From the IMG/VR virus record IMGVR_UViG_3300034105_003474, positions 1-64,000 of that record: a stretch of DNA of 64,000 bases; one strand, written 5' to 3'. This document shows, in pieces, positions 1-64,000 of the stretch. The notes beneath the pieces are model-generated. The model was not told the DNA's origin. It did not search any database and saw only the letters and a program-made list of their open reading frames with translations. Source of the stretch: a virus. The translations under genes were made by a program, and so were the position numbers. Numbering within the stretch: position 1 is the stretch's first letter; each line of letters begins with the position of its first letter.

Positions 1-23
1 GCTGGGAAAAACAAACGGCTTAA
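1..23 (+). CDS. 3' end of a tail-fibre-like gene (partial)
   Basis: Frame 3 is open from the window edge to a TAA at 21-23 and reads A-W-E-K-Q-T-A-stop. The AW after the cut resembles the 'NGTAW' segment of the fibre proteins that follow, so this is probably the tail of another member of that series. The next ATG follows the stop directly. Only seven residues are visible. Confidence 0.35.
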
Positions 24-1019
24 ATGGGACTTGACTCTGGCTACGGTATTGGCTCATTGAAGCCAGGTGTGTGTACTAGTTCCACACGCCCTGCTGCGCC
101 TTATGTCGGACAAACAATATTTGAGACTGATACGAATTTGATGAAAGTGTATTTGTCAAACGGTTGGAGTAATGGCACACAACATCTGCGAGATATCCCT
201 ATTGAATACCTAGTTATTGCTGGTGGTGGTGCTGGTGGTGCTGCCAACACGTCTTCGGGCGCTTCTGGTGGAGGTGGTGGTGCAGGTGGTTACCGCACAA
301 ATGTCTCTGGTGAAACATCAGGTGGTGGTGCTTCTGCCGAAGCAGCGATTTCACTTGCTAATGGCACATACACAGTCACTATTGGAGCGGGTGGCACTGG
401 TGTCACTGATAGGGCTGGTGGTTCAGGAACCAATTCAGTTTTCAGCACAATTACTTCTACGGGTGGTGGCGGTGGTGGTTGCGGTAGCCTGTATGCTCCT
501 GCAACTGGCGGTTCTGGCGGTGGTGGTGACTATATTACTGGTGCGGCTGGAACAACAAGCCAAGGTTATGCGGGTGGTACTGGTTCGGGCAATTCGCAAT
601 ACACCTCTGGAGGTGGTGGTGGCGCTGGAGCAGTAGGTGCTAACTGTGCCGCAGGTAAATCTGGTGATGGTGGAATTGGTGTCCAATCATCTATAAACGG
701 AACAGCAACCTTCCGTGCAGGTGGCGGTGGTGGCGGTTCTTATAGTTCTGGAAGAACTCATGGTACTGGCGGTTCAGGTGGCGGTGGTAATGGGAACGCC
801 AATCAAGCCACGCCTAACGGTACGGCTGGAGGAACCAACACAGGTGGTGGCGGAGGTGCAAACAACACTTCTGGTCAGGCTGGTGGCTCAGGTGTGGTAA
901 TCGTGCGCTACCTTACAGCCGATGCAACTGGAAGAACAATCACTGGTGGTACAGAAACAACTTCTGGCTCATACACAATTCGTACTTTCACCGCATCAGG
1001 AAGTTTGGTTATCGCATGA
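24..1019 (+). CDS. Glycine-rich tail-fibre/adhesin-like protein
   Basis: 331 aa. The N-terminus (about 10-60) carries the segment 'LKPGVCTSSTRPAAPY..QTIFETDTN', shared with the next two genes and probably the particle-attachment part. From about residue 62 the protein is dominated by GGGGAGG-type glycine runs, and it ends in a conserved 'VIVRY..' plus 'SGSYTIRTFTASGSLVIA' tail. Gly-rich C-terminal domains of this kind are known in phage adhesins that bind host surface receptors; the role here is inferred. The stop overlaps the next ATG (ATGA), indicating one transcript. Frame-shifted ORFs inside it are low-complexity shadows. Confidence 0.75.
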   Translation: MGLDSGYGIGSLKPGVCTSSTRPAAPYVGQTIFETDTNLMKVYLSNGWSNGTQHLRDIPIEYLVIAGGGAGGAANTSSGASGGGGGAGGYRTNVSGETSGGGASAEAAISLANGTYTVTIGAGGTGVTDRAGGSGTNSVFSTITSTGGGGGGCGSLYAPATGGSGGGGDYITGAAGTTSQGYAGGTGSGNSQYTSGGGGGAGAVGANCAAGKSGDGGIGVQSSINGTATFRAGGGGGGSYSSGRTHGTGGSGGGGNGNANQATPNGTAGGTNTGGGGGANNTSGQAGGSGVVIVRYLTADATGRTITGGTETTSGSYTIRTFTASGSLVIA

Positions 1020-1639
1020 CCATTTCTGCTACCACACAAGGACTGAAGCCCGGCGTTTGCACTTCATCTAATCGCCCTGCTAACCCGTTTGATGGCATGA
1101 TGATTTACGAGACAGACACAAACCTTGTGTGCATTTGGAACGGTACAGCGTGGAAAACATTATCGTATTCTGATTACACATCAGGTACTGTTTTGCAGGT
1201 TGTTAATACACGGAAAACTGATGATTGGGTTGCTACAACAGGCACCACCTACACAGATGTAACTGGTTTAAGCGCTTCAATAACTCCTTCAAGTGCCTCA
1301 AATAAAGTACTTATTACCATATCATTATGTGCTTCATCTGATGGTGGTAACTTCGGCTATGCAAGAATGTTGCGAGGAGCAACAGAAGTTGGTGCGAGCG
1401 GAAACCCGGGCTTTGGTGGTTTTGGTTCTGTCTTACATGATGGTGGAACCAGTGGTGGCAACTACTACAAAACAATAAGTACTTCTATCTTGGATAGCCC
1501 ATCTACTACTAGTGCAACTACTTATAAAATACAAATGTGTCACCATGCCGCTGGCGGTATTGTTTCTGTAAACCGCCGTGCTGGTTTTACTGGAATATTT
1601 GGAACTTCAACTATTACATTGCAAGAGATAGCGGGTTAA
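1016..1639 (+). CDS. Tail-fibre-like protein, short paralog
   Basis: 207 aa. The first ~50 residues (GLKPGVCTSSNRPANPF, YETDTNLVCIWNGTAW) repeat the N-terminal module of the flanking genes. The C-terminal ~150 residues are a different beta-rich domain (VLQVVNTRKTDDWVATTGTTYTD), of the type found at the ends of fibre or receptor-binding proteins in many phages. It starts with a 4-bp ATGA overlap with the upstream gene. A common N-terminal module with exchanged C-terminal heads suggests modular shuffling of host-range determinants. Confidence 0.7.
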   Translation: MTISATTQGLKPGVCTSSNRPANPFDGMMIYETDTNLVCIWNGTAWKTLSYSDYTSGTVLQVVNTRKTDDWVATTGTTYTDVTGLSASITPSSASNKVLITISLCASSDGGNFGYARMLRGATEVGASGNPGFGGFGSVLHDGGTSGGNYYKTISTSILDSPSTTSATTYKIQMCHHAAGGIVSVNRRAGFTGIFGTSTITLQEIAG

Positions 1640-1641
1640 TT

Positions 1642-2610
1642 ATGCCACTATCTAGCGTTATCGGCGCACAATCCATTATTAGACCTGGTGTCTGCACATC
1701 TACAACTCGCCCTGCTTCACCTTATACAGGGCAAATGATTTATGAGAGTGATACAAACAAGTTGCGTTTGTGGAACGGTACTGCATGGTCAACAGTTACT
1801 CATGGTGTAATCCTTCCAGTTGAATACCTTGTTATTGCTGGAGGTGGAGGCGGTGGATATGACGTTGGCGGTGGTGGTGGAGCAGGTGGATATCGCACAA
1901 ATGTTGCAAGCGCCACTTCAGGCGGTGGCGCTGGTGCTGAAGCATCAATGAACATCACCACCGGAACATACACTGTTACCGTTGGTGCTGGTGGAGCAAA
2001 ATCTTCAAATAATAGTGCAGGTTCAACTGGTGGAGATTCCATATTCAATGCCATTTTTTCGTTTGGTGGCGGTGGTGGAGCATCATGGCCAGGTGGTGGT
2101 GGTGCAGTCGCAGGTGGTTCTGGCGGTTCTGGCGGCGGTGGTCATGGCTATGGCTGGACGAGCGCTGGTGGAACAGGAGTAGCAAACCAAGGTTTTGCTG
2201 GTGGTGCGACTATTGGTATTGGGTCCAACAGTGGGGCATATGTTTCGGGTGGTGGTGGTGGTGCAGGCGCTGTAGGTGTGACTGGAACCAATGTTGGTGA
2301 AACTTCATCTGTGGCTGGTGGTGTTGGAGTTGCATCGGCAATAAATGGGACAAGCACAACACGAGCAGCGGGTGGCAGGGGTGCGGGAAATGGTTACACA
2401 GGGCAAACCACCCCAGCAGCAAATACGGGTAGCGGTGGTGACGGAGGAGGTGCGGGGGATTCTGCAACAAACGGTGGTTCTGGTCTTGTTATTGTCCGAT
2501 ATTTGACTGCTGACGCATCGTTGCTTACAATTACTGGTGGCACTGCAACAACATCAGGCTCATACACCATTCGCACTTTTACTGCTTCAGGAAGTTTGGT
2601 TATCGCATAA
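1642..2610 (+). CDS. Glycine-rich tail-fibre/adhesin-like protein, second copy
   Basis: 322 aa from ATG 1642; a longer in-frame ORF upstream is only read-back into the preceding gene. N-terminal module 'IIRPGVCTSTTRPASPY..QMIYESDTN..LWNGTAW' is followed by 'PVEYLVIAGGGGGG', a long Gly-rich body and the same C-terminal 'SGSYTIRTFTASGSLVIA' as the gene at 24-1019. The two Gly-rich fibres are clear paralogs. The stop overlaps the ATG of the next small gene (TAATG). Confidence 0.73.
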   Translation: MPLSSVIGAQSIIRPGVCTSTTRPASPYTGQMIYESDTNKLRLWNGTAWSTVTHGVILPVEYLVIAGGGGGGYDVGGGGGAGGYRTNVASATSGGGAGAEASMNITTGTYTVTVGAGGAKSSNNSAGSTGGDSIFNAIFSFGGGGGASWPGGGGAVAGGSGGSGGGGHGYGWTSAGGTGVANQGFAGGATIGIGSNSGAYVSGGGGGAGAVGVTGTNVGETSSVAGGVGVASAINGTSTTRAAGGRGAGNGYTGQTTPAANTGSGGDGGGAGDSATNGGSGLVIVRYLTADASLLTITGGTATTSGSYTIRTFTASGSLVIA

Positions 2611-2789
2611 TGGCTACTCCAATCAATTTCCCTAACTCTCCATCTTCAGGAGATGAATACAACGCAGGAGGTATGGTTTGGCGTTACCTTGACGGTGTTT
2701 GGAAGCGTTTCCCACAAACAATTTCTGACGGCGGACTTTCCGACACACCGCTCAACGATTATCTTGTTGACGACGGCGGGGGCGCATAA
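2610..2789 (+). CDS. Small fibre-associated protein
   Basis: 59 aa. It reads MATPINFPNSPSSGDEY..GGMVWRYLDGVWKRF and ends in a Gly/Asp-rich tail. The 'P..FP.SP..GD.Y' and 'W.Y..G.W' pattern is a short beta-hairpin module often seen at the N-terminus of phage fibre and collagen-like proteins; here it stands alone. It overlaps both neighbours by one base (TAATG at each end), so it is translationally coupled inside the fibre operon. A role as fibre adaptor is a guess. Confidence 0.6.
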   Translation: MATPINFPNSPSSGDEYNAGGMVWRYLDGVWKRFPQTISDGGLSDTPLNDYLVDDGGGA

Positions 2790-3883
2790 TGGCATACCGT
2801 CGCATTCTTATCCGCCGTGACACGGCTGCTAACTGGACAGCAAACAACCCGACTCTTTCCGCTGGTGAGTTCGGGCATGAAACTGATACAGGAAAACTTA
2901 AAATTGGTACAGGATCCACAGCATGGAACAGCCTTCCGTATCAGTCAGGTGTTACTTCTATAAACGGTCAAACTGGTGTGGTAACAGGTCTTGCTCCAAC
3001 CGCTGATCCAACATTCACAGGAACTGTTTCTGGTGTCACCAAAGGGATGGTTGGACTAGGGAATGTGGACAACACAAGTGACGCAAACAAACCAGTTTCC
3101 ACTGCACAGCAAACCGCGCTTGATCTTAAAGCGAACCTTGCTTCACCGACCTTCACTGGAACTCCAACACTCCCAACAGGGACAATCGCCACCACACAAA
3201 CCGCTGGCAATAACACCACAGCACTCGCAACAACAGCATTTGTTACCGCGGCAATTACAACCCCTAAAATCTATGTTGCAAAGTTTACAACTAACGGAAG
3301 CGGAACATGGACTTGTCCTGCTGGTGTTACACAAATAAAACTGACACTCATCGGTGCTGGTGGGGCAGGTGGTAATGCGTCAGCAGAGGCAATACTTCCT
3401 ACTGCTACCAACTATCAAAGTTACGCTAGTCAAACTGATACTGCTGGTTCAACAACATTTGTTGTTGGTGGAACCTCATATACAGCACTTGGTGGGAAAA
3501 AAGGAATTGACCACAACGTTTCCGTAACTGGAGACTCCCATAATGGTGGGTTTAGTAATTCAACTTCTTCTAGTTCTAGTCAAACTGAGTTTCGTGCGGA
3601 AAATAGATACCCTGGTTCTGGTGGCGGTGGGTTTGGAGTGGTTTCAGGTTTGGCATGGACATTTTCTGTTGAGTATGGTGCTGATACTTGGCAACATATC
3701 ATCAGAGCCAGAGCAGAAGCACGTTCTGGTCGTGGGCAAGATGGGGTAACAGAAGTTTTTCAAGTTACCGTTGTTCCGTTAACAGTTTATTCGTTTACCG
3801 TTGGAGCAGGGGCAGGGTATGCAGGTACCACATCTGCAAGCATGGGTTCAAACGGTGCTGTCACCATAGAATACGTGATTTAA
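2789..3883 (+). CDS. Tail-fibre protein with Mtd-N-like head
   Basis: 364 aa. N-terminus (1-55) 'RRILIRRDTAANWTANNPTLS..E.GHETDTGKLKIGTGSTAWNSLPY' matches the N-terminal domain of phage fibre proteins related to the Mtd tropism determinant. The middle has fibre repeats ('DPTFTGT', 'LASPTFTGTPTLPTG', 'ATTAFV') typical of trimeric shaft segments. The C-terminus (about 165-364) is a Gly/Ser-rich beta domain. The middle is nearly identical to the gene at 4201-5352, showing duplication or recombination. Likely a host-binding fibre. Confidence 0.75.
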   Translation: MAYRRILIRRDTAANWTANNPTLSAGEFGHETDTGKLKIGTGSTAWNSLPYQSGVTSINGQTGVVTGLAPTADPTFTGTVSGVTKGMVGLGNVDNTSDANKPVSTAQQTALDLKANLASPTFTGTPTLPTGTIATTQTAGNNTTALATTAFVTAAITTPKIYVAKFTTNGSGTWTCPAGVTQIKLTLIGAGGAGGNASAEAILPTATNYQSYASQTDTAGSTTFVVGGTSYTALGGKKGIDHNVSVTGDSHNGGFSNSTSSSSSQTEFRAENRYPGSGGGGFGVVSGLAWTFSVEYGADTWQHIIRARAEARSGRGQDGVTEVFQVTVVPLTVYSFTVGAGAGYAGTTSASMGSNGAVTIEYVI

Positions 3884-3892
3884 GGAGACATC

Positions 3893-4117
3893 ATGGAATA
3901 CACATATGAAGTAAACGATAAAAACGTAGTAACCATTACGTGGACTGGGATAGTTGATAATGTTACTATTACCCGCAAAATAGGTCAACAAAACTTCCCC
4001 CACAACGGTACGCCTTGGACAAAAGAAGAAGCCGAACAATGGGCAGAAACAACCATCCAAGCAATAAAAGACAACAACGACATTTTTCCCACTCTAAACA
4101 ATAATTTGGAAGCATAG
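3893..4117 (+). CDS. Small acidic fibre-region protein, unknown
   Basis: 74 aa, reading MEYTYEVNDKNVVTITWTG with a C-terminal helix-like 'KEEAEQWAETTIQAIKDN'. SD-like AAGGAGA lies just upstream of ATG 3893. Small proteins ending in a 'W..EEA..WA' helix occur downstream of fibre genes in many phages and may be assembly factors, but no specific family was recognised. The 83-bp gap to the next gene holds a TATACT at 4163-4168 and a GGGAG ribosome site for the gene at 4201. Confidence 0.6.
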   Translation: MEYTYEVNDKNVVTITWTGIVDNVTITRKIGQQNFPHNGTPWTKEEAEQWAETTIQAIKDNNDIFPTLNNNLEA

Positions 4118-4200
4118 CCCTGTAGGTTTTGTCAACTTGGCGATTGCAGGATGCAGAACTTGTATACTTGGGTAGAGAAAAACCCTCTGGGAGATGCTGA

Positions 4201-5352
4201 ATGACAACTAGACGAATATTGATTCGTAGGGACACGGCGTCTAATTGGACGGCGTCTAACCCAACTCTTGCGTCTGGCGAACTAGGTGGAGAAACCGACA
4301 CAGGGAAACTTAAACTTGGCAACGGTTCTACCGCATGGAATAGCCTTCCATACCAAGTTGGCGTTACCTCGGTAAACGGCAATACGGGTGTAGTGACTGG
4401 ATTGGCTCCAACGGCTAGCCCAACATTCACAGGCGTACCATTATCCACTACCGCTGCGGTTGATACAAACACCACCCAAATTGCTACTACCGCATATGTT
4501 GTGGGTCAAGGTTACGCAAAATTGGCTTCCCCAACCTTTACGGGAACCCCTACCCTTCCAACCGGCACTATCGCTACGACACAGACTGCTTCAAATAACA
4601 CCACGGCGGTTGCCACAACAGCATATGTTGATACCGCAGACGCATTAAAAGCAAACTTGGCTTCACCAATCACTTCAGTTGCTGATGCCTCATACACCTT
4701 GGTACTCGGTGATGCAAGCAAATATATAAGTTTTACTAATGCTGATGCGATCATATTATCTGTTCCGTTGAATGCAAGCGTTGCTTTTGCGACAAACGAC
4801 TGGATAGATTTCACATCCACCACATCCCCTGTGATAGTTAGCCCTATTTCTGGTGTGACTGTCAACAAGTCGGCAGGACAATGGCTTGTTGTTATGCCAC
4901 ATCAAAAAGCCCGATTGACGAAAACAGGCACAAATGTCTGGCAGTTCACTATAAGTTCGCTTCCTTCGTCTTTCACTGAACAAATTGCTCTCAGCGCAAC
5001 TGGCGCTACAGGAACAATAAACATTGATTTCGCGGTAAATGCTTCAGTTTTGCGTACTGGTAACGCGACAGGTAACTTTGTTCTCAACATTAGAGGGACA
5101 TCAACTGTCGCAATGAATGATATTTTGGCGGTTGGTGAAGTGGCAACCGTAACTTTTATGGCGACAATGGGTGCGACGCCTTATTATGCGACCGCCTATC
5201 AGGTGGATGGTGTGGCAATCACCCCGAAATGGCAAGGAGGCACAGCCGTTTCAGCAGGTCAGGCTTCTTCAATAAACATGTACACCGTCACGCTAACCAA
5301 AACTGCTTCAGCGACATATACGGCGTTTGCAAGCATGACGAAATTCGCATAA
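4201..5352 (+). CDS. Tail-fibre protein with Mtd-N-like head, second copy
   Basis: 383 aa. The N-terminus has the same Mtd-N-like module as the gene at 2789 (RRILIRRDTASNWTASNPTL). Shaft repeats 'ASPTFTGTPTLPTGTIATTQ' and 'NTTAVATTAYV' follow, then a C-terminal beta-rich head (about 170-383, starting ITSVADASYTLVLGDASKYI) that differs from its paralog. 'YTLVL.D..K.I' recurs in the minus-strand fibre gene at 13968-14834, so heads are shared between loci. SD GGGAG precedes the ATG. Confidence 0.74.
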   Translation: MTTRRILIRRDTASNWTASNPTLASGELGGETDTGKLKLGNGSTAWNSLPYQVGVTSVNGNTGVVTGLAPTASPTFTGVPLSTTAAVDTNTTQIATTAYVVGQGYAKLASPTFTGTPTLPTGTIATTQTASNNTTAVATTAYVDTADALKANLASPITSVADASYTLVLGDASKYISFTNADAIILSVPLNASVAFATNDWIDFTSTTSPVIVSPISGVTVNKSAGQWLVVMPHQKARLTKTGTNVWQFTISSLPSSFTEQIALSATGATGTINIDFAVNASVLRTGNATGNFVLNIRGTSTVAMNDILAVGEVATVTFMATMGATPYYATAYQVDGVAITPKWQGGTAVSAGQASSINMYTVTLTKTASATYTAFASMTKFA

Positions 5353-5361
5353 GGATCAATC

Positions 5362-6321
5362 ATGCCATTCCTTAATAGAATTGGGCAAGGAAGTTCTCGT
5401 AGGTTCGGATTTTCAAAGATACTTCGCTTGGGGGCTTTCTTTGATACATTCACTCGGGCTAACAATGCAAGTGTGGTTGGTGGCGATGCTCCTTGGACTG
5501 CTACTAGCGGAACTTGGGGTATATCTAGCAACACCGCCGTTACAAGTACTGCGGCTAGTTCTTACCCGCTGTTAACTTTTGATGCTCTGTCAACGGATGC
5601 TGTTGTGAAAGCAACTCTTCCTGCCGCAAAATCAGCGGGAGCAGGTGTTGCTTTTTGGGTTACAGACAACGACAACTGGTGGGCGGCAATAGCGGAAAAA
5701 ACTGACTATACCGCTGCCCCATTCAACTGTCCTACGAACGGGTCAAACATAGCCGTTGTGAATAACTCAAATGGGAACTGCACTTATAACACGACTGGTG
5801 GTGGACCATATCCTGCGGTTGGTGGCGGACCGTATGCATACTGTGCATGTAGTTATGCAACTGTATTTGGCTGTGATTGTTATAACTATTACGAAAATCC
5901 ACCCAACTGGTGGACAAAGGTTGGCTCGGCAGATATTTGGGGTGTAGCAAATGCGCCATACAACTACTATGTTCAAAGCGCACCGTACAACTACACCGCC
6001 ACAACATATGGGGGTACTCCAACTCCATGGAATCGTTCGCAAATCAAAATCATTAAGAAAACAGCAGGAACGGTTTCAACGGTGAGCACAACTGATTTAT
6101 CTGACTTAACAGCAAACAACTATTTGACTTATATTCAAGCACAGACAACTGCTAACGGAGCAACGGTAACAACAGCCGTGAGTTCAGCGCCAAACACCGT
6201 GGTCACAGCACCAGCAATATCAATAGGGACGCCGATTCCAGCAACGAAGTTTGGGATTGTTTATGCACCTGCAACGAACAACGCAAGTTCAGCCATAGTT
6301 CGTGTTGACTATAGCGAATAA
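5362..6321 (+). CDS. Putative receptor-binding/adhesin-like protein with aromatic-Cys insert
   Basis: 319 aa. After a basic N-terminus, a concanavalin/laminin-G-like beta region is suggested by 'FDTFTRANNASVVGGDAPWTA' and 'VAFWVTDNDNWWAAIAE'. Residues about 125-215 form an unusual stretch rich in Tyr, Asn, Cys, Gly and Pro (GGGPYPAVGGGPYAYCACSY, NYYENPPNWW), likely an exposed loop array in a distal fibre domain. It ends the rightward fibre series. Assignment rests on position and composition only. Confidence 0.6.
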   Translation: MPFLNRIGQGSSRRFGFSKILRLGAFFDTFTRANNASVVGGDAPWTATSGTWGISSNTAVTSTAASSYPLLTFDALSTDAVVKATLPAAKSAGAGVAFWVTDNDNWWAAIAEKTDYTAAPFNCPTNGSNIAVVNNSNGNCTYNTTGGGPYPAVGGGPYAYCACSYATVFGCDCYNYYENPPNWWTKVGSADIWGVANAPYNYYVQSAPYNYTATTYGGTPTPWNRSQIKIIKKTAGTVSTVSTTDLSDLTANNYLTYIQAQTTANGATVTTAVSSAPNTVVTAPAISIGTPIPATKFGIVYAPATNNASSAIVRVDYSE

Positions 6322-6330
6322 GGATAGAGT

Positions 6331-6498
6331 GTGCTAAGTAGGGAAAAAATCAATGAGCGACTATCAATATGCAGGGGATGTGAACGGTTTTTTCGTTTCA
6401 CTTCTACCTGTAGAGAGTGTGGATGCTTTATGACAATTAAGACACAAGTCGCATCATCGTCTTGTCCACTAGGAAAATGGGGTAAACATGGCACATAA
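6331..6498 (+). CDS. CPLGKW-type small zinc-ribbon protein (copy 1)
   Basis: 55 aa from GTG 6331. Two CxxC-type knuckles are visible (ICRGCERFFRFTSTCRECGCFM), ending in 'CPLGKWGKHGT'. The 'C..C.RF......C.ECGCFM..K.......CPLGKW' pattern recurs in two minus-strand genes here (9668-9823 and 12783-13010). This is a small phage protein family known near fibre genes in marine T4-like phages; its function is unknown. It overlaps the next ATG by 11 bp. Confidence 0.7.
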   Translation: MLSREKINERLSICRGCERFFRFTSTCRECGCFMTIKTQVASSSCPLGKWGKHGT

Positions 6499-6757
6499 CA
6501 GGACAGTAACTTTCAACACCGACTCAGCCGACATTGAAAAAAGGGTTAATTCCGTGCTGTTTTATTTAAATATTGCACACGACCGCATCCTCCAAGATAA
6601 CGAATACCCAGCAAGCAACGAAGCAATATGCACACTTGATGAGGCTAAACAGTTAATTCATGCCATGGTAACAACATTTACGACGCCAGCAGACGATCTC
6701 CCCGAGGATGAAACTGTTGATCTGAACGTGTATATCCACAGGTTTGATGTAGCCTAA
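6488..6757 (+). CDS. Hypothetical phage protein
   Basis: 89 aa. It starts at an ATG inside the end of the CPLGKW gene, with GGGG upstream. The sequence looks soluble and helical (VNSVLFYLNIAHDRILQDNEY, LDEAKQLIHAMVTTF) with an acidic linker. No family was recognised. It is co-transcribed with the fibre and oxygenase genes on both sides. Confidence 0.6.
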   Translation: MAHNRTVTFNTDSADIEKRVNSVLFYLNIAHDRILQDNEYPASNEAICTLDEAKQLIHAMVTTFTTPADDLPEDETVDLNVYIHRFDVA

Positions 6758-6779
6758 ACAGGGACACTGTGGAGGCTTA

Positions 6780-7178
6780 ATGACAACGGAAATTGTACCA
6801 AGTAGTCAAGGACCAGTGGTCGTCCATGAGGGGATGGTTCTTCATCTTTCGGACTTTGAGGGAATGTGTATGGCGATTGACGCACATCCAGAACTATTAC
6901 AAAATCTAGAAGATTCTATTGTGGAGTTCGTAACCACTATAACCGAATACAACCTAGAGATGTTCACCACAAAGCGAGTCCCAAATTCTAAGATCATGAA
7001 AGAATCCGTTCGCTGTATGGATGAGTTCCACAACTTGGCATATGTTGTTTACAAGGGGCATATGGAACAAAAAGTGATTCAGAGTAACCCGAGTTTGCCG
7101 AAAGAAGCAGTGCCAGCAGAAGTTATTAGAAGCAACCATCCAGTGATCAATGCGTTTTACAAGTTTTCATTGGAATGA
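6780..7178 (+). CDS. Hypothetical phage protein
   Basis: 132 aa, SD-like GTGGAGG upstream of ATG 6780. Mixed alpha/beta, without transmembrane segments or clear motifs. The last codons overlap the ATG of the oxygenase gene at 7175 (ATGA), so it is translationally coupled to it and may work with the modification cluster. No family recognised. Confidence 0.6.
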   Translation: MTTEIVPSSQGPVVVHEGMVLHLSDFEGMCMAIDAHPELLQNLEDSIVEFVTTITEYNLEMFTTKRVPNSKIMKESVRCMDEFHNLAYVVYKGHMEQKVIQSNPSLPKEAVPAEVIRSNHPVINAFYKFSLE

Positions 7179-7768
7179 GTGATATACGGATAGGACATCC
7201 GGCTGACAATATTTTTTATACTCACGCAACGCTGTCAGAAACCTTCACAGCAGAAGAATGCGATGCAATTATCAGCCTCGGTTTGCAAAAATTAGAGCAA
7301 GCGAAAATAGCCAGCGGTGAGGTGGAGAACAAAACTAGAAGTTCAAAAGTTAACTTCCTGTTCCCTTCAGAAGAAACAAAATGGATTTTTGAAAGAATAA
7401 AAGAAGTAACTGACAATGTTAACGACAGGTTGTTTAACTTTGATTTGGTTTACTTCCCCAATATGCAGTTCACCTCCTACTCTGTTGGTGACTACTATGA
7501 CTGGCATATGGATTTAATCCCCGGTGGGAAAAATCAACCTTTTACGCGAAAGTTGTCCCTATCGGTAGTGCTTTCCGATCCCCTTGAATACGAAGGAGGG
7601 GAGTTGGAGGTAAACAGATATGCTGATGATAGTTGTGAAATTGCACTGAAACCGAAACAAGGAACAGTTGTCTTTTTCCCTTCTTTTATTCAGCATCGTG
7701 TAACCAAAGTAACCAAAGGAAGCAGATACTCATTGGTCATTTGGGTTGAGGGAGATAGGTTCAAATGA
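7175..7768 (+). CDS. 2-oxoglutarate/Fe(II) oxygenase, PKHD/P4H type
   Basis: 197 aa, a typical length for a stand-alone prolyl-4-hydroxylase-like domain. Iron ligands are visible as H111-x-D113 (YYDWHMD) and H174 (IQHRV), with the 2-oxoglutarate-binding Arg at R184 (KGSRYSLVIWVEG). 'EYEGGELEV' and 'KQGTVVFFPS' are family hallmarks. The enzyme would use O2 and 2-oxoglutarate to hydroxylate a target, possibly a virion or cell-surface protein, sugar or peptide; the substrate is unknown. It is the first of six such genes between 7.1 and 12.8 kb and overlaps both neighbours by 4 bp. Confidence 0.88.
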   Translation: MSDIRIGHPADNIFYTHATLSETFTAEECDAIISLGLQKLEQAKIASGEVENKTRSSKVNFLFPSEETKWIFERIKEVTDNVNDRLFNFDLVYFPNMQFTSYSVGDYYDWHMDLIPGGKNQPFTRKLSLSVVLSDPLEYEGGELEVNRYADDSCEIALKPKQGTVVFFPSFIQHRVTKVTKGSRYSLVIWVEGDRFK

Positions 7769-8523
7769 GTAAAGAGTTGGTGGTTTATTGGGCTCCTTGG
7801 ACAATGAAGGGAGGAACTAAAGCAGGACCAGATCTTTCAGGACCCAGCGAAATAATGTTCTCTCCTCCTATCGGTCTTTGGTCTGAACTTACAGAACAAA
7901 TGTACAACCAAGATGTTTCACGCAACTTTTTTCAATGTCCAGCAGTCAGAGATACCCTTCTGCCCACTTATGTTATTTACAACCCACTTACAAGTTCGGC
8001 AGAAGTAGAAATAAAAGAAACTGGCGAGGTGGGAAGAGTTATCCAAGAAGTGAGCAGGGATTCACAAGTTAAAATCACGATGCCACACGCGCCATCGTTG
8101 ACCAATCAGTTGCTTGTTTGCTATAACCTTCAGCACATATTCTTTGCAGAAGAACCAGTTCTAATGCGATTGACCTCACCATGGTTTCACAAAGCGCCAC
8201 ACATGCAATATGGTTCTTTAATACCCGGGAATTACGATATTGGGCGATGGTTCAGACCTATCAACTTTGAATACAATCTTTGGGACGGAGGAACCAAACT
8301 AGAGATAGAGGCTGGTGAGCCACTTGCTTACATAGAGTTTGGTACTGATCGTAAAATAGTTCTCAAAAGATTTGAAGCAACAGAAAAACTTCACACCATA
8401 GGTGGGGAAATAATCCACGCTCGTTCCAAAAGGTGGAAAACCCTTGCATCACGATACGAATTATTTGACCGCTCGCCAATGAGAAAAATTATTCTAAAAG
8501 AGATTACAGAGAACCTTCTATGA
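7765..8523 (+). CDS. Hypothetical protein of the oxygenase cluster
   Basis: 252 aa. Reads MSKELVVYWAPWTMKGG..AGPDLSGPSEIMFSPP; also 'YNPLTSSAEVEI', 'SPWFHKAPHMQYGSLIPG' and 'FDIGRWFRP'-like segments. I recall similar proteins beside 2OG oxygenases in marine T4-like phages, but no named family or activity is certain. No membrane segment. It overlaps the flanking oxygenase genes by 4 bp on each side, which argues for a linked role. Confidence 0.65.
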   Translation: MSKELVVYWAPWTMKGGTKAGPDLSGPSEIMFSPPIGLWSELTEQMYNQDVSRNFFQCPAVRDTLLPTYVIYNPLTSSAEVEIKETGEVGRVIQEVSRDSQVKITMPHAPSLTNQLLVCYNLQHIFFAEEPVLMRLTSPWFHKAPHMQYGSLIPGNYDIGRWFRPINFEYNLWDGGTKLEIEAGEPLAYIEFGTDRKIVLKRFEATEKLHTIGGEIIHARSKRWKTLASRYELFDRSPMRKIILKEITENLL

Positions 8524-9035
8524 TATTCCTAGAGCGTTCAAGCCTGATAGAGAACAACCTTCAAGGATTTGAAGGGATACTTGACTTTGCTCGTTTTAAG
8601 TTTAATGACATTTATGGGCATACCGAATTCACTAAGGCGTACTCTACCTACAATGTTTTCACCCTTACTTCAACAGACAGTCTCATGTATTCGTTGTTTA
8701 AAGAACTTCAATTGAGGGTACGTTCTGTGTTGGGGGATCAACCGCTATGGATGCAATGCTGGATGAACTATCACACACAGCATGATGTTCTTGATTGGCA
8801 TGATCATGAGTGGGCATGGCACGGATATATCACAATAGACCCAAAGAAAACTAATACGGTATTTGACGACTTCACTGTAGAGAATAAACCTGCGCAAATA
8901 TACTTTGGCGAAGGACATAAAAAGCACAAAGTTGAAGTGTTGGAGCCTTACGAAGGTCACCGCATTACGCTCGGCTACGACATTACGAACAGATCAGGGG
9001 AGAGGAGTAAGTATGTCAGTTTTATACCCTTCTAA
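8520..9035 (+). CDS. 2OG/Fe(II) oxygenase-like protein with HxH ligand pair
   Basis: 171 aa. The region 'DWHDHEWAWHGYITI' (H94, D95, H96) sits where the HxD motif of phage double-stranded beta-helix dioxygenases lies, and 'KKHKVEVLEPYEGHRITLGYDI' (H136, R148) matches the distal His and 2OG-binding Arg. The acid of HxD is replaced by His if H94-x-H96 is the ligand pair, which could change metal chemistry or activity. It overlaps the previous gene by 4 bp and the next by 23 bp. Confidence 0.7.
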   Translation: MIFLERSSLIENNLQGFEGILDFARFKFNDIYGHTEFTKAYSTYNVFTLTSTDSLMYSLFKELQLRVRSVLGDQPLWMQCWMNYHTQHDVLDWHDHEWAWHGYITIDPKKTNTVFDDFTVENKPAQIYFGEGHKKHKVEVLEPYEGHRITLGYDITNRSGERSKYVSFIPF

Positions 9036-9651
9036 CACAGGTAAAGAATCTTTTAGTTTGGGCGAACATATCGCCGTTTGGGATAATTTCTTTTCTCCAG
9101 AACTATGCAATAAGTTCATTGCATTTTTTGAGTACCGTTCCAAAATGGCTTTCAAGAGAAACAGCAGCACGAAACAGGACGCTTCGGTAAATTTTGGTAC
9201 GGAAATAGGTTTGAGAGATGAGATTAATACGGAATCAGTATTTATAGATAACTCGGTGAGTGATCAGTGTTTGCCTGAATTTTTGACAAAGTTTTGGGAT
9301 GTTTGTTTCCCTATGTATTTGGAGAAGTATCCGCATCTTGCTTCTAGTACTGCTAAATGTGATTTTTCTGTTATAAAACTACAAAAAACACTTCCCAAAG
9401 AGGGTTATCATGTTTGGCATTGCGAGCAAGGGGATATACCAACGTCAAGGAGAATGGCGTTTATTATTTTGTATCTCAATGACGTCAATTTGGGTGGTGA
9501 AACAGAGTTCATTTACCAGTCGGCACGGGTGCATCCAATGCAGGGACGTTTGGTTTTGGCACCTGCGTCTTACACTCATACTCATCGGGGTAATCCGCCG
9601 TTGGATGGGGTTAAATATATTTTGACTTCTTGGCTGGAGTTTCAGCAATAG
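9013..9651 (+). CDS. 2OG/Fe(II) oxygenase, P4H-like
   Basis: 212 aa from ATG 9013, with AGAGGAG upstream; a longer in-frame ORF reaches back into the preceding gene and is not used. H136-x-E138 (HVWHCEQ), the distal His in 'YTHTHRG' (H189 or H191) and K201 (DGVKYILTSWLEF) in place of the usual Arg are visible, with 'YLNDVNLGGETEF' before the distal motif. Glu and Lys substitutions occur in active P4H-like enzymes. It is the last rightward member; the rest of the cluster converges from the minus strand. Confidence 0.83.
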   Translation: MSVLYPSNTGKESFSLGEHIAVWDNFFSPELCNKFIAFFEYRSKMAFKRNSSTKQDASVNFGTEIGLRDEINTESVFIDNSVSDQCLPEFLTKFWDVCFPMYLEKYPHLASSTAKCDFSVIKLQKTLPKEGYHVWHCEQGDIPTSRRMAFIILYLNDVNLGGETEFIYQSARVHPMQGRLVLAPASYTHTHRGNPPLDGVKYILTSWLEFQQ

Positions 9652-9667
9652 GGTAGTTGTCTTGTGT

Positions 9668-9823
9668 TTACCATTTGCCTAACGGGCATTCTTGGTCAGG
9701 CATTTTTGTTTTAATTTTCATGAAGCATCCGCATTCTTTGCATTGTGCTGTGATTTTGAAGAAGCGTGGGCATGCTACGCATATTGCGTATCGTTCGTGT
9801 GCTTCAAGTTTTTTGTTGTTCAT
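9668..9823 (-). CDS. CPLGKW-type small zinc-ribbon protein (copy 2)
   Basis: 51 aa. Two CxxC knuckles (AICVACPRFFKITAQCKECG) and a C-terminal 'ECPLGKW' end exactly as in copy 3. Too short to be found by ORF-length filters. It is the 3'-most gene of the minus-strand oxygenase block, lying tail-to-tail with the rightward oxygenase that stops at 9651. Probably a structural zinc-binding protein; function unknown. Confidence 0.68.
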   Translation of the reverse strand: MNNKKLEAHERYAICVACPRFFKITAQCKECGCFMKIKTKMPDQECPLGKW

Positions 9824-9874
9824 TTAGTTTTTATCCAAAAGTATGAGGTGGCGTATCTGTGTATTTCTCAATAT

Positions 9875-10513
9875 TCAACTTGCATACCCTCCCGCCTTAT
9901 GGTTGGAATCATTGTAGTCAAACATCGTCACAGCACTATATTTGACTCCAGATTTGACGGGTAGTGAAGCATGCGAGTAAATAAATGTTGATGGGAATAC
10001 ACAGATATCTCCGGCTTCTGGTTTGAATGTTATACCCAAATGATTGAACCAAAGTTCACCACCTTCATAGTCGTCGTTAAGATAGGCGGTGGTTGACACC
10101 GTGCATGTGTAAGAAAACCCGTGATCGGCATGAACATCAAAGTGTTCACCTATTCCATATTTCACAAAGTTCACTGCTTCCATGTATGTAATATTCATGT
10201 TGTAGAACTGCGAATAATGTTGCAGGGAAGAACCTACTGACATAACCACTTTCCCGTATGCGTCCCTTAGCCCATTATGTGAATTATCTAATGAAGTAAC
10301 AAAATCTACTGATAATTTACAATCCCAACAGTTTCTATAGTCCGGCATGTATAAGTTACGTCCGACTTTCGCTTGTTCCCATTTTATAAGCGGGTCTGGA
10401 TTAGCGTCTATGGATGAAGTGATCGTTTCTAAAACTTCAGCACAATCGGGTATCGCGTTTTTGTATACACGAACACCCATTTCTTCTACACCCAAATGAT
10501 AATAATCAAGCAT
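9875..10513 (-). CDS. 2OG/Fe(II) oxygenase, P4H-like
   Basis: 212 aa. H128-x-D130 (EHFDVHADHG), distal H181 (YSHASLPV) and K191 (SGVKYSAVTMF) in the 2OG-binding position. 'YLNDDYEGGELWF' and 'KPEAGDICVFPS' are classic P4H-fold segments. It directly follows the next oxygenase on the same strand (1-bp spacing), so the two are probably made together. Substrate unknown. Confidence 0.85.
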   Translation of the reverse strand: MLDYYHLGVEEMGVRVYKNAIPDCAEVLETITSSIDANPDPLIKWEQAKVGRNLYMPDYRNCWDCKLSVDFVTSLDNSHNGLRDAYGKVVMSVGSSLQHYSQFYNMNITYMEAVNFVKYGIGEHFDVHADHGFSYTCTVSTTAYLNDDYEGGELWFNHLGITFKPEAGDICVFPSTFIYSHASLPVKSGVKYSAVTMFDYNDSNHKAGGYAS

Positions 10514-11371
10514 TTATAACTCCTCTATCGGACCCTTTGACCATTTTGCTGTTTTGAATTCTTCATCTAACCGTTCTTTTTCCATTTCTCCCCATTTTTC
10601 TTTGCCATATTTGTTTTGATTTGCTAGCCATTCTTCACTGCCAGCATATTCGTATCCCCAAAACAATCTGATAAAAACTTTTTCACTAATTTTTGCCGCG
10701 TGAACACCATGATAATACGGTGGATGAGCGGGTAACACGAGAACATCTCCTGCTTTTGGTTTGTAAATAAAGTAATCAAAATCAACATCGTCTTTGGATG
10801 CTTGGAGGGATACTTCACCTCCTTCGTAATCGTCTTTTATTGGTTTATAAATGAAGTGATCAAAATCAACATCGTCTTTGAATACTTTGAAGGCTACTTC
10901 ACCTCCTTCGTAGTCGTCGTTCAGATACACCAAACATGTGACCCAATGCTTGTACCCCGGATTGTGTGTTTGCGCCATAATGAAATCCGTGTGGTAGGTC
11001 ATCGCTGTTTTTTGCGTTGGTTCTTTCGCGTCATGTATTAAAAGGTATGGGGTTCCGTGAGACCAGTTTGGGATAGTGACACCGTATTTTTCTACATATT
11101 GTTTTGTGCAATCGTAAAACAAATCAGATATTCGTTTAGCCAATGGATTTTTGAGACCACCAAACTTCTCATCCCATTGTTCTTGTGTAGGAAAGTTTTC
11201 TGTTTCAATCCATGAGTATTCAGTAAAAAATGTTTCTTTGCCAAGCGAATACCATGGTGTCCATGGGTTTACATATTCCATGTCCACGGTGATGGACTTC
11301 AAAAAATCTTGAGGATTTTCTAAAGCATTTTCAAAAACCATGACTTTGGGGTAAAGTTCTTTTGCTTCCAT
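10514..11371 (-). CDS. 2OG/Fe(II) oxygenase with internal 28-residue tandem duplication
   Basis: 285 aa. H127-x-D129 (MTYHTDF), distal His in 'YYHGVHAAK' (H221 or H224) and R235 (KVFIRLFWG). The strand carrying 'NDDYEGGEV' is duplicated: residues 151-178 and 179-206 are near-identical units (DDYEGGEV, KDDVDFD.FIYKP). Normally the fold has one such segment, so the second copy adds a beta-hairpin next to the active site. The C-terminal ~40 residues are charged and helical. See the repeat entry at 10758-10925. Confidence 0.85.
   Translation of the reverse strand: MEAKELYPKVMVFENALENPQDFLKSITVDMEYVNPWTPWYSLGKETFFTEYSWIETENFPTQEQWDEKFGGLKNPLAKRISDLFYDCTKQYVEKYGVTIPNWSHGTPYLLIHDAKEPTQKTAMTYHTDFIMAQTHNPGYKHWVTCLVYLNDDYEGGEVAFKVFKDDVDFDHFIYKPIKDDYEGGEVSLQASKDDVDFDYFIYKPKAGDVLVLPAHPPYYHGVHAAKISEKVFIRLFWGYEYAGSEEWLANQNKYGKEKWGEMEKERLDEEFKTAKWSKGPIEEL
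10758..10925 (-). repeat. 84-bp direct tandem duplication inside an oxygenase gene
   Basis: Two adjacent 84-bp units (10758-10841 and 10842-10925) keep frame and encode two 28-residue copies. They differ at scattered bases, about half of which change residues (AFKVF versus SLQAS), so the duplication is not brand new and the protein still reads through. Confidence 0.85.
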
Positions 11372-11372
11372 G

Positions 11373-12143
11373 TCACACTTCTTTGCTTGCCAAGGTGGGG
11401 CATATTAAGCATCGCTCATCATGTGGAAGAAGAAGACACGGAGCAAGGATGTCGTATAATTTGTTGGGAAGCATGTCGTAAACCATGTATTCAAAACTAT
11501 CAGTTGAATCGTATAAATTATTCATCCACCCTTCTGCTTTTATTCTGTTTTCCATAGATGGATACCCCATCCGTTTTATGAAATCTAAATTGCACCACCA
11601 GAAGTTGCCTGCGAAAAATCCGCGATAGCGCTTTATGTTGGGGTGTATGTCCTCGGGTGCTGATTCTTCGGGTTGTTTTACTTTTGGTTCTGGGGAACCT
11701 TTTAGAAAGAACAATCCTGTAGCGGAGAACCCCTTGGACAATAGATCCACGTTTTCTGTCCATCTTCCAATGAGATGTTCGCTCATTGTTCTTCTGTGGG
11801 AATCCCTTACCTTGGTTGGGTAGAACGCACCTTTTGTGTGTGCATAAAGCACATAACCATCGTTGCTTAAGGAAAACTCATATAATTTGTTTAGAGTTAC
11901 TTGCTCCCAGCCGTGATCACTAACTGCGCAAATCTCGTGATCTATACCTTTTGTTTTAAATATTGTTGAAATTTTGTCTGCACTAGTTTCGTCGCCCACA
12001 ACACCTATGTAGGTTTTGTTTAGTTTTGATGAAATACCAGATGACTGCAACATGTTGACATGCTCGTCAACTATTGGTCGCCAAATGTGCTCTTGATTTT
12101 CTTGGGCATACGCATGATAAAAATGCCATAATTTTATTTCCAT
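11373..12143 (-). CDS. Putative glycosyltransferase-like protein
   Basis: 256 aa. Segments 'YVLYAHTKGAFYPT', 'RRTMSEHLIGRW', 'RGFFAGNFWWCNLDFIKRM' and 'MVYDMLP' resemble the 'Y.HTKG...GNFWW' pattern of a family of uncharacterised, probable sugar transferases seen in surface-polysaccharide clusters and large phages. No membrane segment. Sitting between oxygenases, it may modify glycans on the virion or the host surface. Catalytic residues cannot be assigned from sequence alone. Confidence 0.55.
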   Translation of the reverse strand: MEIKLWHFYHAYAQENQEHIWRPIVDEHVNMLQSSGISSKLNKTYIGVVGDETSADKISTIFKTKGIDHEICAVSDHGWEQVTLNKLYEFSLSNDGYVLYAHTKGAFYPTKVRDSHRRTMSEHLIGRWTENVDLLSKGFSATGLFFLKGSPEPKVKQPEESAPEDIHPNIKRYRGFFAGNFWWCNLDFIKRMGYPSMENRIKAEGWMNNLYDSTDSFEYMVYDMLPNKLYDILAPCLLLPHDERCLICPTLASKEV

Positions 12144-12158
12144 ACCGCGTACTGCTAA

Positions 12159-12776
12159 TCACGCAGTCTTTTCGTTCGCCTGTTTAACACAAATGACCTT
12201 CCAAAAAAACGGGATGGTATATCTTTCGCCAGAGGTCACCGTTTTTACGCCGTGTGAATAATTTATGTCACCGGGGAAAAATACAGCCATCCCTGCTTTG
12301 GGTTTTATTTGCAAAGATTGATTTGGAAAATAAAGTTCCCCACCACCAAACTCCGAACCATCGTTTATATAAATCACAGAGGCGATGTCTTGGTCTTGTT
12401 GAGAATTGGGGCGTCCGTCTTGTTCTTGTTTGTCAGCATGAACTGGTTGGGAATCTCCAACTACCCATTTACAGATAGATGACCCATTCGGGATTGCTTC
12501 AACGGGGAAAACTGATTGAATGCTGTTTTTCATTCGGGCAAATAAATCATCAAACAATGGGAGCATTGATTGGTCAATGTTTAAATGTATTTTATCTTTA
12601 TATCTAAAGTTTTCTTGATTGCCAGTCCAATTGGTAATAGACGCTACATAGTCGTTGAGATTTTTTACTTCGTCGGTTGTAGCGAAATTATCCACTATGT
12701 GGATATTTTTTGCATCATTACCCCAATAACTTGGTGGAACCAAATCTGGCAACGCCCTGCGTTCCACTATGTCCAT
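12159..12776 (-). CDS. 2OG/Fe(II) oxygenase, P4H-like
   Basis: 205 aa. H113-x-D115 (QPVHADKQ), distal H175 (INYSHGVKTV) and R185 (SGERYTIPFFW). 'EFGGGELYFPNQ' and 'KPKAGMAVFFPG' are typical. This is the best-conserved member of the minus-strand set, with all canonical ligands. It lies 6 bp downstream of the CPLGKW gene on the same strand. Confidence 0.88.
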   Translation of the reverse strand: MDIVERRALPDLVPPSYWGNDAKNIHIVDNFATTDEVKNLNDYVASITNWTGNQENFRYKDKIHLNIDQSMLPLFDDLFARMKNSIQSVFPVEAIPNGSSICKWVVGDSQPVHADKQEQDGRPNSQQDQDIASVIYINDGSEFGGGELYFPNQSLQIKPKAGMAVFFPGDINYSHGVKTVTSGERYTIPFFWKVICVKQANEKTA

Positions 12777-12782
12777 AAATGG

Positions 12783-13010
12783 CTACCATTTACCGAGAGG
12801 GCATGTAGCAACTTTTAATTTGACTTTTAGTTTCATGAAACATCCGCACTCTTTGCATTGATGAGTGATGGGGAGCAATCTGTCGCAATCAAGACAAATG
12901 TCGTATCTAGTTTTCTCGTCTTCTATAGATACCCGTGCTGCTTCTTCGGCTAACAAATCCCAAGGTCGCGCTTCACCTAACTTCTTCTTATAATCTTTCC
13001 AAGCACTCAT
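12783..13010 (-). CDS. CPLGKW-type small zinc-ribbon protein (copy 3, with N-terminal extension)
   Basis: 75 aa from ATG 13010, chosen because it overlaps the upstream stop as ATGA; a longer reading frame starting at 13046 would overlap the upstream gene by 40 bp. A ~40-residue charged helical N-terminus (MSAWKDYKKKLGEARPWDLL) precedes the ribbon 'ICLDCDRLLPITHQCKECGC' and the terminal 'CPLGKW'. The extension is absent from the other two copies. Confidence 0.7.
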   Translation of the reverse strand: MSAWKDYKKKLGEARPWDLLAEEAARVSIEDEKTRYDICLDCDRLLPITHQCKECGCFMKLKVKLKVATCPLGKW

Positions 13011-13249
13011 GCTGGTGGACTGAAAACGCCGTCTAGATAAGTCCAACCAATATAATTCGGTCCGTCTTCTGGTGTGACCATTCGGTCTACGTCTTCTTGC
13101 GATACTTCAACGACTACAGGATTTGACCTTAACGCTGCGACGGCTTGTTCGGCGCGGTAATCGTAGCCATGCAACCAGCCAACTTCGCCATCAACGATGA
13201 ACGCAAAGACTGTTGGTTTGGGTGTTTCTTCTGTATCCATATCTGACAT
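13007..13249 (-). CDS. Small fibre-region protein with 'GWTYLDGVFSPP' end
   Basis: 80 aa. AAGGAG lies upstream of ATG 13249. 'VFAFIVDGEVGWLHGYDYRAEQAVAALRSNP' and the ending 'YIGWTYLDGVFSPPA' match a small protein type common in T4-like marine phages near baseplate or fibre genes; the role is not established. It overlaps the CPLGKW gene by 4 bp. Confidence 0.6.
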   Translation of the reverse strand: MSDMDTEETPKPTVFAFIVDGEVGWLHGYDYRAEQAVAALRSNPVVVEVSQEDVDRMVTPEDGPNYIGWTYLDGVFSPPA

Positions 13250-13269
13250 TTTGTCTCCTTGATTTTATT

Positions 13270-13971
13270 TTAGCAACAAGAACTTGCAACAGTTGAATCT
13301 ACACAGAAACTACTACATGTACGGTAGCGGGTTGTGCCACATGCGTCAACACACGATTGCTGGCTGTAGGTGTAACAGTCCCTGTTCCACCTGCGGTTGC
13401 CAGACCAACATCCCGGACATCCCGAAGCACAGCCACAACAAACGGCTCCTCCACAGGCTGTAGAACCGGAAAGCGTCGCAGCGCCGCATGGTGGCGTACA
13501 GGTGGCGAAACAAGGAGGGAAAGAAGGCGGGAACGACGGTGGGAACGACGGTGGGAACGAAGGAGGGAAAGAAGGTGGGAAGGACGGTGGGAATGAAGGA
13601 GGGACAGGCGTGAAATCTGGTGGGAACGAAGGAGGGACAGGAAACGAAGGAGGGAAGGAAGGAGGGGCAGGGGCAACAGGTGTGACCGCAGTTGAAGCAC
13701 TAGAAACAGTAGTCACCCCATAACCGCTAATCGTAGTAACCGTAAAAGTATAAGCAGTACCATTACTCAAACCAGTAACAGTAATAGGCGAACTAGCCCC
13801 ACTCGCAGTAAAACCACCCGGTGAAGAAGTAGCCACAAAAGTTGCTACACCCTTACCATCGTAAACAGGCAAAGTAAACGAAACAGTTGCCTGACCGTTC
13901 CCCGCAGTAGCCGAAACAGACGTCGGCGGATCTACATACTTTCCTTGGCTAGAAGTATTGCCGGGGATCAT
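13270..13971 (-). CDS. Fibronectin-III-like protein with PPSFPP repeats and Cys-rich tail
   Basis: 233 aa in three parts. Residues ~15-98 form an FN3-like domain (PPTSVSATAGNGQATVSFTLP, GLSNGTAYTFTVTTISGYG). Residues ~100-155 are a proline-rich stalk of PPSFPPSFPP repeats. The last ~75 residues are very Cys-rich (about 18 Cys) and probably disulfide-bonded. The layout suggests a virion spike whose stalk holds a compact tip. The stalk DNA is a short tandem repeat and may vary in length. It overlaps the next gene by 4 bp. Confidence 0.65.
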   Translation of the reverse strand: MIPGNTSSQGKYVDPPTSVSATAGNGQATVSFTLPVYDGKGVATFVATSSPGGFTASGASSPITVTGLSNGTAYTFTVTTISGYGVTTVSSASTAVTPVAPAPPSFPPSFPVPPSFPPDFTPVPPSFPPSFPPSFPPSFPPSFPPSFPPSFPPCFATCTPPCGAATLSGSTACGGAVCCGCASGCPGCWSGNRRWNRDCYTYSQQSCVDACGTTRYRTCSSFCVDSTVASSCC

Positions 13972-14834
13972 GAAGCACTCAAGTCACCCATCAACATCCA
14001 AGTGTTCGCCGCGGCGCACTTCAGCAAAGTTGCCGATGAATATTGTGCACGTAAGAAAGCGCCCGGAGTTGAATAAAGTATTACCGACCCCGAGGCACCA
14101 ACAATTTGCGTCTTGCCTGTTCCGTATTGAATAATATGAATTTGTGCTCCTTCGGGGAAGGTAACTGTTGAGTCAAGAGGGACGGTGACAGTATTCGCCG
14201 TGCTTGTTATGTTCATTTTAATGAACTTATTTTTGTCTGTTAAGACGAGCGTGTAGTTTGCTGTTTTGATGTCAATAGTTGCATCGGCTAATTTCCCTAG
14301 TGCTATCGCCGCATTGCTCTTAATGTCGGCATCAATGATTGAATCGTTGGCAATCATCGTGCTGGTTATGGTTCCCGTGTCTGCCAAGGTGACTGCGGTA
14401 CCAGAAATCTTTGTTTTATCTATCGCGGCTGAAGCATTAATGTCAGCGTTGACAATAGAAGTGGCAAGATTCAACTTGCTGTAGGCAATCGCAGCAGAAG
14501 CATTAATGTCAATGTTCAGGATGGTTCCGTCAAGAATTTTTGTTGAGGTTACAGCACCGTCAGCAAGTTTGCCTGTAGTTACTTCTAGGTCGTCTATCTG
14601 TGCACCGATTTCTGTCCATTGATTATCGTTGCCGTAAAGGTAAAGTTTGTTGTCAGAAAACAGGTAACAGACTCTCCCTGGGCTTAGCGAAGGTTCGCCA
14701 ATACCACCAAAAGCCTCATCACGAGCAGCGCTGTCTGTGAAGTAGGTGACAACCTGATCCATTAAATAGTCGTTTATTTGCGAAGCCAATAACTGGCTAC
14801 CAGCAGTAAATAACCGAACTCCCGCACCTGCCAT
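13968..14834 (-). CDS. Tail-fibre/structural protein
   Basis: 288 aa. The N-terminus (GAGVRLFTAGSQLLASQINDYLMDQVV, FTDSAARDEAFGG) resembles a particle-attachment domain. The middle holds repeats 'ADINASAAI.(Y/D).K' about every 22 residues, a typical shaft motif, and the C-terminal head carries 'YTLVLTDKNKFIKMN', shared with the fibre at 4201. It is the first gene of a leftward run, reading away from the surface-protein gene at 14939. Confidence 0.7.
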   Translation of the reverse strand: MAGAGVRLFTAGSQLLASQINDYLMDQVVTYFTDSAARDEAFGGIGEPSLSPGRVCYLFSDNKLYLYGNDNQWTEIGAQIDDLEVTTGKLADGAVTSTKILDGTILNIDINASAAIAYSKLNLATSIVNADINASAAIDKTKISGTAVTLADTGTITSTMIANDSIIDADIKSNAAIALGKLADATIDIKTANYTLVLTDKNKFIKMNITSTANTVTVPLDSTVTFPEGAQIHIIQYGTGKTQIVGASGSVILYSTPGAFLRAQYSSATLLKCAAANTWMLMGDLSAS

Positions 14835-14938
14835 ATGACCTCATCACAATTTTGTGTTTAGCGTTGTTGAATTATACATCAAAATGGGTTTATTTTAATG
14901 TGACTGCAATGTTGTAAAATTATCGTCGGGGTTCTTCA
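14835..14938. promoter_or_regulatory. Divergent intergenic region with candidate late promoter
   Basis: 104 bp between the leftward fibre gene and the rightward surface-protein gene. It is AT-rich and contains 'AATGTTGTAAAATTATCG' (14908-14925), one of four similar ATGGTGT-(T/A)-AAAAT-like sites that precede late rightward genes (others at 18795, 19008, 21611). A GGGG at 14928-14931 may serve as the ribosome site for the TTG at 14939. Confidence 0.4.
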
Positions 14939-17900
14939 TTGCTTCAACGGTCTAATTTGTCATTTCGGCGCGTGTCAGCGCTCATTGTCTCAGTAGTTCT
15001 GCTCGCCCTTTTTGTCCCTTTGCCCGATACGGCACAGGCTGCTTCTTTCCCTGATGCAGGTTTTGAGGATGGAACTTTCACAGGCTGGTCAAAAGGATCC
15101 CAAACGGGAACATTGGGTAGCACCATCACTGGCAACGGTAGTGGCGTAACCATATTTACTGGTTCTCGGACTTTCACTCACGGTTCTAGGGGTGCTGTTG
15201 GAAGTCCGTCTAGCCCGTATTACGCCTCAGCAGTTGCTTCTGGCAGTTGGACATTCTCCCCTAATAACGGAACAAACGCTGTTCTTCTTCAACCCAAAAG
15301 TGAACAGACTTTTGACCAAGCGGCAAGTGCTTTGAGCCTTTCGGCTGGCTCGGTAACAGAAATTAAAAACATGCTTACATCGCAGGCGCAAGCATCAGGC
15401 AACGGTCAAGGTACACCGACAGACGCAGCATGGATTACTCGTGAGGTAGAACTGACGGCAGGCACGACCTACACAATGGCGTGGAACTATGTCGGAACTG
15501 ACTATGTACCCTTCAACGACGGCTCCATAACTTCACTTGTCCCCGTGACTGTTACTGGCACTCCAGTAGTAACGGTAAACAACTATGTCAAGCAATACGC
15601 ACTTCTTGGATTCACCAATCCCGGCACTGGCGACTACTCAACGAATTCTTATGGCTCTACGGGTTGGCAAACTTCAACATATCAAGTCTCTATAAGCGGT
15701 ACTTATAAACTTGGTTTTGCTTCGTTTAACCTTGATGATTCAGGTTTACCTCCAGCGCTGATGGTTGATAGCGAGGCTGGTTCAACGAACCGTTGCATTT
15801 CAAACAATTGCGCATCATTTGGCGGAGTTGCGTCAAATAGTGAGACTGCCCCAACGGTTCCCCCTACAACTACAACTACAACTACAACTACTGTTGCCCA
15901 AACTACTACTACGAGCACTACGAGCACTACGGTTCCTCAGACAACCACCACGAGCACTACGACTACTACAAGTACCACCACCACTACTACTATTCCCGCT
16001 TCAACATCGCTTGAAGTTACAAGTCTCTTGGATGATGGTTCAAGCGGAACTCTTCGCTGGGCAATCAATCAAGCCAACGCAAATGCTGGTGGGATTTACG
16101 ATGCCATTGACATCACCACAGAAGGGACAATCACCCTTACTTCCGACTTGCCCAATATTACGGCTGGTGTAACAATCACTGGCACGGGAATGACTACGAC
16201 GATTATTGATGGCAATAATTTGTGGCGGGCAATTTACAACAATGGCTCAAGAACAATTGTTATTGAAGACATGACATTCAAGCAAGGTAAAAATGTGTCA
16301 TGGAACGGTGGTCTGATTTACAACGCCTCTGGAACAATGACGTTCAATCGTATAAAGATTTCCAATCATTCATCTTGGGCTTTCTACCAAGGCGGCGGTG
16401 GAGTTACCACATTCAATGATTCCCAATTCACCAATAATGGTTATGCAATTACCTCTGACCACGGCGGAACACCTACAGCCCTGAGCCTTACGGATACTGA
16501 TTACTCAAATCGCATTTATGTCAATGGCTCTACATTTACATCAAATACTTATGGCATTCGTACCGAGCGCTTTGTCAAAATAAATAACAGTCAGTTCACA
16601 GGCAACACACAGTTTGGTGCATACCTAGGAGGGCTCAACCGTCAGCAAGTTCTGAATTCAACATTTACTTCAAACGGTGTTGGCGTGTATTTCTCTTCAT
16701 GGATTCCAACAAGTTGGGCGGTTGGCGCTGGCAACCAAACGGTTTCAGGTAACACATTCAATGGCAACACCACCGCTATCCAGTTTGCAAACAATTGGAA
16801 TAACGGTTCTTCTGTGTACAACGGAGTAAGTGCGAACTCGTTCTCCACAGCCAGTGGAAACACATTTGGCACTACTGCGCAAAACACAAACAATTTCTCG
16901 GGCTCTGGATATGTGGAGTCCAATAACACAATCACTGCGGCTTATCTGAATCCAGTCACAAACTTGACGGCTGTGGCAAACGCAGACGGAAGTGTTGACC
17001 TTGATTGGGATGCATCGGCGGCAAGCAATTGCGTCATCTACGGTTACTCAGTTAGTTTCTACGACCTCACCGTAATCGGTGGAGCACAATCAGGTGGTTG
17101 GGGGGTTTGGACTAATCAAGGAACCAACTACTCGTTAAGCACAGAAATGTTCTCTGGTAGTAATCCTGTCACGACTGGATACGGACCAGTTCGCTTTGGT
17201 ATCAAAGCAATGACGGCTGGGTGTGCCGGAGTTGGAACTGGTAGTTGCACTTATGGTCCTGAAGTAACTGTTGATGCAACCGTTCTTGACCCGACAACTA
17301 CTTCATCTACTACTACAACTACGACCAGTACGACCGTCGTTCCTGTCGTCGTGACTCCCCCAGACGGTACAACAGTGCCACTCCCGCAATACCCAGAGCC
17401 TGAAACAGAATCCACAACGGTGTCGCTTCCCGTAGAAACAGGAACTGGAATTGAATTGCCAACAGAGACAATTCCAGAATATTCAGAACCAATTGAAACA
17501 GATCCAATAGAACTTGGACCAGTTGAAACAGAACCCGAAACGGTAGTAATAATAATTCCACCAGATGATTATACCGTCACAGACATAGAAGACAACGAGC
17601 CAATCACGACAGTCATATTAGACAATATTCTTGAAAATACTTTCACTACCGATATTGAGGCTGACGAGGTTGGTGCTGTTCTTGACACTCTCCTTGGCGC
17701 TGAACTTACCAACACTCAGTTTGACAATGTTCTAGAAGCCGTCTTTACCGAAGATGTTTCGGCAGATGTATTCACCGAAGCACTGACAACGATGCTAGAC
17801 GCAGACATCACCAGCGCACAGTTGACGGCAGTTTTGGATTCAGCGTTCTCAGAAGATACTTCTGCTGAGAATATGGTGTCGGCTTTGGTGTCAATCTTTG

Positions 17901-18994
17901 ATGGTCCGCTTAGTTCTGGCGACCTGAACACAGTTATGGCAGCCGTATTTGACGAGGATATATCGGTTGCGGACACTATGACGGTTCTTGGGGACTTGCT
18001 TGAGACAAACCTGAGCATGTCAGAAACAGAAGCAATCTTTGACAGCGTGTTTGACAGTGACCTCTCGGATGCAGAAACCATTGACCTCATCGTTGATGTG
18101 TTGGAGGACGAACTCACCTCAGAGTTGTTGAACACTGTTCTTGGTGCGGTCTTTGACGAAGAAGTAAGCGACGAGGTTTTGATTGAAACCTTCACCGCTG
18201 TCTTGGGCAATGAACTAGACGCCGAGTCTGTTGGTGTCATCGTGGATGTTCTTGAGTCAGATTCAATTACAAATGATCAGGTTTCACAAGTGGTTGATTT
18301 GATCGTCAACCAAGATGGGGGTGTCTCTGGTGAACAAGCGACGGAATTGGCAACGAGCCCCAAGGTGCTTGAAAGCATTGACGGTGAGCAAGCAACGGAA
18401 GTGTTTGCCGCAATCGTTGTTGCCGAGGTCTCGGAAGAAGCGGGTGCTCAAATTGCCGAGGCACTTGCGGACGCGGGAACAGATGTAAAAGAATCTTTTG
18501 AAGAAGAGATCAATGTGTTCGCGGGCGTGTTTGACACCTATGTCGCTTTGGGTTCAAATATTGATGTTGGCGATCGCAGAACGGTTATTGCTGTTGGGGC
18601 TGCTGTAGCCATAGTTGGCGCAGTTGCGGCTGTTGGAGGCTCTGGTGGCGGTTCTGGTGGTAGTTCTGGTGGCGGTGGTTCACCTAGTTCAGGGAACAAT
18701 GTCACTCGTAAGCCTGAAGAAGAAGAGATGAATGGCGAAATCGCGGGCGATGGCGTGGAGTGGATCAAACAACTTTCTGTTTTCAGGTATAATAATGGTG
18801 TTAAAATTTTAGATTGGGGTCTTTTTATGAAAAAGTTTATTTTAGGATTCATCAACCTTGGTTTCACGATTTCGGGATCCTTGGTTGTTTATCTCACATT
18901 GTCAGGCGACATCCAAACCATTGCTGGCGTGTCTTCGGTTTTGGCTTTGGCTGGAGCCCTTTACTTGCACATGAAAGAACCTGACAACAATTAA
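14939..18994 (+). CDS. Secreted, membrane-anchored multidomain surface protein (beta-helix, Thr-linkers, 34-residue repeats)
   Basis: 1351 aa from TTG 14939. Signal peptide at 1-35 (RRVSALIVSVVLLALFV, cleavage near AQA-A), then a 'DAGFEDGTFTGWS' beta-domain, a Thr linker (~305-352), a right-handed parallel beta-helix (~355-670; ITGTGMTTTIIDGN, NSQFTGNTQFG), an FN3-like domain (~676-790), a second Thr/Pro linker, and six or so acidic 34-residue repeats (~880-1090; 'VLEAVFTEDVSAD', 'VMAAVFDEDISVAD'). It ends with two to three hydrophobic helices (VIAVGAAVAIVGAVAAV; GFINLGFTISGSLVVYL). This is the architecture of actinobacterial cell-surface proteins, so host capture is likely. It could be displayed on infected cells, for example to exclude other phages. 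Confidence 0.75.
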   Translation: MLQRSNLSFRRVSALIVSVVLLALFVPLPDTAQAASFPDAGFEDGTFTGWSKGSQTGTLGSTITGNGSGVTIFTGSRTFTHGSRGAVGSPSSPYYASAVASGSWTFSPNNGTNAVLLQPKSEQTFDQAASALSLSAGSVTEIKNMLTSQAQASGNGQGTPTDAAWITREVELTAGTTYTMAWNYVGTDYVPFNDGSITSLVPVTVTGTPVVTVNNYVKQYALLGFTNPGTGDYSTNSYGSTGWQTSTYQVSISGTYKLGFASFNLDDSGLPPALMVDSEAGSTNRCISNNCASFGGVASNSETAPTVPPTTTTTTTTTVAQTTTTSTTSTTVPQTTTTSTTTTTSTTTTTTIPASTSLEVTSLLDDGSSGTLRWAINQANANAGGIYDAIDITTEGTITLTSDLPNITAGVTITGTGMTTTIIDGNNLWRAIYNNGSRTIVIEDMTFKQGKNVSWNGGLIYNASGTMTFNRIKISNHSSWAFYQGGGGVTTFNDSQFTNNGYAITSDHGGTPTALSLTDTDYSNRIYVNGSTFTSNTYGIRTERFVKINNSQFTGNTQFGAYLGGLNRQQVLNSTFTSNGVGVYFSSWIPTSWAVGAGNQTVSGNTFNGNTTAIQFANNWNNGSSVYNGVSANSFSTASGNTFGTTAQNTNNFSGSGYVESNNTITAAYLNPVTNLTAVANADGSVDLDWDASAASNCVIYGYSVSFYDLTVIGGAQSGGWGVWTNQGTNYSLSTEMFSGSNPVTTGYGPVRFGIKAMTAGCAGVGTGSCTYGPEVTVDATVLDPTTTSSTTTTTTSTTVVPVVVTPPDGTTVPLPQYPEPETESTTVSLPVETGTGIELPTETIPEYSEPIETDPIELGPVETEPETVVIIIPPDDYTVTDIEDNEPITTVILDNILENTFTTDIEADEVGAVLDTLLGAELTNTQFDNVLEAVFTEDVSADVFTEALTTMLDADITSAQLTAVLDSAFSEDTSAENMVSALVSIFDGPLSSGDLNTVMAAVFDEDISVADTMTVLGDLLETNLSMSETEAIFDSVFDSDLSDAETIDLIVDVLEDELTSELLNTVLGAVFDEEVSDEVLIETFTAVLGNELDAESVGVIVDVLESDSITNDQVSQVVDLIVNQDGGVSGEQATELATSPKVLESIDGEQATEVFAAIVVAEVSEEAGAQIAEALADAGTDVKESFEEEINVFAGVFDTYVALGSNIDVGDRRTVIAVGAAVAIVGAVAAVGGSGGGSGGSSGGGGSPSSGNNVTRKPEEEEMNGEIAGDGVEWIKQLSVFRYNNGVKILDWGLFMKKFILGFINLGFTISGSLVVYLTLSGDIQTIAGVSSVLALAGALYLHMKEPDNN
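18795..18826 (+). promoter_or_regulatory. Possible internal promoter and ribosome site before an in-frame ATG
   Basis: Inside the 1351-codon gene, 'ATGGTGTTAAAATTTTAG' (18795-18812) copies the motif before the lysin gene at 19008, with TATAAT at 18788-18793 just upstream. TTGGGG follows, then ATG 18827 in frame. A separate 55-residue hydrophobic protein (MKKFILGFINLGFTISG...) could be made from it, with the size and topology of a small holin. Alternatively the match is chance and the segment is only the anchor of the large protein. Confidence 0.35.
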
Positions 18995-19007
18995 TGTAAT
19001 ATATATT

Positions 19008-19026
19008 ATGGTGTACAATATTTAAG
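19008..19026 (+). promoter_or_regulatory. Candidate late promoter for the lysis module
   Basis: 'ATGGTGTACAATATTTAAG' lies 31 bp before the endolysin ATG. It shares the ATGGTG-(T/G)-(T/A)-(A/C)-AAT core with sites at 18795, 21611 and, more loosely, 14908. No good -35 box is seen, as in many phage late promoters that use a dedicated factor. Confidence 0.4.
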
Positions 19027-19056
19027 TTCTTCACCATAAGATATAAAGGATTTCCA

Positions 19057-19818
19057 ATGTCAAAAGTCGCATGGGATTACATTGTTCCTGTCAAACTGCC
19101 AAAAGATCTAAAAAACGTCACTCCGGGCGAACTGCCTGAAAACCTCCTACGCAACGTAGAAGGCGGAGGGAAACTCCATCACCTCGCCTCCTACGCATGG
19201 GAAGCAATGTGCGTAAAAGCAAAGTCAGAAGGCGTGCAACTAAAACCGACCAGTTCAGGCGACCTATATCGCAGTTACGAAAGCCAGAAAAAAGGCTTCC
19301 TCACTCGCTACCAACTAGAGCCAGTAATCGGAACCAGCACCAAAACTTTTGAAGGAAAAACTTGGTACCTCAAAAAAGGTATGGCGATGCTTGCGACACC
19401 GGGTAAATCGCAACATAACCTCGGCTTGGCTGTTGATGTCGCTAGTGCTTCAGAGGCAAAGCGTCTTAATTGGTTGATTGCCAACGTTAAAGAATTCGGT
19501 TTCTCATGGGAAGTAGTTCCAAGTGAGCCATGGCATCTTCGTTATGTATGCGGAGACGATGTCCCTGCCGCTGTTCTTGCATTCCAAGGTGGGGCAATTC
19601 CAACGCTTTCGGCACCTGCACCTGCACCAACAAGTGGATCCGCTGATCACAAAGAACTACAACAAGCGTTGAAGGCTAAAGGTTTCTACAAAGGCACTAT
19701 TGACGGATTGATGTCAGACGCACTTAAAGAATCAATCAAAGCATTCAAGGTAGCCAACAAACTTAAGGCTGATGACATCGTCGGACCGAAAGTAAAAGAG
19801 TTGCTTGGTCTCAAATGA
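19057..19818 (+). CDS. Endolysin: M15 D-Ala-D-Ala-type peptidase with C-terminal peptidoglycan-binding domain
   Basis: 253 aa. The M15/VanY-like core has zinc ligands H120 (SQHNLG), D127 (AVDVAS) and H160, with catalytic E157 (SEPWHLRYV). A Pro/Ala linker (183-195) leads to a PG_binding_1-type domain (~197-253; LQQALKAKGFYKGTIDGLMS). It would cut the stem peptide of host peptidoglycan to release virions. No signal peptide, so it needs a holin; holin-like genes follow immediately. AAAGGA lies upstream of the ATG. Confidence 0.9.
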   Translation: MSKVAWDYIVPVKLPKDLKNVTPGELPENLLRNVEGGGKLHHLASYAWEAMCVKAKSEGVQLKPTSSGDLYRSYESQKKGFLTRYQLEPVIGTSTKTFEGKTWYLKKGMAMLATPGKSQHNLGLAVDVASASEAKRLNWLIANVKEFGFSWEVVPSEPWHLRYVCGDDVPAAVLAFQGGAIPTLSAPAPAPTSGSADHKELQQALKAKGFYKGTIDGLMSDALKESIKAFKVANKLKADDIVGPKVKELLGLK

Positions 19819-19958
19819 GCCGTTACGCCTCCTCTGATCAAGCACCAAAAGTTGTTGAGTCACGCAATGAGGAGTTTTTGTCTTCAATTTTGATCTCTGA
19901 GGATAAACCCAAAAATACAAAAACAAAGTCAACTAAAAAGAAAACCACGAAAGCATAA
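19815..19958 (+). CDS. Small lysine-rich protein
   Basis: 47 aa starting in the ATGA overlap with the endolysin stop. It ends in a Lys/Thr-rich tail (NTKTKSTKKKTTKA). No domain recognised. Tight coupling suggests a lysis-module accessory; function unknown. Confidence 0.6.
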   Translation: MSRYASSDQAPKVVESRNEEFLSSILISEDKPKNTKTKSTKKKTTKA

Positions 19959-19973
19959 AGGGGTAGTTTTTGT

Positions 19974-20204
19974 ATGGAAATTGTGTGGGCTTCTGCTGTC
20001 ACTGGTGCGTTTGGTGTTTTGATGTTGCTAATTGAAAAAGGGCGACGAGAAAATGTTCGCGATCACGGTTTCGTTAAAGACCGTTTAGATTCAATTAAGG
20101 AAGATATCGCAGACATTGATAGCGATTTGAATGTTATTGAGTTGAAAATAGATGGACACCTTTCAGACCATGCTTCTACCTCTTTGAAAAAAGGAAAAAA
20201 ATGA
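19974..20204 (+). CDS. Holin-like or lysis accessory membrane protein (DUF2746-like)
   Basis: 76 aa. One N-terminal transmembrane helix (EIVWASAVTGAFGVLMLLIE) is followed by a basic stretch and a coiled coil ending 'LKIDGHLSDH'. One TM plus coiled coil ending in 'HL..H' is seen in DUF2746-type proteins next to lysins in actinophages. SD-like AGGGG upstream. Function inferred from position. Confidence 0.6.
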   Translation: MEIVWASAVTGAFGVLMLLIEKGRRENVRDHGFVKDRLDSIKEDIADIDSDLNVIELKIDGHLSDHASTSLKKGKK

Positions 20205-20428
20205 GCAAGAAACCAGCAAAAAAACCATCTTCTAGTGCTGTCCCACCAACCCCAAAGGTTGATAGTGGTATCAATGTGATGTATATCGGATATAAGGGCG
20301 TAACGCATACTTGCCCTTCGTGTGGAAGTTCTCGCGGCAAAGGAATGGTTCGTGAATACAAATCTGTACTTTACTGTGGTGTTGGTTGTGTACTTTCGCA
20401 TAAGCGGACGAATGAAGTTTCACAATGA
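20201..20428 (+). CDS. Small zinc-finger-like protein
   Basis: 75 aa. A Pro/Lys-rich N-terminus leads into 'HTCPSCGSSRGKGMVREYKSVLYCGVGCVLSHKR', a four-cysteine ribbon. It overlaps both neighbours by 4 bp (ATGA). Its presence among lysis genes is unexplained; no family recognised. Confidence 0.6.
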   Translation: MSKKPAKKPSSSAVPPTPKVDSGINVMYIGYKGVTHTCPSCGSSRGKGMVREYKSVLYCGVGCVLSHKRTNEVSQ

Positions 20429-20697
20429 AAAAGGATTTAGTAGTTAATGTCTTACTTAGAATTCTTGCTACTTTCGCCGCATCTGGTCTTGGCGTTATCG
20501 GTGCAGGAACTATCGCTGGCGTTCCAGTACTCAAGGCTGTCTTCATGGCTGGAATTGCAGGGGTTGCAGTCGTAATTGAAGGTCTCTCTAGGGCGTTCCT
20601 TGAAGATGGAAAACTTTCAAGTTCAGAAATCAACGATGTTTTCAACAAGGTTGACAAGAAGGCTCCAGTGAAAGCAAAGGCGAATGAAGCGGTTTAG
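20425..20697 (+). CDS. Putative holin (r1t-like)
   Basis: 90 aa. Two transmembrane helices at about 8-30 and 34-55 (LLRILATFAASGLGVIGAG, AVFMAGIAGVAVVIEGLS) are followed by 'AFLEDGKLSSSEINDVFNKV'. A two-TM hairpin and a 'DGKL...EIN..F' tail match r1t-type holins of Gram-positive phages. It would form membrane lesions that let the endolysin reach the wall. Confidence 0.68.
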   Translation: MKKDLVVNVLLRILATFAASGLGVIGAGTIAGVPVLKAVFMAGIAGVAVVIEGLSRAFLEDGKLSSSEINDVFNKVDKKAPVKAKANEAV

Positions 20698-20905
20698 TCT
20701 TGTTCTCATATCCATACTTACTCTTGCTTCTTGTGGTTATGACGGAAAGTATCGTTATGCATGTCAAGACCCTGCAAATTGGGGTAAAACAGAATGTGAA
20801 CCACCAGCATGCAAGGTAGATGGCGCATGCACAGAAACACTGCTTGGATGGGATCCAACAGAAACAAGCGTAGAAACAATACCGACAGAGGAGGTAGCAC
20901 CATGA
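20684..20905 (+). CDS. Small lipoprotein
   Basis: 73 aa. Signal peptide with lipobox L-A-S-C at about residues 14-17 (VLISILTLASCGYDGKYRY), so probably lipid-modified at the Cys and anchored on the outer face of the membrane. 'CGYDGKYRYACQDPANW.K.ECEPPAC' is a pattern I also know from lysis-region proteins of marine phages. It may have a spanin-like or exclusion role. It overlaps the holin gene by 14 bp. Confidence 0.68.
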   Translation: MKRFSLVLISILTLASCGYDGKYRYACQDPANWGKTECEPPACKVDGACTETLLGWDPTETSVETIPTEEVAP

Positions 20906-21189
20906 AAAAGCGTATGACACCAGCAGAACTAGATGCCCGTCTCAAGTTTGTTATCGGTTGCATGCTCGGTTTCGTTCTCATGATCACAACGATCGGTGTT
21001 CTATGGGCTCTCGTATTCGTAACACAGCCAATTGGTGCTCAAGCAGAGAACGACAAAATGTTCTTTGGTGTACTCTCGTCGGTAGCAACATTCATCACAG
21101 GCACTCTTGCAGGGTTGATGATTTCAACAGGACGAAACGCTGAAGACAAAGATGGGAACGGCATCCCCGACCATTTAGAAGGTAAGTAA
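20902..21189 (+). CDS. Two-TM membrane protein of the lysis region
   Basis: 95 aa from ATG 20902 with GAGGAGG upstream. Two hydrophobic helices (FVIGCMLGFVLMITTIGVLW and FFGVLSSVATFITGTLAGLM) are followed by 'KDKDGNGIPDHLEGK'. A second holin or antiholin is possible. It overlaps its neighbours by 4 bp (upstream) and 1 bp (downstream). Confidence 0.65.
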   Translation: MKKRMTPAELDARLKFVIGCMLGFVLMITTIGVLWALVFVTQPIGAQAENDKMFFGVLSSVATFITGTLAGLMISTGRNAEDKDGNGIPDHLEGK

Positions 21190-21365
21190 TGAAAGTTTGG
21201 ATTGACCATATGAATCACGACCACTCATCTGTATCTAATTTGATTAGCGAAATGAACGTAATGTGGGCATTGATGGCATTAATGGCTGCTCATCATTTTT
21301 GGATGTGGAAAAAATCAAAAGGTTGTCACTGTCATAAAAACTGTAAATCAAAAAACGCAAGTTAA
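21189..21365 (+). CDS. Small His/Met-rich membrane protein
   Basis: 58 aa. It begins MKVWIDHMNHD, has one short hydrophobic helix (MWALMALMAAHHFWMW) and ends in a Cys/His/Lys tail (GCHCHKNCKSK). Its first 20 bases match the start of the ferredoxin gene that follows except for one base, so the 5' end was probably copied from it. The His/Cys content hints at metal binding. TAATG overlaps at both ends. Confidence 0.6.
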   Translation: MKVWIDHMNHDHSSVSNLISEMNVMWALMALMAAHHFWMWKKSKGCHCHKNCKSKNAS

Positions 21366-21610
21366 TGAGAGTTTGGATTGACCAAGACCTATGTACTGGG
21401 GATGGACTATGCGCAGAGATAGCACCAGATGTGTTTACGATGATGCCCGATGGTTTAGCATATGTAAAAGAAGGCGACAAGATATTTGCCTCTTCTGTGG
21501 GAAACCCCGAAGGAGCGGCTGGTTTAGCATCTTTTTCAGACGACAGGCTTGATGATGTTATTGAGTCTGCCGAGGAATGCCCGGGAGAATGCATTTTTAT
21601 TGAGCCGTAA
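21365..21610 (+). CDS. Small ferredoxin ([3Fe-4S]/[4Fe-4S] type)
   Basis: 81 aa. 'DQDLCTGDGLCAEIAPDVF' (Cys at about 10 and 16) and 'AEECPGECIFIE' near the C-terminus match single-cluster ferredoxins that serve P450s and other oxygenases in actinobacteria. The C-x5-C spacing fits a [3Fe-4S] cluster better than [4Fe-4S]. It would pass single electrons to a redox enzyme; no P450 is seen in the window. Carriage by a phage suggests an auxiliary metabolic role. Confidence 0.82.
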   Translation: MRVWIDQDLCTGDGLCAEIAPDVFTMMPDGLAYVKEGDKIFASSVGNPEGAAGLASFSDDRLDDVIESAEECPGECIFIEP

Positions 21611-21680
21611 ATGGTGGTAAAATAGTTAGGAAAGGTTCCTTCAGCATTTTTTGCGTGGGAGTGCTGAGTCTATTTTTTGT
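21611..21680 (+). promoter_or_regulatory. Late-promoter-like motif and hairpin before the gene at 21707
   Basis: 'ATGGTGGTAAAATAGTTAG' (21611-21629) resembles the sites at 18795 and 19008. It is followed by an inverted repeat TCAGCA (21641-21646) / TGCTGA (21662-21667) and then TATTTTTTG. The hairpin plus T-run may end transcription from the lysis operon, or form a 5'-UTR structure if the promoter is real. Confidence 0.4.
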
Positions 21681-21706
21681 AGTTTGTATAAGGTAGTCTT
21701 AACGCC

Positions 21707-22045
21707 ATGGTAGATACAGACCAAGAAATCAAATGGCACAACGACGGTCATGTCGTTTTGATGCAGTTAAACAAAGCGAATCTTGAAATTGTTGGTGTCA
21801 CCTGCCCAAACAAAGATAAAGAAGATTCATCTTGTTCACATGATGACGCTCCATGCGTAGTTGAATTTTTTTTACAAATGTTTGGTCTTGAATGCAATGT
21901 TGGTGTTGTTGAACCATCAGGGCAAATGCAGATCGCTTGGGCTTTGGTAGGCGACAAACATAAAGACCTTGGTGTTTGTCAAGTGTGGGTGATACCTACA
22001 CAAGATGAGGCTTTCTCTGCTTGGATTTCAACACAAACCGTTTAA
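21707..22045 (+). CDS. Hypothetical phage protein
   Basis: 112 aa. Contains 'VTCPNKDKEDSSCSHDDAPCVVEFFLQMFGLECNVG' with several Cys, and beta-strands 'MQIAWALVGDKHKDLGVCQVWVIPTQDEAF'. No family recognised. It lies tail-to-tail with the minus-strand gene ending at 22052. A TAAGGTAG stretch precedes the ATG. Confidence 0.6.
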   Translation: MVDTDQEIKWHNDGHVVLMQLNKANLEIVGVTCPNKDKEDSSCSHDDAPCVVEFFLQMFGLECNVGVVEPSGQMQIAWALVGDKHKDLGVCQVWVIPTQDEAFSAWISTQTV

Positions 22046-22051
22046 CGGTTC

Positions 22052-22150
22052 TTAGTCGTCGTCCTCTACGCCCTTGTCGCCACATTCAGGGTTGCGAGGG
22101 ACTGGTGTTTTGCAAGGACACAAGTAACCTCGTACACCAATAACCGTCAT
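22052..22150 (-). CDS. Very small Cys-containing protein
   Basis: 32 aa: a short beta start (MTVIGVRGYLCPCKTPVPRN) with CPC and a later Cys, then an acidic tail (GVEDDD). It starts in an ATGA overlap with the gene at 22147, which supports real translation. Similar short 'RGYLCPCK' peptides occur in phages; role unknown. Confidence 0.5.
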   Translation of the reverse strand: MTVIGVRGYLCPCKTPVPRNPECGDKGVEDDD

Positions 22151-22611
22151 TTTTGATTCGCCTTGCATTTTTCGTATCCGAGGGTTTTGCCAAGTGTCGG
22201 ATTTAATGTTTTGAAGTGTCCGTCTTTTTTCATGAGCACACCAGATGCACCACTAATCTCACATGTTTTGATTGACATGCGCTCATACTTGTCAACGATC
22301 GCACCGAACTGTTCTTTATGCTTTGAATGTGATGGCTCGCAGTAGTAGCGGAGAGTCCCAAATTTTTCTTTGATTTGATAAATCTTGTAGTTTTTGTCAA
22401 TGTTTAGTAGTTCGCTGTGGCATTCCGCGATGATGTTGATCCAGCCGTCGTCACACCTGAGCAACTTCTCCCAACCTTTACCGAAGTATGGGTAGATGTT
22501 TTGTTTTATTGGTTCCACACCAAAATCGGTGGCATTGCCGTTCTCAGCCTCCCATGCGAGAGGCGCTTGGTCAACGAAGGCTCGGAAGAATCTTTCAATA
22601 ATCTTAAACAT
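22147..22611 (-). CDS. Phage protein with 'IKEKFGTLRYY' motif
   Basis: 154 aa. The conserved core 'GWEKLLRCDDGWINIIAECH...YQIKEKFGTLRYYCEP' is widespread in tailed phages of soil and water bacteria and followed here by 'CEISGASGVLMKK'. No enzymatic motif; function unknown. It lies 3 bp downstream of the dioxygenase gene and is probably on the same transcript. Confidence 0.65.
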   Translation of the reverse strand: MFKIIERFFRAFVDQAPLAWEAENGNATDFGVEPIKQNIYPYFGKGWEKLLRCDDGWINIIAECHSELLNIDKNYKIYQIKEKFGTLRYYCEPSHSKHKEQFGAIVDKYERMSIKTCEISGASGVLMKKDGHFKTLNPTLGKTLGYEKCKANQK

Positions 22612-22614
22612 GTT

Positions 22615-23388
22615 TTACATTTCTGTCGTAATGATCATGTGGTCTTTAAAGATCACTTGTGTTTCAGGTGGCATTCTGTCAACAACTAAACATCGCAGAA
22701 CCCATCTGTCTGTGCCATCGTATCTAGGGGAGAATGGTTTTCTGCCGTGGATCGTTTTCCTGTTATCAAGAACAAACAGGTCGCCTGCTTGTAGAACTAT
22801 TTCCCGAGTTTTTTCGGTGATAGCGATTTTCAATTTATCTAAAGCCTCTTGTGCTTGGAATGTTTTCCCGCGCATAAAGAACTCGTCAAAACAAATAGAT
22901 AAACCATGCTCATCTTCTTTGAGTATTGGCATCACAATGGATTTGTTTGGTTCCCCATGAGTCCTGAAACTGTCATCTATTGCTGTGATATATAATGGTT
23001 GTTTAAGTAATGTGACCGTTTCTTCGTCTAACGATTCAACGATCTCGTCAACTATGGCAAATGTTGTTGGGGCTTGGTGATCCCCTCTCAAACACAGAAG
23101 TAGAACATGGGATGGTTTGTATGGGTGGAAAGCGGTTTCTGTGTGTAACTCTAAATTTACTTTTGACGACGACGATATTTGTTGGAATTCTGTTGTGGGG
23201 TTCGGAAGGACGCTGTGGATAAGTCGTCCGTCTTGTTCCTGTTTGTACCCTGTGGGGATGCCGTACTTGTAGGCATGTTTTTTTAACTGCGCACAGGCTT
23301 GAGCCGCGATGCTTGTGTCATAGATGTTTTCCGTCGGTGTCGGCGGTATCAGACCTATGTCAATCTTCTTGGTTAGTGTCCAACTCAT
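22615..23388 (-). CDS. Clavaminate-synthase/AsnO-like 2OG-Fe(II) dioxygenase
   Basis: 257 aa, TauD/CAS superfamily. Iron ligands H82-x-E84 (LELHTETAFHP) and H214 (KTIHGRKPFS), with 2OG-binding R228 (DGTDRWVLRCLV). The HxE rather than HxD triad, and the 'HTETAFHP..P..V.LLCLRGD' context, are marks of the group with clavaminate synthase and free-amino-acid hydroxylases such as AsnO and VioC. It could hydroxylate an amino acid or small peptide. It is unrelated in subfamily to the P4H-like cluster. The 5' end overlaps the regulator gene by 29 bp. Confidence 0.82.
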   Translation of the reverse strand: MSWTLTKKIDIGLIPPTPTENIYDTSIAAQACAQLKKHAYKYGIPTGYKQEQDGRLIHSVLPNPTTEFQQISSSSKVNLELHTETAFHPYKPSHVLLLCLRGDHQAPTTFAIVDEIVESLDEETVTLLKQPLYITAIDDSFRTHGEPNKSIVMPILKEDEHGLSICFDEFFMRGKTFQAQEALDKLKIAITEKTREIVLQAGDLFVLDNRKTIHGRKPFSPRYDGTDRWVLRCLVVDRMPPETQVIFKDHMIITTEM

Positions 23389-23830
23389 GGTGCGATATCA
23401 CGCTACTAGATTCAAGCACTGCTGAAATGGTGCGTATCAGTCTCCGAAGATCAGGGTGATATCTCGTGTTATTTAAATTTATACGATATTCATAGCGACC
23501 TTTGGATTTTGTTCTTGCTACGAGTTTGCTTTTGGTCAATAGGGATAAGGCTTTAATAACCGCCGTGCTCGTTACCCCCAATGTGGTTGACAACTCGCGC
23601 ACTGTCAAGCCCGGTGTCTCTATCAGGTAGATAAGTATCCGTCCTGCTGGGGTTAAAAGGTTTACATTGCTTTTTGGGGTGTAGGCGATGATGTTCTGTT
23701 CGTCTAGTTCTTCAAGGATTGATTCAACGAGTTGTTTTGCTGAATGGTTCTTGGATTGGGCTTCTTTGACAACTCTTTCTAGTGGTCCGCGTATTGCGTG
23801 GTCGCGTCTGTTGTCGTGTGCTGATACCAC
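23360..23830 (-). CDS. Winged-helix transcriptional regulator
   Basis: 156 aa. A MarR/ArsR-like winged helix is visible at ~60-120: 'NLLTPAGRILIYLIETPGLTVRELSTTLGVTSTAVIKALSLLTKSKLVARTKSKGRYEYRI' has a helix-turn-helix and wing. It is co-transcribed with the overlapping dioxygenase gene, which it probably controls. Palindromic GTGATATCAC at 23848-23857, 18 bp before its start, is a candidate autoregulatory operator. Confidence 0.75.
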   Translation of the reverse strand: MVSAHDNRRDHAIRGPLERVVKEAQSKNHSAKQLVESILEELDEQNIIAYTPKSNVNLLTPAGRILIYLIETPGLTVRELSTTLGVTSTAVIKALSLLTKSKLVARTKSKGRYEYRINLNNTRYHPDLRRLIRTISAVLESSSVISHHELDTNQED

Positions 23831-23984
23831 GGGGACAGGTTAGCACGGTGATATCACGACTGTTTTCAAAGAATATTCATTAATCATTTATTACTTTACT
23901 TTTGTATTTGCTAATACCACGTCAAGTGCTTGACACAACTAAAAATAGGTACAAATATGTCATACTAGAAAGACAGGAGAACAC
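23831..23984. promoter_or_regulatory. Divergent control region with two palindromes
   Basis: 154 bp between the leftward regulator and rightward HTH gene. GTGATATCAC (23848-23857) sits near the regulator start; a variant GCGATATCAC lies at the regulator-dioxygenase overlap (23393-23402). Further right, GTCAAG-TG-CTTGAC (23921-23934) overlaps a TTGACA -35 box (23930-23935), with AT-rich DNA (AAATATGTCATACT) where a -10 should be. An AGGAG follows before ATG 23985. The arrangement suggests a repressible early promoter. Confidence 0.5.
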
Positions 23985-24281
23985 ATGGCTAGTCAAGAGA
24001 AGTCCAAAAGCAACCTGCTCGGCACGCTCGCACAGTTATCCAAAACAGTAAGCGCACCATGCCCTATAGGCAAAATACACAAGCAATTAGAACCCGAAAC
24101 ACAAGTAGCGCTCATCAACGCACTTCAATCACCTGCATCAAACTCTGCAATACACAGAGCACTAATAGATGAAGGTTTCTCAATATCAAGAACAACCATC
24201 AACCAAAAGCGTGAATGTTTCCGTCAAGAAGGACACACAGCATGTTTCTGTTTCCCTAACAATCTAGGAGCAAGTAAATGA
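23985..24281 (+). CDS. HTH DNA-binding protein
   Basis: 98 aa. 'CPIGKIHKQLEPETQVALINALQ' followed by 'SNSAIHRALIDEGFSISRTTINQKRECFRQEG' gives a helix-turn-helix. Similar short proteins occur in many actinophages, sometimes near terminase genes; here it precedes a phosphoesterase. AGGAG upstream. ATGA overlap with the next gene. Confidence 0.6.
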   Translation: MASQEKSKSNLLGTLAQLSKTVSAPCPIGKIHKQLEPETQVALINALQSPASNSAIHRALIDEGFSISRTTINQKRECFRQEGHTACFCFPNNLGASK

Positions 24282-25486
24282 GCAACCTCGGAAACAAACT
24301 CAACGACATCTCACATGATGCGAACGGCAACCCGAAAGGCGAAACCGCTTGGGCAGAAATCGGCTTAGACGGCGGAGAGTTATCCACAGGGGCAATGCCA
24401 ACAGAAATGGGTGGAGACTGGAATGCGGTACTCCGCGGATTCGGTTTAGATCCCGACATCTTTGAGATAGTTGACGACACAGTCCGAATGTCCAAATGGC
24501 AGTCATCCAAAAGACTAGAAAACGGTGACCGCGATATCATCTGGCTTTACTCATATAAAGCACGCTTCAAACGCAAAAACCTCACTGCGCTACCTGACAC
24601 CGAGATAGACAACATACGAACATATGTTCAAAAATGGAAGTCTGTACCCAAAACCACTGCGCCGATATCAACAGAAAAAGGCTCAACCCTTGTGGTCTGT
24701 TGGGCAGATCAGCAGTTAGGCAAATCCGCTGGCGGTGGAACCGATGCCACAGTTGAAAGAATTATGGATAGTTATCAGGCAACGATCCAACGGGTCAAAG
24801 ACCTACGCAAAATCGGGCGAAACATTGAAAAGATCGCCATCGTCAACATGGGTGACCCTGTTGAAGGATGCGACGGCAACTACGCCAGCCAGTTATTCAC
24901 AGTAGAACTCACACAACGTCAACAATTGTTGTTGGCTATTGACCTTTGGGCGCAAGGAATCCGACAGTTATCTCCTTTAGCCGAAGAGGCAGAGTTCATC
25001 AGCGTTCTTTGCAACCATGGCGAATGGATGCGTAGAGGCGGGAAAGCCGTAACAAGTGACTCCGACAACGCAGGCGGTTTCCTCACCGATGCTGTCAAAC
25101 GAGTATTGGACGGCAGACCAGAAACAGATAAACTTAAATGGAATATTCCTCATGATGAGATGATCACCACCTCAGTCCTGTCAGGTGTCAAAGTGGCGTT
25201 CACCCACGGACACAAGATCAGTGGCAAAGAAGTGGAATGGCTACGAGGGCAGTCAATTAAGATCCTCCGTGAAGAAGGACGCGAACCCGATATTTGGGTT
25301 ACAGCCCACAAACATCACCTCCAAGTCCAAGACTTCGGACCCTGGTACCGTTTCCAATGCCCATCCAATGACGGTGGCTCAAAATGGTATACAGACATGA
25401 GTGGCAACTGGTCAACACCGGGAACACTCACATTCCTTGTAGGCAACCATGACCCTAAAGGTTGGTCAGACATGGCAGTCCTATGA
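24278..25486 (+). CDS. Calcineurin-like metallophosphoesterase
   Basis: 402 aa. Metal-binding motifs are visible as 'ADQQLGKSAGG', 'NMGDPVEGCDGNY', 'CNHGEWMRRGG', 'VAFTHGHKISG' and 'VTAHKHHLQV' in the order expected for a two-metal phosphoesterase (MPE) fold. The N-terminal ~120 residues are unassigned. MPEs of this size in actinophages are presumed nucleases or phosphodiesterases acting in DNA metabolism. It has 4-bp overlaps with its neighbours. A TTATCCACA at 24380-24388 is within the coding region and probably incidental. Confidence 0.78.
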   Translation: MSNLGNKLNDISHDANGNPKGETAWAEIGLDGGELSTGAMPTEMGGDWNAVLRGFGLDPDIFEIVDDTVRMSKWQSSKRLENGDRDIIWLYSYKARFKRKNLTALPDTEIDNIRTYVQKWKSVPKTTAPISTEKGSTLVVCWADQQLGKSAGGGTDATVERIMDSYQATIQRVKDLRKIGRNIEKIAIVNMGDPVEGCDGNYASQLFTVELTQRQQLLLAIDLWAQGIRQLSPLAEEAEFISVLCNHGEWMRRGGKAVTSDSDNAGGFLTDAVKRVLDGRPETDKLKWNIPHDEMITTSVLSGVKVAFTHGHKISGKEVEWLRGQSIKILREEGREPDIWVTAHKHHLQVQDFGPWYRFQCPSNDGGSKWYTDMSGNWSTPGTLTFLVGNHDPKGWSDMAVL

Positions 25487-25767
25487 GTTGGCAACCCAAC
25501 TACACACTGGATGACATACAAACCTACCTTGAAGCCATGGATCAAGGCGTGCTCCTAGCAGACGGCTTTGAACATGCGTTCCTCGGAACCACACAACGGA
25601 TGAACGAACCACCATTAGCGGTGTACTCATACCCACTTATGGCAGAAACCCTCATGCTCCGAGACGGAATGTCCTATGAAGAAGCCGAAGAATACATTGA
25701 CTTCAATGTCGCTGGCGCTTGGGTTGGGGAACAAACCCCGATCATTATCCACCCTATGAACCTTTAA
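25483..25767 (+). CDS. Conserved actinophage-type small protein
   Basis: 94 aa from ATG 25483 (overlapping the previous stop). Conserved-looking stretches 'GFEHAFLGTTQRMNEPPLAVYSYPLMAETLMLRDGMSYEEAEEYIDFNVAGAWVGEQTP' resemble a short protein found in many actinophages downstream of DNA-metabolism genes. Function unknown. Confidence 0.65.
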   Translation: MSWQPNYTLDDIQTYLEAMDQGVLLADGFEHAFLGTTQRMNEPPLAVYSYPLMAETLMLRDGMSYEEAEEYIDFNVAGAWVGEQTPIIIHPMNL

Positions 25768-25832
25768 CCCTTCTCTGCACCAAAGCCGCACAGTTCAATC
25801 AACGGAATAGCAAGAAAGCCTGAACCCTCTTT

Positions 25833-26456
25833 ATGACAACAATCGTAGGTATCCAAGGAGATGGTTATTGTCTTATAGCGGGGGATACTCGTATTACTTC
25901 TGTGGATAGTAATGGTTCTGCGTATCAGATGAACACGCTCAAGCCTGAGACTTCTAAGATTGCTGTGAACGGAAAGTATCTGATCGGTACAGCAGGAGAT
26001 CTAAGAGCGATCAATCTTCTGACCCATACTCTCACCCCGCCAGTTTGCCCACCTAACCTGAGAGGCAAAAAACTTGATGAGTTTGTCACCAACAAACTGA
26101 TCCCCGCAATCCGACAAATGTTTGAACAAAACGGGTACACCGTAAACGAAGCGAACACAAACAGCAATAAAGCCGAACATGACTCCGAAATGCTCGTAGC
26201 AGTCAACCAAACCATCTATTTGATAGACGGCGACTACTCATGGTTCACAGACACCACAGGAATCTACGCCCTCGGCACAGGATCCGCTTATGCGTTAGGG
26301 GCATTACACAACATGCCACCAGTCAAAAACCCTGCCCAAGCCAAAAAACATGCCATCAAAGCCCTAGCCACAGCCAGCAAATACGACCCCAACACAGGCA
26401 ACCCATACCACACCCACATCCAACAAACACAACAAAAAACGGATAAACCTAAATGA
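25833..26456 (+). CDS. Proteasome-like Ntn hydrolase
   Basis: 207 aa. N-terminus MTTIVGIQGDGYCLIAGDTRIT has a Thr directly after Met, as in proteasome beta subunits and HslV after processing. D18 (AGDTR) and K42 (SKIAVNGKYLIGTAG) match the catalytic Asp and Lys, and 'YALGTGSAYALGAL' matches the 'G.GS.YA.G' strand. Family members are threonine peptidases or amidases. It may act as a phage protease or proteasome modulator; actinobacteria are among the few bacteria with proteasomes. It overlaps the WhiB gene by 4 bp. Confidence 0.72.
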   Translation: MTTIVGIQGDGYCLIAGDTRITSVDSNGSAYQMNTLKPETSKIAVNGKYLIGTAGDLRAINLLTHTLTPPVCPPNLRGKKLDEFVTNKLIPAIRQMFEQNGYTVNEANTNSNKAEHDSEMLVAVNQTIYLIDGDYSWFTDTTGIYALGTGSAYALGALHNMPPVKNPAQAKKHAIKALATASKYDPNTGNPYHTHIQQTQQKTDKPK

Positions 26457-26767
26457 AACAACAAAACCACAAACCCCAAGACGATACACAAACAAAACGC
26501 TGGCAAAACCACGCAGCCTGCCGAGGAAAAACAAACCTCATGTTCCCCCAACACCACAAAGACATCACCTACATCCTCACCGCAAGAGACATATGCGCAC
26601 ACTGCACAGTACGACCACAATGCCTCAAAGAAGCCTTAGAATATCACCCAATAGACATGCACGGAGTATGGGCAGGCTTAACAAGCAGACAGTTAGCCGC
26701 AGAACAAAAACGCAGAGGCATCAAACCAAAACGCCCATCCATCTCCCAAATGTGGGACCTATCGTAA
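26453..26767 (+). CDS. WhiB-family transcriptional regulator (copy 1)
   Basis: 104 aa. C23, C48, C51 and C57 (AACRG; DICAHCTVRPQC) form the Wbl [4Fe-4S] set, followed by GVWAG (71-75) and a basic tail (AAEQKRRGIKPKR). Wbl proteins bind the RNA polymerase sigma subunit region 4 and are confined to actinobacteria and their phages. Upstream 'GATAAACCTAAATG' carries the start-associated motif. It probably redirects host transcription. It overlaps the convergent gene by 9 bp. Confidence 0.9.
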   Translation: MKQQNHKPQDDTQTKRWQNHAACRGKTNLMFPQHHKDITYILTARDICAHCTVRPQCLKEALEYHPIDMHGVWAGLTSRQLAAEQKRRGIKPKRPSISQMWDLS

Positions 26768-27094
26768 ACAAACCCCACACACATCACAAAAAGTAGACCC
26801 CAAAACCTCCACAGCCTTCTTATCACAAGACGGCAAACCACAAGGCTCCAACCTCCGCTCACCCCGCAAATAAGCCACAACCCCAGACAAAGGCTCAACA
26901 GGATCCGAAACCTCCAACAAAGCCCGACCCTCCGCATCCCGAACACCATTCACAAGCAACAAACCCACCAACTTCTGAAACGACAACTCCCGCAACACAG
27001 CCAAATCCACCAACTGATTCTTCAACCACCCAGGAACAGGAACAGTCACATACACCGAATCCCCATCACGAGCACGCCTAGCCTCAAACCCCAT
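26759..27094 (-). CDS. Small DNA-binding or zinc-ribbon-like protein
   Basis: 111 aa from ATG 27094, preferred to a longer ORF from 27172 whose N-terminus is a poor hydrophobic shadow. 'VTVPVPGWLKNQLVDLAVLRELSFQKLVGLLLVNG' looks like a ribbon-helix-helix or plasmid-protein-like helix pair; the C-terminus 'LPSCDKKAVEVLGSTFCDVCGVC' is Cys-rich. It overlaps the RHH gene upstream. Function unknown. Confidence 0.5.
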   Translation of the reverse strand: MGFEARRARDGDSVYVTVPVPGWLKNQLVDLAVLRELSFQKLVGLLLVNGVRDAEGRALLEVSDPVEPLSGVVAYLRGERRLEPCGLPSCDKKAVEVLGSTFCDVCGVCLR

Positions 27095-27269
27095 CAACAC
27101 CACCCCAATCCCGAACCACCAACATAGACAAATACTCAGACAAAGACAAATCAAAAGCATCCGCCTGATCAACCATCAAATTCTTGATGTCTGCGTCTAT
27201 TTTTATGGTTAGGGTTGTTTTTGTATTTGGTGGTGCTTTGTGTGGTGGTCGTCCGTGTCGTTTTTTCAT
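27084..27269 (-). CDS. Ribbon-helix-helix-like protein
   Basis: 61 aa. Basic N-terminus (KKRHGRPPHKAP), then 'KTTLTIKIDADIKNLMVDQADAFDLSLSEYLSMLVVRDW' has a strand plus two helices typical of Arc/MetJ-type repressors. It sits in a chain of overlapping minus-strand genes and probably regulates this operon or a nearby promoter. Confidence 0.65.
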   Translation of the reverse strand: MKKRHGRPPHKAPPNTKTTLTIKIDADIKNLMVDQADAFDLSLSEYLSMLVVRDWGGVDGV

Positions 27270-27379
27270 TTGTGTTTCTTTCCGGCTGGTGGGCGGTTGG
27301 CATTTTTTTTGGCTAGGTATAGTCCGAGTAGGGTGCCGTGTGATAGTCCTATGATGATGCCGTATATGTATTGGATCAT
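27266..27379 (-). CDS. Single-TM micro-protein
   Basis: 37 aa: one hydrophobic helix (YIYGIIIGLSHGTLLGLYLA) and a basic tail (KKNANRPPAGKKHK). The stop shares ATGA with the RHH gene, supporting real translation. Function unknown. Confidence 0.5.
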   Translation of the reverse strand: MIQYIYGIIIGLSHGTLLGLYLAKKNANRPPAGKKHK

Positions 27380-27383
27380 TATG

Positions 27384-27815
27384 TTATGCCTTTGTTATAT
27401 GTTGGTTGTATGTTTCTGTGAAGTGTGTTCTGTCTGCGCCTGTGGAGAGGCTTAACCCAACTATCCGCATTACTTGTTGTAGTTTTACAGGAATGTGTGT
27501 GTCGGGGTTTGCGGTACCTGAGTTGACGGTGTCACGGATGTTGCAGTACATGTTCCATGCTTGAGCGGCTGTGGGTTCCGCATTAGGTTGGGTTTGTTGC
27601 CAGTGTTCATACACGGATCCTGGGGTAGGTAGGAACCGTTCAGTTCTGTTTAGTTTAACTAAGACGGCTTCTAGTTGTTCGTACGGGCAATCCTGCAACA
27701 CAAGATGCCAAGCCCTATACACAAGTTTCTTCTGATCAGGATCATTAGACGGCTCCTTATTCCAAAGCGTGTAAGCAAGATCCACCAGTTTCGTTGTATC
27801 GGCTTTACTGCTCAT
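27384..27815 (-). CDS. Putative helicase-loader-like replication protein
   Basis: 143 aa. 'LVDLAYTLWNKEPSNDPDQKKLVYRAWHLVLQDCPYEQLEAVLVKLNRTERFLPTPGSVYEHW' resembles the helical N-terminal fold of phage loader/inhibitor proteins (G39P-like), in which a small helical domain scans short intervals and contacts the replicative helicase. The evidence is pattern-level only. It overlaps the next gene by 11 bp. Confidence 0.45.
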   Translation of the reverse strand: MSSKADTTKLVDLAYTLWNKEPSNDPDQKKLVYRAWHLVLQDCPYEQLEAVLVKLNRTERFLPTPGSVYEHWQQTQPNAEPTAAQAWNMYCNIRDTVNSGTANPDTHIPVKLQQVMRIVGLSLSTGADRTHFTETYNQHITKA

Positions 27816-28221
27816 CTAGAAACTCCTGCCGTGCATCACGCTTCTCTGTCCGTTGAATGAAACCCTCAATCTTGTCAGCATCACGAAATATAAGATCTAT
27901 ACCGTTATATTTCTTTTGTTGCGGATTATTGCCCATATGGAACGGGGAAGACGCACAACCATCTATAGCCCTACAGGATGCTTCTATACCGTAGTCATAG
28001 ATTGATGCGGCGATCTTGACTTTGCGGTCGTGATCTAAGACAGCCAACTTGGAAGCGCCCATAGCGTTAACCCAATAGTCCCAAACGATTTTGACTGCTT
28101 CGTCAGATATTCCTTTGGCTTTTTCGGCTCGTTGTTTGGTGGATATACGAGGACGCTTCTGTTTAGGTTTAACAGGATTGCTATATGCGCCACCGTCATC
28201 GTTGGAAAACAGTTCCATCAT
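27805..28221 (-). CDS. Conserved actinophage protein, possible replication factor
   Basis: 138 aa. Conserved block 'VWDYWVNAMGASKLAVLDHDRKVKIAASIYDYGIEASCRAIDGCASSPFHMG' and 'GIDLIFRDADKIEGFI' are typical of a protein paired with loader genes in actinophages. It starts at ATG 28221, only 7 bp after a TAGACT -10 box, so its mRNA is probably leaderless. Confidence 0.6.
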   Translation of the reverse strand: MMELFSNDDGGAYSNPVKPKQKRPRISTKQRAEKAKGISDEAVKIVWDYWVNAMGASKLAVLDHDRKVKIAASIYDYGIEASCRAIDGCASSPFHMGNNPQQKKYNGIDLIFRDADKIEGFIQRTEKRDARQEFLDEQ

Positions 28222-28228
28222 CTTCCGA

Positions 28229-28256
28229 AGTCTACACCCTTTTAAGTAAAAGTCAA
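28229..28256 (-). promoter_or_regulatory. Sigma-70-type promoter, leaderless start
   Basis: TTGACT (complement of 28251-28256), 16-bp spacer, TAGACT (complement of 28229-28234). The ATG at 28221 begins 7 bp beyond the -10 box, where transcription itself should begin. It drives the two replication-type genes leftward. Confidence 0.7.
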
Positions 28257-28470
28257 ATACTTTTCCGGACCGGTCCGACGTATATGACGTACAGGATTAT
28301 ATCGTTGGTATCAACGAAAAGCAACAGCAACGTAACACCAGCCAAACAAAACTTTGGAGAGTGTGAGAACCTTTACCAAATCAAAAAAGATGCGCGAGCA
28401 GCACAATCAGGATCCGCGATTTTTGTGAAACGCGAAACAAGAATTTGAAATGGAGATGATCATCAAGGTT

Positions 28471-28493
28471 GTATCCGCCACCGTGCATCTTAG
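28471..28493 (+). repeat. CCGCCACCGT intergenic element, copy 1 (degenerate right half)
   Basis: GTATCCGCCACCGT is followed by GCATCTTAG rather than the usual purine-rich GTTGG. First copy of the series, same orientation as all others. Confidence 0.7.
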
Positions 28494-28908
28494 ATGCTTA
28501 CCTGCGCTTACTATTTTTTTCGGCGCAGTCCCGTGTGGTAGTGGTACAAGATAGCAGACCAACAGCCCCGCGCAACACACGTTTCAAAAATAAACCTCTA
28601 GTAACGTAATATTGTGTCCGACAGTCCCGTGTACCCGCGGGTAACCACAACATGTTGGGGTCACCTACCGCGGCAGCGGGGCTATCCCGCGTTCTGCACG
28701 ACAGTGCATGCGGGGCTGATAACTGTTGCTAGGCTAAAAGTTATCGGCGGGGCTCTGAAGACCCCCATCTGAAAGGCTCGTCGTAGTAGTAAGCGGGGCT
28801 ATGAACTTTTCGTCGGGAACAGTTGCATAGTCCCCGCTACTACTTTACTAATCGTAGGTCAGGTTTTTTGTAGGTTGGGTGATCACGCATTGAGCGTGTC
28901 AAGTCGTT

Positions 28909-28931
28909 GTTTCCGCCACCGTACAGTTTGG
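28909..28931 (+). repeat. CCGCCACCGT intergenic element, copy 2
   Basis: TTTCCGCCACCGTACAGTTTGG. It is preceded by GTAGGTTGGGTGATCACGC, whose GGTTGGGTGA recurs just left of copy 5. Confidence 0.75.
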
Positions 28932-28963
28932 AAAGCGCGTTCTTCTTTTTTGTCGGTTTCTTC

Positions 28964-29296
28964 TTAGAACTCTCCGTCGTCATCGCTGTCCTCTGCTTCT
29001 CCTTGGTATGCCATCAGGATGTCAAATGCTTCTGATCGTCTGATGATTGCGTTTGCTGTCATGATCGGCCAGTCCGCTACAGGTGTTGCGAAACCTTCAA
29101 AGTGTTCTTGCATTCCTTCTTCGTTACCGCACGCCGAACATACTTCTATTGGTTTGTGTGCGTCTTGTCCGCGGGTGAGTCGGGAGATTGCCCCAATGTA
29201 TTGTCCGTGTTGCGCGTTTGAAGGGATCAGCCCTTCGCATCGGGGGCAGATGCCCATGTCTACTTGTTTGCCGTGGATTTTGTTCCAAGGTTTCAT
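28964..29296 (-). CDS. Zinc-ribbon protein, conserved in actinophages
   Basis: 110 aa. 'GICPRCEGLIPS..QHGQYIGAISRLTRG' and 'IEVCSACGNEEGMQEHFEG' give a four-Cys zinc ribbon of the 'CPRC.G.IP..GAISR....EVCS.CG..EA' type common as a small early phage protein. An acidic tail (EDSDDDGEF) follows. Probably a structural or nucleic-acid-binding protein; function unknown. Confidence 0.68.
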   Translation of the reverse strand: MKPWNKIHGKQVDMGICPRCEGLIPSNAQHGQYIGAISRLTRGQDAHKPIEVCSACGNEEGMQEHFEGFATPVADWPIMTANAIIRRSEAFDILMAYQGEAEDSDDDGEF

Positions 29297-29460
29297 TTGC
29301 TACTCCTTGTTTCTTGTTGGTTTAGTTTTATAGGTTCATGTGGGGAGTTGTTGCCATCCCATCCACAAACTTCTCCATCAGACCATTGGTCTACCCATAT
29401 GACCTGCTTGTTATATCTTATCTCAGTTATTGCCCACCCGCAATATTTACAGGTAAACAT
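29293..29460 (-). CDS. Small Cys/Trp-rich zinc-finger protein
   Basis: 55 aa: 'MFTCKYCGWAITEIRYNKQV' with CxxC and a later 'EVCGWDGN'. Start codon lies directly beside repeat copy 3 (29462) and the stop shares ATGA with the next gene. The 3' end carries the CTATAAAACTAAAC start-associated motif. Confidence 0.55.
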   Translation of the reverse strand: MFTCKYCGWAITEIRYNKQVIWVDQWSDGEVCGWDGNNSPHEPIKLNQQETRSSK

Positions 29461-29698
29461 CTATATCCGCCACCGTTTGGTTTGGAAGAGATGGTTGTTG
29501 TTCGTAAACCATGTATTCCCCGTCGTTGTCTATCGCGATGCCTGTGACCCAACTGTTGCGGTGCTCTGATCCTGTCGCGCTGTATGGGTCGTCGCCTATG
29601 AGGATGCGCGTCTTGAATACCGCACCTGACATCGCCTCGTTCTCGTTGGGTGCTTCTATATCTGTTGTCACCATTGTGGTAACGCGGTACTTTGCCAT
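29447..29698 (-). CDS. Hypothetical phage protein
   Basis: 83 aa. Beta-rich start 'AKYRVTTMVTTDIEAPNENEAMSGAVF'; 'GEYMVYEQQPSLP'. The 3' end runs through repeat copy 3, which encodes the last residues (PNQTVADIDVYL), so the element here is both coding and upstream of the next gene. No family recognised. Confidence 0.55.
   Translation of the reverse strand: MAKYRVTTMVTTDIEAPNENEAMSGAVFKTRILIGDDPYSATGSEHRNSWVTGIAIDNDGEYMVYEQQPSLPNQTVADIDVYL
29462..29485 (+). repeat. CCGCCACCGT intergenic element, copy 3
   Basis: TATATCCGCCACCGTTTGG followed by TTTGG. It lies one base to the right of the start codon (29458-29460) of a minus-strand gene and inside the 3' end of another. Confidence 0.8.
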
Positions 29699-30030
29699 TA
29701 CTTGTCCTTCCGTTTGTTCATGTATTCGTCTACTGCGTGGATGCCTGTGTTGATGATGAGTGATAGTGGGAGGAACGCTGATGCTTTCTTCCCGTAGGTT
29801 TCACTGTTTTTCTCTACGGACTCTTGGATAAGTTTTTCTAATAGTTCTCCGTTGAATGCCACATAGATTTGTTTGGTGTCTAGTTCTGTTATCAACGGTT
29901 CTAATACATCTTGTTCGGTGAACGCTGATGGGTGTGCTGTGAGGAATGTGATGTGTGTTCCGTCCTCGTGTTCCATGCGGAGAAGGATGTCGTTGTCACC
30001 GTCGTTCATATCTTCAAATTCAAAGTCCAT
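29698..30030 (-). CDS. Hypothetical phage protein
   Basis: 110 aa from ATG 30030, preceded by AAATAAACTATATG with the start-associated motif; a GTG at 30069 would add 13 basic residues but lies in repeat copy 4. 'FEFEDMNDGDNDILLRMEHEDGTHITFLTAHPSAF' and 'TKQIYVAFNGELLEKLIQESVEKN'. No family recognised. Confidence 0.55.
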   Translation of the reverse strand: MDFEFEDMNDGDNDILLRMEHEDGTHITFLTAHPSAFTEQDVLEPLITELDTKQIYVAFNGELLEKLIQESVEKNSETYGKKASAFLPLSLIINTGIHAVDEYMNKRKDK

Positions 30031-30058
30031 ATAGTTTATTTTTTTCTTTCTGATGGCT

Positions 30059-30081
30059 GTATACGCCACCGTTTGGTTTGG
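30059..30081 (+). repeat. CCGCCACCGT intergenic element, copy 4
   Basis: GTATACGCCACCGTTTGGTT followed by TGG, between two minus-strand genes. An A replaces the first C of CCGCC, as in copies 6 and 7. Confidence 0.8.
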
Positions 30082-30094
30082 AAAGCCACTTCGT

Positions 30095-30622
30095 TTAGAA
30101 GTGGTAGTCCACGATCACGATCCACTGTGAGTCAGGGTCTTTTTCTAGTCGCTTCTTCAACCACTCAGGGTTGGGGGTGTATTCAACCGTGTCGTAGAAC
30201 ATGGTGTCTGATGAGTATTCTCTGTTGAGAACCTTGAATGCTCTTGTGACTCTGAAGACCGCGAGACTTTCTTTCATGCGGTTATCTTTTTCTTCGTCTG
30301 TCATTTCTGTATAAGGTTTTTCACCGTAGTACTCAAAATCGTATTTACGGTTGGTGAGAATGTCCTTTAGGGAAATGTCTCCATACTCGCTGACAACTTT
30401 GTCTATGGTTTCTTGTGTCCACTCGCACGCAACTTCTACAAGTTTATTGAAACCTTCGGGATCATCTTTGTAGTTTGTTGCAACTTTCATGTCTGCGACA
30501 CGATCGTCTTCCACGATTGAACACCAATCTGACCACTCCTGCGACTCTGCGAACTGTAGTGCTCTGCCTTTTGCGTCCACTTCGTCAAACGCTTCTACTG
30601 CTAATCGGTGATATGTATGCAT
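30095..30622 (-). CDS. Hypothetical phage protein
   Basis: 175 aa from the ATG at 30622, which overlaps the upstream stop (TAATG); the longer reading frame is read-back. Acidic and helical: 'HRLAVEAFDEVDAKGRALQF', 'EVACEWTQETIDKVVSEYGD', 'YSSDTMFYDTVEYTPNPEWL'. It ends in 'QWIVIVDYHF'. No family recognised. Confidence 0.55.
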   Translation of the reverse strand: MHTYHRLAVEAFDEVDAKGRALQFAESQEWSDWCSIVEDDRVADMKVATNYKDDPEGFNKLVEVACEWTQETIDKVVSEYGDISLKDILTNRKYDFEYYGEKPYTEMTDEEKDNRMKESLAVFRVTRAFKVLNREYSSDTMFYDTVEYTPNPEWLKKRLEKDPDSQWIVIVDYHF

Positions 30623-31056
30623 TAGATATTCCTCCCCATGATGTCGCTTGCGTAATTCCTGATACCTGATACGAGTTCCTCGCTGTAAACATTCCACAAG
30701 TAATCAGACGAGAGGATGTATTGTCCCAACTCGTTTAGTTGCTCATCTGTGAGTTCTTTTGCGAACTTGTATTCGTCGCTTGCGTAACCGCTGTCAAGAC
30801 GATCGGTGATTTCTTCACGCAACGCTTTCACACTGAATGCGATTGAGTTCGCATAGGTGAGATCGTTGTCGGTGTATCGGTCTAGTGATACCCCGTACTT
30901 TTCGCCAAGTTCACACGCCGTGCTGTCGTTTCCGCCCTCTTGCCATTCGTGCAAGAGTGCGAGACCTGCCTCGTCCAATGTTTCCGTGTTCATGAGTACT
31001 GTGCCTGCGAGATCGCAGACCGTACCGTCCATAGTGTTGATTAGGAACTTGCCCAT
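30622..31056 (-). CDS. Hypothetical phage protein
   Basis: 144 aa from ATG 31056 with ATGGAG upstream and the CACCTACTAG variant of the start-associated motif before it. 'GKFLINTMDGTVCDLAGTVLMN', then a helical body 'LALLHEWQEGGNDSTACELGEKYGV'. No family recognised. Confidence 0.58.
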   Translation of the reverse strand: MGKFLINTMDGTVCDLAGTVLMNTETLDEAGLALLHEWQEGGNDSTACELGEKYGVSLDRYTDNDLTYANSIAFSVKALREEITDRLDSGYASDEYKFAKELTDEQLNELGQYILSSDYLWNVYSEELVSGIRNYASDIMGRNI

Positions 31057-31119
31057 TTTTATTACTCCATTTCTAGTAGGTGTATTTATTGTAGCGGTTA
31101 CAAAAATGTTTTGCAACCT

Positions 31120-31156
31120 GAAGCGGTTGGGTTGTTACACCCGAACCGCCCTACTA
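31120..31156. terminator. Hairpin between early genes
   Basis: CGGTTGGGTTGTTACACCCGAACCG: arms CGGTT-GGGT and ACCC-GAACCG around a short loop, just upstream of the gene ending at 31056 and at the stop of the gene at 31135. It may end transcription or be a processed RNA hairpin; the T-run is weak. Confidence 0.4.
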
Positions 31157-31488
31157 AGGATTTGTGCCTCAATCTCTTTCACAGGACGAGGACTCCAATG
31201 ACAATCACGCTCTACCGCAGGAACACCGCCAAAGACGCTGACTGCTTCTAGTTCGCTGTACGAGAAGTACCCGTACTCCATCTCAAACCCGTCTACGAGA
31301 CCCCAAAAGGTGTCTACGCCGTCAAACTCAATCGCATACCAAGTCCATTGGGAATACGGTGAGAAGAACTTGACCATTGCGATCGCTTCTTTTTCAGGGT
31401 GCTTCTCGCTGTTGTAGAGAGGGGGGAGAGTGTCCCTGATCTCTTGGGTTACAAGTAGGTGCTTTCGTTTCGCTTTTTGGGTTTCCAT
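31135..31488 (-). CDS. DUF2958-family protein
   Basis: 117 aa from ATG 31488 (AAGGAG upstream). 'LLVTQEIRDTLPPLYNSEKHPEKEAIAMVKFFSPYSQWTWYAIEFDGVDTFWGLVDGFEMEYGYFSYSEL' matches the DUF2958 pattern 'LP.LY........VKFF.P...WTWY..E.D....FFG.V.G...E.GYF...EL'. The family is carried on plasmids and phages and its function is unknown. Confidence 0.78.
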   Translation of the reverse strand: METQKAKRKHLLVTQEIRDTLPPLYNSEKHPEKEAIAMVKFFSPYSQWTWYAIEFDGVDTFWGLVDGFEMEYGYFSYSELEAVSVFGGVPAVERDCHWSPRPVKEIEAQILSRAVRV

Positions 31489-31634
31489 TACTTGATCTCC
31501 TTGTAGTTTCCGTTTTTGGTTTCTTTTAGGTTTGTATAAATGATTACTTGTCCCTCGTTGTCTACATCCATGTCGCAACTTGGGATAAGTTTTTCTAACT
31601 TTTTACGCAACTTGTCACCGTCAATGTTTTTCAT
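31488..31634 (-). CDS. Small hypothetical protein
   Basis: 48 aa: 'MKNIDGDKLRKKLEKLIPSC' then 'EGQVIIYTNLKETKNGNYKEIK'. It has overlaps with both neighbours (TAATG below, ATGA above), which supports translation. No family recognised. Confidence 0.55.
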   Translation of the reverse strand: MKNIDGDKLRKKLEKLIPSCDMDVDNEGQVIIYTNLKETKNGNYKEIK

Positions 31635-31732
31635 TGCTTCTCCTCGCAATCGTGTCCGTACCAATAATCATTTGCCTGATCTTCGTCACGCATATCAAAC
31701 ACGCGATCGCACTCTGCACATTTCGCTTTCAT
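31631..31732 (-). CDS. Micro zinc-finger protein
   Basis: 33 aa: 'MKAKCAECDRVFDMRDEDQA' then 'YWYGHDCEEKQ', a single CxxC..C knuckle. ATGA overlap with the next gene. SD-like GGAGCGAAATC precedes it. Function unknown. Confidence 0.5.
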   Translation of the reverse strand: MKAKCAECDRVFDMRDEDQANDYWYGHDCEEKQ

Positions 31733-31743
31733 GATTTCGCTCC

Positions 31744-32079
31744 TTAGTTTTCTAGTGTGACTGTTGTGTCTTTTACGAATGTTGCCCACGCTGAAGTGAA
31801 CTCGTCGCCGTGTTTCGCAAACCCTACGATCTCGCCTTGCGGTTCACGCTCAACAATATGGATGAGTTGCGCCATGCGTGCTGTTGCTTCGGAAAGAACT
31901 TCGTATTCTTCTTCCCAAACATTTGCCACATAGTCGCCCCAAATCAAAACGAACTTGTTGAACATTTCGCTTTCAGGTTCTGTTTCAATGATGAACATTT
32001 CCGAGATGTCTGTACGCAACTCAAATATCACATTTGAGTTTTTGTAATCTTCTATGATCCCTTGTTTTAGTAATGACAT
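31744..32079 (-). CDS. Hypothetical phage protein
   Basis: 111 aa from ATG 32079, with CAAGGAGCAAGAA upstream; an upstream in-frame extension has no ribosome site. Acidic: 'LKQGIIEDYKNSNVIFELRTDISEMFIIETEP', 'LIHIVEREPQGEIVGFAKHGDEF'. No family recognised. It is served by the TGTTACACCC-box promoter at 32129-32150. Confidence 0.57.
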   Translation of the reverse strand: MSLLKQGIIEDYKNSNVIFELRTDISEMFIIETEPESEMFNKFVLIWGDYVANVWEEEYEVLSEATARMAQLIHIVEREPQGEIVGFAKHGDEFTSAWATFVKDTTVTLEN

Positions 32080-32128
32080 TTCTTGCTCCTTGTTTAGTAG
32101 GTTTAGTTTCGGGTTTCCCCTTCCCCAA

Positions 32129-32150
32129 ATAGTAGGGGAAGGGTGTAACA
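32129..32150 (-). promoter_or_regulatory. TGTTACACCC-box promoter for the gene at 31744-32079
   Basis: On the minus strand TGTTACACCC (32141-32150), six bases, then TACTAT (32129-32134). The six bases plus -10 lie in a CCCTTCCCC/GGGGAAGGG inverted repeat (32117-32142). Confidence 0.65.
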
Positions 32151-32156
32151 CGGTTA

Positions 32157-32753
32157 TTAGAACGCCTGTACCAAAACTTTGGTAATTTCGTCTAGTTCGC
32201 CAACGACCTTCTCATACTGTGCGTCATAGTCGTCGTCGTCGCCACTCATGCTTGGGTACTCGCACTCAATGTTATTGAGAAGTACGCCTGCCTTGATCGC
32301 TGATCCACCCATGAAACCCATCCCACCTTCTTCGTAGGTGAGAATGAAGTTCAATGTTGGGAACTCCCTAGACACATTGACTATGCCCTGAATGATCGGA
32401 GACCACGCAGACATGAACACAACATCTAATAGACCTGCCTCGTAGGTGTTGATTACGCCTTCGTAGTCAGACCACTTAGAACCGTAGTTCGCACAATTCC
32501 AATCGTACCAATCCTTATATCCGAACTTTGCGATATTCGCTTCGTTCTGTTGTTCCATTGTCTTTTGCTTGTCGCTTTCACCGAAAGAACCTTTAGGTGT
32601 GTTCTGTAGTTCTTCGGGTGTTGGGAGAAGATTGTCAAGAATACGAAACTGTTCGTAATCTTTCATCTCACCTTTTGTGATTGCGTCATGAAAACGCATC
32701 ACTTCTTTGTCGTCTCCTGTTACTTGGAGATAGTTGCTACATAGGTTTGGCAT
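32157..32753 (-). CDS. YubB/Api92-like protein
   Basis: 198 aa. 'MPNLCSNYLQVTGDDKEVMRFHDAI' and 'FRILDNLLPTPEELQNTPKG...W.DWNCANYGSKWSDYEG' match the 'MPNWC.N.L.VTG......F...P.P........W....WGTKW' pattern of YubB/Api92 plasmid and phage proteins with a ferredoxin-like fold. Function unknown. First gene of a leftward operon. Confidence 0.72.
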   Translation of the reverse strand: MPNLCSNYLQVTGDDKEVMRFHDAITKGEMKDYEQFRILDNLLPTPEELQNTPKGSFGESDKQKTMEQQNEANIAKFGYKDWYDWNCANYGSKWSDYEGVINTYEAGLLDVVFMSAWSPIIQGIVNVSREFPTLNFILTYEEGGMGFMGGSAIKAGVLLNNIECEYPSMSGDDDDYDAQYEKVVGELDEITKVLVQAF

Positions 32754-32796
32754 TTCTTTGCTCCTTGATTTAGTAGGTTTAGTTGCTTGCCCAATC

Positions 32797-32818
32797 AGTA
32801 TGCCTCATGGGTGTAACA
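32797..32818 (-). promoter_or_regulatory. TGTTACACCC-box promoter for the gene at 32157-32753
   Basis: TGTTACACCC (32809-32818), six bases, CATACT (32797-32802) on the minus strand. It lies downstream of a second, sigma-70-type promoter at 32859-32887. Confidence 0.6.
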
Positions 32819-32858
32819 CGGTTATTTTTTAGTAGGTGTATTTGTTTTGTTATTCATA

Positions 32859-32887
32859 AATATATCGGATCAGAAACCATTTGTCAA
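32859..32887 (-). promoter_or_regulatory. Strong sigma-70-type promoter, leftward
   Basis: TTGACA (complement of 32882-32887), 17-bp spacer, TATATT (complement of 32859-32864). It drives the long minus-strand operon that runs to 28964. Confidence 0.75.
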
Positions 32888-32950
32888 GTCTTTCGTAAAA
32901 CTTATCCGTATAAATCTAAACGATCTTGCTTTGAGGTTGGGTGAGCATCT

Positions 32951-32973
32951 GTATCCGCCACCGTTCAGGTTGG
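32951..32973 (+). repeat. CCGCCACCGT intergenic element, copy 5
   Basis: GTATCCGCCACCGTTCAGGT then TGG. It is followed on the right by AGCCCCGC (33024), AGTCCCGC (33052) and GCGGGACT (33069). Confidence 0.8.
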
Positions 32974-33117
32974 TAACAAACAAATGATGCTAAATAACAA
33001 CCGTTGCAAACTAGACAGCCCCGCATCTAACCCTGCACCCGCAACAGTCCCGCGATACACGCGAGAGCGCGGGACTACTGTCTGCGAACACCCGTTTGGT
33101 CTACTAATGTCGGGACT

Positions 33118-33504
33118 ATGAGAACTTCACGAACAGACAGATGGCAATACCGTTTCAATGCGCTTCAGCAATACACGAACAGGGCAGGTAGTTCACTTGT
33201 TCCTGCGACCCACATTGAAGTTTATGAGGGGAAGAATGTTGCTGTTGGTGCTTGGGTTGCGTACAACCGTCAGCAGTACAGAATGGGTACATTGCCTGAC
33301 GCACGCAAGCAAGCGTTAGAGACTCTCGCAGGTTGGCATTGGGAGAAACAGAAACCTGGCAGACGCTATGACATTCGCCGTGACGCAGACATTCTTTCAC
33401 GCCACGCAGGTGGAGAGCGAGTAGGTTTGCTCGCAGAACAATTCAATCTCTCTCGTCAACGAGTTCATCAGATCATCAAGAAGAAGTCAATCCCAAATGT
33501 CTAA
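33118..33504 (+). CDS. Helicase-associated-domain protein with HTH
   Basis: 128 aa. 'RWQYRFNALQQYTNRAGSSLVPATHIEVYEGKNVAVGAWVAYNRQQYRMGTLPDARKQALETLAGWHW' is a helicase-associated (HA) repeat, a helical DNA-binding domain; 'DADILSRHAGGERVGLLAEQFNLSRQRVHQIIKKK' is a helix-turn-helix. A probable DNA-binding regulator or replication protein. It begins after GTCGGGACT-ATG and starts the rightward pair here. TGCGAACACCC lies upstream at 33083. Confidence 0.7.
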   Translation: MRTSRTDRWQYRFNALQQYTNRAGSSLVPATHIEVYEGKNVAVGAWVAYNRQQYRMGTLPDARKQALETLAGWHWEKQKPGRRYDIRRDADILSRHAGGERVGLLAEQFNLSRQRVHQIIKKKSIPNV

Positions 33505-33853
33505 CTTTCGTAGCGGAGATAACAACGGTAGAGACGCTTGGAAGAAGATGAGCGAGTGGTCTCACAGTGTCCCTGACGACGAACTCAACGAACTATTCAT
33601 AGACCAAGATGAATGGGACGAGTGGGGAGACGCTGATCTATTGCCACCACTAACACGAGGAAAAAAGATGCAAAAGTTTATTGCAGGTTTATTCGGTCTC
33701 GCAATGATCGGAACAATTTTTTCTGTATCCACATACCAACTTGCAAAAGTGTTTGGTGTAGATAACTTCACTTTCCGAGACGCTGTTGTTGTGACTGTGT
33801 GCTTATCTTTGATTCGTTACACGGACGCAGGAGTGATGAAACAGATCCGATAA
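33497..33853 (+). CDS. Membrane protein, two-TM
   Basis: 118 aa. N-terminal ~55 residues are acidic and cytoplasmic-looking (DDELNELFIDQDEWDEWGDAD), then two hydrophobic stretches (FIAGLFGLAMIGTIFSV and DAVVVTVCLSLIRY). No family recognised. It overlaps the HA-domain gene by 8 bp. Confidence 0.6.
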   Translation: MSNFRSGDNNGRDAWKKMSEWSHSVPDDELNELFIDQDEWDEWGDADLLPPLTRGKKMQKFIAGLFGLAMIGTIFSVSTYQLAKVFGVDNFTFRDAVVVTVCLSLIRYTDAGVMKQIR

Positions 33854-33861
33854 ACACAACA

Positions 33862-33885
33862 GGACGCACCCTTGCGAGTGCGCCC
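33862..33885. terminator. Bidirectional terminator-like hairpin
   Basis: GGACGCAC...GTGCGCCC hairpin with a 7-8 nt loop (CCTTGCGA), between the end of the rightward pair and the convergent VWA gene. T-run not strong. Confidence 0.45.
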
Positions 33886-33985
33886 TGAGCGGAGAAACAG
33901 AAAGGTGAAAGGAGAAGTCCTTTCTATCTCTCTAGCGAACAGAATAACATATGAGTTATATGTCAATTCTGAAGCGGGTTGGGAG

Positions 33986-35482
33986 TTACCCCAACCGCTT
34001 TCCGTTTAGTTGTTGATAGGTCTGTTGCCACATTCTTGGATACCAACGCTGTGGTTTTTTACCAACCGATAGTTGCTTCAAGAGTGCAAGTCCGTCTTTC
34101 ACATTGTGTGCCATAAACACTTTGTGCTTCAAGACTTCTTTTATGCAGTCCATTGCAAGAATGTCGTGGTATCCACCGTACGCACCTGCTGTTCCAAGTC
34201 CGTGAACCTGACCGTCAGTAATCCACACGATCGGAGTTGACGAACGCTTACGCTGTTTGATTGCCCAACGAATTGCTTCGCCGTCAACACCGTTCCCACC
34301 ATTTCGTTCAGGAAGTTTGTCAACCATTTTTCCGTCTTTCGCAAGAACGAGAAGGTTTGGTTTGACATTGCTTCGGTCTGCCGAATACACCGCAACCGTG
34401 CAACCAGGACTTGCAACAGTGAGATCAAGAATGTCTTTATTGTTTAGAGACATTGAACCCGAACCGTCAATCAAGACGATACCGCCGTTGCCTTTCTTGT
34501 ATCGGTCAAACACTCGCTTCTCGGGGTCAACTAATGCGTTGCCGATTCTGCGTGGGTTACGACCAATGTTGCTTGCTGTGCGCTTGCGACCGAGACCGCC
34601 GTGTGCTTTGCGTGTAAGTGGAAGAGTACCAACAATAAGTTTTCCCCAAGTCGGTACTGCACCACTGCTTCTGCGTGAAGGTTCAGTCGGTTTTACTTTC
34701 TTTGGGTCTGCTTTCGGTTGCTGTGGTTTATCCGTTGCACCGTTGCCATTCTTGGTATCTTTCTTTGCGTTGCCTTCTTGCTTCGCTTCGTTCTCTTGCT
34801 TCGCTTCGCTTTCACCGTCTTCGTTTTCGTTTTCGTCAACAGGTGGATTTGCCAAACGGTCAATCCATTCTGCGATTCGCTCTGTGTGTGCGAACCCCAT
34901 TGGTGCGAGACCTGTGCGCTCATCTACTTCGGTTGAACCGAGAGTGCCTGTCTTGTGTGCCTTGACAAACTCCTTCTCCACTGCTTTCACAATGTCTCGG
35001 AGTGTTGTTCCCCATGCACGATTTACTCTGCGTACACCTGTGAGGAAGTCTTTGCCACCACCGCAAACCGAATAACCGACTGCTGTGTAAACCGCACTCG
35101 TCCAATCGCCTTGCTCTGCGACACGCATACCTGTAGTGAGTTCGCTTCCGTCTGCCAACAGATCAACATCAAATCCTGCTTTCTTGATAAGAAAGTTCAC
35201 ACGAACTTCCTCAACAACGATCAGTGCGTTCTCTGTTGCGATCTTGCGTTCAATCCACTTCGGGAAGTCGTCTGCGGGTGAGAACCGTGCGTGTGCCATT
35301 TCATGCGCACGAATTACACGATCAACTTGTTCGTCACCAACAGGAACAACCATGTGTTTTGTAACAACATTGGTCATTGGTTTGCCACGAACAGGTGCGC
35401 AAGTATCTACTTGCCATGCGCCCGAGTCTTTATCTTTGCGCCCCAACATTTCGGGGAGTGGTCTAATTTCTGTCTTTTGCAT
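33986..35482 (-). CDS. CobT-like protein: HExxH metalloprotease-like domain plus C-terminal VWA domain
   Basis: 498 aa. An H60-E-M-A-H64 motif (RAHEMAHARF) followed by 'ENALIVVEEVRVNFL' (possible third ligand at E91/E92) looks like a zincin or the VWA-linked metal-site region of CobT/NorD proteins. Residues ~215-275 are a charged low-complexity linker. The C-terminal VWA domain (~325-498) has the MIDAS motif DGSGS (339-343; VLIDGSGSMS) and 'TPIVWITDGQVHG'. Partner of the AAA+ ATPase encoded next upstream on the same operon. CobT belongs to cobaltochelatase, but no CobN is present, so the role here is probably different. Confidence 0.78.
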   Translation of the reverse strand: MQKTEIRPLPEMLGRKDKDSGAWQVDTCAPVRGKPMTNVVTKHMVVPVGDEQVDRVIRAHEMAHARFSPADDFPKWIERKIATENALIVVEEVRVNFLIKKAGFDVDLLADGSELTTGMRVAEQGDWTSAVYTAVGYSVCGGGKDFLTGVRRVNRAWGTTLRDIVKAVEKEFVKAHKTGTLGSTEVDERTGLAPMGFAHTERIAEWIDRLANPPVDENENEDGESEAKQENEAKQEGNAKKDTKNGNGATDKPQQPKADPKKVKPTEPSRRSSGAVPTWGKLIVGTLPLTRKAHGGLGRKRTASNIGRNPRRIGNALVDPEKRVFDRYKKGNGGIVLIDGSGSMSLNNKDILDLTVASPGCTVAVYSADRSNVKPNLLVLAKDGKMVDKLPERNGGNGVDGEAIRWAIKQRKRSSTPIVWITDGQVHGLGTAGAYGGYHDILAMDCIKEVLKHKVFMAHNVKDGLALLKQLSVGKKPQRWYPRMWQQTYQQLNGKRLG

Positions 35483-35542
35483 ATTTCCAACTTTCGTTTC
35501 TAGGTTTATGTCTCTTGCTTAGGGAGACTTGCTTACACCCCC

Positions 35543-35564
35543 ACCTTACGGCAGGGGTGTCGCA
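35543..35564 (-). promoter_or_regulatory. TGTTACACCC-box-like promoter for the VWA gene
   Basis: TGCGACACCC (35555-35564), six bases, TAAGGT (35543-35548) on the minus strand. A weaker box match than most, but with identical spacing. ACACCC (35535-35540) is inverted relative to it. Confidence 0.55.
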
Positions 35565-35571
35565 GGGTTAT

Positions 35572-36315
35572 TTAGACCGCAACCTTGTTGATTGCGATTG
35601 CGTCTAGGACGCTTTCCGCTTGCTTTCCGAACACCATTCGTGCCGAGTCTGCGTCACCAAGTGTCTTGCGTAGGTGGTCAAACGCATAGAAGGTGCGGAG
35701 TGAGATTCTGCGCTCACCTGCGTCTGCCATGCGAACCGCATACTCACGCAAGTCTGCGGACAATGCCAACAGTGCGTCAGGATGTGGTTGGTTGATACGG
35801 ATTGCTACAGGGAAACGATCTTTCAACGCTTCAGGTAGTTCTTCCATTGTCTCAATGTTGGTGGTCATAACAACACTGAACCCGTCTTTTGGTGTGATCG
35901 TCCGACCGTTGTCAGGTGATTCCCACTTTGCTGATTCAGGTGAGTCAGTGAATGCGAGGAGTGTTGCGAACACATCTGCGCCTGCTTTGTCAATCTCGTC
36001 AATTACGAGACGACCGCCACGCAAACCGTCACCCTTCCACGCTGATACTGCTTTGCCGTCTGTCCAAGACCAACCGCCTTCGCCGTTCATCTTGTAGTGA
36101 CCTTCTACTTGCGCATTGGACATGTCCTCTGTGCAGATCAAACGCCACGCACCTGCGGTAATGTCACCGTAGTTGAGACCTGCGAAAGTCTTACCTGTTC
36201 CTGGGGGACCGAATAAGATCAAACGGTCAATGCCTGCGTTGAGTGCGTTCTCAACATCTTTCCAACACTGTGGAAGATCGTTGCGCACCTTTCCTTCTAG
36301 AACTTGCTGTGTCAT
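35572..36315 (-). CDS. MoxR/CobS-like AAA+ ATPase
   Basis: 247 aa. Walker A GPPGTGKT (36-43), Walker B 'GRLVIDEIDKA' (103-111), sensor-1 'VVMTTNIE' and arginine finger R167 (ALKDRFPVAIRI). This is the compact MoxR clade of AAA+ proteins, whose members remodel VWA-containing partners. The neighbouring gene supplies such a partner. CobS-like genes are frequent in T4-like cyanophages; their target in phages is unknown. Confidence 0.85.
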   Translation of the reverse strand: MTQQVLEGKVRNDLPQCWKDVENALNAGIDRLILFGPPGTGKTFAGLNYGDITAGAWRLICTEDMSNAQVEGHYKMNGEGGWSWTDGKAVSAWKGDGLRGGRLVIDEIDKAGADVFATLLAFTDSPESAKWESPDNGRTITPKDGFSVVMTTNIETMEELPEALKDRFPVAIRINQPHPDALLALSADLREYAVRMADAGERRISLRTFYAFDHLRKTLGDADSARMVFGKQAESVLDAIAINKVAV

Positions 36316-36413
36316 TTTTCTTTCCTTCTCCGAACTCTGTTCGGTCTAATTGTTTATGTCTATTTGTATTACGCACACACTCGCTGAATGTGTGACTTCC
36401 TTGTACACCCACC

Positions 36414-36435
36414 ACATTACATGGTGGGTGTAACA
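36414..36435 (-). promoter_or_regulatory. TGTTACACCC-box promoter for the AAA+ gene
   Basis: TGTTACACCC (36426-36435), six bases, TAATGT (36414-36419) on the minus strand. The box is one arm of an inverted repeat, ACACCCACCA / TGGTGGGTGT (36404-36431). Confidence 0.65.
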
Positions 36436-36444
36436 CGGTTTGAG

Positions 36445-36852
36445 TTACGCCACCTGCGCTTCTGCGTTGGTGTTGCTCTCGGTCTTTGCGCCTTTGAGTT
36501 CCGTTACACGGATTTGCTCGTATGCGGTGATCGTGGTTACTGCTTGTGCGACATCTGCCTTGATTACACCAACTTCTACTGCGGACTTGAACTTCTTTCC
36601 GTCCACTGCTGATTTGGTGACAGTCTTGAACACCTTGTCGGAAACAAGATCTTTCAACATTTCAACGCTGTAGGAAGGACGCTCGCCCTTGACTACTGCC
36701 ACTTTGATTCCGTCAACCACTGCGTAGTCAACGCCTTCTTTTGCGAGTTCCAACTTGAAACTTGCTTCTGCCTGTGCGAGTTCTTGCTGTGCGATCTCTA
36801 GTGCTTCACGCTTCGCAAGTACTGCTTTTGCTGTTGAGGTTGTTAGTGCCAT
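36445..36852 (-). CDS. Hypothetical partner of the AAA+/VWA pair
   Basis: 135 aa. A coiled-coil N-terminus (KAVLAKREALEIAQQELAQAEASFKLELAKEGVDYAVV) is followed by 'GIKVAVVKGERPSYSVEMLKDLVSDKVFKTVTK' and a helical tail. Genes of this type commonly precede MoxR-like genes in actinophages. It may be a substrate or adaptor for the AAA+ machine. Confidence 0.6.
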   Translation of the reverse strand: MALTTSTAKAVLAKREALEIAQQELAQAEASFKLELAKEGVDYAVVDGIKVAVVKGERPSYSVEMLKDLVSDKVFKTVTKSAVDGKKFKSAVEVGVIKADVAQAVTTITAYEQIRVTELKGAKTESNTNAEAQVA

Positions 36853-36904
36853 TTCTATTTCCTTCTTTCGTTTAGTTGTTTAGGTTTATTTGCTTCTTGC
36901 CACC

Positions 36905-36926
36905 ACTGTATATCAGGGGTGTAACA
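36905..36926 (-). promoter_or_regulatory. TGTTACACCC-box promoter for the gene at 36445-36852
   Basis: TGTTACACCC (36917-36926), six bases, TACAGT (36905-36910) on the minus strand. A sigma-70-type promoter lies 36 bp further upstream (36962-36990). Confidence 0.65.
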
Positions 36927-36961
36927 CGGTTATTCGTACTGACTTTCTATCTATGATAGAT

Positions 36962-36990
36962 AGTCTAGTACCTGTTTTTGGACTTGTCAA
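36962..36990 (-). promoter_or_regulatory. Sigma-70-type promoter for the AAA+/VWA operon
   Basis: TTGACA (complement of 36985-36990), 17-bp spacer, TAGACT (complement of 36962-36967). The minus-strand sequence also holds an ATCTATCATAGAT palindrome just downstream, a possible operator. Confidence 0.72.
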
Positions 36991-36993
36991 GTC

Positions 36994-37245
36994 TTATGCG
37001 AGAAACCTCGCAATCCCTGCGTCCGTAAGGTCGTCCCCGATCTGACGCTTTGCGTCTAGGTCGTTCAGGTACTCGCTGACGATCTCGCAGATGTCGTCAC
37101 ATTGGTTCTGAATCGCTTCGTGACGCTCACGCTCGTCTGCGTCCTCTAAAGGGTTCATCACGACCGCATACGACCTGAACGCCTGTGCGAACAACGCTTG
37201 CTCAATGCGTTCTAGTTGTGCTTCTGTGAATGTTGTGATCTTCAT
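36994..37245 (-). CDS. Hypothetical phage protein
   Basis: 83 aa from ATG 37245 with AAGGAGCAAGC upstream; the much longer reading frame from 37539 runs through a CCGCCACCGT element and GC-rich hairpins and is rejected. 'MKITTFTEAQLERIEQALFAQAFRSYAVVMNP' and 'DICEIVSEYL'. The gene's C-terminal half ends next to the sigma-70 promoter. No family recognised. Confidence 0.6.
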   Translation of the reverse strand: MKITTFTEAQLERIEQALFAQAFRSYAVVMNPLEDADERERHEAIQNQCDDICEIVSEYLNDLDAKRQIGDDLTDAGIARFLA

Positions 37246-37355
37246 TGCTTGCTCCTTGTTTGTTGGTGTACCTGTAATACGCACAGTGACACGGAATGTG
37301 TGACAATCTTTTTTGGACAGAGTCCAAAATAGGTTGTGGATAATTCGTTGAGGTT

Positions 37356-37379
37356 TATATACGCCACCGTTCAAGTTGG
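37356..37379 (+). repeat. CCGCCACCGT intergenic element, copy 6
   Basis: TATATACGCCACCGTTCAAG then TTGG. A TGTGGATAA DnaA-like box lies 13 bp to its left (37335-37343). It is followed on the right by AGCCCCGC (37422, 37452) and GCGGGACT (37482). Confidence 0.8.
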
Positions 37380-37574
37380 TAGATGGTTGAAGGATCGCCG
37401 ATCCCCGTGCGCCTGCGCCCGAGAGCCCCGCGCTACAAGCATCTTCTCGGACAGCCCCGCGCCACATCTTTGGTGGCGGGACTACGACGAACTTTTCATC
37501 AAACTTTATACACGCTTGCGCTTTGGTGAGGAGATGCACACTCAGTTTATTCGCTTAGGTTTATACGAGTACTT

Positions 37575-37596
37575 TGTAACACCCATTTATTATTCT
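37575..37596 (+). promoter_or_regulatory. TGTTACACCC-box promoter, rightward, leaderless
   Basis: On the plus strand TGTAACACCC (37575-37584), six bases, TATTCT (37591-37596), and then ATG 37603 after only six more bases. It independently supports both the box-promoter model and the start of the GNAT gene. Confidence 0.65.
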
Positions 37597-37602
37597 GTAT
37601 TT

Positions 37603-37908
37603 ATGACTTACATATTTGAGGAGTGTGAGGCGCAAGTGCGACTTCACCATAACGGCGAGTGGGTGGGATATGTCTCATATGACATTGACCTCATGGAAAC
37701 CGATTACATCACTATTGGTTGGGTCAAATCATTCATTGAAGGCAAGGGATATGCACGGATACTTATGGAGTGGTTGTACAACCGATACCCCGAACACACG
37801 ATTGATTGGGGAGAATGTTTGCACCCTGCGTCATTGGCGTTAGCAGAGGACTTCTACTCTCGGTACTACGACCGTACGGCATATTTAGAACCTATGGAAA
37901 TATCTTAG
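37603..37908 (+). CDS. GNAT-family acetyltransferase-like protein
   Basis: 101 aa from ATG 37603, fixed by the box promoter. 'AQVRLHHNGEWVGYVSYDIDLMETDYITIGWVKSFIEGKGYARILMEWLYNRYP' contains a G-K-G-Y-A-type acetyl-CoA loop and 'LHPASLALAEDFYSRY' a terminal helix. It may acetylate a host or phage small molecule or protein; specificity unknown. Confidence 0.65.
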   Translation: MTYIFEECEAQVRLHHNGEWVGYVSYDIDLMETDYITIGWVKSFIEGKGYARILMEWLYNRYPEHTIDWGECLHPASLALAEDFYSRYYDRTAYLEPMEIS

Positions 37909-37988
37909 AAACATCATCACACTTTATATGACTGTGTGCGTTATATGTGTGTAGGCAACAACGCCTACCAAACAGTTAGGAGACGCAG

Positions 37989-38132
37989 TTGGAAATCAAC
38001 TACGGAGCAATAAAAGAAATGACCCGTGCGTTGAAGCAAGAAATTGCACAAAATGGGATAAACGAAAACAATGCACAATGGGTTCACGAACTCAGAGTTG
38101 CGATTGAACTTCGTGAAAGCGGTGTCTACTAA
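37989..38132 (+). CDS. Small hypothetical protein
   Basis: 47 aa from TTG 37989, TTAGGAGACGCAG upstream. 'MEINYGAIKEMTRALKQEIA' and 'WVHELRVAIELRESGVY', a helix pair. It is followed within 13 bp by a strong terminator, which supports a real gene. Function unknown. Confidence 0.6.
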   Translation: MEINYGAIKEMTRALKQEIAQNGINENNAQWVHELRVAIELRESGVY

Positions 38133-38144
38133 CACCGCCAACAA

Positions 38145-38178
38145 GACCCCAACTCGGAAACGGGTTGGGGTTCTTTTT
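38145..38178 (+). terminator. Rho-independent terminator
   Basis: ACCCCAACTCG-GAAA-CGGGTTGGGGT followed by TTCTTTTTT: a stable GAAA-tetraloop stem with a T-run, rightward. Confidence 0.88.
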
Positions 38179-38227
38179 TGCCATAGCCCCGCGATCTGAT
38201 ACGCGACGCGGGACTGAAGCAAAAGAA

Positions 38228-38260
38228 AACCCGCAGAAGATGGTTGGTCTCCTGCGGGTT
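38228..38260 (-). terminator. Rho-independent terminator
   Basis: AACCCGCAG...CTGCGGGTT stem, followed on the minus strand by TTCTTTT. It ends the leftward operon whose last gene stops at 38277. Confidence 0.75.
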
Positions 38261-38276
38261 CTTGAAGTTTTGATTT

Positions 38277-38516
38277 TTAGTAGACCCCGAACGATATTCC
38301 GTCTGATGTCATTCCGAACAATGCGCCTGCGTCATTGCCCTCTGTGTCCTGCGAAGGGTAGAGGATTGTTCCGCTAGAGAGGACGAGAACCATAGGGATT
38401 TCCCGTTTCCGCCAACCTTCTTTGTTCATTTCTGCTTTTGTCATTGGACGGATGTCAATGATTGTTGATCCGATCATTGAGTCGTCTACGGTTTCTGCTT
38501 CGTATGTTTTACTCAT
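38277..38516 (-). CDS. Hypothetical phage protein
   Basis: 79 aa from ATG 38516 (AAAAGGACACACA upstream). 'DSMIGSTIIDIRPMTKAEMNKEGWR' and 'PMVLVLSSGTILYPSQDTEGNDAGALFG' match a small phage protein pattern ('I..vrpMt..E...eGW......vi.l..G..lypSqD.EGN.pG'). Function unknown. Confidence 0.68.
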   Translation of the reverse strand: MSKTYEAETVDDSMIGSTIIDIRPMTKAEMNKEGWRKREIPMVLVLSSGTILYPSQDTEGNDAGALFGMTSDGISFGVY

Positions 38517-38686
38517 TGTGTGTCCTTTTTCTTTCGTTGTAGTGATGTAGTGGAGACATACCACGCTCCTCCACCACCGAGTATGTATATGTATGCCGAA
38601 CTAGAGTCTTCTTCTGCGTATCCCCAAAACTCGCAATCACTTTCATTGCGGTATTTGACGATTTCGCCGATCTGATATTGCTTCAT
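38513..38686 (-). CDS. Small hypothetical protein
   Basis: 57 aa: 'MKQYQIGEIVKYRNESDCEF' and 'YAEEDSSSAYIYILGGGGAWYVS', probably a small beta-barrel. ATGA overlap with the next gene. SD-like AGAAAGGAC precedes the ATG. Confidence 0.55.
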   Translation of the reverse strand: MKQYQIGEIVKYRNESDCEFWGYAEEDSSSAYIYILGGGGAWYVSTTSLQRKKKDTQ

Positions 38687-38718
38687 CTATGTCCTTTCTG
38701 TGGTGAAGCGTCTCGCTG

Positions 38719-38970
38719 TTATGCGGACGCTATTACGGGTGATACGAGGTTTGCTAGTTCACGCTCTAACTCTGCACCTTCGCAGTTGTTCATGAGGTCA
38801 ATCAAATTATCTAACCATGTCGCAACTTTTGCAGGGAGTGGTGTTGTGTTGAGATAGTTGGTGTACTTGTTGAGTACGACATCTATTTCGTTTGCTAGTC
38901 CTGCTCCTTCAACATTGTTTGTGATGTCAAGGATTTCTATGACTAGGTTTAGGTAACTTTGCTTTGCCAT
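38719..38970 (-). CDS. Hypothetical helical protein
   Basis: 83 aa from ATG 38970, with GAAAGG upstream. Two similar halves are visible: 'LNLVIEILDITNNVEGAGLANEIDVVL' and 'WLDNLIDLMNNCEGAELERELANLV', an apparent internal repeat. No family recognised. Confidence 0.57.
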   Translation of the reverse strand: MAKQSYLNLVIEILDITNNVEGAGLANEIDVVLNKYTNYLNTTPLPAKVATWLDNLIDLMNNCEGAELERELANLVSPVIASA

Positions 38971-39002
38971 TTCTAGTGCCTTTCGTTTAGGTTTATACAA
39001 CT

Positions 39003-39024
39003 ACTTTACTGAAGCGGTGTAGCA
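39003..39024 (-). promoter_or_regulatory. TGTTACACCC-box-like promoter for the gene at 38719-38970
   Basis: TGCTACACCG (39015-39024), six bases, TAAAGT (39003-39008) on the minus strand; the TATAAACCTAAAC start-associated motif follows downstream (38983-38995). Confidence 0.55.
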
Positions 39025-39027
39025 GGG

Positions 39028-39165
39028 TTATCCCTGCCACCTAAAGTTGCGACACGCCTTCTTGTCGTTCTTTTTCCGCTTGTCCGCTATGCGCTGTGCC
39101 TTCAGGATGTTCCTATCTGCGAACGCCTGACGCTCCTCGGGTGTCCATGATGTATCTATTTTCAT
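39028..39165 (-). CDS. Small basic protein
   Basis: 45 aa: 'MKIDTSWTPEERQAFADRNI' then a highly basic end 'KRKKNDKKACRNFRWQG'. It overlaps the upstream zinc-ribbon gene (TAATG). Possible nucleic-acid binding. Confidence 0.5.
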   Translation of the reverse strand: MKIDTSWTPEERQAFADRNILKAQRIADKRKKNDKKACRNFRWQG

Positions 39166-39647
39166 TATGCTCGTCTCCTGTTCTTTGTCCACTCGTGACA
39201 ACTATGTTTTGCTTGCTCATCTACTTGCTCTTGTGACATTCCTGCTGTAATCAACGGACGGTATCCGCATGAGTTACACGCAACGCCGAGGTACTCGGTG
39301 ACACCTTGTGCTATCTGATATGCGTGAACTGTTGTGTTGCCGTGCGTGCGCTCATTTAGATAAACCGTGATGAATACTTCGCAGTTTGCGCAACCGATGA
39401 TTTTGACATCTTTGCCGTCTGTCGGTGCTTGCTTTGTAAAGAAGTCAAACTTGAAGTGTTTGCAGGTTTCGCACTTGTCGTCAAGTTTGCGAACCTTTGC
39501 TACTTCTACTGCACCTTCGGTAACGACCTTCCAATGTGTTGGGAGGATGCCTTTCTTTTGTGCTTGCTCAATGAGGTGGTTGCGAACCGCCCATTGTGCA
39601 TAGGGCTTGGCGACTTTTGTTGCCTTTGCCTTTTTGACCTTTGCCAT
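39165..39647 (-). CDS. Zinc-ribbon hypothetical protein
   Basis: 160 aa. A basic N-terminus (AKVKKAKATKVAKPYAQWAV) precedes three CxxC-type sites: 'CETCKHFKFD', 'GCANCEVFI' and 'ACNSCGYRPLI', with a fourth Cys/His end 'HSCHEW'. Probably a nucleic-acid-binding zinc protein. AAGGAG upstream. Confidence 0.6.
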   Translation of the reverse strand: MAKVKKAKATKVAKPYAQWAVRNHLIEQAQKKGILPTHWKVVTEGAVEVAKVRKLDDKCETCKHFKFDFFTKQAPTDGKDVKIIGCANCEVFITVYLNERTHGNTTVHAYQIAQGVTEYLGVACNSCGYRPLITAGMSQEQVDEQAKHSCHEWTKNRRRA

Positions 39648-39689
39648 TTCTAGTATCTCCTTGTTTAGGTTTATCTAACTCGCTACTTA

Positions 39690-39850
39690 CACTATATACG
39701 CACGGTGTCATATAGTTGTGACATTTATAGACGCTAATAATAAATATACTTCTAATATATCAGGGGGCATAATATCCCCACCTTTATCCACAGCCTGTGG
39801 ATAACTAGATCGGGCAACACCATTTAGCACTAAGTCAAACAATCAGCAGG
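39690..39850. other. Candidate replication origin with inverted DnaA boxes
   Basis: Two perfect DnaA-box-like sites in inverted orientation, TTATCCACA (39784-39792) and TGTGGATAA (39796-39804), form a TTATCCACAG-C-CTGTGGATAA palindrome. To their left lies an AT-rich run (39715-39762, TAATAAATATACTTCTAATATATC-like) fit for unwinding, and CCGCCACCGT copy 7 lies to the right. A single box is also near copy 6. Host DnaA use is inferred. Confidence 0.5.
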
Positions 39851-39851
39851 C

Positions 39852-39875
39852 TATATACGCCACCGTTCAAGTTGG
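39852..39875 (+). repeat. CCGCCACCGT intergenic element, copy 7
   Basis: CTATATACGCCACCGTTCAA then GTTGG. Followed by AGCCCCGC (39918) and GCGGGACT (39943). Confidence 0.8.
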
Positions 39876-40019
39876 GTGATGTCTTGATGTCTTGATTGCG
39901 GGGATCGCCAAACCCCACAGCCCCGCGCCCGCGCATCGCGTCGCGGGACTCACAAGTCTCAGATTGTTCGTCGGGACTGTCGCCGTCGCATCCGCCGTTT
40001 GTTGGGATAGTGTTGGGAT

Positions 40020-40220
40020 ATGGCTCATCCCTTCAGTCGCAAACACTCCACTAACTTGCAGATCAGCAATGTCATTGACGCACTCGCGCAAACTGAGCCC
40101 GAACTATTTGGCGAGGGCAACGCCGTGCTAATGCCCGTCACACACTCCACAAGGCTCACGCTTGCAGACGATCTGCGTTCACACTATGAGCCACTCACCT
40201 ACCCTCATACGCACAAATAG
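40020..40220 (+). CDS. Small hypothetical protein
   Basis: 66 aa: 'MAHPFSRKHSTNLQISNVID' and 'FGEGNAVLMPVTHSTRLTLADDL'. It lies to the right of copy 7 and its hairpins. No ribosome site beyond GGGAT; moderate support. A GCCCGCCTACCG..CGGCAGACGGGC hairpin follows the stop (40219-40245). Confidence 0.45.
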   Translation: MAHPFSRKHSTNLQISNVIDALAQTEPELFGEGNAVLMPVTHSTRLTLADDLRSHYEPLTYPHTHK

Positions 40221-40246
40221 CCCGCCTACCGAACGGCAGACGGGCT
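40220..40246 (+). terminator. Hairpin after the gene at 40020
   Basis: GCCCGCCT-ACC-GAACGGC-AGACGGGC: arms AGCCCG-CC-T and AGACGGGCT around a loop; followed by ACTG, no clear T-run. Confidence 0.45.
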
Positions 40247-40266
40247 ACTGAACGCCTAAGAGTGAT

Positions 40267-40503
40267 CTAGGACTGCACCCAACCCCTTGGGGTATTCATC
40301 GCGTAAAGGTGCGGTATGACGCTCACGATGAGATCAGTGAACGCTTGCGCCACCTCATCGCGCGAGGACGATATACCTTGAATGAAGTCATCGTCAATAC
40401 GCCCATGAATGAGATCATCCACGATCGCACCGATAACACCGATACCTATTGCACCTATGCCGAGATAATTCTCCGCAAGTAATTCACGCACTGATAATTC
40501 CAT
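40267..40503 (-). CDS. Hypothetical helical protein
   Basis: 78 aa from ATG 40503 (ATGGAGAAAATT upstream). 'SVRELLAENYLGIGAIGIGVIGAIVDDLIHG' then 'DEVAQAFTDLIVSVIPHLYAM'. Glycine-rich hydrophobic helix could be membrane-associated. No family recognised. Confidence 0.55.
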   Translation of the reverse strand: MELSVRELLAENYLGIGAIGIGVIGAIVDDLIHGRIDDDFIQGISSSRDEVAQAFTDLIVSVIPHLYAMNTPRGWVQS

Positions 40504-40605
40504 AATTTTCTCCATTGTCTAGTTGCTTGGTAATCGGCTTGCGCCTTGTGCCTAGTTGGAATTGAATCCCACGCCGAACGCGCTAGGCGACTCACCTAGT
40601 GAGTG

Positions 40606-41046
40606 TTATGCACCGTGTGTGCCGTCACCGCCCATCGCGATAAGTGTTGCACGATTCCACGCCTCACGCACCGCATCGTTCGCAATGAGTGCCGTGTTGG
40701 TGGTGAGTAGTTCAATGACTTGCGCCTCAAACTGATCTAACGCCTTCGCGCTGTATCGTGCGATCGGTTGCGATGCAACCATGCCGTGTGGGTAGTTCAC
40801 CGTGTCAAAGATCGTGAACTGCACCGACTCATAACCACGCGAACGATCGTAATGCGCGAACTGAATGAACGCTGTGAATCGCTTGCGATCTGCATCGTGC
40901 GAGATACCGAGTGACACCATCCCACCGACTAGTTCGCCTTCAAACTGAATTGACTGCGAAGGACTGTACCAACGGTAAGAGATCTCGCGATCCTTCACCT
41001 TGCGTATTGCTTGTGCGAAGTTCGCACCTTGAGTCATAACTGACAT
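40606..41046 (-). CDS. Hypothetical phage protein
   Basis: 146 aa from ATG 41046 (GGAGTTAGAT upstream); longer in-frame start at 41166 lacks a ribosome site. 'SQSIQFEGELVGGMVSLGISHDADRKRFTAFIQFAHYDRSRGYESVQFTIF' is a beta-rich core. DNA has a distinct GATC/GCGA-rich style compared with neighbours. No family recognised. Confidence 0.55.
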   Translation of the reverse strand: MSVMTQGANFAQAIRKVKDREISYRWYSPSQSIQFEGELVGGMVSLGISHDADRKRFTAFIQFAHYDRSRGYESVQFTIFDTVNYPHGMVASQPIARYSAKALDQFEAQVIELLTTNTALIANDAVREAWNRATLIAMGGDGTHGA

Positions 41047-41091
41047 ATCTAACTCCATTCCTAGTAGATAAGCGATATTGCTTATACACAC

Positions 41092-41113
41092 ACAATACGC
41101 AAGGGGTGTTGCA
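41092..41113 (-). promoter_or_regulatory. TGTTACACCC-box-like promoter for the gene at 40606-41046
   Basis: TGCAACACCC (41104-41113), CTTGCG, TATTGT (41092-41097) on the minus strand. It belongs to the subclass with TTGCG/GTGCG directly before the -10 and a second GTCACAC upstream. Confidence 0.6.
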
Positions 41114-41189
41114 TAGTGTGACATCGCCCGATCAGGCAGATCAGCCACACCGAGATCAGGATTCACGATCTGCGATCCGACTCACGATC

Positions 41190-41213
41190 TATATCCGCTA
41201 CCGTTCAAGTTGG
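41190..41213 (+). repeat. CCGCCACCGT intergenic element, copy 8
   Basis: TATATCCGCTACCGTTCAAG then TTGG, with one core substitution (CTACC). Followed by AGCCCCGC (41271), AGTCCCGC (41300) and GCGGGACT (41321). Confidence 0.75.
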
Positions 41214-41391
41214 GGACTCAGATCCGCGATCCGCCCGTGCGACGCGCCCGCCCGCGCACGGCGACGGAGCCCCGCAAGTATTTGTTTACCCGCATCAGTC
41301 CCGCGTGCATCGTCGCACGGCGGGACTCGCAAGTCGTTGGCGACAAACAGTTGCGTTTGAAACGGTTGCGACACTCGGACTTAGAAACAGC

Positions 41392-41423
41392 AAAAGCCCC
41401 CACCCGACAGAAAGGTGAGGGCT
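41392..41423 (-). terminator. Rho-independent terminator, copy 1
   Basis: AGCCCTCACC...GGTGGGGGCTTTTG on the minus strand, ending the gene at 41440. The stem and flank GCACGAGCCCTCACC are the same as in the terminator at 41687. Confidence 0.8.
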
Positions 41424-41439
41424 CGTGCCGAACCGAAGT

Positions 41440-41580
41440 TTACTTACTTGCCTCCAAGAGTGCTTGGAAGTTTGCGAACTCCTGCTCGCATGACAAACAA
41501 TGCCACACGGTGGTTGGGTTGGAGTCCGATGCAACTGCGCTATCTGTGTGCTTGTGTCCTTCAATGCACGGATCGTACAT
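41440..41580 (-). CDS. Small zinc-finger-like protein
   Basis: 46 aa from ATG 41580 (GAAAGGCTAGGC upstream). 'DPCIEGHKHTD' and 'WHCLSCEQEFANFQALLE' give two Cys/His clusters. It is followed by a terminator at 41392. Function unknown. Confidence 0.58.
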   Translation of the reverse strand: MYDPCIEGHKHTDSAVASDSNPTTVWHCLSCEQEFANFQALLEASK

Positions 41581-41686
41581 ATGCCTAGCCTTTCGTTTAG
41601 AGGGGCTGTATCGCCCCTGTGTACTCATTACGCACGCACCATCGCTGATTGTGCCTGAGACGCACCACAAGCCCCCCTAGGAACGC

Positions 41687-41715
41687 AAAAAGCCCCCACC
41701 CGAAGGGTGAGGGCT
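41687..41715 (-). terminator. Rho-independent terminator, copy 2
   Basis: AGCCCTCACCC-TTC-GGGTGGGGGCT then TTTTG on the minus strand, ending the gene at 41732. Almost the same sequence as the terminator at 41392, so one is probably a duplicate. Confidence 0.85.
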
Positions 41716-41731
41716 CGTGCCTGTGAAGGAA

Positions 41732-42154
41732 CTATGCGGAGAGTGCTGACACCTTCGCGCGAACATTCGCAATGTTCGTGAAGTGCTTCACGCCTTCCGC
41801 GGTGGTGAAACCAACCTTGACCACGCCGTAACCGTCCTCCTCGGGTGCGACCCAAAAGACCACGCCGACCGTGCCTTTAGGAACTTTGCGTCCCTTGAAC
41901 ACCTCAACGGTTTGACCCTTGACGACTTCGCCGTCCGCGACCAACTGTGCGAGACGCTCCGCATTGCGACGGACGATCTCCGCCCACCTTGCGACTGCCT
42001 CCTCCGTGTGACGGTGGGGTTGCTTCCAACGACCAACGCCACCCTCGTACTCGCGACCTGCACGCTCCGCGAGATAACGCACACCATTGCGGTTTACATC
42101 AAAGAAAACCTCTTCTCCGCACCCGCCACACCCGAACCTTTTACCGTTTTCCAT
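41732..42154 (-). CDS. Zinc-knuckle protein with SH3/KOW-like segment
   Basis: 140 aa. 'FGCGGCGEEVFFDVN' CxxC at the N-terminus; 'VVKGQTVEVFKGRKVPKGTVGVVFWV' resembles a KOW/SH3-like strand pair. The DNA is clearly more GC-rich than neighbouring genes, which suggests recent transfer. GAAGGAGGAGTT upstream of the ATG; served by the box promoter at 42188. Function unknown. Confidence 0.6.
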   Translation of the reverse strand: MENGKRFGCGGCGEEVFFDVNRNGVRYLAERAGREYEGGVGRWKQPHRHTEEAVARWAEIVRRNAERLAQLVADGEVVKGQTVEVFKGRKVPKGTVGVVFWVAPEEDGYGVVKVGFTTAEGVKHFTNIANVRAKVSALSA

Positions 42155-42187
42155 AACTCCTCCTTCAGAGGTCTAGTAGTTGTAATC

Positions 42188-42209
42188 AGAATACGCACAG
42201 GGTGTGACA
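42188..42209 (-). promoter_or_regulatory. TGTTACACCC-box promoter for the gene at 41732-42154
   Basis: TGTCACACCC (42200-42209), TGTGCG, TATTCT (42188-42193) on the minus strand, with a further GTCACAC at 42213-42219. The clearest member of the GCG-subclass. Confidence 0.68.
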
Positions 42210-42219
42210 GAGTGTGACT

Positions 42220-42688
42220 TGGATAAACCTAAACGAAGGGACGGCGAAGCCGCTTTCTGACAGCGAAGCAGCGTTGCGGGCGAAGCCGCTCGGCATCGCT
42301 GGCTTTCCTGCTCCGCAGCGATGCATCTCATACACAGCCCCGCAAACCGCGTGGCTACGCGGGACTATGGGCGCATCAGAAGAAGAAAGAAGACAAACCC
42401 GGTTGGGAACGTTGGGACAGGACCCGACGCACATTTTTGTAAAAAAGACAACTTTTTACGCGTTTTAGAAAACACCAATTTTTCACTAATTTTATGGTTT
42501 TTGAAAGCCTTATTCCATAAGGGTTTTACGGAACAGGTTTTCAGGAAACTTCTGAGCCAACACAAAAAACATCAAAAAGAACAACTTTTGAAAGATCCGG
42601 CTGCCAGGTCCCACAATTCCGGGCAGGTCCTGCTTCAGGCTTCTCGGAAGCCCCGCTTAGTTACTTGTGCTGAAGCACAGCGCGGGAC
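42220..42688. other. Intergenic region with hairpins and AT-rich segment
   Basis: Contains GATAAACCTAAAC, two GGCGAAGCCGCT palindrome-like units (42242, 42279), AGCCCCGC/GCGGGACT pairs at 42337/42358 and 42650/42682, and an AT-rich stretch (42440-42590) with no convincing long gene. One tiny rightward ORF is listed separately. Confidence 0.45.
42367..42468 (+). CDS. Possible micro-protein after GCGGGACT
   Basis: 33 aa starting ATG 42367 immediately after CGCGGGACT, as does the gene at 33118. 'MGASEEERRQTRLGTLGQDP' then 'FVKKTTFYAF'. Support is only this contextual parallel. Confidence 0.3.
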   Translation: MGASEEERRQTRLGTLGQDPTHIFVKKTTFYAF

Positions 42689-42889
42689 TCAGAAGAGGGT
42701 TGGCGCATCATCAAATTGGTTGCGTACCTCAGTACAGATTTTGTGGGCATACCCGAGTGGGGCGGAAGGTTTTTTTGGTGTCCCCAAGTATTTTCCATCT
42801 CGGTATTCAACCCATGAAACGATCTTCACACAGTAGGCGTGGTTCGTTGTGTCTATTTCTTGTTCACAGATGGAGCAGTTGACTTTCAT
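42689..42889 (-). CDS. Small zinc-finger-like protein
   Basis: 66 aa: 'VNCSICEQEIDTTNHAYCVKIVSWVEYRDGKY' and 'YAHKICTEVRNQF', a C4/HC-type small finger. Directly follows the gene at 42890 in the leftward run. Function unknown. Confidence 0.55.
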   Translation of the reverse strand: MKVNCSICEQEIDTTNHAYCVKIVSWVEYRDGKYLGTPKKPSAPLGYAHKICTEVRNQFDDAPTLF

Positions 42890-43114
42890 TTATGCGGTTG
42901 CTTCTGCCTTTAGTGGTGCAACGATCACGGAGAGTAGATCTTCTACAGGGAACTGTAGATCACTATGCGACCTGATGTCAAGGAGTAGATCAACCATTTC
43001 TGATGATGACACGAGTTCGCGACCCGAGATATGTTTGATCGCATTGTCTATGAGGTCGGTGATAGTGCTAATTTGTTGTGCTGTTTCCAAGAGACTTCTT
43101 CTTTCTAGGTGCAA
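42890..43114 (-). CDS. Small helical hypothetical protein
   Basis: 74 aa. 'LLETAQQISTITDLIDNAIKHISGREL' and 'MVDLLLDIRSHSDLQF'. The annotated ATG overlaps the upstream gene by 47 bp; a TTG at 43091 is an alternative start that lessens the overlap. No family recognised. Confidence 0.5.
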   Translation of the reverse strand: MHLERRSLLETAQQISTITDLIDNAIKHISGRELVSSSEMVDLLLDIRSHSDLQFPVEDLLSVIVAPLKAEATA

Positions 43115-43268
43115 TAGTTGGTAGATAGTTTATCGCATAATCGTAGGTATGACGCAGACAAACGATGTGGTCGTTGTACACCGAGAGTGCTGTAGAGCAC
43201 CCTTCTAGTGCACAACGACGAACGCCGTTGCCATCTGTTTTGGGTTTGAGGACGGTGTTACTCTCCAA
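43068..43268 (-). CDS. Small Cys-containing hypothetical protein
   Basis: 66 aa from TTG 43268 (uncertain start). 'RRCALEGCSTALSVYNDHIVCLRHT' may form a short zinc knuckle (C..C..C.H). Basic C-terminus 'APRKKKSLGN'. Confidence 0.42.
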   Translation of the reverse strand: MESNTVLKPKTDGNGVRRCALEGCSTALSVYNDHIVCLRHTYDYAINYLPTIAPRKKKSLGNSTTN

Positions 43269-43707
43269 GTTTCGCCCACTCTTCGTCGCCGATGAGTTCT
43301 GATGCTTGCAGTATTGCTTCCTCTATATCAAAGTGCACGCAGTTCAACCAACCCGCTTCGCCAACTGTGTCGTCGTCTGCGTACAGATCAAACCATGCGT
43401 TGTTGTCAAACTCAATGCGTTCTTCGTCTATTGCTTTCTGCAACTGCTCATCTGTTTCAATGCCTGCTTCTGCGAGACGGTCGGAGTATCTGATCACCTG
43501 ATAGTTCGCATTGTCAATGCGTGCTTCTTTGCTGTCCCAAACATGGAGACGCATTTCGCCATCGCAGTAAACGCTGATGGTGCGGTCTTTGAAGGTAACC
43601 CGTGCCACGAGTTGGTGTGCATTTGCGTCCCAAACATAGAACGCAGGGTCTTTGCAGAACTCTCGCTCATGCGGTGACTGTTCTCGGGTGATAATTAGGT
43701 CTTGCAT
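43258..43707 (-). CDS. Hypothetical phage protein
   Basis: 149 aa. CTTCTCC complement gives GGAGAAG upstream of ATG 43707. 'KDPAFYVWDANAHQLVARVTFKDRTISVYCDGEMRLHVWDS' and 'YQVIRYSDRLAEAGIETDEQLQKA'. It uses the box promoter at 43738. No family recognised. Confidence 0.57.
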   Translation of the reverse strand: MQDLIITREQSPHEREFCKDPAFYVWDANAHQLVARVTFKDRTISVYCDGEMRLHVWDSKEARIDNANYQVIRYSDRLAEAGIETDEQLQKAIDEERIEFDNNAWFDLYADDDTVGEAGWLNCVHFDIEEAILQASELIGDEEWAKLGE

Positions 43708-43737
43708 TACTTCTCCTTGTTTCTAGTAGTTGTACCA

Positions 43738-43759
43738 AGAGTAATACGAGGGTGTTGTG
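43738..43759 (-). promoter_or_regulatory. TGTTACACCC-box-like promoter for the gene at 43258-43707
   Basis: CACAACACCC (43750-43759), TCGTAT, TACTCT (43738-43743) on the minus strand; ATAACC lies just upstream. A weaker box with the exact 6-bp spacing. Confidence 0.52.
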
Positions 43760-43762
43760 CGG

Positions 43763-43966
43763 TTATGCGTTTCCTAACAGCGCCAATGCTTCGTCTATTT
43801 CTATGGTTGTTTTGATGGAGTGGTCGCCGTCGTATGCAACCGTGACATAGTTTGCGCCAACGGACGGGTTCTCTGCGAGATCGCAAATAGACCCGTACGC
43901 CTGTGCTACCGCATCTAGATGGTTATCTGCCTCGTAGACCATTTGCCAAGTGACTAGGTATTGCAT
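43763..43966 (-). CDS. Hypothetical phage protein
   Basis: 67 aa from ATG 43966 overlapping the upstream stop (TGATG). 'QYLVTWQMVYEADNHLDAVAQAYGSICDLAENPSVGANYVTV', acidic. No family recognised. Confidence 0.55.
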   Translation of the reverse strand: MQYLVTWQMVYEADNHLDAVAQAYGSICDLAENPSVGANYVTVAYDGDHSIKTTIEIDEALALLGNA

Positions 43967-44178
43967 CAGACGGACAGACTTTCCTGCCACGAGAACATTG
44001 GGGTAACACCGAACTCGTCTTTTACGGAACGGGTGCTGACTTCAACATCAACCTTGTATTGCTCCAACGATGCGAGGATATCTGCAAGTTCCGCCTTGTC
44101 GGTTGCGATACGGTAACGCAACTCGTGCATACGGGTATTTAGGGTCTCAAATGTTTGCTTTTTGTTACGGAGTTTCAT
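43966..44178 (-). CDS. Small coiled-coil protein
   Basis: 70 aa. 'FETLNTRMHELRYRIATDKAELADILASLEQYKVD' is a coiled coil; C-terminus 'TPMFSWQESLSV'. No family recognised. Confidence 0.55.
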   Translation of the reverse strand: MKLRNKKQTFETLNTRMHELRYRIATDKAELADILASLEQYKVDVEVSTRSVKDEFGVTPMFSWQESLSV

Positions 44179-44564
44179 TATTTATCTGCCTTTCGGTCTG
44201 CTTGTGGGTCTCTTATCTCATACTGACGACTTTCGCGTTTTACGAAGATGTCAGGACGATCTTGAACGATCTTGCGGACGGTTGCTTCTGATATGTCACC
44301 GATTTCTGCAAGTTCTTTTACAGTTATCAACTCAAAGACATGGTTCTTGCACCAAGACAAAATGTCTTGCTTGCCGTCTTGTGCTGTACGCCAACCTTCA
44401 CTTGGTTGTGCCTGTGCCAAGAGTTCTGCCTTGATGTTGTTTGGTACGAGATCACGGACACGCTTAGGTACTTGCGCAACCCAAACAGGTTTCCCATAGG
44501 TGTTGATCGCTTCAGTAACTTCGCGTATCGCGTCGTCTAGTTGTGTGTCTACTTCGTTACTCAT
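44178..44564 (-). CDS. HTH-containing regulatory protein
   Basis: 128 aa from ATG 44564. C-terminal helix-turn-helix: 'ITVKELAEIGDISEATVRKIVQDRPDIFVKRESRQYEI'. The N-terminal half is helical and acidic. The start codon is 7 bp past the -10 of the box promoter at 44572, so the mRNA is leaderless. Because it lies at the head of a leftward operon of box-controlled genes, it is one candidate for a regulator of that class. Confidence 0.6.
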   Translation of the reverse strand: MSNEVDTQLDDAIREVTEAINTYGKPVWVAQVPKRVRDLVPNNIKAELLAQAQPSEGWRTAQDGKQDILSWCKNHVFELITVKELAEIGDISEATVRKIVQDRPDIFVKRESRQYEIRDPQADRKADK

Positions 44565-44571
44565 AGTGTCT

Positions 44572-44593
44572 ACTATACGCAACGGGTGTGACA
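44572..44593 (-). promoter_or_regulatory. TGTTACACCC-box promoter, leaderless, for the HTH gene
   Basis: TGTCACACCC (44584-44593), GTTGCG, TATAGT (44572-44577) on the minus strand; ATG 44564 starts seven bases downstream. A further GTCACACAC lies just upstream. Confidence 0.68.
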
Positions 44594-44608
44594 AAGTGTG
44601 TGACCCCA

Positions 44609-44866
44609 TTAGAACGGTTCTGCTGTTCGCATGGACTCAGGTACTACAAGTGCGCTTTGTGCTTCGTTCAGTACCGTCATTGTCTGAGAAATGATGTTGC
44701 TGGTTTTTAGTACTGCGCCCTTGAACACCGCTGACTGTTCTTGTGTGCCAACTCGTGATAGTTCTTGTTCAAGAACTTCGTAAATGCTGTGTATCGCTTT
44801 CTCAATGCGACTCAAACTTGCTGAGTCTGCATCAAAGATTTGTGCGAGTGTTTGTGTTCTTTCCAT
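44609..44866 (-). CDS. Small helical hypothetical protein
   Basis: 85 aa. 'SLSRIEKAIHSIYEVLEQELSRVGTQEQSAVFKGAVLKTSNIISQTMTVL', largely helical. GAAAGG upstream. The last gene of the leftward operon fed from 44.9 kb. No family recognised. Confidence 0.55.
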   Translation of the reverse strand: MERTQTLAQIFDADSASLSRIEKAIHSIYEVLEQELSRVGTQEQSAVFKGAVLKTSNIISQTMTVLNEAQSALVVPESMRTAEPF

Positions 44867-45154
44867 AATTTGCTTATCACCCTTTCAGGCTTCTAGGTTT
44901 ATCTAACAATACCATTATATATACACCTCAGTCAAATAGCAACCCCCCAAACAAACAAATGTTCGCCTCAAACTTTTATATCCGCCACCGTTCGGTTTGG
45001 TGTATCCCATGTGTATGCCTGCTTGTTGGGTGGGGCTGTCCCACTTCTGAGCCCCGCTCGGATTTCCCCCCTTTCCTTCACGCGGGGCTGAGAAATACTT
45101 GCAAATGTTTGGGGACTCAGATAAACTAAAAGAAAGTACTAGAAAAGAGGCTAA
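44867..45154. other. Divergent control region with element copy 9
   Basis: 288 bp between leftward (44866) and rightward (45155) genes. GATAAACCTAG motif near 44900 and TTGACT..TATTGT promoter-like boxes face left; CCGCCACCGT copy 9, GGGGCTGTCCC and AGCCCCGC/GCGGGGCT (45049-45090) follow; GATAAACTAAAAG (45120) precedes the rightward gene. Confidence 0.5.
44977..45000 (+). repeat. CCGCCACCGT intergenic element, copy 9
   Basis: TATATCCGCCACCGTTCGGT then TTGG. The rightmost copy found; none were seen outside 28.4-45.0 kb. Confidence 0.8.
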
Positions 45155-45754
45155 ATGGTTCAGGAAGAACTAAAGGTTTTAGAACAAGTCACTAAACAAT
45201 GGGTTTTGTGGCGCAAAAATAACAATATTCAAAAGAACTCGTGCATCTTGGCATGCAACTTTGCGCACCAACTGTTGGTTCGTTTGGGGGTGGAACACGA
45301 AGTCCTTCCCGTCGGAACCACAGTTTTCAACCGTAAAGGTTGGGAGATGTTTGGAACCGCAGTCAACCAACTACCTGATGATGCGTGGACAGTTCATTGT
45401 TCAAGCCAAACAACAGGTTCAGGTTTTGGCGGACACACCGTAATACATACGGAGAACTACTTTCTAGATTTGACGGCGTTACAGTTTTCCCGTCCTGAGC
45501 ACGAAATCTTCATTGGTGAAACTTTGATAGTCCCGTTGGAAAAGATGGAAGTCTTTGAGCGGGGCTCACAACCACATGCGGTGCATCTCGCATTCCGCAC
45601 CAACAAGTTTTGGACTTTCCCGATTGGTTCAGGTTTGTATTCGTACTACCTAGAGAAGTGGAACACGATCTACCGCAAGTCGCCCGATTGGAACATCTCG
45701 GCAAAAGAGTTAGGTATCCCGAGCATCATTGAGGAAATGCGAAAAGGTAGTTGA
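45155..45754 (+). CDS. Putative transglutaminase/papain-like Cys-His protein
   Basis: 199 aa. 'KNSCILACNFAHQLLVRLGVEHEVLPV' (possible catalytic Cys), 'GFGGHTVIHTENYFLDLTALQF' (possible His and Asp) give the order Cys, His, Asp of transglutaminase-like cysteine peptidases, as in small actinobacterial proteins with 'SCILA..' and 'GHLV'. No signal peptide. Might cleave or crosslink a host protein; start is AGAGGC upstream of ATG 45155. Confidence 0.5.
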   Translation: MVQEELKVLEQVTKQWVLWRKNNNIQKNSCILACNFAHQLLVRLGVEHEVLPVGTTVFNRKGWEMFGTAVNQLPDDAWTVHCSSQTTGSGFGGHTVIHTENYFLDLTALQFSRPEHEIFIGETLIVPLEKMEVFERGSQPHAVHLAFRTNKFWTFPIGSGLYSYYLEKWNTIYRKSPDWNISAKELGIPSIIEEMRKGS

Positions 45755-45779
45755 CATTGCTATATATATTGGATACACT
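45751..45779 (+). promoter_or_regulatory. Sigma-70-type promoter, rightward
   Basis: TTGACA (45751-45756), 17-bp spacer, TACACT (45774-45779), inside the last codons of the preceding gene. CTACTAGAAATACAAGGAG follows before ATG 45813. Confidence 0.78.
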
Positions 45780-45812
45780 TTTATTACCTACTAGAAATAC
45801 AAGGAGCAAGAA

Positions 45813-46145
45813 ATGAACGAGAACAGTTACCGAACAGCAAAGACCGTGCTCATCACGGCGACAGTAACTATTGCGTCAGTGTTCGCATTTAGTTTCCTGA
45901 AAGAACAGAACCGACAAGACAACGAGTTCTTTTGCAACGGTGCATCAGTCAACATCAAAGAGGGCGACACCCTGTATTGGATTGCACGCACAAACTGTGA
46001 AGGCAACACCATGAATGTTGTGGACGAACTTGTACGAGTTTATGGAACTGAATTGACGGTTGGTGACACGATCTTCCTACCTACGCACCCGAACTGTGAA
46101 CTACGCATGACGGACGGCGGTCAAGTAATGGAAGATTGCAAGTAA
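45813..46145 (+). CDS. Membrane-anchored LysM-like protein
   Basis: 110 aa. One N-terminal transmembrane helix (TVLITATVTIASVFAFSFL), then a LysM-like fold: 'VNIKEGDTLYWIARTNCEGNTMNVVDELVRVYGTELTVGDTIFLPTHPN'. LysM domains bind N-acetylglucosamine in peptidoglycan. Facing outward it could tether to the wall or block lysins of other phages. AAGGAG upstream. Confidence 0.72.
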   Translation: MNENSYRTAKTVLITATVTIASVFAFSFLKEQNRQDNEFFCNGASVNIKEGDTLYWIARTNCEGNTMNVVDELVRVYGTELTVGDTIFLPTHPNCELRMTDGGQVMEDCK

Positions 46146-46184
46146 TAAACAAAAATATATAACTACTAGACAAGGAGAAAAGTA

Positions 46185-46592
46185 ATGAAAGCAATTTGGA
46201 ACTGGTATAGAAACAGGAGCAGATTTGTAAAGTTGGTAATCATCGTCACTGTTCTTACGATTATCGGAACAGTGATGGACGCAACAGACGGAAAAACTTC
46301 TTACGAAAGTATGAAGCAAGGAGATTGTTACTCTGACACATTCTCTTCTGCAAATAATTTACTTATTTCGGATTTTTCCAAAGTGGATTGTTCGCAGTCA
46401 CACTTAGGAAGAATTGTGTATGTTGAGAGTTTTGAGGGTAGAGAGTTTCCAATTTCGTGGGAACAGTATGCGGAAGACAACTGTCCAGCAATTTCCACAC
46501 ACTTCTACCACTCGGTAGATAAAGCAGTTATGTATGAAGACATATTTATATGCGTAGTAGAGGGCGCAACAGATGGTGGTAGCGATGTCTAA
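46185..46592 (+). CDS. Membrane-anchored septum-formation-like protein
   Basis: 135 aa. N-terminal TM (FVKLVIIVTVLTIIGTVMD), then 'QGDCYSDTFSSANNLLISDFSKVDCSQSHLGRIVYVES' and a second Cys pair ('DNCPAIS', 'IFICVVE'). The 'GDC...V.C..PH...V' pattern matches the actinobacterial septum-formation domain. Possible interference with or mimicry of host division. AAGGAG upstream. Confidence 0.68.
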   Translation: MKAIWNWYRNRSRFVKLVIIVTVLTIIGTVMDATDGKTSYESMKQGDCYSDTFSSANNLLISDFSKVDCSQSHLGRIVYVESFEGREFPISWEQYAEDNCPAISTHFYHSVDKAVMYEDIFICVVEGATDGGSDV

Positions 46593-46776
46593 GTACATCA
46601 TTTCACTTGGTTCTGCGAGCGCACTAATTGGTGCGTGGTTTTGGCAGAAAGAGAACGCCTACGCCTCTCTCACGAGTAACGAACTCGCCTCTATCCTTCA
46701 GTGGGTAGGAGTAAGTCAAGTGTTAGTCGGAGTTGCCGTAGCACTAATCGGCTTAGAGATGAGGGGAAAGAAGTGA
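46585..46776 (+). CDS. Small two-TM membrane protein
   Basis: 63 aa from ATG 46585 inside the previous stop region. Two hydrophobic helices (IISLGSASALIGAWFW, WVGVSQVLVGVAVALIGL). No family recognised; in series with the two other membrane proteins upstream. Confidence 0.58.
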   Translation: MSKYIISLGSASALIGAWFWQKENAYASLTSNELASILQWVGVSQVLVGVAVALIGLEMRGKK

Positions 46777-46943
46777 ACATAGGCAAACTAGATAACCCAT
46801 ACACAACGGAGTGCCTTGACTGTGGGATAAACCTGTGGTCTCAATACCTGCACTATCTAGGTATGGACAACGACACCGCACAATGCGCAAACTGTCTAAC
46901 AGCAAACCCTACTAAATACGAAAGATGGAGCGACATAGTATGA
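46773..46943 (+). CDS. Small zinc-ribbon protein
   Basis: 56 aa from GTG 46773 overlapping the previous stop (GTGA). 'TECLDCGINLWSQYLHYLG' and 'QCANCLTANPTKYERW' form a two-CxxC ribbon. Function unknown. Confidence 0.58.
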   Translation: MNIGKLDNPYTTECLDCGINLWSQYLHYLGMDNDTAQCANCLTANPTKYERWSDIV

Positions 46944-47068
46944 GCGAACAGAACGGACAACTACCAACCTTTGGCGAATGGTGCGATCTGCATTCATTCA
47001 ACCCTGACAATGACGACAACTTCAATCTTTACCTGAATTGGTTACAGAGAGAAACGAGCAAACAATGA
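46940..47068 (+). CDS. Small hypothetical protein
   Basis: 42 aa: 'MSEQNGQLPTFGEWCDLHSF' and 'NFNLYLNWLQRETSKQ'. ATGA-type overlaps on both sides. Function unknown. Confidence 0.52.
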   Translation: MSEQNGQLPTFGEWCDLHSFNPDNDDNFNLYLNWLQRETSKQ

Positions 47069-47202
47069 GCGACACCGAACAAGAAATCGTTGAAGTAACC
47101 CTTGACGCATTGGACGAAACCGTGAACGAACTAGAGCGTCTCATGGCGTTACTAGCAGAGCGTCTAGGCGCAACACCCGTCACCCACTACCAAGACAAGT
47201 GA
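47065..47202 (+). CDS. Small coiled-coil protein
   Basis: 45 aa: 'VEVTLDALDETVNELERLMA', a helical acidic segment. ATGA overlap with the previous gene. Function unknown. Confidence 0.5.
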   Translation: MSDTEQEIVEVTLDALDETVNELERLMALLAERLGATPVTHYQDK

Positions 47203-47227
47203 CCCTAGATAGGGCTAAACTTACCTA

Positions 47228-49171
47228 GTGTCAGAGAAATACCTGTTCCTAGCCGACGACCATTTGGTCTCAACTTCGCCATACAACCGAGAAGAAGTTG
47301 AACAAATCAAAGCCATCAACGGCGCAAAGTGGGACAAAGTTGCAAAAGCGTGGCGTATCCCAATGTCTTCAGTTGTTGAAGCGCGGGACTTCGCAGAAAG
47401 AAACGGCTTTATCGTTGATCCACAAGTTCTGACATTTGATCTTCCTCAGAAACTAAACCCAACCTTTGGAGTCACCCTAGAAAAAGACTTCATATATATG
47501 TCCTTCGCTTACGACCCTGTGAAAGTCAAAGCAGTAAAGGAAATCCCGAGCGTAACTTGGCACGCAAAAACTATGGCTTGGAGAGCACCCGTAGGTTCAA
47601 TCGCCGAATGCATTGAATGGGCAGAAAAGTTCAACCAACAAGTTCCACCTAACCTGAGTCAGTTGGCTTCCCAACTCAAAGAAACACATGATGCTTCCGT
47701 GCAACAGTCCCGATCCACAGATGCGGATCTAGAAGTCGCGGGACTCCCACTTCTTCCGTACCAGAAAGCCGGGGTGAAATACGCGTCGGCAGCCAAAAGA
47801 TGTTTTATCGCAGATGACATGGGACTCGGAAAAACCTTGCAGGCGATTGCAACTTTAGAAAACACCCCTGATTCTTACCCTGCTGTGGTTGTTTGCCCAC
47901 CGAACTTGGTATTGAATTGGCAAAAAGAATACGGGAAGTGGCTACCCGAAAGGAAAGTGGTGACTGTTAGTGACCGCAAAACATTCCCTGAACATAAAGA
48001 CTTTGATGTCCTTGTTATTGGATACTCTAACATTTCTCATTGGCAAAAGCAAATCACCGAGTTCAAGTCGTTTGTGTTTGACGAATCCCATTACATCAAG
48101 TCGCCGACGTCCCAACGAACGAAAGCAGCCATCAAGATAGCCAGAACAGCCCCGCAAGATGGAATCATTCTCTGCTTGACGGGGACTCCAGTCACCAACC
48201 GACCAGCAGAGTACGCCAGCCAGTTGGACGTCCTGGGCAAACTAAACACATTTGGTGGGCTTTGGGGTTTTTACCGACGGTACTGCGGTGCTTTCCGAGA
48301 CAGATTCGGTCAATGGAACATCAACGGTAACTCAAACCTAGATGAACTCAACGAAAAGTTGCGTGGGAACTGTTATATACGAAGAACAAAAGATCAAGTT
48401 TTGAAGGACCTGCCACCCGTGCGGCATTCAAACATTATTGTTGCTGGTAGCCCGGCGCAGATGGTTGAGTATCGGAAAGCAGAGCGGGACATCGTAGAGT
48501 ATTTGGTGGAACGCGCCAAACAAATTGCGTTGGAACTGGGCGCATCACCCGGCTCAGCAGCGGTGGTCGCCCGGATAAAAGCAGAATCTAATGAACATTT
48601 GGTTCGTATTTCTGTGTTGCGGAAACTGGCAGCGAAAGCAAAAATGGATGCAGTTATTGAGTTTATTGAAAGCCATATAGAAGCAGGGCTAAAAGTTGTC
48701 GTTGCGGCACACCACAGAGAGATTGTTGATGAACTCGCCAACAAGTTTGGGGGGTTGAAGATCCAAGGCGGAATGTTGGTCTCAGATGTGGAAGATGCGA
48801 AGTCCCGCTTCCAAGAAGAATCAACCGCCGACGCACCCGTGATTGTTTTGTCCATCCAAGCCGCCAAAACTGGGCACACTTTGACGGCTGCACAAGATGT
48901 GTTGTTTGTTGAACTTCCTTGGACACCCGCAGATGTTGACCAAACCTATAGTCGTTGCCACCGTTTGGGTCAGCAGGGTTCTGTTACCGCAACCTATTTG
49001 TTGTGTGAAGGAACTGTTGATGAGGAGATTTACAATCTGATTTCCCGGAAGAGGTCCGTCGTTGATGCGGCGACTGATGGCGGGGCTGTGGAGCGAAGAA
49101 GCGAATCGGTTGGTCAGATGATCGTTGGGATGTTCGCTCAGAGGGGAATTGACGGCATAAAACCCTTATAA
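47228..49171 (+). CDS. SNF2-family helicase, SMARCAL1-like, with N-terminal HARP-like repeats
   Basis: 647 aa from GTG 47228. Two HARP-like repeats at ~5-60 and ~85-140 (INGAKWDKVAKAWRIP; IPSVTWHAKTMAWRAP) match the annealing-helicase domain of SMARCAL1 and phage relatives. The ATPase core follows: 'LLPYQKAGVKYASAAKRCFIADDMGLGKT', DESH box 'VFDESHYIK', 'LTGTPVTNRP', then C-terminal 'QAAKTGHTLTAAQDVLFVELPWTPADVDQTYSRCHRLGQ'. Probable role is fork repair or reannealing in phage replication. TAAACT lies 6 bp before the GTG, so the mRNA may be leaderless. Confidence 0.85.
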   Translation: MSEKYLFLADDHLVSTSPYNREEVEQIKAINGAKWDKVAKAWRIPMSSVVEARDFAERNGFIVDPQVLTFDLPQKLNPTFGVTLEKDFIYMSFAYDPVKVKAVKEIPSVTWHAKTMAWRAPVGSIAECIEWAEKFNQQVPPNLSQLASQLKETHDASVQQSRSTDADLEVAGLPLLPYQKAGVKYASAAKRCFIADDMGLGKTLQAIATLENTPDSYPAVVVCPPNLVLNWQKEYGKWLPERKVVTVSDRKTFPEHKDFDVLVIGYSNISHWQKQITEFKSFVFDESHYIKSPTSQRTKAAIKIARTAPQDGIILCLTGTPVTNRPAEYASQLDVLGKLNTFGGLWGFYRRYCGAFRDRFGQWNINGNSNLDELNEKLRGNCYIRRTKDQVLKDLPPVRHSNIIVAGSPAQMVEYRKAERDIVEYLVERAKQIALELGASPGSAAVVARIKAESNEHLVRISVLRKLAAKAKMDAVIEFIESHIEAGLKVVVAAHHREIVDELANKFGGLKIQGGMLVSDVEDAKSRFQEESTADAPVIVLSIQAAKTGHTLTAAQDVLFVELPWTPADVDQTYSRCHRLGQQGSVTATYLLCEGTVDEEIYNLISRKRSVVDAATDGGAVERRSESVGQMIVGMFAQRGIDGIKPL

Positions 49172-49188
49172 CTTAAGGAGTTAACTCA

Positions 49189-49248
49189 ATGTTTGCAGTT
49201 TGGTTACTCGGTTTGCTATACTTAGAGATACAAGATTACTTGACATAG
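49189..49248 (+). CDS. Possible 19-residue leader peptide
   Basis: Strong ribosome site (TTAAGGAGTTAACTCA) before ATG 49189; encodes 19 aa (MFAVWLLGLLYLEIQDYLT), hydrophobic, with TATACT at 49218-49223 inside. It could be a leader ORF or small membrane peptide before the lysozyme gene. Confidence 0.4.
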   Translation: MFAVWLLGLLYLEIQDYLT

Positions 49249-49295
49249 ACGGGCACAAGAACCCGAAACCTATCCACCAACCGAAGGACAACTTC

Positions 49296-49850
49296 TTGAT
49301 AACCAAAACAGCAATGATATTGGCGTTTATATATGGGATGATCTTTCTCACCCCGATAGCCGAAGCAAAAGCCCCAATAGAAACAGGGGTAATTGCACTA
49401 GCCCCGCTATCAGTTATGCCTGAAACCCGAGAGGCAAGAGAAGGAACAGCGAATGTTTCTGTGTTCAAACACGGCAACATTGACTGGTTGCCAGAACTCG
49501 CCCTTGCTGCTGGATGGAAACCTGCTCAGTTCAAGAAACTAGGGCATATTATTCTCCGAGAATCAGGTGGTTGCCCGAACCGCATCGGTAGTTCTATCGT
49601 TGATAAGAACTGCAACATCACGGGATATACCAAGGCGACCAACAAGTCGGACTCAGGTTTGCTTCAAATCAACGGTGTTAATTGGGATTTAAGTCGTAAC
49701 AAGAACGCCATTGCTTGCGTCAAACTAGGCTTTTGCACCCAAGAGGATCTGCTTGATCCATTGAATAACCTCAAAGTTGGAAGACTTTTGTTTGAAGCCG
49801 CTGGTTGGCAGCCGTGGAACGCATGTAATTGGGATCCAACGCGCTGTTAA
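49296..49850 (+). CDS. Secreted SLT/lysozyme-like protein
   Basis: 184 aa from TTG 49296, chosen for AAGGA seven bases upstream. Signal peptide 'MILAFIYGMIFLTPIAEAKA', then 'WKPAQFKKLGHIILRESGGCPNRIGSS...SDSGLLQINGVNWDLS...NLKVGRLLFEAAGWQPWNACNWDPTRC': catalytic Glu in 'RESGGCP' and 'SGLLQIN' of the transglycosylase/lysozyme fold, with Cys pairs. It would cut host peptidoglycan from outside. It is far from the lysis module at 19-21 kb, so an entry or exclusion role is possible. Confidence 0.75.
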   Translation: MITKTAMILAFIYGMIFLTPIAEAKAPIETGVIALAPLSVMPETREAREGTANVSVFKHGNIDWLPELALAAGWKPAQFKKLGHIILRESGGCPNRIGSSIVDKNCNITGYTKATNKSDSGLLQINGVNWDLSRNKNAIACVKLGFCTQEDLLDPLNNLKVGRLLFEAAGWQPWNACNWDPTRC

Positions 49851-49955
49851 AGGCTTATTAGCCCCGCTCCCAACAACCTCCGCCACTTCTGCTGGCACTA
49901 AATTTCGCACTAAATTTGGTGCGATGTTGCTGTCAAATATTTCTTTTGAAATGGG

Positions 49956-49984
49956 TTGACGTACAAGGTTTCTTCATATAAACT
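49956..49984 (+). promoter_or_regulatory. Sigma-70-type promoter for the DUF932 gene
   Basis: TTGACG (49956-49961), 17-bp spacer, TAAACT (49979-49984). The CATAAACTAAACAGG start-associated motif and GAGGAGG follow before ATG 50024. Confidence 0.72.
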
Positions 49985-50023
49985 AATCTGCATAAACTAA
50001 ACAGGAACCGAGGAGGTTACCGA

Positions 50024-51049
50024 ATGGCAGCAAACATAGAAGTAAACACAGACGGCAAAGCACGATTTGCGTACGCAGGTACACAAACCCCATGGCACCG
50101 TCTAGGACAGTCAATGCAAGGACTCCAAACTATTGACGCAATGTTGGAAGCATCCCAAGCGGACTACCAAGTACTACTCACCAAGATCGCAGTAGTGGAC
50201 GACGAGGGCAACCTTGTTCGTAACCCTGACGGTTCACCCGTGATCGTTGAGGACAACAAAGCAACAGTCCGAATGAACGACGATGGTTCGTTCTCACCAT
50301 TGGCAACAGTGGGCAACCGTTACGATGTCCGACAGAACCGTGAGGTTCTTGAACGAGCAATGGCAGTGGTTGGTGCATCCAAGGGAGACGCAGTAATTGA
50401 TACTTGTGGCGTCCTCAAGGGCGGTGCACGATTCTTCGCAGGCATTGACCTCGGAACATTAATCATTGATCCAACGGGCGTTAACGACAGGATCGCACGA
50501 TACTTGGTTGTATCTCACGGACATGACGGTTACTGGCCGATTCGGTATGCAAATACCGATGTTCGGGCAGTATGTCAAAACACTGTGATCATGGGTATCA
50601 AGAACGCAGAGCGACTATTCACTGCACGACACACCCGTAATGCGGACGAGTACCTAAACACCGCACAAGAAGCATTGCAAATCTCTACGGATTGGGCAAA
50701 GAACTTCAAAATCATGGCAGAGTCAATGTTGGCGATCCCTGTTCCACAGTCATCACAGCGGGTAGACAAGGTCATCAACACTGTGTTCCCAATCAAAGCA
50801 ACGGAATCAGACACTCAACGACGCAACCGTGAAGAAATCACGGGAACGATCAGAGCACTGTATGCATCACAAAAGAATGCAGGCGGTTACGGTTACAACG
50901 GTTGGAGTATTTATAACTCTGTAGTGGAATACCTTGACCATCATCGCAGGGGCGATGCAAGTGACAGAGCGTTGGCAACCATTGAGGAAAACTCTTGGGT
51001 GAACAAAGCAAAGATCACTGCACAGCACGCAGTACTTCAACTAGTTTAA
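50024..51049 (+). CDS. DUF932-family protein
   Basis: 341 aa. 'AGTQTPWHRLGQSMQGLQTIDAMLEASQADYQV', 'VGNRYDVRQNREVLERAMAVV', 'GVLKGGARFFAGIDLG' and 'VVSHGHDGYWPIRYANTDVRAVCQNTVIMG' are hallmarks of DUF932 / TIGR03299 phage and plasmid proteins. Carried widely near SSB and recombination genes; activity not established. It is followed by a clear terminator at 51070. Confidence 0.88.
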   Translation: MAANIEVNTDGKARFAYAGTQTPWHRLGQSMQGLQTIDAMLEASQADYQVLLTKIAVVDDEGNLVRNPDGSPVIVEDNKATVRMNDDGSFSPLATVGNRYDVRQNREVLERAMAVVGASKGDAVIDTCGVLKGGARFFAGIDLGTLIIDPTGVNDRIARYLVVSHGHDGYWPIRYANTDVRAVCQNTVIMGIKNAERLFTARHTRNADEYLNTAQEALQISTDWAKNFKIMAESMLAIPVPQSSQRVDKVINTVFPIKATESDTQRRNREEITGTIRALYASQKNAGGYGYNGWSIYNSVVEYLDHHRRGDASDRALATIEENSWVNKAKITAQHAVLQLV

Positions 51050-51069
51050 ACAGTTCCTTAGTAGGGAAG

Positions 51070-51109
51070 ATACCACCACCTGAGCAATCGGGTGGTGGTA
51101 TTATTTTAT
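51070..51109 (+). terminator. Rho-independent terminator
   Basis: TACCACCACC-TGAGCAATCG-GGTGGTGGTA followed by TTATTTTA. Ends the DUF932 transcript. Confidence 0.85.
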
Positions 51110-51111
51110 GT

Positions 51112-51561
51112 ATGGATACGCCCGAGTGGGACGACTACAAACCTAAAGAAATAGAACTGCCTAAGCCGATCATCCCCGAGAATATCCTCAAAGACTTGAC
51201 AGAGTTCGTACAGAACGCATTAGAGAAGGAAAATAAACTAATGTCAATAACATCAGATGTGTTAGACCAACTGTATACAGAAATCGGTGGCGACGAAGAA
51301 ACAGCGTCCCTAGTTATCTCGTATATTCAACGACGCCACAAGTGGGATGTTGAACTATTGGCTGAACGCCGAGATGTAGACGAAGTGCTTTACCGAGAGC
51401 ACGACCTATTTGACGAACACATGTGGGACAAAGTCATGAATACCAAAGCCATCTCGGACCTGCATCACGAGGTGTGGAAACTATCCCAAAAGTACATTTC
51501 CCGCGCTATCAAAGAAGTGCTTGCTTCCGATAACGGGACTCCCGAGGAGCCAGCGTTCTAA
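51112..51561 (+). CDS. Hypothetical phage protein
   Basis: 149 aa from ATG 51112, just past the terminator T-run. Acidic, helical: 'MDTPEWDDYKPKEIELPKPI', 'EETASLVISYIQRRHKWDVELLAERRDVDEVLYREHDLF'. Contains GCGGGACT-like motif near its end. No family recognised. Confidence 0.58.
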   Translation: MDTPEWDDYKPKEIELPKPIIPENILKDLTEFVQNALEKENKLMSITSDVLDQLYTEIGGDEETASLVISYIQRRHKWDVELLAERRDVDEVLYREHDLFDEHMWDKVMNTKAISDLHHEVWKLSQKYISRAIKEVLASDNGTPEEPAF

Positions 51562-51812
51562 AGCAGGTCGTCGTCGGCTAAAGGATCGCCGTCAATCATC
51601 TCAAAAGTTGCAGTAAAACGCGTTCCTTCTTCGTTATCAACCGAAGTAACTTGGAACCCAAGCGAATCAAGCATCAAATCTGCCACCCCACCCATATCTT
51701 CCTCAAAGGTTTCAACTTCTGCGTCGGTTGTTTCATCATCAACTGCCAAAGAAACAAGGATTTCCATCAGCAGATCACGAACGTTCAGGCGGACTTCTTC
51801 AGGTGTAAGCAT
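51558..51812 (-). CDS. Small acidic hypothetical protein
   Basis: 84 aa from ATG 51812; TATTAT lies 6 bp upstream of the start on the minus strand, implying a leaderless mRNA. 'LTPEEVRLNVRDLLMEILVSLAVDDETTDAEVETFEEDMG'. It overlaps the rightward gene end by 4 bp. No family recognised. Confidence 0.55.
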   Translation of the reverse strand: MLTPEEVRLNVRDLLMEILVSLAVDDETTDAEVETFEEDMGGVADLMLDSLGFQVTSVDNEEGTRFTATFEMIDGDPLADDDLL

Positions 51813-51893
51813 GTTGCCATAATAGCCCCGCATCCGCTAGATTGGTGACACCTCAGCCAAAAGGGTTGGGGTAAGACACTAGGAGGATCCGAA

Positions 51894-52361
51894 GTGAGTG
51901 CATCACCCGTAACATTGGTTGGAAATCTAACCGCTGACCCAGAACTGAAGTTCTTGCCAACAGGCGTTGGTAAGTTGACTTTCGGTATCGCAGTAAACCA
52001 TTATTGGACAGACCAAGATGGCGAAAAGCAAGAGAAGACTTCGTTCTTCAACATCATTGCATGGCGCAACCTCGCAGAGGACTGTGCGAATGTCCTCACC
52101 AAGGGTGTTCGTGTTGTTGTAACAGGACGCTTGGAACAGCGTTCGTGGGACGACAAGGAAACAGGTGCAAAGCGTTCAACTGTTGAAGTTCTTGCTGACA
52201 ACATTGGTTTGTCTGTTGGGAACATTGAGACATTTGTTCGTAAGCAGAAGCCTGAAGGTCAAGGTTCTTACGCCCCAAAGGCTAAAACCGCATCTGCGCC
52301 TGCACGCCCAGCACCAAAGCAAATTGCTCAGGTACAACTTGAAGAACAAGAGGCTTGGTAG
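51894..52361 (+). CDS. ssb: Single-stranded DNA-binding protein
   Basis: 155 aa from GTG 51894 (AGGAGGATCCGAA upstream). OB-fold pattern: 'VTLVGNLTADPELKFLPTGVGKLTFGIAVNHYW', 'FFNIIAWRNLAEDCANVLTKGVRVVVTGRLEQRSW...STVEVLADNIGLSVG'; Ala/Pro linker and acidic tail 'EEQEAW'. A typical SSB without the usual DDxxF C-terminus. Protects single-stranded DNA in phage replication. Confidence 0.9.
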   Translation: MSASPVTLVGNLTADPELKFLPTGVGKLTFGIAVNHYWTDQDGEKQEKTSFFNIIAWRNLAEDCANVLTKGVRVVVTGRLEQRSWDDKETGAKRSTVEVLADNIGLSVGNIETFVRKQKPEGQGSYAPKAKTASAPARPAPKQIAQVQLEEQEAW

Positions 52362-52381
52362 AAGCGGTTAGCCCCGCTATT

Positions 52382-52439
52382 GAATAACGGATCCTCACCA
52401 ATAATTGTCACCCGTGAGTGCCAGTTGGTGAGGTTATTC
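52382..52439. terminator. Bidirectional terminator-like hairpin
   Basis: Outer arms GAATAAC/GTTATTC and inner CCTCACCA/TGGTGAGG between the convergent SSB and DUF3846 genes. Confidence 0.65.
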
Positions 52440-52826
52440 CGTTGTGATGGTCCATCTCGTATCAACTTTGGATGCGAGATCGGTGAGTGCTTTTTTGCTG
52501 TCTTCGTCGGTGTTGCACTTTTTGTATAGTTCTATTGTCTCTTCGTCTACTGCGAAATCTGTTTCATCTCCGCTTGCTGTTGAACGACTGAGTACTATGT
52601 CTCCTACTAGTAGTTGCCCGAACAGGTATGACATTGCGACATTTGCTTCCTGTCCGAGTAGTAAACCTTCATCATGGACATATGCGTGCATGTCTTTGCG
52701 TGAAGGGTGTCGCACGATATCAAACCATCCACCAACCATGTGGTGAACCATGATGTGTGCGTCTGTTACGGGAAGGTCAATGTGTCGTACTTCGCCGTTC
52801 GCTTTTACTAGTAGTGCCGATGTCAT
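52434..52826 (-). CDS. DUF3846-like protein
   Basis: 130 aa. 'TSALLVKANGEVRHIDLPVTDAHIMVHHMVGGWFDIVRHP' and 'YVHDEGLLLGQEANVAMSYLFGQLLVGDIVLSRS' match the DUF3846 pattern ('G......L......VGG.ie.v....... nDEG...gl..N..A......IvGdvv'). Function unknown; common in phages. Confidence 0.7.
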   Translation of the reverse strand: MTSALLVKANGEVRHIDLPVTDAHIMVHHMVGGWFDIVRHPSRKDMHAYVHDEGLLLGQEANVAMSYLFGQLLVGDIVLSRSTASGDETDFAVDEETIELYKKCNTDEDSKKALTDLASKVDTRWTITTE

Positions 52827-53113
52827 TATGACTCCCTGATTGTGTGGTCGTATTCACGGTCTTGGTTTTCAAGACGGATAGGTAGATAGAAGTCATTCAT
52901 TGTGCGCTTGATGTACGGGTTGCGTAGACCCGACCAAGAGACTTTCACTCCGTTGGGTACATATGTTGTGAACCATTCAAATGCTTCTGCGCCGTTCTCA
53001 AACGGTCCATAAAACTTTTGTGTTCTGTCAAATGAAAGTGTTGCGATAAGTGGTGAGTTGAGATAGTAGGTGTCTAGATATTCCTGCATCTCGTCAAGTG
53101 TTTCAAGTATCAT
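52826..53113 (-). CDS. Hypothetical phage protein
   Basis: 95 aa from ATG 53113 (ATGA with the upstream stop). 'ETLDEMQEYLDTYYLNSPLIATLSFDRTQKFYGPFENGAEAFEWFTTYVP'. No family recognised. Confidence 0.55.
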   Translation of the reverse strand: MILETLDEMQEYLDTYYLNSPLIATLSFDRTQKFYGPFENGAEAFEWFTTYVPNGVKVSWSGLRNPYIKRTMNDFYLPIRLENQDREYDHTIRES

Positions 53114-53379
53114 CGGATTGCGTTCGCCCATTCTTCTTCTGTTGGTGGTTGTGGTTTTGCTACGACAACTGTTTCGGTTTTAATATTGTGTGCTATTACC
53201 TTGTTGCTTTGAATAAGTAGTGTGATATCACCCGAATACTCGTAGAAGAAGTCACCGAGGTCTACCGCACCGCATTTTGTATCTGCTACAAACTGTGCGT
53301 ATGCGAGTAGACGATCGGCTTCTGTTTCGTATTCGTCCGTAGGGCGTTCAGGGGGCATTTGTTCTTTAGGTTTACGCAT
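53110..53379 (-). CDS. Hypothetical phage protein
   Basis: 89 aa. 'TEADRLLAYAQFVADTKCGAVDLGDFFYEYSGDITLLIQSNKV', likely a small alpha/beta protein. It has overlaps with both neighbours. TAAACCTAAAGAACAAATG upstream is the start-associated motif. Confidence 0.55.
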   Translation of the reverse strand: MRKPKEQMPPERPTDEYETEADRLLAYAQFVADTKCGAVDLGDFFYEYSGDITLLIQSNKVIAHNIKTETVVVAKPQPPTEEEWANAIR

Positions 53380-54209
53380 TAGTATGTGTAATTCCCTTCT
53401 AACAAACGATTGAACTCCTCGCCGTAATACTTGAATGAATGTGATGACACACTGTCTGCTAGTTCGTTTTCATCAACGCCTAGTTCAAGGATAAGTACGC
53501 TCTCTGCACCCATGGTGTCACGACCGAGGACGCTTACTTCTGTGTCTGCGTCCATCCAATCCACCCGTGTGTGGTGGTGTCCACAGATGTGAAACTGTGG
53601 TGTCACCTTGTCAAGAATTTCCTTGACGAGATGTCGTTGTGCGATAGACACTTGAATATCGTCCTTGTATGTGATCTTTTCACCATTGTTGTACGGTGCA
53701 TCATGAGTCATGAGGATGTCAACGGGTTCGTCGCTGAGTAGATCAACATCAAACGGGTTGATAAGTTCACCTCTCCACCATGAGTCACCTTCTACACGGT
53801 CTAACCAATCAACTGAGTACGCACCGCCATAACCCATGAAGGTTGTTTCACCGATTTGGAAACGACATCCACGAGGAATGTACTGCAACCATTCGTTAGG
53901 TGTTGGGATCGGGTTGTTCTTTCCGTACTTGTCGGTGAGGTCACGAAGTAGATCATGGTTTTCGTGGTTGCCGTCAATCCAAAGGAACTTGATTTGTGCT
54001 TCCTCTGCGAGTTTCGCTACACGGTTCACGAATTGCTTCCCGAAGGGACGGTGTACCCAATATCCGAAGTCGCCTACAGAGATGATGTGTGTTACTTCGT
54101 TCTTTTGTGCGTGCGAGATTACCCACTCTGCGTGTTGCATGTTCCCGTGAATGTCACCTGCGAACATTACGACCTGTTTGGTCTGTTTAGTGTTTTCTAG
54201 TTGTTTCAT
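53379..54209 (-). CDS. Metallophosphoesterase (calcineurin-like)
   Basis: 276 aa. 'VVMFAGDIHGNMQHAEWVI', 'HIISVGDFGYWVH', 'FLWIDGNHENHDLLRD', 'DILMTHDAPYN' and 'PQFHICGHHHTRVDW' give the full two-metal set (D-x-H, GD, GNHE, H, GHxH). Unlike the gene at 24278 this is a compact, full-length core. Acts on a phosphodiester; substrate unknown. ATG lies 7 bp beyond TATACT, so the mRNA is leaderless. Confidence 0.85.
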   Translation of the reverse strand: MKQLENTKQTKQVVMFAGDIHGNMQHAEWVISHAQKNEVTHIISVGDFGYWVHRPFGKQFVNRVAKLAEEAQIKFLWIDGNHENHDLLRDLTDKYGKNNPIPTPNEWLQYIPRGCRFQIGETTFMGYGGAYSVDWLDRVEGDSWWRGELINPFDVDLLSDEPVDILMTHDAPYNNGEKITYKDDIQVSIAQRHLVKEILDKVTPQFHICGHHHTRVDWMDADTEVSVLGRDTMGAESVLILELGVDENELADSVSSHSFKYYGEEFNRLLEGNYTY

Positions 54210-54216
54210 ATATATA

Positions 54217-54245
54217 AGTATATACCCGTACTGTCATATTGTCAA
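54217..54245 (-). promoter_or_regulatory. Sigma-70-type promoter, leaderless
   Basis: TTGACA (complement of 54240-54245), 17-bp spacer, TATACT (complement of 54217-54222). The ATG of the phosphoesterase follows after exactly seven bases. Confidence 0.82.
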
Positions 54246-54310
54246 CCCCATAAATGCCCTAATTTACGGGCTTTGATGATATATCTAGATGGATGGGGTA
54301 GTGTAGAGAT

Positions 54311-54739
54311 ATGACCGAAGTACCGACATCCGCTGTAATAGTTGCCCGCCTGCCCGAAGAGATCGTTGATCTAGTTGGGCGTTTCATTGGGGACAGCGAC
54401 ATTGACACAGACTTGGACGAGGTCAAAGTACTGATGCCTGCGAGTCCCGTTGTCTCAGCAATCGCCTCCTACTTGGGCATCTCCCAAGAAAGCCCCAGCG
54501 GGCACATGTTGGATCAGGCAAAAGCGTGGATAGATGAACAACTATTGTGGCAAGACAGAGCATCAGCCGTTCAGCAGAAACTTTCAGCAAAGTTCCCATT
54601 CACAGAAGTAGAAGCATCAAAAGGTGAAATCCCTTCATGGATGCACGCCCCATGGGCTCCAACCCTGCTGTTCCAATGGTCAGAAGCGCTAAGAGACGCA
54701 GTTTTACAAGCAGAAGAATATGTGGAGGAAGTCCTATGA
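54311..54739 (+). CDS. Hypothetical phage protein
   Basis: 142 aa. 'VPTSAVIVARLPEEIVDLVGRFIGD' and 'ASPVVSAIASYLGISQESPSGHMLDQAKAWIDEQLLW'; no known domain. A short start region (TAGTGTAGAGAT-ATG) may also be leaderless. It has an ATGA overlap with the next gene. Confidence 0.57.
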   Translation: MTEVPTSAVIVARLPEEIVDLVGRFIGDSDIDTDLDEVKVLMPASPVVSAIASYLGISQESPSGHMLDQAKAWIDEQLLWQDRASAVQQKLSAKFPFTEVEASKGEIPSWMHAPWAPTLLFQWSEALRDAVLQAEEYVEEVL

Positions 54740-55113
54740 GTGACGAAACCAACGACAATCTAGAGTTCGCTATGGGAGAAGTAGCGCGAGACCTAGAACC
54801 AACGCGTTCAAGAAGTGTTGCGAAGAAGAAGAAAGACAAAGACGGGACTGATCTGTCTTCCACAGCACAAGAACAGGTCCTGTTCCGTGCAACTGCTGAA
54901 GACAAGCAGAAGTGGGAAGAATGCGCCAAACATTTGGGTATTTCTATGGCTGAGTTCCTTCGTGTTTCCGCTAACGAAAAGGTTGAATCTGCGATGGCAG
55001 GATGCGACCACCCGTTGGCTTTCCGCCGTTCATTTCCGTGGATGGAAGAATGCTTGAAGTGCGGTGTGCGTTTACGAAACGAACAAACTGCAACTTACAC
55101 TAATCGTCGCTAA
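54736..55113 (+). CDS. Hypothetical protein with CopG-like and Cys-pair segments
   Basis: 125 aa from ATG 54736. A Lys-rich stretch, then 'EQVLFRATAEDKQKWEECAKHLGISMAEFLRVSANEKVE' (ribbon-helix-helix-like), and 'GCDHPLAFRRSFPWMEECLKCGV' as a possible zinc site. Function unknown. Confidence 0.57.
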   Translation: MSDETNDNLEFAMGEVARDLEPTRSRSVAKKKKDKDGTDLSSTAQEQVLFRATAEDKQKWEECAKHLGISMAEFLRVSANEKVESAMAGCDHPLAFRRSFPWMEECLKCGVRLRNEQTATYTNRR

Positions 55114-55116
55114 GCA

Positions 55117-55470
55117 GTGAAGCCCCGCAAACCGATAAAACGGTCGCCACTCAAACGATCAACTAAGCCGATCAAGCAGAAGTCGGCAAAGCGGTTGGTT
55201 GCTGATGTGGATAGGCGCATCTTTGTTGCGATGATGCTGAAGAAACACCCGTATTGTGTTGCGTGTCCTGTGTTCGCTGAACATGATGGGCTTGTCACTT
55301 ATGTGCGTCGCCCGTCGCAGGATATTCACGAACTTATCCGTCGCTCACAGGGTGGTTCTGTGGTGGATGAGGGGAACTGTATTGCTGTGTGCCGTCCGTG
55401 TCATACACGAATCGGGGAGAATCCGCAGTTAGCCTTTGACTTGGGGCTTGCGAAACACTCGTGGGAATGA
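55117..55470 (+). CDS. HNH endonuclease-like protein
   Basis: 117 aa from GTG 55117. Basic N-terminus; 'HPYCVACPVFAEHDGLVTYV', 'DIHELIRRSQGGSVVDEGNCIAVCRPCHTRIGE' give CxxC..H..CxxCH of the HNH/zinc-finger type. May nick DNA in packaging, homing or degradation. The stop region ends with 'LGLAKHSWE'. Confidence 0.75.
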   Translation: MKPRKPIKRSPLKRSTKPIKQKSAKRLVADVDRRIFVAMMLKKHPYCVACPVFAEHDGLVTYVRRPSQDIHELIRRSQGGSVVDEGNCIAVCRPCHTRIGENPQLAFDLGLAKHSWE

Positions 55471-55480
55471 AAGGGGATTT

Positions 55481-55618
55481 ATGTCTATGCTGACATGGTT
55501 TATGAAACTGATGTGGGTTGTATCTATGATTTCGGTAATCGGGTTGCTGTCTGTACTCGCGATGATACTGATAGCAGACTTGAAGGGTTCGTGGTATTGG
55601 AAAAAGCGTGGTTGGTGA
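55481..55618 (+). CDS. Small membrane protein
   Basis: 45 aa: 'WFMKLMWVVSMISVIGLLSV' transmembrane helix and 'GSWYWKKRGW'. AAAGGGGATTT upstream of ATG 55481. Function unknown. Confidence 0.55.
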   Translation: MSMLTWFMKLMWVVSMISVIGLLSVLAMILIADLKGSWYWKKRGW

Positions 55619-55632
55619 ACCACCCGTAAGCA

Positions 55633-55734
55633 CTATTTGCGCTTACTGCCATGCCTACGATCGTATTGAACACCTTTACGGTATAGCCACCATCCTGCTA
55701 ATACGAGTAGTAAACCTGTAACGAACTGTGTCAT
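55633..55734 (-). CDS. Single-TM micro-protein
   Basis: 33 aa: 'FVTGLLLVLAGWWLYRKGVQ' and a basic end. ATGA overlap with the gene at 55731. Function unknown. Confidence 0.5.
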   Translation of the reverse strand: MTQFVTGLLLVLAGWWLYRKGVQYDRRHGSKRK

Positions 55735-56264
55735 TGTGTTTTTCCTTTCTTGCAGAAGTCAATATATTTGGTCATTACGAAGTCTACGAACTCTGATCGT
55801 ATTGTCGCTTCACCATCGTCAATCATAGTGAACTCGGGTAGACCGTTATCGTTATAAACATATTTAGAACACTTACCTGCACTACCTCCTTCATACCCGT
55901 AGGTCGCTACAGTCAATGCTTCTGATACAGGTGTATTGGGGTTGTTCTTATACTCTTTCTCTAGGTCACCTCTCTGATAACCCGTGAGACTGTCTAACTT
56001 TTTGATACGAACATAACTATCTACAACGATACTTACAGTGTCAAACTCATCCAAACCATCGTTGTATGCGTCGCTCAACACATCAGGTAATGACTCAAAG
56101 GGATGACCATCTTTACCGCTTTGTCTGCACTCAAACAGGTCGCCCTTCTGAAACACAACGAATGACTGCATGTCTGTAATACCGTTATCTTCTTTGCATA
56201 CCTCTGTCTTGCGAAGTTGTGCGATCTTTACGATCTTGTCTGCTTCTATGTCTATGTCCATCAT
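55731..56264 (-). CDS. Hypothetical phage protein
   Basis: 177 aa from ATG 56264 (alternative ATG 56261). Acidic; 'FECRQSGKDGHPFESLPDVLSDAYNDGLDEFDTVSIVVDSYVRI' and 'EATIRSEFVDFVMTKYIDF'. The longer frame from 56306 overlaps the small gene at 56267. No family recognised. Confidence 0.55.
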   Translation of the reverse strand: MMDIDIEADKIVKIAQLRKTEVCKEDNGITDMQSFVVFQKGDLFECRQSGKDGHPFESLPDVLSDAYNDGLDEFDTVSIVVDSYVRIKKLDSLTGYQRGDLEKEYKNNPNTPVSEALTVATYGYEGGSAGKCSKYVYNDNGLPEFTMIDDGEATIRSEFVDFVMTKYIDFCKKGKTQ

Positions 56265-56266
56265 TG

Positions 56267-56428
56267 TTATACCCGTGTGCTTCTTTTGCGTGTGATTGAA
56301 CGACACGCTGTTAGTGCTTGCTCTCTTGTGTCATGTGTAGACAACGGCATGTTGTTGTTCGCTGTGTCTATTACCAACCATTTAGTGGAAGGGTATCTAT
56401 CAGGTGAGATGTCGTATCTGTAGTTCAT
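56267..56428 (-). CDS. Small hypothetical protein
   Basis: 53 aa with AGGAGCACA before its ATG: 'MNYRYDISPDRYPSTKWLVI' and 'EQALTACRSITRKRSTRV'. Stop TAA lies just before the next ATG. Function unknown. Confidence 0.55.
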   Translation of the reverse strand: MNYRYDISPDRYPSTKWLVIDTANNNMPLSTHDTREQALTACRSITRKRSTRV

Positions 56429-56499
56429 TGTGCTCCTATGAGTAGGACGATCATGGCTATTGCCATTGTTGCTATGCCTAGTAATGCGTCTGCTGTCAT
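56425..56499 (-). CDS. Single-TM micro-protein with leaderless start
   Basis: 24 aa (MTADALLGIATMAIAMIVLL, then IGAQ), one hydrophobic helix. Found only because a consensus promoter ends seven bases before its ATG and its stop shares ATGA with the next gene. Confidence 0.55.
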   Translation of the reverse strand: MTADALLGIATMAIAMIVLLIGAQ

Positions 56500-56506
56500 G
56501 TGTCTA

Positions 56507-56535
56507 ACTATATAACAGTAGTGAGTATATGTCAA
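56507..56535 (-). promoter_or_regulatory. Sigma-70-type promoter, leaderless
   Basis: TTGACA (complement of 56530-56535), 17-bp spacer, TATAGT (complement of 56507-56512), then seven bases to ATG 56499. Confidence 0.82.
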
Positions 56536-56550
56536 GTATCACCCGTAGCA

Positions 56551-56769
56551 CTATTTCTCAACACGCCACCTCAAACCATAAGACCTACGCACCGCATTAG
56601 CCTCCAACCTACGAGACCTCTCAGGCTCAGGTAACGACTCATACAGGGCAATACGCTGACGATTCTTACGCTCACGCTCATACTCCCTACGCCTCTCACG
56701 CTTAGCCCTCGTATCCTCACGATGACAACGATCCCACTCTCTCTTGTCCTCAACATTCTTATAAGGCAC
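56551..56769 (-). CDS. Charged HNH-neighbour-like protein
   Basis: 72 aa from GTG 56769. Highly charged helical 'VEDKREWDRCHREDTRAKRERRREYERERKNRQRI'. This resembles the basic lead segment of phage HNH proteins but lacks the HNH part, so it may be a truncated one. Downstream partner of the membrane gene at 56772. Confidence 0.5.
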   Translation of the reverse strand: MPYKNVEDKREWDRCHREDTRAKRERRREYERERKNRQRIALYESLPEPERSRRLEANAVRRSYGLRWRVEK

Positions 56770-56771
56770 AA

Positions 56772-56933
56772 CTAACGACCTTTAGCAAACAACTTGAACA
56801 CAAAAAGCACAACAAAAGAAATCACAACAGACGCAACAACCTCCTCAAAATGCACAACAAACACAAAATGCAACAAAAGCAACAACCAATACAAAACAAC
56901 CAACACAAACAACAAAGGAACAAGCACACGCAT
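56772..56933 (-). CDS. Small membrane protein
   Basis: 53 aa: 'MRVLVPLLFVLVVLYWLLLL' and 'VVASVVISFVVLFVFKLF', two hydrophobic helices, ending KGR. The opposite-strand ORF (Thr/Asn-rich) is its shadow. Support is compositional and from end-to-end spacing with neighbours. Confidence 0.48.
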   Translation of the reverse strand: MRVLVPLLFVLVVLYWLLLLLHFVFVVHFEEVVASVVISFVVLFVFKLFAKGR

Positions 56934-56941
56934 TACAACAA

Positions 56942-56963
56942 AACCCTTACAACATAAGGGTTA
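56942..56963. terminator. Terminator-like hairpin
   Basis: AACCCTTA-CAACA-TAAGGGTT, followed leftward by TTGTTG and rightward by ATAGG, between leftward genes. T-run is weak. Confidence 0.4.
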
Positions 56964-57005
56964 TAGGACATGTTCAGTTGGTTCATAAGCGGGGCTGTCA
57001 ACCTT

Positions 57006-57203
57006 TTAGAGCGGTTCAGGCAGGGTGGGGAGTGATGCGATAATTTTTTGTGTCGCCTTCTTTTTTTTAGGTTTATCTGACACGGGTGTGTTGGTTGTTT
57101 TGGGTTTTGGTTTGTAGGTGTTTTCTAGTTGTTTGATTTCTTTTTCTAGTTGTTTGATTTCTTTGTTTAGTTGGGCGAGTTGTTGGTCTAATGTTTTTTT
57201 CAT
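57006..57203 (-). CDS. Coiled-coil protein
   Basis: 65 aa. 'LDQQLAQLNKEIKQLEKEIKQLEN' coiled coil with a seven-residue repeat, then a Lys/Pro-rich tail. It directly follows the DUF6378 gene. Function unknown. Confidence 0.6.
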   Translation of the reverse strand: MKKTLDQQLAQLNKEIKQLEKEIKQLENTYKPKPKTTNTPVSDKPKKKKATQKIIASLPTLPEPL

Positions 57204-57520
57204 TTTGTTTCTGTTTCTGTGTGGTGGTGGATCATGTTGAGGCAGGTGAGGTAGCCGATTGTGTCTAGGAGTGTGTCGTGGTGTAGGTGTCCTTGGTCTA
57301 GGTTGGTTCGTAGTCTTGCGAGTTTGACGGAGACCATGAAGAGTATTGCGTCGTTTATGGTGAGTTGTTTTCCTGTGAGTGTTTGGAAGATGTTGATGAC
57401 TTTTGTGTAGTCGTCTTTTGGGTGTCCGTATGTGTTTTGGCGGTCTTGGTTGACGATTTTGTAGGCTTCTTGGAGGATTTCGGTTCCGGGTGTGGGCGTA
57501 TTTTTTGGTGTGGTGTTCAT
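57200..57520 (-). CDS. DUF6378-family protein
   Basis: 106 aa. 'DRQNTYGHPKDDYTKVINIFQTLTGKQLTINDAILFMVSVKLARLRTNLDQGHLHHDTLLDTIGYLTCLNMI' matches the 'R...YG.P..N......W......L......D.a..M...K.AR.........D...D..GY..c' pattern of this phage family, related to helical nucleotide-binding proteins. It is preceded by GATAAACTAAAACG. Confidence 0.8.
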   Translation of the reverse strand: MNTTPKNTPTPGTEILQEAYKIVNQDRQNTYGHPKDDYTKVINIFQTLTGKQLTINDAILFMVSVKLARLRTNLDQGHLHHDTLLDTIGYLTCLNMIHHHTETETK

Positions 57521-57591
57521 ATCGTTTTAGTTTATCTGTTGTGGGACTGTTGGGGTGGTTTATAAAAAATTTGCGCGGCGGTCAGAGGTTT

Positions 57592-58125
57592 TTAGAGGTG
57601 TACGAGTTGGTGTTCTTTTAGGGTGAGTCGTGGTCCGTAGCCGTAGTCGGTTTTTTGGGCGTTTGTAAAGAAGTTTTGGCGGGTTGTTCCACCGATTATT
57701 TGGAACTGTGTGTTTGTCCCTATGTTTTCCCATTGGGCTTTGGGCTGGTTGCACCATACGACTATGCATTGTTCTGTGTCGGGTTTCCATAAACCGTATT
57801 TGCAGTGTTCAGGGTCGTTGATTATCAGGTCTTTTTGTGATGATGTTTTGATCTCAGTTTTTTTGTTGTTTATGGTGGTGTCAAAGCCGTTGTCTGCACC
57901 TACATAGATTTCCCAATCTATTTGCGTGTTGTAGTAGCGGGAGATGATTACTTCTCCTGCTTTGCCGAGCATGATGATGCCTTTTTCTGTAGCGTTTTTT
58001 GTGTATTTGCGGTCGGTTACTTGGTGTTCGTTTTTGTTTGCTTTACAGATGTCTGTGAATCTGCGTAGTTGTAGTACTTCTCTTGCGGTGAGTTGCATCA
58101 ACGGATATTTTTTGTCGGGTTGCAT
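57592..58125 (-). CDS. PD-(D/E)XK nuclease-like protein
   Basis: 177 aa. 'GKAGEVIISRYYNTQIDWEIYVGADNGFDTTINNKKTEIKTSSQKD' contains D-x9-E-x-K (GFDTTINNKKTEIKTS), the core of a PD-(D/E)XK endonuclease. GATAAACTAAAAC precedes the ATG. Possible restriction- or repair-type nuclease, next to an HNH and a methyltransferase gene. Confidence 0.7.
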   Translation of the reverse strand: MQPDKKYPLMQLTAREVLQLRRFTDICKANKNEHQVTDRKYTKNATEKGIIMLGKAGEVIISRYYNTQIDWEIYVGADNGFDTTINNKKTEIKTSSQKDLIINDPEHCKYGLWKPDTEQCIVVWCNQPKAQWENIGTNTQFQIIGGTTRQNFFTNAQKTDYGYGPRLTLKEHQLVHL

Positions 58126-58136
58126 GTTGTTTTAGT

Positions 58137-58655
58137 TTATCTAGCGTGGGACTGTTTTTGTTGTCTGTATCTTTTTTGATATTCGCGGTCGTATGCCAAT
58201 ATTTTTTCGCGTTTCTCAGGGTTTGCCCTGTTGGTTTTCCTGCTTATTCTGATGCATTCTCTACAGATCCGTTGTTTTGTGCCGTCGGCGTTTGTTCTTG
58301 AAAATATGTTTTCGGGTGTGAATTCGTGTCCTTTGCGACAGTGTGTTTGTTGACGGTTGGTAGAACCGTGTCTGTCTTTCTTGAACATGTCTTTCATGTT
58401 GTCACTGGAGGTTCCTGCCCATAGGTGGTCTGGGTTGACGCATTGGGGGTTGTCGCAGGTGTGGCAGATGATCAGTCCGTCAGGTATTTCGCCTTTGTGC
58501 AGTATGTAACTGAGTCTGTGGGCGCTGGTGCCTTTGCCGTTGTACGACATTGCTCCGTATCCTTTAGAGTTTTTTGCTCCTGTCCATAGCCAACAGGTGT
58601 CTGTTTTTTCTACTTTTTGGTTGAACCGTTCTAGATATGTCATATGTTTTGCCAT
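58137..58655 (-). CDS. HNH endonuclease
   Basis: 172 aa. '[45 protein letters not shown]' is the HNH_3-type core (C.tC..p.CvNP.HL..gt..dN..D), with a second Cys cluster 'HCRKGHEF...RICREC'. A homing-type or packaging HNH; in this context may be a free-standing mobile endonuclease. GATAAACTAAAA upstream. Confidence 0.85.
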
Positions 58656-58667
58656 GATTTTTTTAGT

Positions 58668-59387
58668 TTATCTAGTTGCGGACTCTTTTGCTATAGCAAT
58701 ATATTTTTCGTCTATATCGTATCCGATATATCGTCTGCCTAGTTTGTGGGCTGTTGTTGTCGTTGTTCCTATACCGTTGAAGGGGTCTAGGACGATGTCA
58801 TCGGGTTGTGTTGTGAGTAGGACACAGTTTTCTACTAGTTGCGCAGGGAATGGTGCGGGATGGATGGTTTGCCGTTGCGGGGAGATGTCCCATATTTCGC
58901 CAAGGTATTTGGGGTCTATGTTCCCACGGAATGTTTTCGGCTTGTCTTTGGACAACCAATAGATGTGTTCTGTGTTTGGTAGCAGATGGTCTTTGCGTAT
59001 GTTCGGACTGTTTTTACGGTTCCAAATGATCAGTTGATATATGTGTGCTTTTGTTTTGTGTATGAATTCTGTTGGTAGTCGTGCTTGGTTGTTGTGTCGG
59101 CGGGGTTTATGGTTGAAAAAGATTGATCCGTCTGGTGTGATGACTCGGTGTAGTTCGTTGATTACTTCTATCATCCACTCTTGATATATTTTTTCTGGCA
59201 TGTTGTCGTGATATTCGTTGTAATCAATATTGTGTTTCTGCCAGATTTGATTGCTGTTTTGTGTTTTGCCGTTTTGGATACCTTTTTTGTTGTATGGCGG
59301 TGAGGTAACAACGGTGTTTATTGTGTTGTCGGGTATTTGTTGGAGTTCTCGTAGGGCGTCCCCACATTTTATAAAGTTGGTCTCCAC
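58668..59387 (-). CDS. DNA (N4/N6) methyltransferase
   Basis: 239 aa from GTG 59387. Motif IV SPPYN (29-33) and motif I 'DPFNGIGTTTTTAHKLGRRYIGYDID' toward the C-terminus: the beta-class order (SPPY before FxGxG). It would methylate adenine-N6 or cytosine-N4 in phage DNA, shielding it from restriction. TATAAACTAAACGG upstream. Confidence 0.88.
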   Translation of the reverse strand: METNFIKCGDALRELQQIPDNTINTVVTSPPYNKKGIQNGKTQNSNQIWQKHNIDYNEYHDNMPEKIYQEWMIEVINELHRVITPDGSIFFNHKPRRHNNQARLPTEFIHKTKAHIYQLIIWNRKNSPNIRKDHLLPNTEHIYWLSKDKPKTFRGNIDPKYLGEIWDISPQRQTIHPAPFPAQLVENCVLLTTQPDDIVLDPFNGIGTTTTTAHKLGRRYIGYDIDEKYIAIAKESATR

Positions 59388-59428
59388 GCCGTTTAGTTTA
59401 TACAGGCGGGGACTGTCAGGGTGAACGC

Positions 59429-59911
59429 TTACAGGTTTTGGTTTTTGAGTCTGGTTTCCCAGCCGAGCATCCCGTTTTCTCGTAATGTTTTACGCATTTT
59501 TGCTTCTTCTCGTTCACGATTTCTGCGTCCCACGAAAAGCAATGCGTGTGATCCGCTCATCGTGATTGCGTAAATGTTTTTTGTTTGACGGTTGGGAGGA
59601 TTCGGGTGGTCTGACTTTATGAGATATCCAAGTTTTGTCAGGTAGCCAAGTGATTCGTTGATGCGCCCTGAGTCATGTTTTTTGAATAAAAATTCTTGGT
59701 AGTCAGTTACTGAGAAGTCGCGACTTTTTCGGAATTGCGCATAGGTGAGGATGCGGTGCGACAGTGTTCCATATTTAAGATACTTTGAAGGGTTGGTTAA
59801 CGGTGTGTCTTCTATGCCTAATTGCCTCAGTGATTTTCGCCCTTGCGATGCAGGCTTTTTACGATTTTTTCGTGTGTCTATTCTTTTCGGCTTTTGAGGT
59901 GTGTTGTTCAT
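59429..59911 (-). CDS. Winged-helix-like protein
   Basis: 160 aa from ATG 59911. Basic N-terminus (KPKRIDTRKNRKKPASQGRK), 'LSHRILTYAQFRKSRDFSVTDYQEFLFKKHDSGRINESLGYLTKLGYLIKSD' looks like a winged helix, and a charged end. DNA-binding presumed. Confidence 0.6.
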   Translation of the reverse strand: MNNTPQKPKRIDTRKNRKKPASQGRKSLRQLGIEDTPLTNPSKYLKYGTLSHRILTYAQFRKSRDFSVTDYQEFLFKKHDSGRINESLGYLTKLGYLIKSDHPNPPNRQTKNIYAITMSGSHALLFVGRRNREREEAKMRKTLRENGMLGWETRLKNQNL

Positions 59912-59948
59912 CGCCGTCAAGTTATCGCGGTGGTAGGGTTTTCGCTAT

Positions 59949-60215
59949 ATGAAACGACAAAAACCTGCACCTAAAAAAATAAATCCGAATAGTGCAAAAT
60001 TGAATCAGGTTCGGTTGTCAGGTGAAATAAAATTTCCTAAAGAATTTGTTCCTTGGCATGTGCGCAGAGGTACGACAGAGTTTGAGTTAAGAGAATTGTT
60101 GTGTGATGCACGAGATCAGTTTTTTGATCGTGATGCAATAATCATTTTAGACTTGTTGGAAAAGCACTCTGTGAACGACCTATTTGTTGAAGGTCTTTTG
60201 GTACTGAAAGATTAA
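59949..60215 (+). CDS. Hypothetical phage protein
   Basis: 88 aa. 'MKRQKPAPKKINPNSAKLNQ', then an alpha-helical end 'LRELLCDARDQFFDRDAIIILDLLEKHSV'. It is a lone rightward gene squeezed between two leftward ones, abutting both. No family recognised. Confidence 0.55.
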   Translation: MKRQKPAPKKINPNSAKLNQVRLSGEIKFPKEFVPWHVRRGTTEFELRELLCDARDQFFDRDAIIILDLLEKHSVNDLFVEGLLVLKD

Positions 60216-60989
60216 CTAATAGTTGGCGTGTGCGTCAACAAAGTTAAGTACTCGTTCTGCTGTGGTTTCACCGTCTGTGCCGGGGTCAGATTTGAGCCAG
60301 CGGATGAAGTCATACCATTTGCGTTGCTGATCTGCTGAGTCAAACACGAGCGTGTATTGGACGATTGTCTTACTGCCGTTAGAAACCACTGCTGGAGCGC
60401 CCTGTGTGACCGCCTGATGCGTATCCGTGCCTTCTGGTGCGGTGAGTTTTGTTTCACCGTTTTCCATAAGCGTTGATATTGCTGTCGGATTACTCGGCTC
60501 ATCTGATAAGAGTGGGAATATTGGTTGGATAACTGGTGCAACATATGGTGCGTTATCTTCATGCAGATAGTCGCCTTCCATACCTGCGAGTTCTATTTCA
60601 TCCCAACCCAAGGCGTCAATCAGGTCGTCGTATTCTTCGCCTACTTCTTCAAGAAGTTCAAACAACATATCGCTGTCTGTTGTGCCAAGTTCATTTGTTC
60701 GGTTATCTGCCAAAGCGTATGCGATTGCACTAGAAATATCGCCCTCAAATTTTACGCAGGCAATTGTTTCCCAACCAAGTTTTTTAGCGGCTTCATATTG
60801 GTGATTTCCTGCAATGATTGTTGATGTTCCGTCGGCATTGTCTTTGATTACGATCGGTTTCACTTGACCGAATTCACGGTACGAAGCAACGATTGCATCA
60901 ATGTTTCCTTTGCGTGGGTTGTTTTCTAGGTGCACAAGTTTTTCTAGCGGTGTCGCTAGATGTTCTATGCTTTTATGAATACCTGACAT
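60216..60989 (-). CDS. ParB-like nuclease-domain protein
   Basis: 257 aa. N-terminal ParB/Srx fold: 'LVHLENNPRKGNIDAIVASYREFGQVKPIVIKDNADGTSTIIAGNHQYEAAKKLGWETIACVKFEGDISSAIAYALADNRTNELG'. 'NPRKG...Q.kPI......I..G...y.A...lG' is diagnostic. The C-terminal ~130 residues are unassigned. In phages such proteins often sit with a DNA methyltransferase, as here (58668), and may guide it or act as a nuclease. Confidence 0.85.
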   Translation of the reverse strand: MSGIHKSIEHLATPLEKLVHLENNPRKGNIDAIVASYREFGQVKPIVIKDNADGTSTIIAGNHQYEAAKKLGWETIACVKFEGDISSAIAYALADNRTNELGTTDSDMLFELLEEVGEEYDDLIDALGWDEIELAGMEGDYLHEDNAPYVAPVIQPIFPLLSDEPSNPTAISTLMENGETKLTAPEGTDTHQAVTQGAPAVVSNGSKTIVQYTLVFDSADQQRKWYDFIRWLKSDPGTDGETTAERVLNFVDAHANY

Positions 60990-61334
60990 TTAGGCTCCTG
61001 TTTGTATGCGAACATTGGCATTCAATGTTCTAAGTGCGTCCAAAGATGTTCGCACGGTGAGCAGTTTCTCTCGTTTAGATTTAACTAACGCTTCGCTGAT
61101 CTTATATGAATATGCTTCGTCGGAAAGTTTGTAGTCCGCCCACGCTTCACGCTCTTTGATGCTTCCTTTGGCGGCTAGATATTCTTTAGCCCAATTGCCT
61201 TTCATGAGTGCATCTTTTTTTGCGGCGTCAACAGCAAGGGTTTCAAAGGCTTCTGTTTCTTCTTCAAGAATGCCAAGCAGGCGCATAATCTCTGATTCAA
61301 TTTCTACTTGAGATATTGGTTGTGACCTACCCAT
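60990..61334 (-). CDS. Helical phage protein
   Basis: 114 aa. 'SEIMRLLGILEEETEAFETLAVDAAKKDALMKGNWAKEYLAAKGSIKEREAWADYKL' is largely helical. Similar small proteins often lie between ParB-like and RuvC genes in phages; possibly a recombination accessory. It overlaps the RuvC gene by 8 bp. Confidence 0.6.
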   Translation of the reverse strand: MGRSQPISQVEIESEIMRLLGILEEETEAFETLAVDAAKKDALMKGNWAKEYLAAKGSIKEREAWADYKLSDEAYSYKISEALVKSKREKLLTVRTSLDALRTLNANVRIQTGA

Positions 61335-61842
61335 GATGTTCTCCTGTTATCGCTGTGAAATCGCATTTTTTGAGCGCTGAAACTTGGTCTGTATTCCACT
61401 CGTATTGGGATAGTCCTAGGTATGTGAGCGTCATTTGTTCAAGGATCCAAGCGTCACATCTGTCGTTGCCGTCTCCACCTGACCAGATTATCCCCGTTTT
61501 CGCAGAGATTGCTGACATTACTTCTGATTTACCTGAGTTTCCTTTTCCTGTAGCAAATTTGGCTCTACAGGTTGGGGGTATGACCACTACTGGCACGCCT
61601 AGTTCGCGTAACGCGACTCTTACAACGCCTCCGAGTTCTCCTATGGAATGGGCTTGCGAATGTCGCGAGGCATACGAGTAGCCCTCTATCGCGACTATTT
61701 GAACACCAGCCTCTTGGGCTAGAGCCAAGATCTCGTTTCTTATCTCTAGGAGTCGTTCGGATCCTTTGTTTTTGGATCGGATGCTTGTTGTTAGACCGCC
61801 AATACTCACACCCGTGCTGGTCAGGGAAAGGTCTAAACCCAT
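61327..61842 (-). CDS. RuvC-like Holliday-junction resolvase
   Basis: 171 aa from ATG 61842 (GTG 61854 possible). 'MGLDLSLTSTGVSIGG' (first Asp), 'VQIVAIEGYSYASRHSQAHSIGELGGVVRVAL' (Glu), 'CRAKFATGKGNSGKSEV' and 'GDGNDRCDAWILEQM' (last acid pair) fit the RuvC/RNase-H fold. It resolves branched DNA in replication or packaging. Confidence 0.88.
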   Translation of the reverse strand: MGLDLSLTSTGVSIGGLTTSIRSKNKGSERLLEIRNEILALAQEAGVQIVAIEGYSYASRHSQAHSIGELGGVVRVALRELGVPVVVIPPTCRAKFATGKGNSGKSEVMSAISAKTGIIWSGGDGNDRCDAWILEQMTLTYLGLSQYEWNTDQVSALKKCDFTAITGEHHG

Positions 61843-61896
61843 TATTTTTGTCACATTTTTAAGGTTACTACAGTTTATTTGCACTAATATCTGTAT

Positions 61897-62331
61897 GTGG
61901 TAAACAAAAAGTCTGCACCCCAAAAGAATATTGTTTCCATAGAAAAACAAGGTGGCTGGGGAGATGTTTCCTACTACCACAAACTTGAATGCGGTCATAT
62001 AGAAATTAGGAAAAGGGCTTCCACTGCACCTAAGATTGCTTGCACTTGGTGCGTCATTGGCGAGCAAAAAGGAAAAGAACTTAGAGCGTTAACACTTGTA
62101 CAACCACCAACACTTGAGGAGGTGTGGGACTTTTATGATGAAACAACATCAGAGGAGGTTGATGTTGCAAAACTTCGTGCGGGTGTTGCGAATGCCGTAG
62201 GGTGTGCGCAGGAAAGTGTTGAAGTAATTTCTGTCGTTGATGAGGACAATGTGCTTCGTGTCAGTTATGTGACAGTTTTCCTAGATTTTGAAACAGCAAA
62301 AAGAATTGCCGAGAAGAACAAAAATATTTAA
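61897..62331 (+). CDS. Hypothetical phage protein
   Basis: 144 aa from GTG 61897, which lies six bases past TAATAT (leaderless candidate). 'YYHKLECGHIEIRKRASTAPKIACTWCV' has a zinc-site-like 'CGH..C.WC', then an alpha/beta segment 'DNVLRVSYVTVFLDFETAKRI'. Divergent from RuvC. No family recognised. Confidence 0.58.
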   Translation: MVNKKSAPQKNIVSIEKQGGWGDVSYYHKLECGHIEIRKRASTAPKIACTWCVIGEQKGKELRALTLVQPPTLEEVWDFYDETTSEEVDVAKLRAGVANAVGCAQESVEVISVVDEDNVLRVSYVTVFLDFETAKRIAEKNKNI

Positions 62332-62390
62332 CTCTGCGCCGATTTTCCTTGTAGTCTGATGCAGGTTATACACAGTTTGCGAGGGGCAAC

Positions 62391-62762
62391 ATGATTGACG
62401 CAAGTGACATCAAAAATTTTTTTGATACCGAAAAAGCAAATTGCAGGGGCAAAAACATTGTCATGTTTTATCCCAATCATTCACCAACCGATCGTCTTGG
62501 TAGAGAAAACGCTAGCAATGCTATACAGATTTGTTCGGAGTGTGAAGTTGTAGAAGGATGCTTGGATTATGCTTTGCATTATGAACCGCTTGGTTTTTGG
62601 GGCGGTAAGACAGAAGTTGAAAGAGAAGTTTTGAGAAGAGTTAGAGGTATCCATTTACCACCAGAGCGACAACCGTCTGACTCTATTCGTCGTTCCTCTA
62701 GGCGTGGTTTTATTAACAGTCAGGTACGAAAGAGTTTGAGTTCAATAAAAAATGAGCAGTAG
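62391..62762 (+). CDS. WhiB-family transcriptional regulator (copy 2)
   Basis: 123 aa. C18, C48, C51 and C57 (ANCRGKN; QICSECEVVEGC), GFWGG (68-72), and a basic C-terminus 'RRSSRRGFIN'. The same Cys spacing as copy 1 but little similarity otherwise; the tail here is longer. A TTATACACA box lies just upstream (62366-62374). The gene overlaps the primase gene by 11 bp. Confidence 0.9.
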   Translation: MIDASDIKNFFDTEKANCRGKNIVMFYPNHSPTDRLGRENASNAIQICSECEVVEGCLDYALHYEPLGFWGGKTEVEREVLRRVRGIHLPPERQPSDSIRRSSRRGFINSQVRKSLSSIKNEQ

Positions 62763-64000
62763 TCACCTTCCGCATGTAGATAATTTTTTGTCTCGCTTGA
62801 AAGGTGTTCGCCCAACAAACAATGGTTGGGATGCACGATGCCCATGTCGGAATGATGACGAAAACCCTTCTCTTTCTGTGGGTATTGGTGCGGAGGACAA
62901 AGTATTAGTTGCGTGTCATCGTGGTCAAGGTTGCTCCGTGGTGGAGATCTGTCAGTCTGTTGGTTTGAAAGTTGTGGACTTGTATCCTCCGCAAAAAGAG
63001 GAACGAAAACTAACTCTGATTGCAACATACGATTACCGTGATGAGAACGGGATTCTATTGTTTCAGAAACAGCGTTTCGTTGACCAAAATGGCAAGAAAA
63101 CTTTTAGACAGAGACGACCTGATCCAAGCGGTAATGGCAAATGGATTTTTTCTTTAGATAACACACCAAAAATTCTTTATCGTCTTCCGCAGGTTCTTGA
63201 AGCGAAGCGCAATGGTGAAGTGATTTGGCTGGTTGAGGGCGAGAAAGACGCTGACGCAGTTTTCGCTCAAGGCATGGTTGCTACAACCCCACCGAACGGC
63301 GCTGGGAAATGGCTTGACATTCATTCTCGCGCACTTGAGGGTGCAACAGTTTTCATTGTTGCAGATAATGACGAAGTTGGCAGAGAACACGCGATAAGCG
63401 TTGGCGATGTTCTTTCTAGGCATGGTTGTGTTATCAACACATTCGTTCCACCTACGGGCTTTAAAGATGTCTCAGACATGATCAATGCTGGTAGGTCGCT
63501 TGATGATTTGCTTGAACTAGACAGAACGCAACCATCGGCACAAGCAACGGTACATGAAGATGAAGAAGAAGAAATTGAAGCAGTTGTGCAGGCAACTTCA
63601 CCTATTGAATCTTTGACTGAGCAACTTGTAAAAGTTTTATCAAATGAAGATTTGAGTGAGTCAACAAGAATCAACAGGGCATCCATGCTCGTAAATTCTT
63701 TCGGCGTGGAAGATAGAACCGACAAGGGAAGGCTTGTTAATTGGGCTCAACTTGTTTTAGAAGAAGTAGATGATTCGTATGATTGGGTTATTCCGAATGT
63801 TTTAGAACGTGGAGAGCGCGTAATCGTTGTCGCTGCCGAAGGTGTTGGTAAGACAATGCTTGCGAGACAGATCGCTATTTGTAGCGCCTATGGGATACAT
63901 CCTTTTACTATGTCTCGGATGAAGCCAATCAGAACTTTAACGATTGACTTGGAAAACCCTGAAAAGATTATTAAGCGAACATCAGCCAGCATCCATGGAG
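62752..64000 (+). CDS. Primase-helicase (partial, cut by window end)
   Basis: At least 416 aa, no stop before the window end. A CHC2-like zinc segment (~28-62; RCPCRNDDENPSLSVG..VACHRGQGC), a TOPRIM domain (~158-205; WLVEGEKDADAVFAQG, VADNDEVGREHA), an acidic linker, then a RepA/DnaB-like ATPase with Walker A 'VVAAEGVGKTMLARQ' (~355-370). It would lay primers and unwind DNA at the phage fork. Start ATG 62752 overlaps the WhiB stop. Confidence 0.85.
   Translation, partial: MSSSHLPHVDNFLSRLKGVRPTNNGWDARCPCRNDDENPSLSVGIGAEDKVLVACHRGQGCSVVEICQSVGLKVVDLYPPQKEERKLTLIATYDYRDENGILLFQKQRFVDQNGKKTFRQRRPDPSGNGKWIFSLDNTPKILYRLPQVLEAKRNGEVIWLVEGEKDADAVFAQGMVATTPPNGAGKWLDIHSRALEGATVFIVADNDEVGREHAISVGDVLSRHGCVINTFVPPTGFKDVSDMINAGRSLDDLLELDRTQPSAQATVHEDEEEEIEAVVQATSPIESLTEQLVKVLSNEDLSESTRINRASMLVNSFGVEDRTDKGRLVNWAQLVLEEVDDSYDWVIPNVLERGERVIVVAAEGVGKTMLARQIAICSAYGIHPFTMSRMKPIRTLTIDLENPEKIIKRTSASIHG

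Follow-up and report, generated by a model that had tools for sequence, protein, structure and literature searches.

Two described systems, NorQ/NorD and CbbQ/CbbO, pair a compact MoxR-class AAA+ ATPase with a partner that carries a C-terminal VWA domain (PMC13036017), and their targets are NO reductase and Rubisco, respectively. In NorQ/NorD, a finger of the VWA protein is inserted into the pore of the MoxR hexamer; the partner is twisted as ATP is turned over, and its MIDAS serves to dock the target (PMC13036017, PMC9976466). Among phages, cyanophages carry cobS-like genes in their core gene set (PMC3037559). The viral cobST cluster has been read as a B12 auxiliary module: viral CobST is proposed to hijack the host CobN, raising cobalamin for nucleotide synthesis, and the same authors state that peptidase is the usual, mistaken annotation of cobT (Liu et al. 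2021, PMC8651126). Finally, MoxR-VWA pairs form the core of ternary conflict systems (Kaur et al. 2020, PMC7159879).

The locus described here lies in a window that covers the first 64 kb of a viral record whose full length is 144,873 bp. Three ORFs are found on the minus strand, namely: a small coiled-coil protein of 135 aa (36445..36852); a compact MoxR/CbbQ-class AAA+ ATPase of 247 aa (35572..36315); and an HExxH-VWA protein of 498 aa (33986..35482). ORF calling returned the same boundaries as the preliminary description, and comparison with close relatives gives the three genes dN/dS values of 0.06-0.25. The AAA protein matches Pfam AAA_5 (7e-17) and PHROG 16448 ‘ATPase’ (5e-32), and the solved structures nearest to it in a sequence search of the PDB are midasin, CbbQ and NorQ. 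Its Walker A (GPPGTGKT, residues 36-43, 36187..36210, minus strand) is invariant in the AAA alignment, as are D106 and E107 of its Walker B (LVIDE, residues 103-107, 35995..36009, minus strand). By these matches it is a CbbQ/NorQ/midasin-type AAA+ with both Walker motifs. The proposed pairing of a MoxR-class AAA+ with an adjoining HExxH-VWA protein is borne out.

The only family match of the VWA protein is PHROG 33218, of unknown function (2e-42); no Pfam or NCBIfam family is matched at E≤10, and a search of PDB sequences with the VWA profile returned nothing relevant. Four segments on the minus strand stand out in the alignments. The first is the zincin-type motif HEMAH (residues 60-64, 35291..35305), and the second is EEVRVN (residues 91-96, 35195..35212), which contains the invariant R94 and in which E91 or E92 is a candidate for the third metal ligand, E91 lying 27 residues after H64. 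The third is the MIDAS sequence DGSGS (residues 339-343, 34454..34468), and the fourth, from D400 to D423 (GVDGEA...TDG, 34214..34285), forms the rest of the VWA metal-site region. In the 51 viral VWA proteins left after redundancy filtering, H60, E61, H64, E91, E92 and R94, together with D339, S341, S343, D400 and D423, are 100% invariant. None of these positions varies in the 63 homologues taken from bacterial assemblies either, apart from E91, which is D in 3 of them. Conservation of this degree across the aligned proteins is far above chance expectation. The threonine of the NorD-type MIDAS is not evident in the alignment; the invariant residues seen in this stretch are N397 and D400. An HExxH domain joined to a VWA-like domain is also the arrangement of DUF2201 (PF13203, putative metallopeptidase plus VWA-like), and the PF13203 profile gives no match in the VWA protein.

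Judged by its sequence, the VWA protein thus has the signature of zincin metallopeptidases, an HExxH followed by a conserved third-ligand candidate. The AlphaFold model of the VWA protein, built from an 11-sequence alignment that preceded the deep one, is poor (mean pLDDT 46.6), and a second structure prediction made at that stage has a pLDDT of 56.4. In the former, at this low confidence, HExxH lies in a helix of residues 51-65 and EExR in a helix of residues 84-101, in zincin-like order; Foldseek with this model gives weak matches to VWA domains alone (best E 0.015). The N-terminal domain most likely holds a putative zincin-type metal site. This invariant HExxH sets the phage family apart from NorD, for which such a motif is not described in PMC13036017 and PMC9976466; the targets of NorQ/NorD and CbbQ/CbbO are likewise absent here.

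Related viral loci were collected with a protein search, which gave 18, and with an alignment search, which gave 136, of which 80 were kept. The AAA gene stands directly before the VWA gene in 78/78 loci with intact upstream sequence, and the two genes often overlap. The coiled-coil gene, in contrast, is found upstream of the pair in 44 of the 80. The preliminary description had pictured a three-gene operon and suggested looking for all three genes in other phages; the three leftward genes are there and the AAA-VWA order is widespread, whereas the conserved unit is the two-gene AAA-VWA core, with the coiled-coil gene an optional neighbour. The coiled-coil protein has sub-threshold matches to DUF7376 and PHROG 2362 and to no other families. 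Neither it nor the VWA protein gives a tblastn match among 50,697 phage records. Another frequent neighbour is a gene encoding a helicase-associated domain and an HTH (33118..33504, plus strand; Pfam HA, 6e-14), whose family occurs in 48 of the 80 viral loci, usually convergent with the pair.

Putative phage-type promoters precede the genes. A box of the form AACCnTGnnACACC-N7-TAnnnT occurs once before each of the three, and not before two of them only as had been claimed: at 36931 for the coiled-coil gene (AACCGTGTTACACC-N7-TACAGT, 36905..36931), at 36440 for the AAA gene (AACCGTGTTACACC-N7-TAATGT, 36414..36440) and at 35569 for the VWA gene (AACCCTGCGACACC-N7-TAAGGT, 35543..35569), all on the minus strand. 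Matches to the box in the 144.9-kb record lie exclusively on that strand, and those with a -10 are these three and the copies at 43764, 39029 and 32155. Of the 41 distinct copies collected across the phage and its relatives, 39 carry TAnnnT at an offset of precisely 21 bases from the start of the box. This fixed spacing, and a position 60-100 bases ahead of the start codons, suggest that the box is a promoter, and with a box of its own each of the three genes could be transcribed separately. The AAA and VWA boxes lie within strong inverted repeats, and the long repeats around their -10 sequences are a possible operator. RNA hairpins were considered for the intergenic elements and rejected: RNAalifold gave 5 pairs with zero compensatory changes, and the constant offset of TAnnnT fits a promoter. 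An SOS box was likewise considered for the CCGAAC-AGA-GTTCGG repeat that precedes the phage AAA gene, and rejected because the spacer is 3 rather than 4. The sigma-70-type promoter previously assigned upstream of the coiled-coil gene (36962..36990, minus strand) does exist as a match, at 10/12 positions, and is the single such site in the scanned region; by itself it is no evidence of a promoter, because shuffled sequence yields 4.8 such sites. Its -35, TTGACA, is present in one of five relatives (L011) and missing from L003, L007, L009 and L012.

The combination of HExxH...E[ED]xR with a VWA domain recurs in other elements. It is found in the cyanophage ‘peptidase’ encoded beside CobS (alignment A8), to which 463 phage records match, and in actinophages (alignment A9) including DSL-LC01, where the gene is annotated ‘cobalamin biosynthesis protein’. 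Variant forms of the motif occur in Ochrobactrum phage OC, a 111-kb phage-plasmid-like element of Klebsiella and Halomicrobium pHmuk01. A phage-plasmid-like homologue from Acinetobacter has lost HExxH, and the site is therefore dispensable in at least one lineage. Genes for gp46-type nucleases adjoin the cyanophage ‘peptidase’ gene, and a dnaE-like gene lies near the homologues in phage-plasmid-like elements. Neighbours of this DNA-metabolism kind are also frequent in large phages generally. When the phage VWA family was compared with A8 and A9 by HHalign, both motifs were aligned, with E values of 0.001 and 0.0004, respectively; homology to the cyanophage and actinophage groups is suggested by short aligned regions with low probabilities (20% and 36%, respectively). 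Like the present pair, the viral cobST clusters and the cyanophage CobS-‘peptidase’ (T4-GC 146, beside cobS) place an AAA+ beside or near an HExxH...E[ED]xR + VWA gene in tailed phages. They differ in the AAA protein, which is only 25-33% identical to the present one, in gene order and, for the cyanophage system, in the length of the VWA protein, which is about 740 aa there compared with 498 aa here.

Scanning the genomes of bacteria and archaea added 80 cellular loci, mostly in Acidimicrobiaceae and other Actinomycetota, some of them on contigs of 0.26-1.2 Mb. An AAA homologue adjoins nearly every VWA match in bacterial assemblies, and in 52-56 of the 80 cellular loci the genes follow the fixed order AAA-VWA-LysM-nrdR-PIG-L-Y-family polymerase. 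The chromosomal AAA-VWA pair of Acidimicrobiia is an unnamed system found in the present analysis. It shares with the phage pair full-length VWA homology (HHalign E 3e-107), two genes in identical order and the same invariant residues, and differs in its cluster of LysM, nrdR, PIG-L and Y-polymerase genes and in forming a single separate clade. In the tree, the 47 chromosomal sequences fall into a single clade with an SH-aLRT of 100, whose long branch lies among those of the phages; the simplest reading would be one transfer between phages and cells, in either direction. In 14 cellular loci, lexA lies upstream in the opposite direction, and GAAC-N4-GTTC is found within 350 bases before the AAA gene in 12 of these 14, the exceptions being L136 and L154; at L154, some 4 kb lie between lexA and the pair. 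It should be noted that these SOS boxes are no proof that the pair is SOS-induced, because autoregulation of lexA alone explains them.

The cellular locus also bears on a role in defence, which the preliminary description had mentioned as known for other MoxR-VWA pairs. That the present pair belongs to a MoxR-VWA conflict system, acting in defence or against it, would agree with the place of such pairs in the ternary systems described above. Family scans of the neighbours, however, found no third component (VMAP, iSTAND), and PADLOC gives P-loop-level matches to IetA and nothing more. Furthermore, in cells the homologue is confined to one monophyletic locus at a fixed place on the chromosome, unlike a defence island. 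These results speak against this reading, and we consider a defence role very unlikely.

A further reading takes the pair as viral CobST: the two proteins would replace or supplement CobS and CobT, join the host CobN and boost cobalamin for nucleotide synthesis, as proposed for related viral gene pairs (PMC8651126). The phage has use for B12, since an adenosylcobalamin-dependent RNR is encoded at 69,171-71,099 of the record (TIGR02505, 350.6 bits against a cut-off of 340.05) and 13 of the 14 pair-bearing phage records, that of this phage among them, hold related RNRs; the small subunit of class I RNR was found in 0/12 phage records tested. An AAA with a VWA partner is also what the pair has in common with cobaltochelatase CobS/CobT, and the ‘DGEA..WA’ stretch of the VWA protein may resemble CobT. 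Beyond this the two part ways. The CobT (PF06213) and NCBIfam CobS profiles give no match in the phage at the thresholds used. Plasmids and 246 genomes from the phylum of the carriers were also searched for a canonical CobT to serve as a reference sequence, and no real CobT turned up. The large CobN subunit, already noted as missing, is absent from the whole 144,873-bp record and from 14/14 phage records with the pair. Of the bacterial genomes that carry the pair on the chromosome, 30 were tested and 30/30 lack CobN/ChlH (PF02514); the pair is found in 30/30 of the same genomes and RNR in 29/30. Of the 246 genomes, 55 have CobN and 4 have the pair, with no genome having both. Shared ancestry makes these counts phylogenetically non-independent, and most of the genomes are MAGs whose completeness is not given. 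The CobN search works, given that it finds CobN in 55 of the 246. The homologous pair thus appears to work without CobN, as the latter is lacking from the phages and from 30/30 carrier genomes, and this absence argues against a cobaltochelatase despite the B12-dependent RNR of these phages. In addition, viral CobST leaves the absolutely conserved HExxH without a role. The vitamin B12-enzyme label is probably wrong for this pair, and we regard a part in a host cobaltochelatase as unlikely.

The same RNR data bear on a more direct part in DNA synthesis, in which the pair would be either an activase/reactivase of class II RNR, likened to CbbQO acting on Rubisco, or a metalloprotease, linked to the SOS response and driven by ATP, that removes proteins from replicating DNA. 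In favour of the activase are the adenosylcobalamin-dependent RNR of the phage, the RNRs in the related records and the lack of a class I small subunit, as well as the place of the cellular pair beside nrdR and the class II type of the sole typed RNR of the Acidimicrobiaceae group (G007). However, one genome (G025) has the pair together with a class I RNR, and in the phage the pair and the RNR gene are ~33 kb apart. We hold such a direct part in DNA synthesis to be quite doubtful.

The reading that we prefer, to which we give a probability of roughly 60%, is that the pair is a MoxR/VWA protein-remodelling complex whose VWA subunit carries a zincin-type metal site, and not a cobaltochelatase. 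Sequence identity, the gene pairing, the conserved motifs and the absence of CobN are observed; complex formation, zinc binding, catalysis and the target are what we infer. By analogy with NorQ/NorD, the mechanism may be expected to be alike: the AAA hexamer would hold the VWA domain via a finger in its pore, ATP use by the ring would move the VWA partner, and the MIDAS metal would dock the target protein. The N-terminal zincin-type site (HExxH plus E91 or E92) would then either cut the presented target or hold metal for it. The processing of phage or host proteins, raised in the preliminary description, is likewise conjectural. Judging from the genomic company of the wider family, the target may belong to replication or recombination of DNA or to the supply of dNTPs: neighbours across unrelated elements (nrdR, Y-polymerase, gp46-type nuclease, dnaE-like and RNR genes) lean, as circumstantial evidence, to DNA synthesis and repair.

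A stricter version of this explanation has the pair as a true ATP-fuelled metalloprotease, in which the AAA ring unfolds or presents proteins, e.g. those stuck to DNA at replication, and the HExxH domain cleaves them. The invariance of HExxH and of the glutamate, and the replication and repair neighbours in several unrelated elements, are consistent with this, and we see it as a tentative possibility. HExxH may, however, be structural or metal-storing, the Acinetobacter homologue does without it, and the structure model (pLDDT 46.6) is poor.

The chromosomal locus of Acidimicrobiia offers a non-phage setting in which the function of the pair can be studied. This close family is chromosomal, sits in a fixed nrdR cluster, occurs in bacteria without CobN and, with the phage members, retains HExxH without exception (114 homologues), so that the B12 reading becomes directly testable. 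The same family evidence directs attention away from B12 and towards the remodelling or proteolysis of proteins during DNA synthesis. If the DNA-synthesis reading is true, the cobST/cobS genes of tailed phages, those of cyanophages included, would have been long misnamed.

In Acidimicrobiia, the chromosomal cluster of AAA-VWA-LysM-nrdR-PIG-L-polymerase gene order is adjoined by a divergent lexA at loci L126, L131, L135, L136, L141, L157, L160, L165, L167 and L168. The tree places L112 and L115, two MAG contigs that bear the title Bifidobacterium breve, together with contigs named as Actinomycetota MAGs; these titles look doubtful. Matches to CobS-like ATPase genes are also found in 4,292 plasmid records. 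In Klebsiella pCAV1752-111 (L200) and Acinetobacter pWM99c-2 (L202), a VWA gene adjoins the ATPase gene and a dnaE-like gene lies nearby; the HExxH motif of the VWA gene is present in the former and lost in the latter.

The viral record itself encodes an adenosylcobalamin-dependent class II ribonucleotide reductase of 642 aa (69171-71099, minus strand; L023:5171-7099 in locus numbering), and no class I small subunit was found in this record.

Upstream of the coiled-coil gene, a conserved palindromic stretch, CTATCTATCATAGATAG (window 36930-36965), is retained in relatives without the TTGACA. A 30-base repeat near TATATACGCCACCGTTCAAGTTGG, with five plus-strand copies (30058, 32950, 37356, 39852 and 41190), is perhaps a rightward control element. 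On the minus strand, the putative promoter box AACCnTGnnACACC-N7-TAnnnT occurs at 43764, 39029, 36931, 36440, 35569 and 32155, and AACCnTGnnACACC without a -10 at 32823. The copies are concentrated among the leftward genes, at 32-44 kb of the window. They may constitute a phage-specific promoter family and a candidate regulon served by a putative recognition factor.
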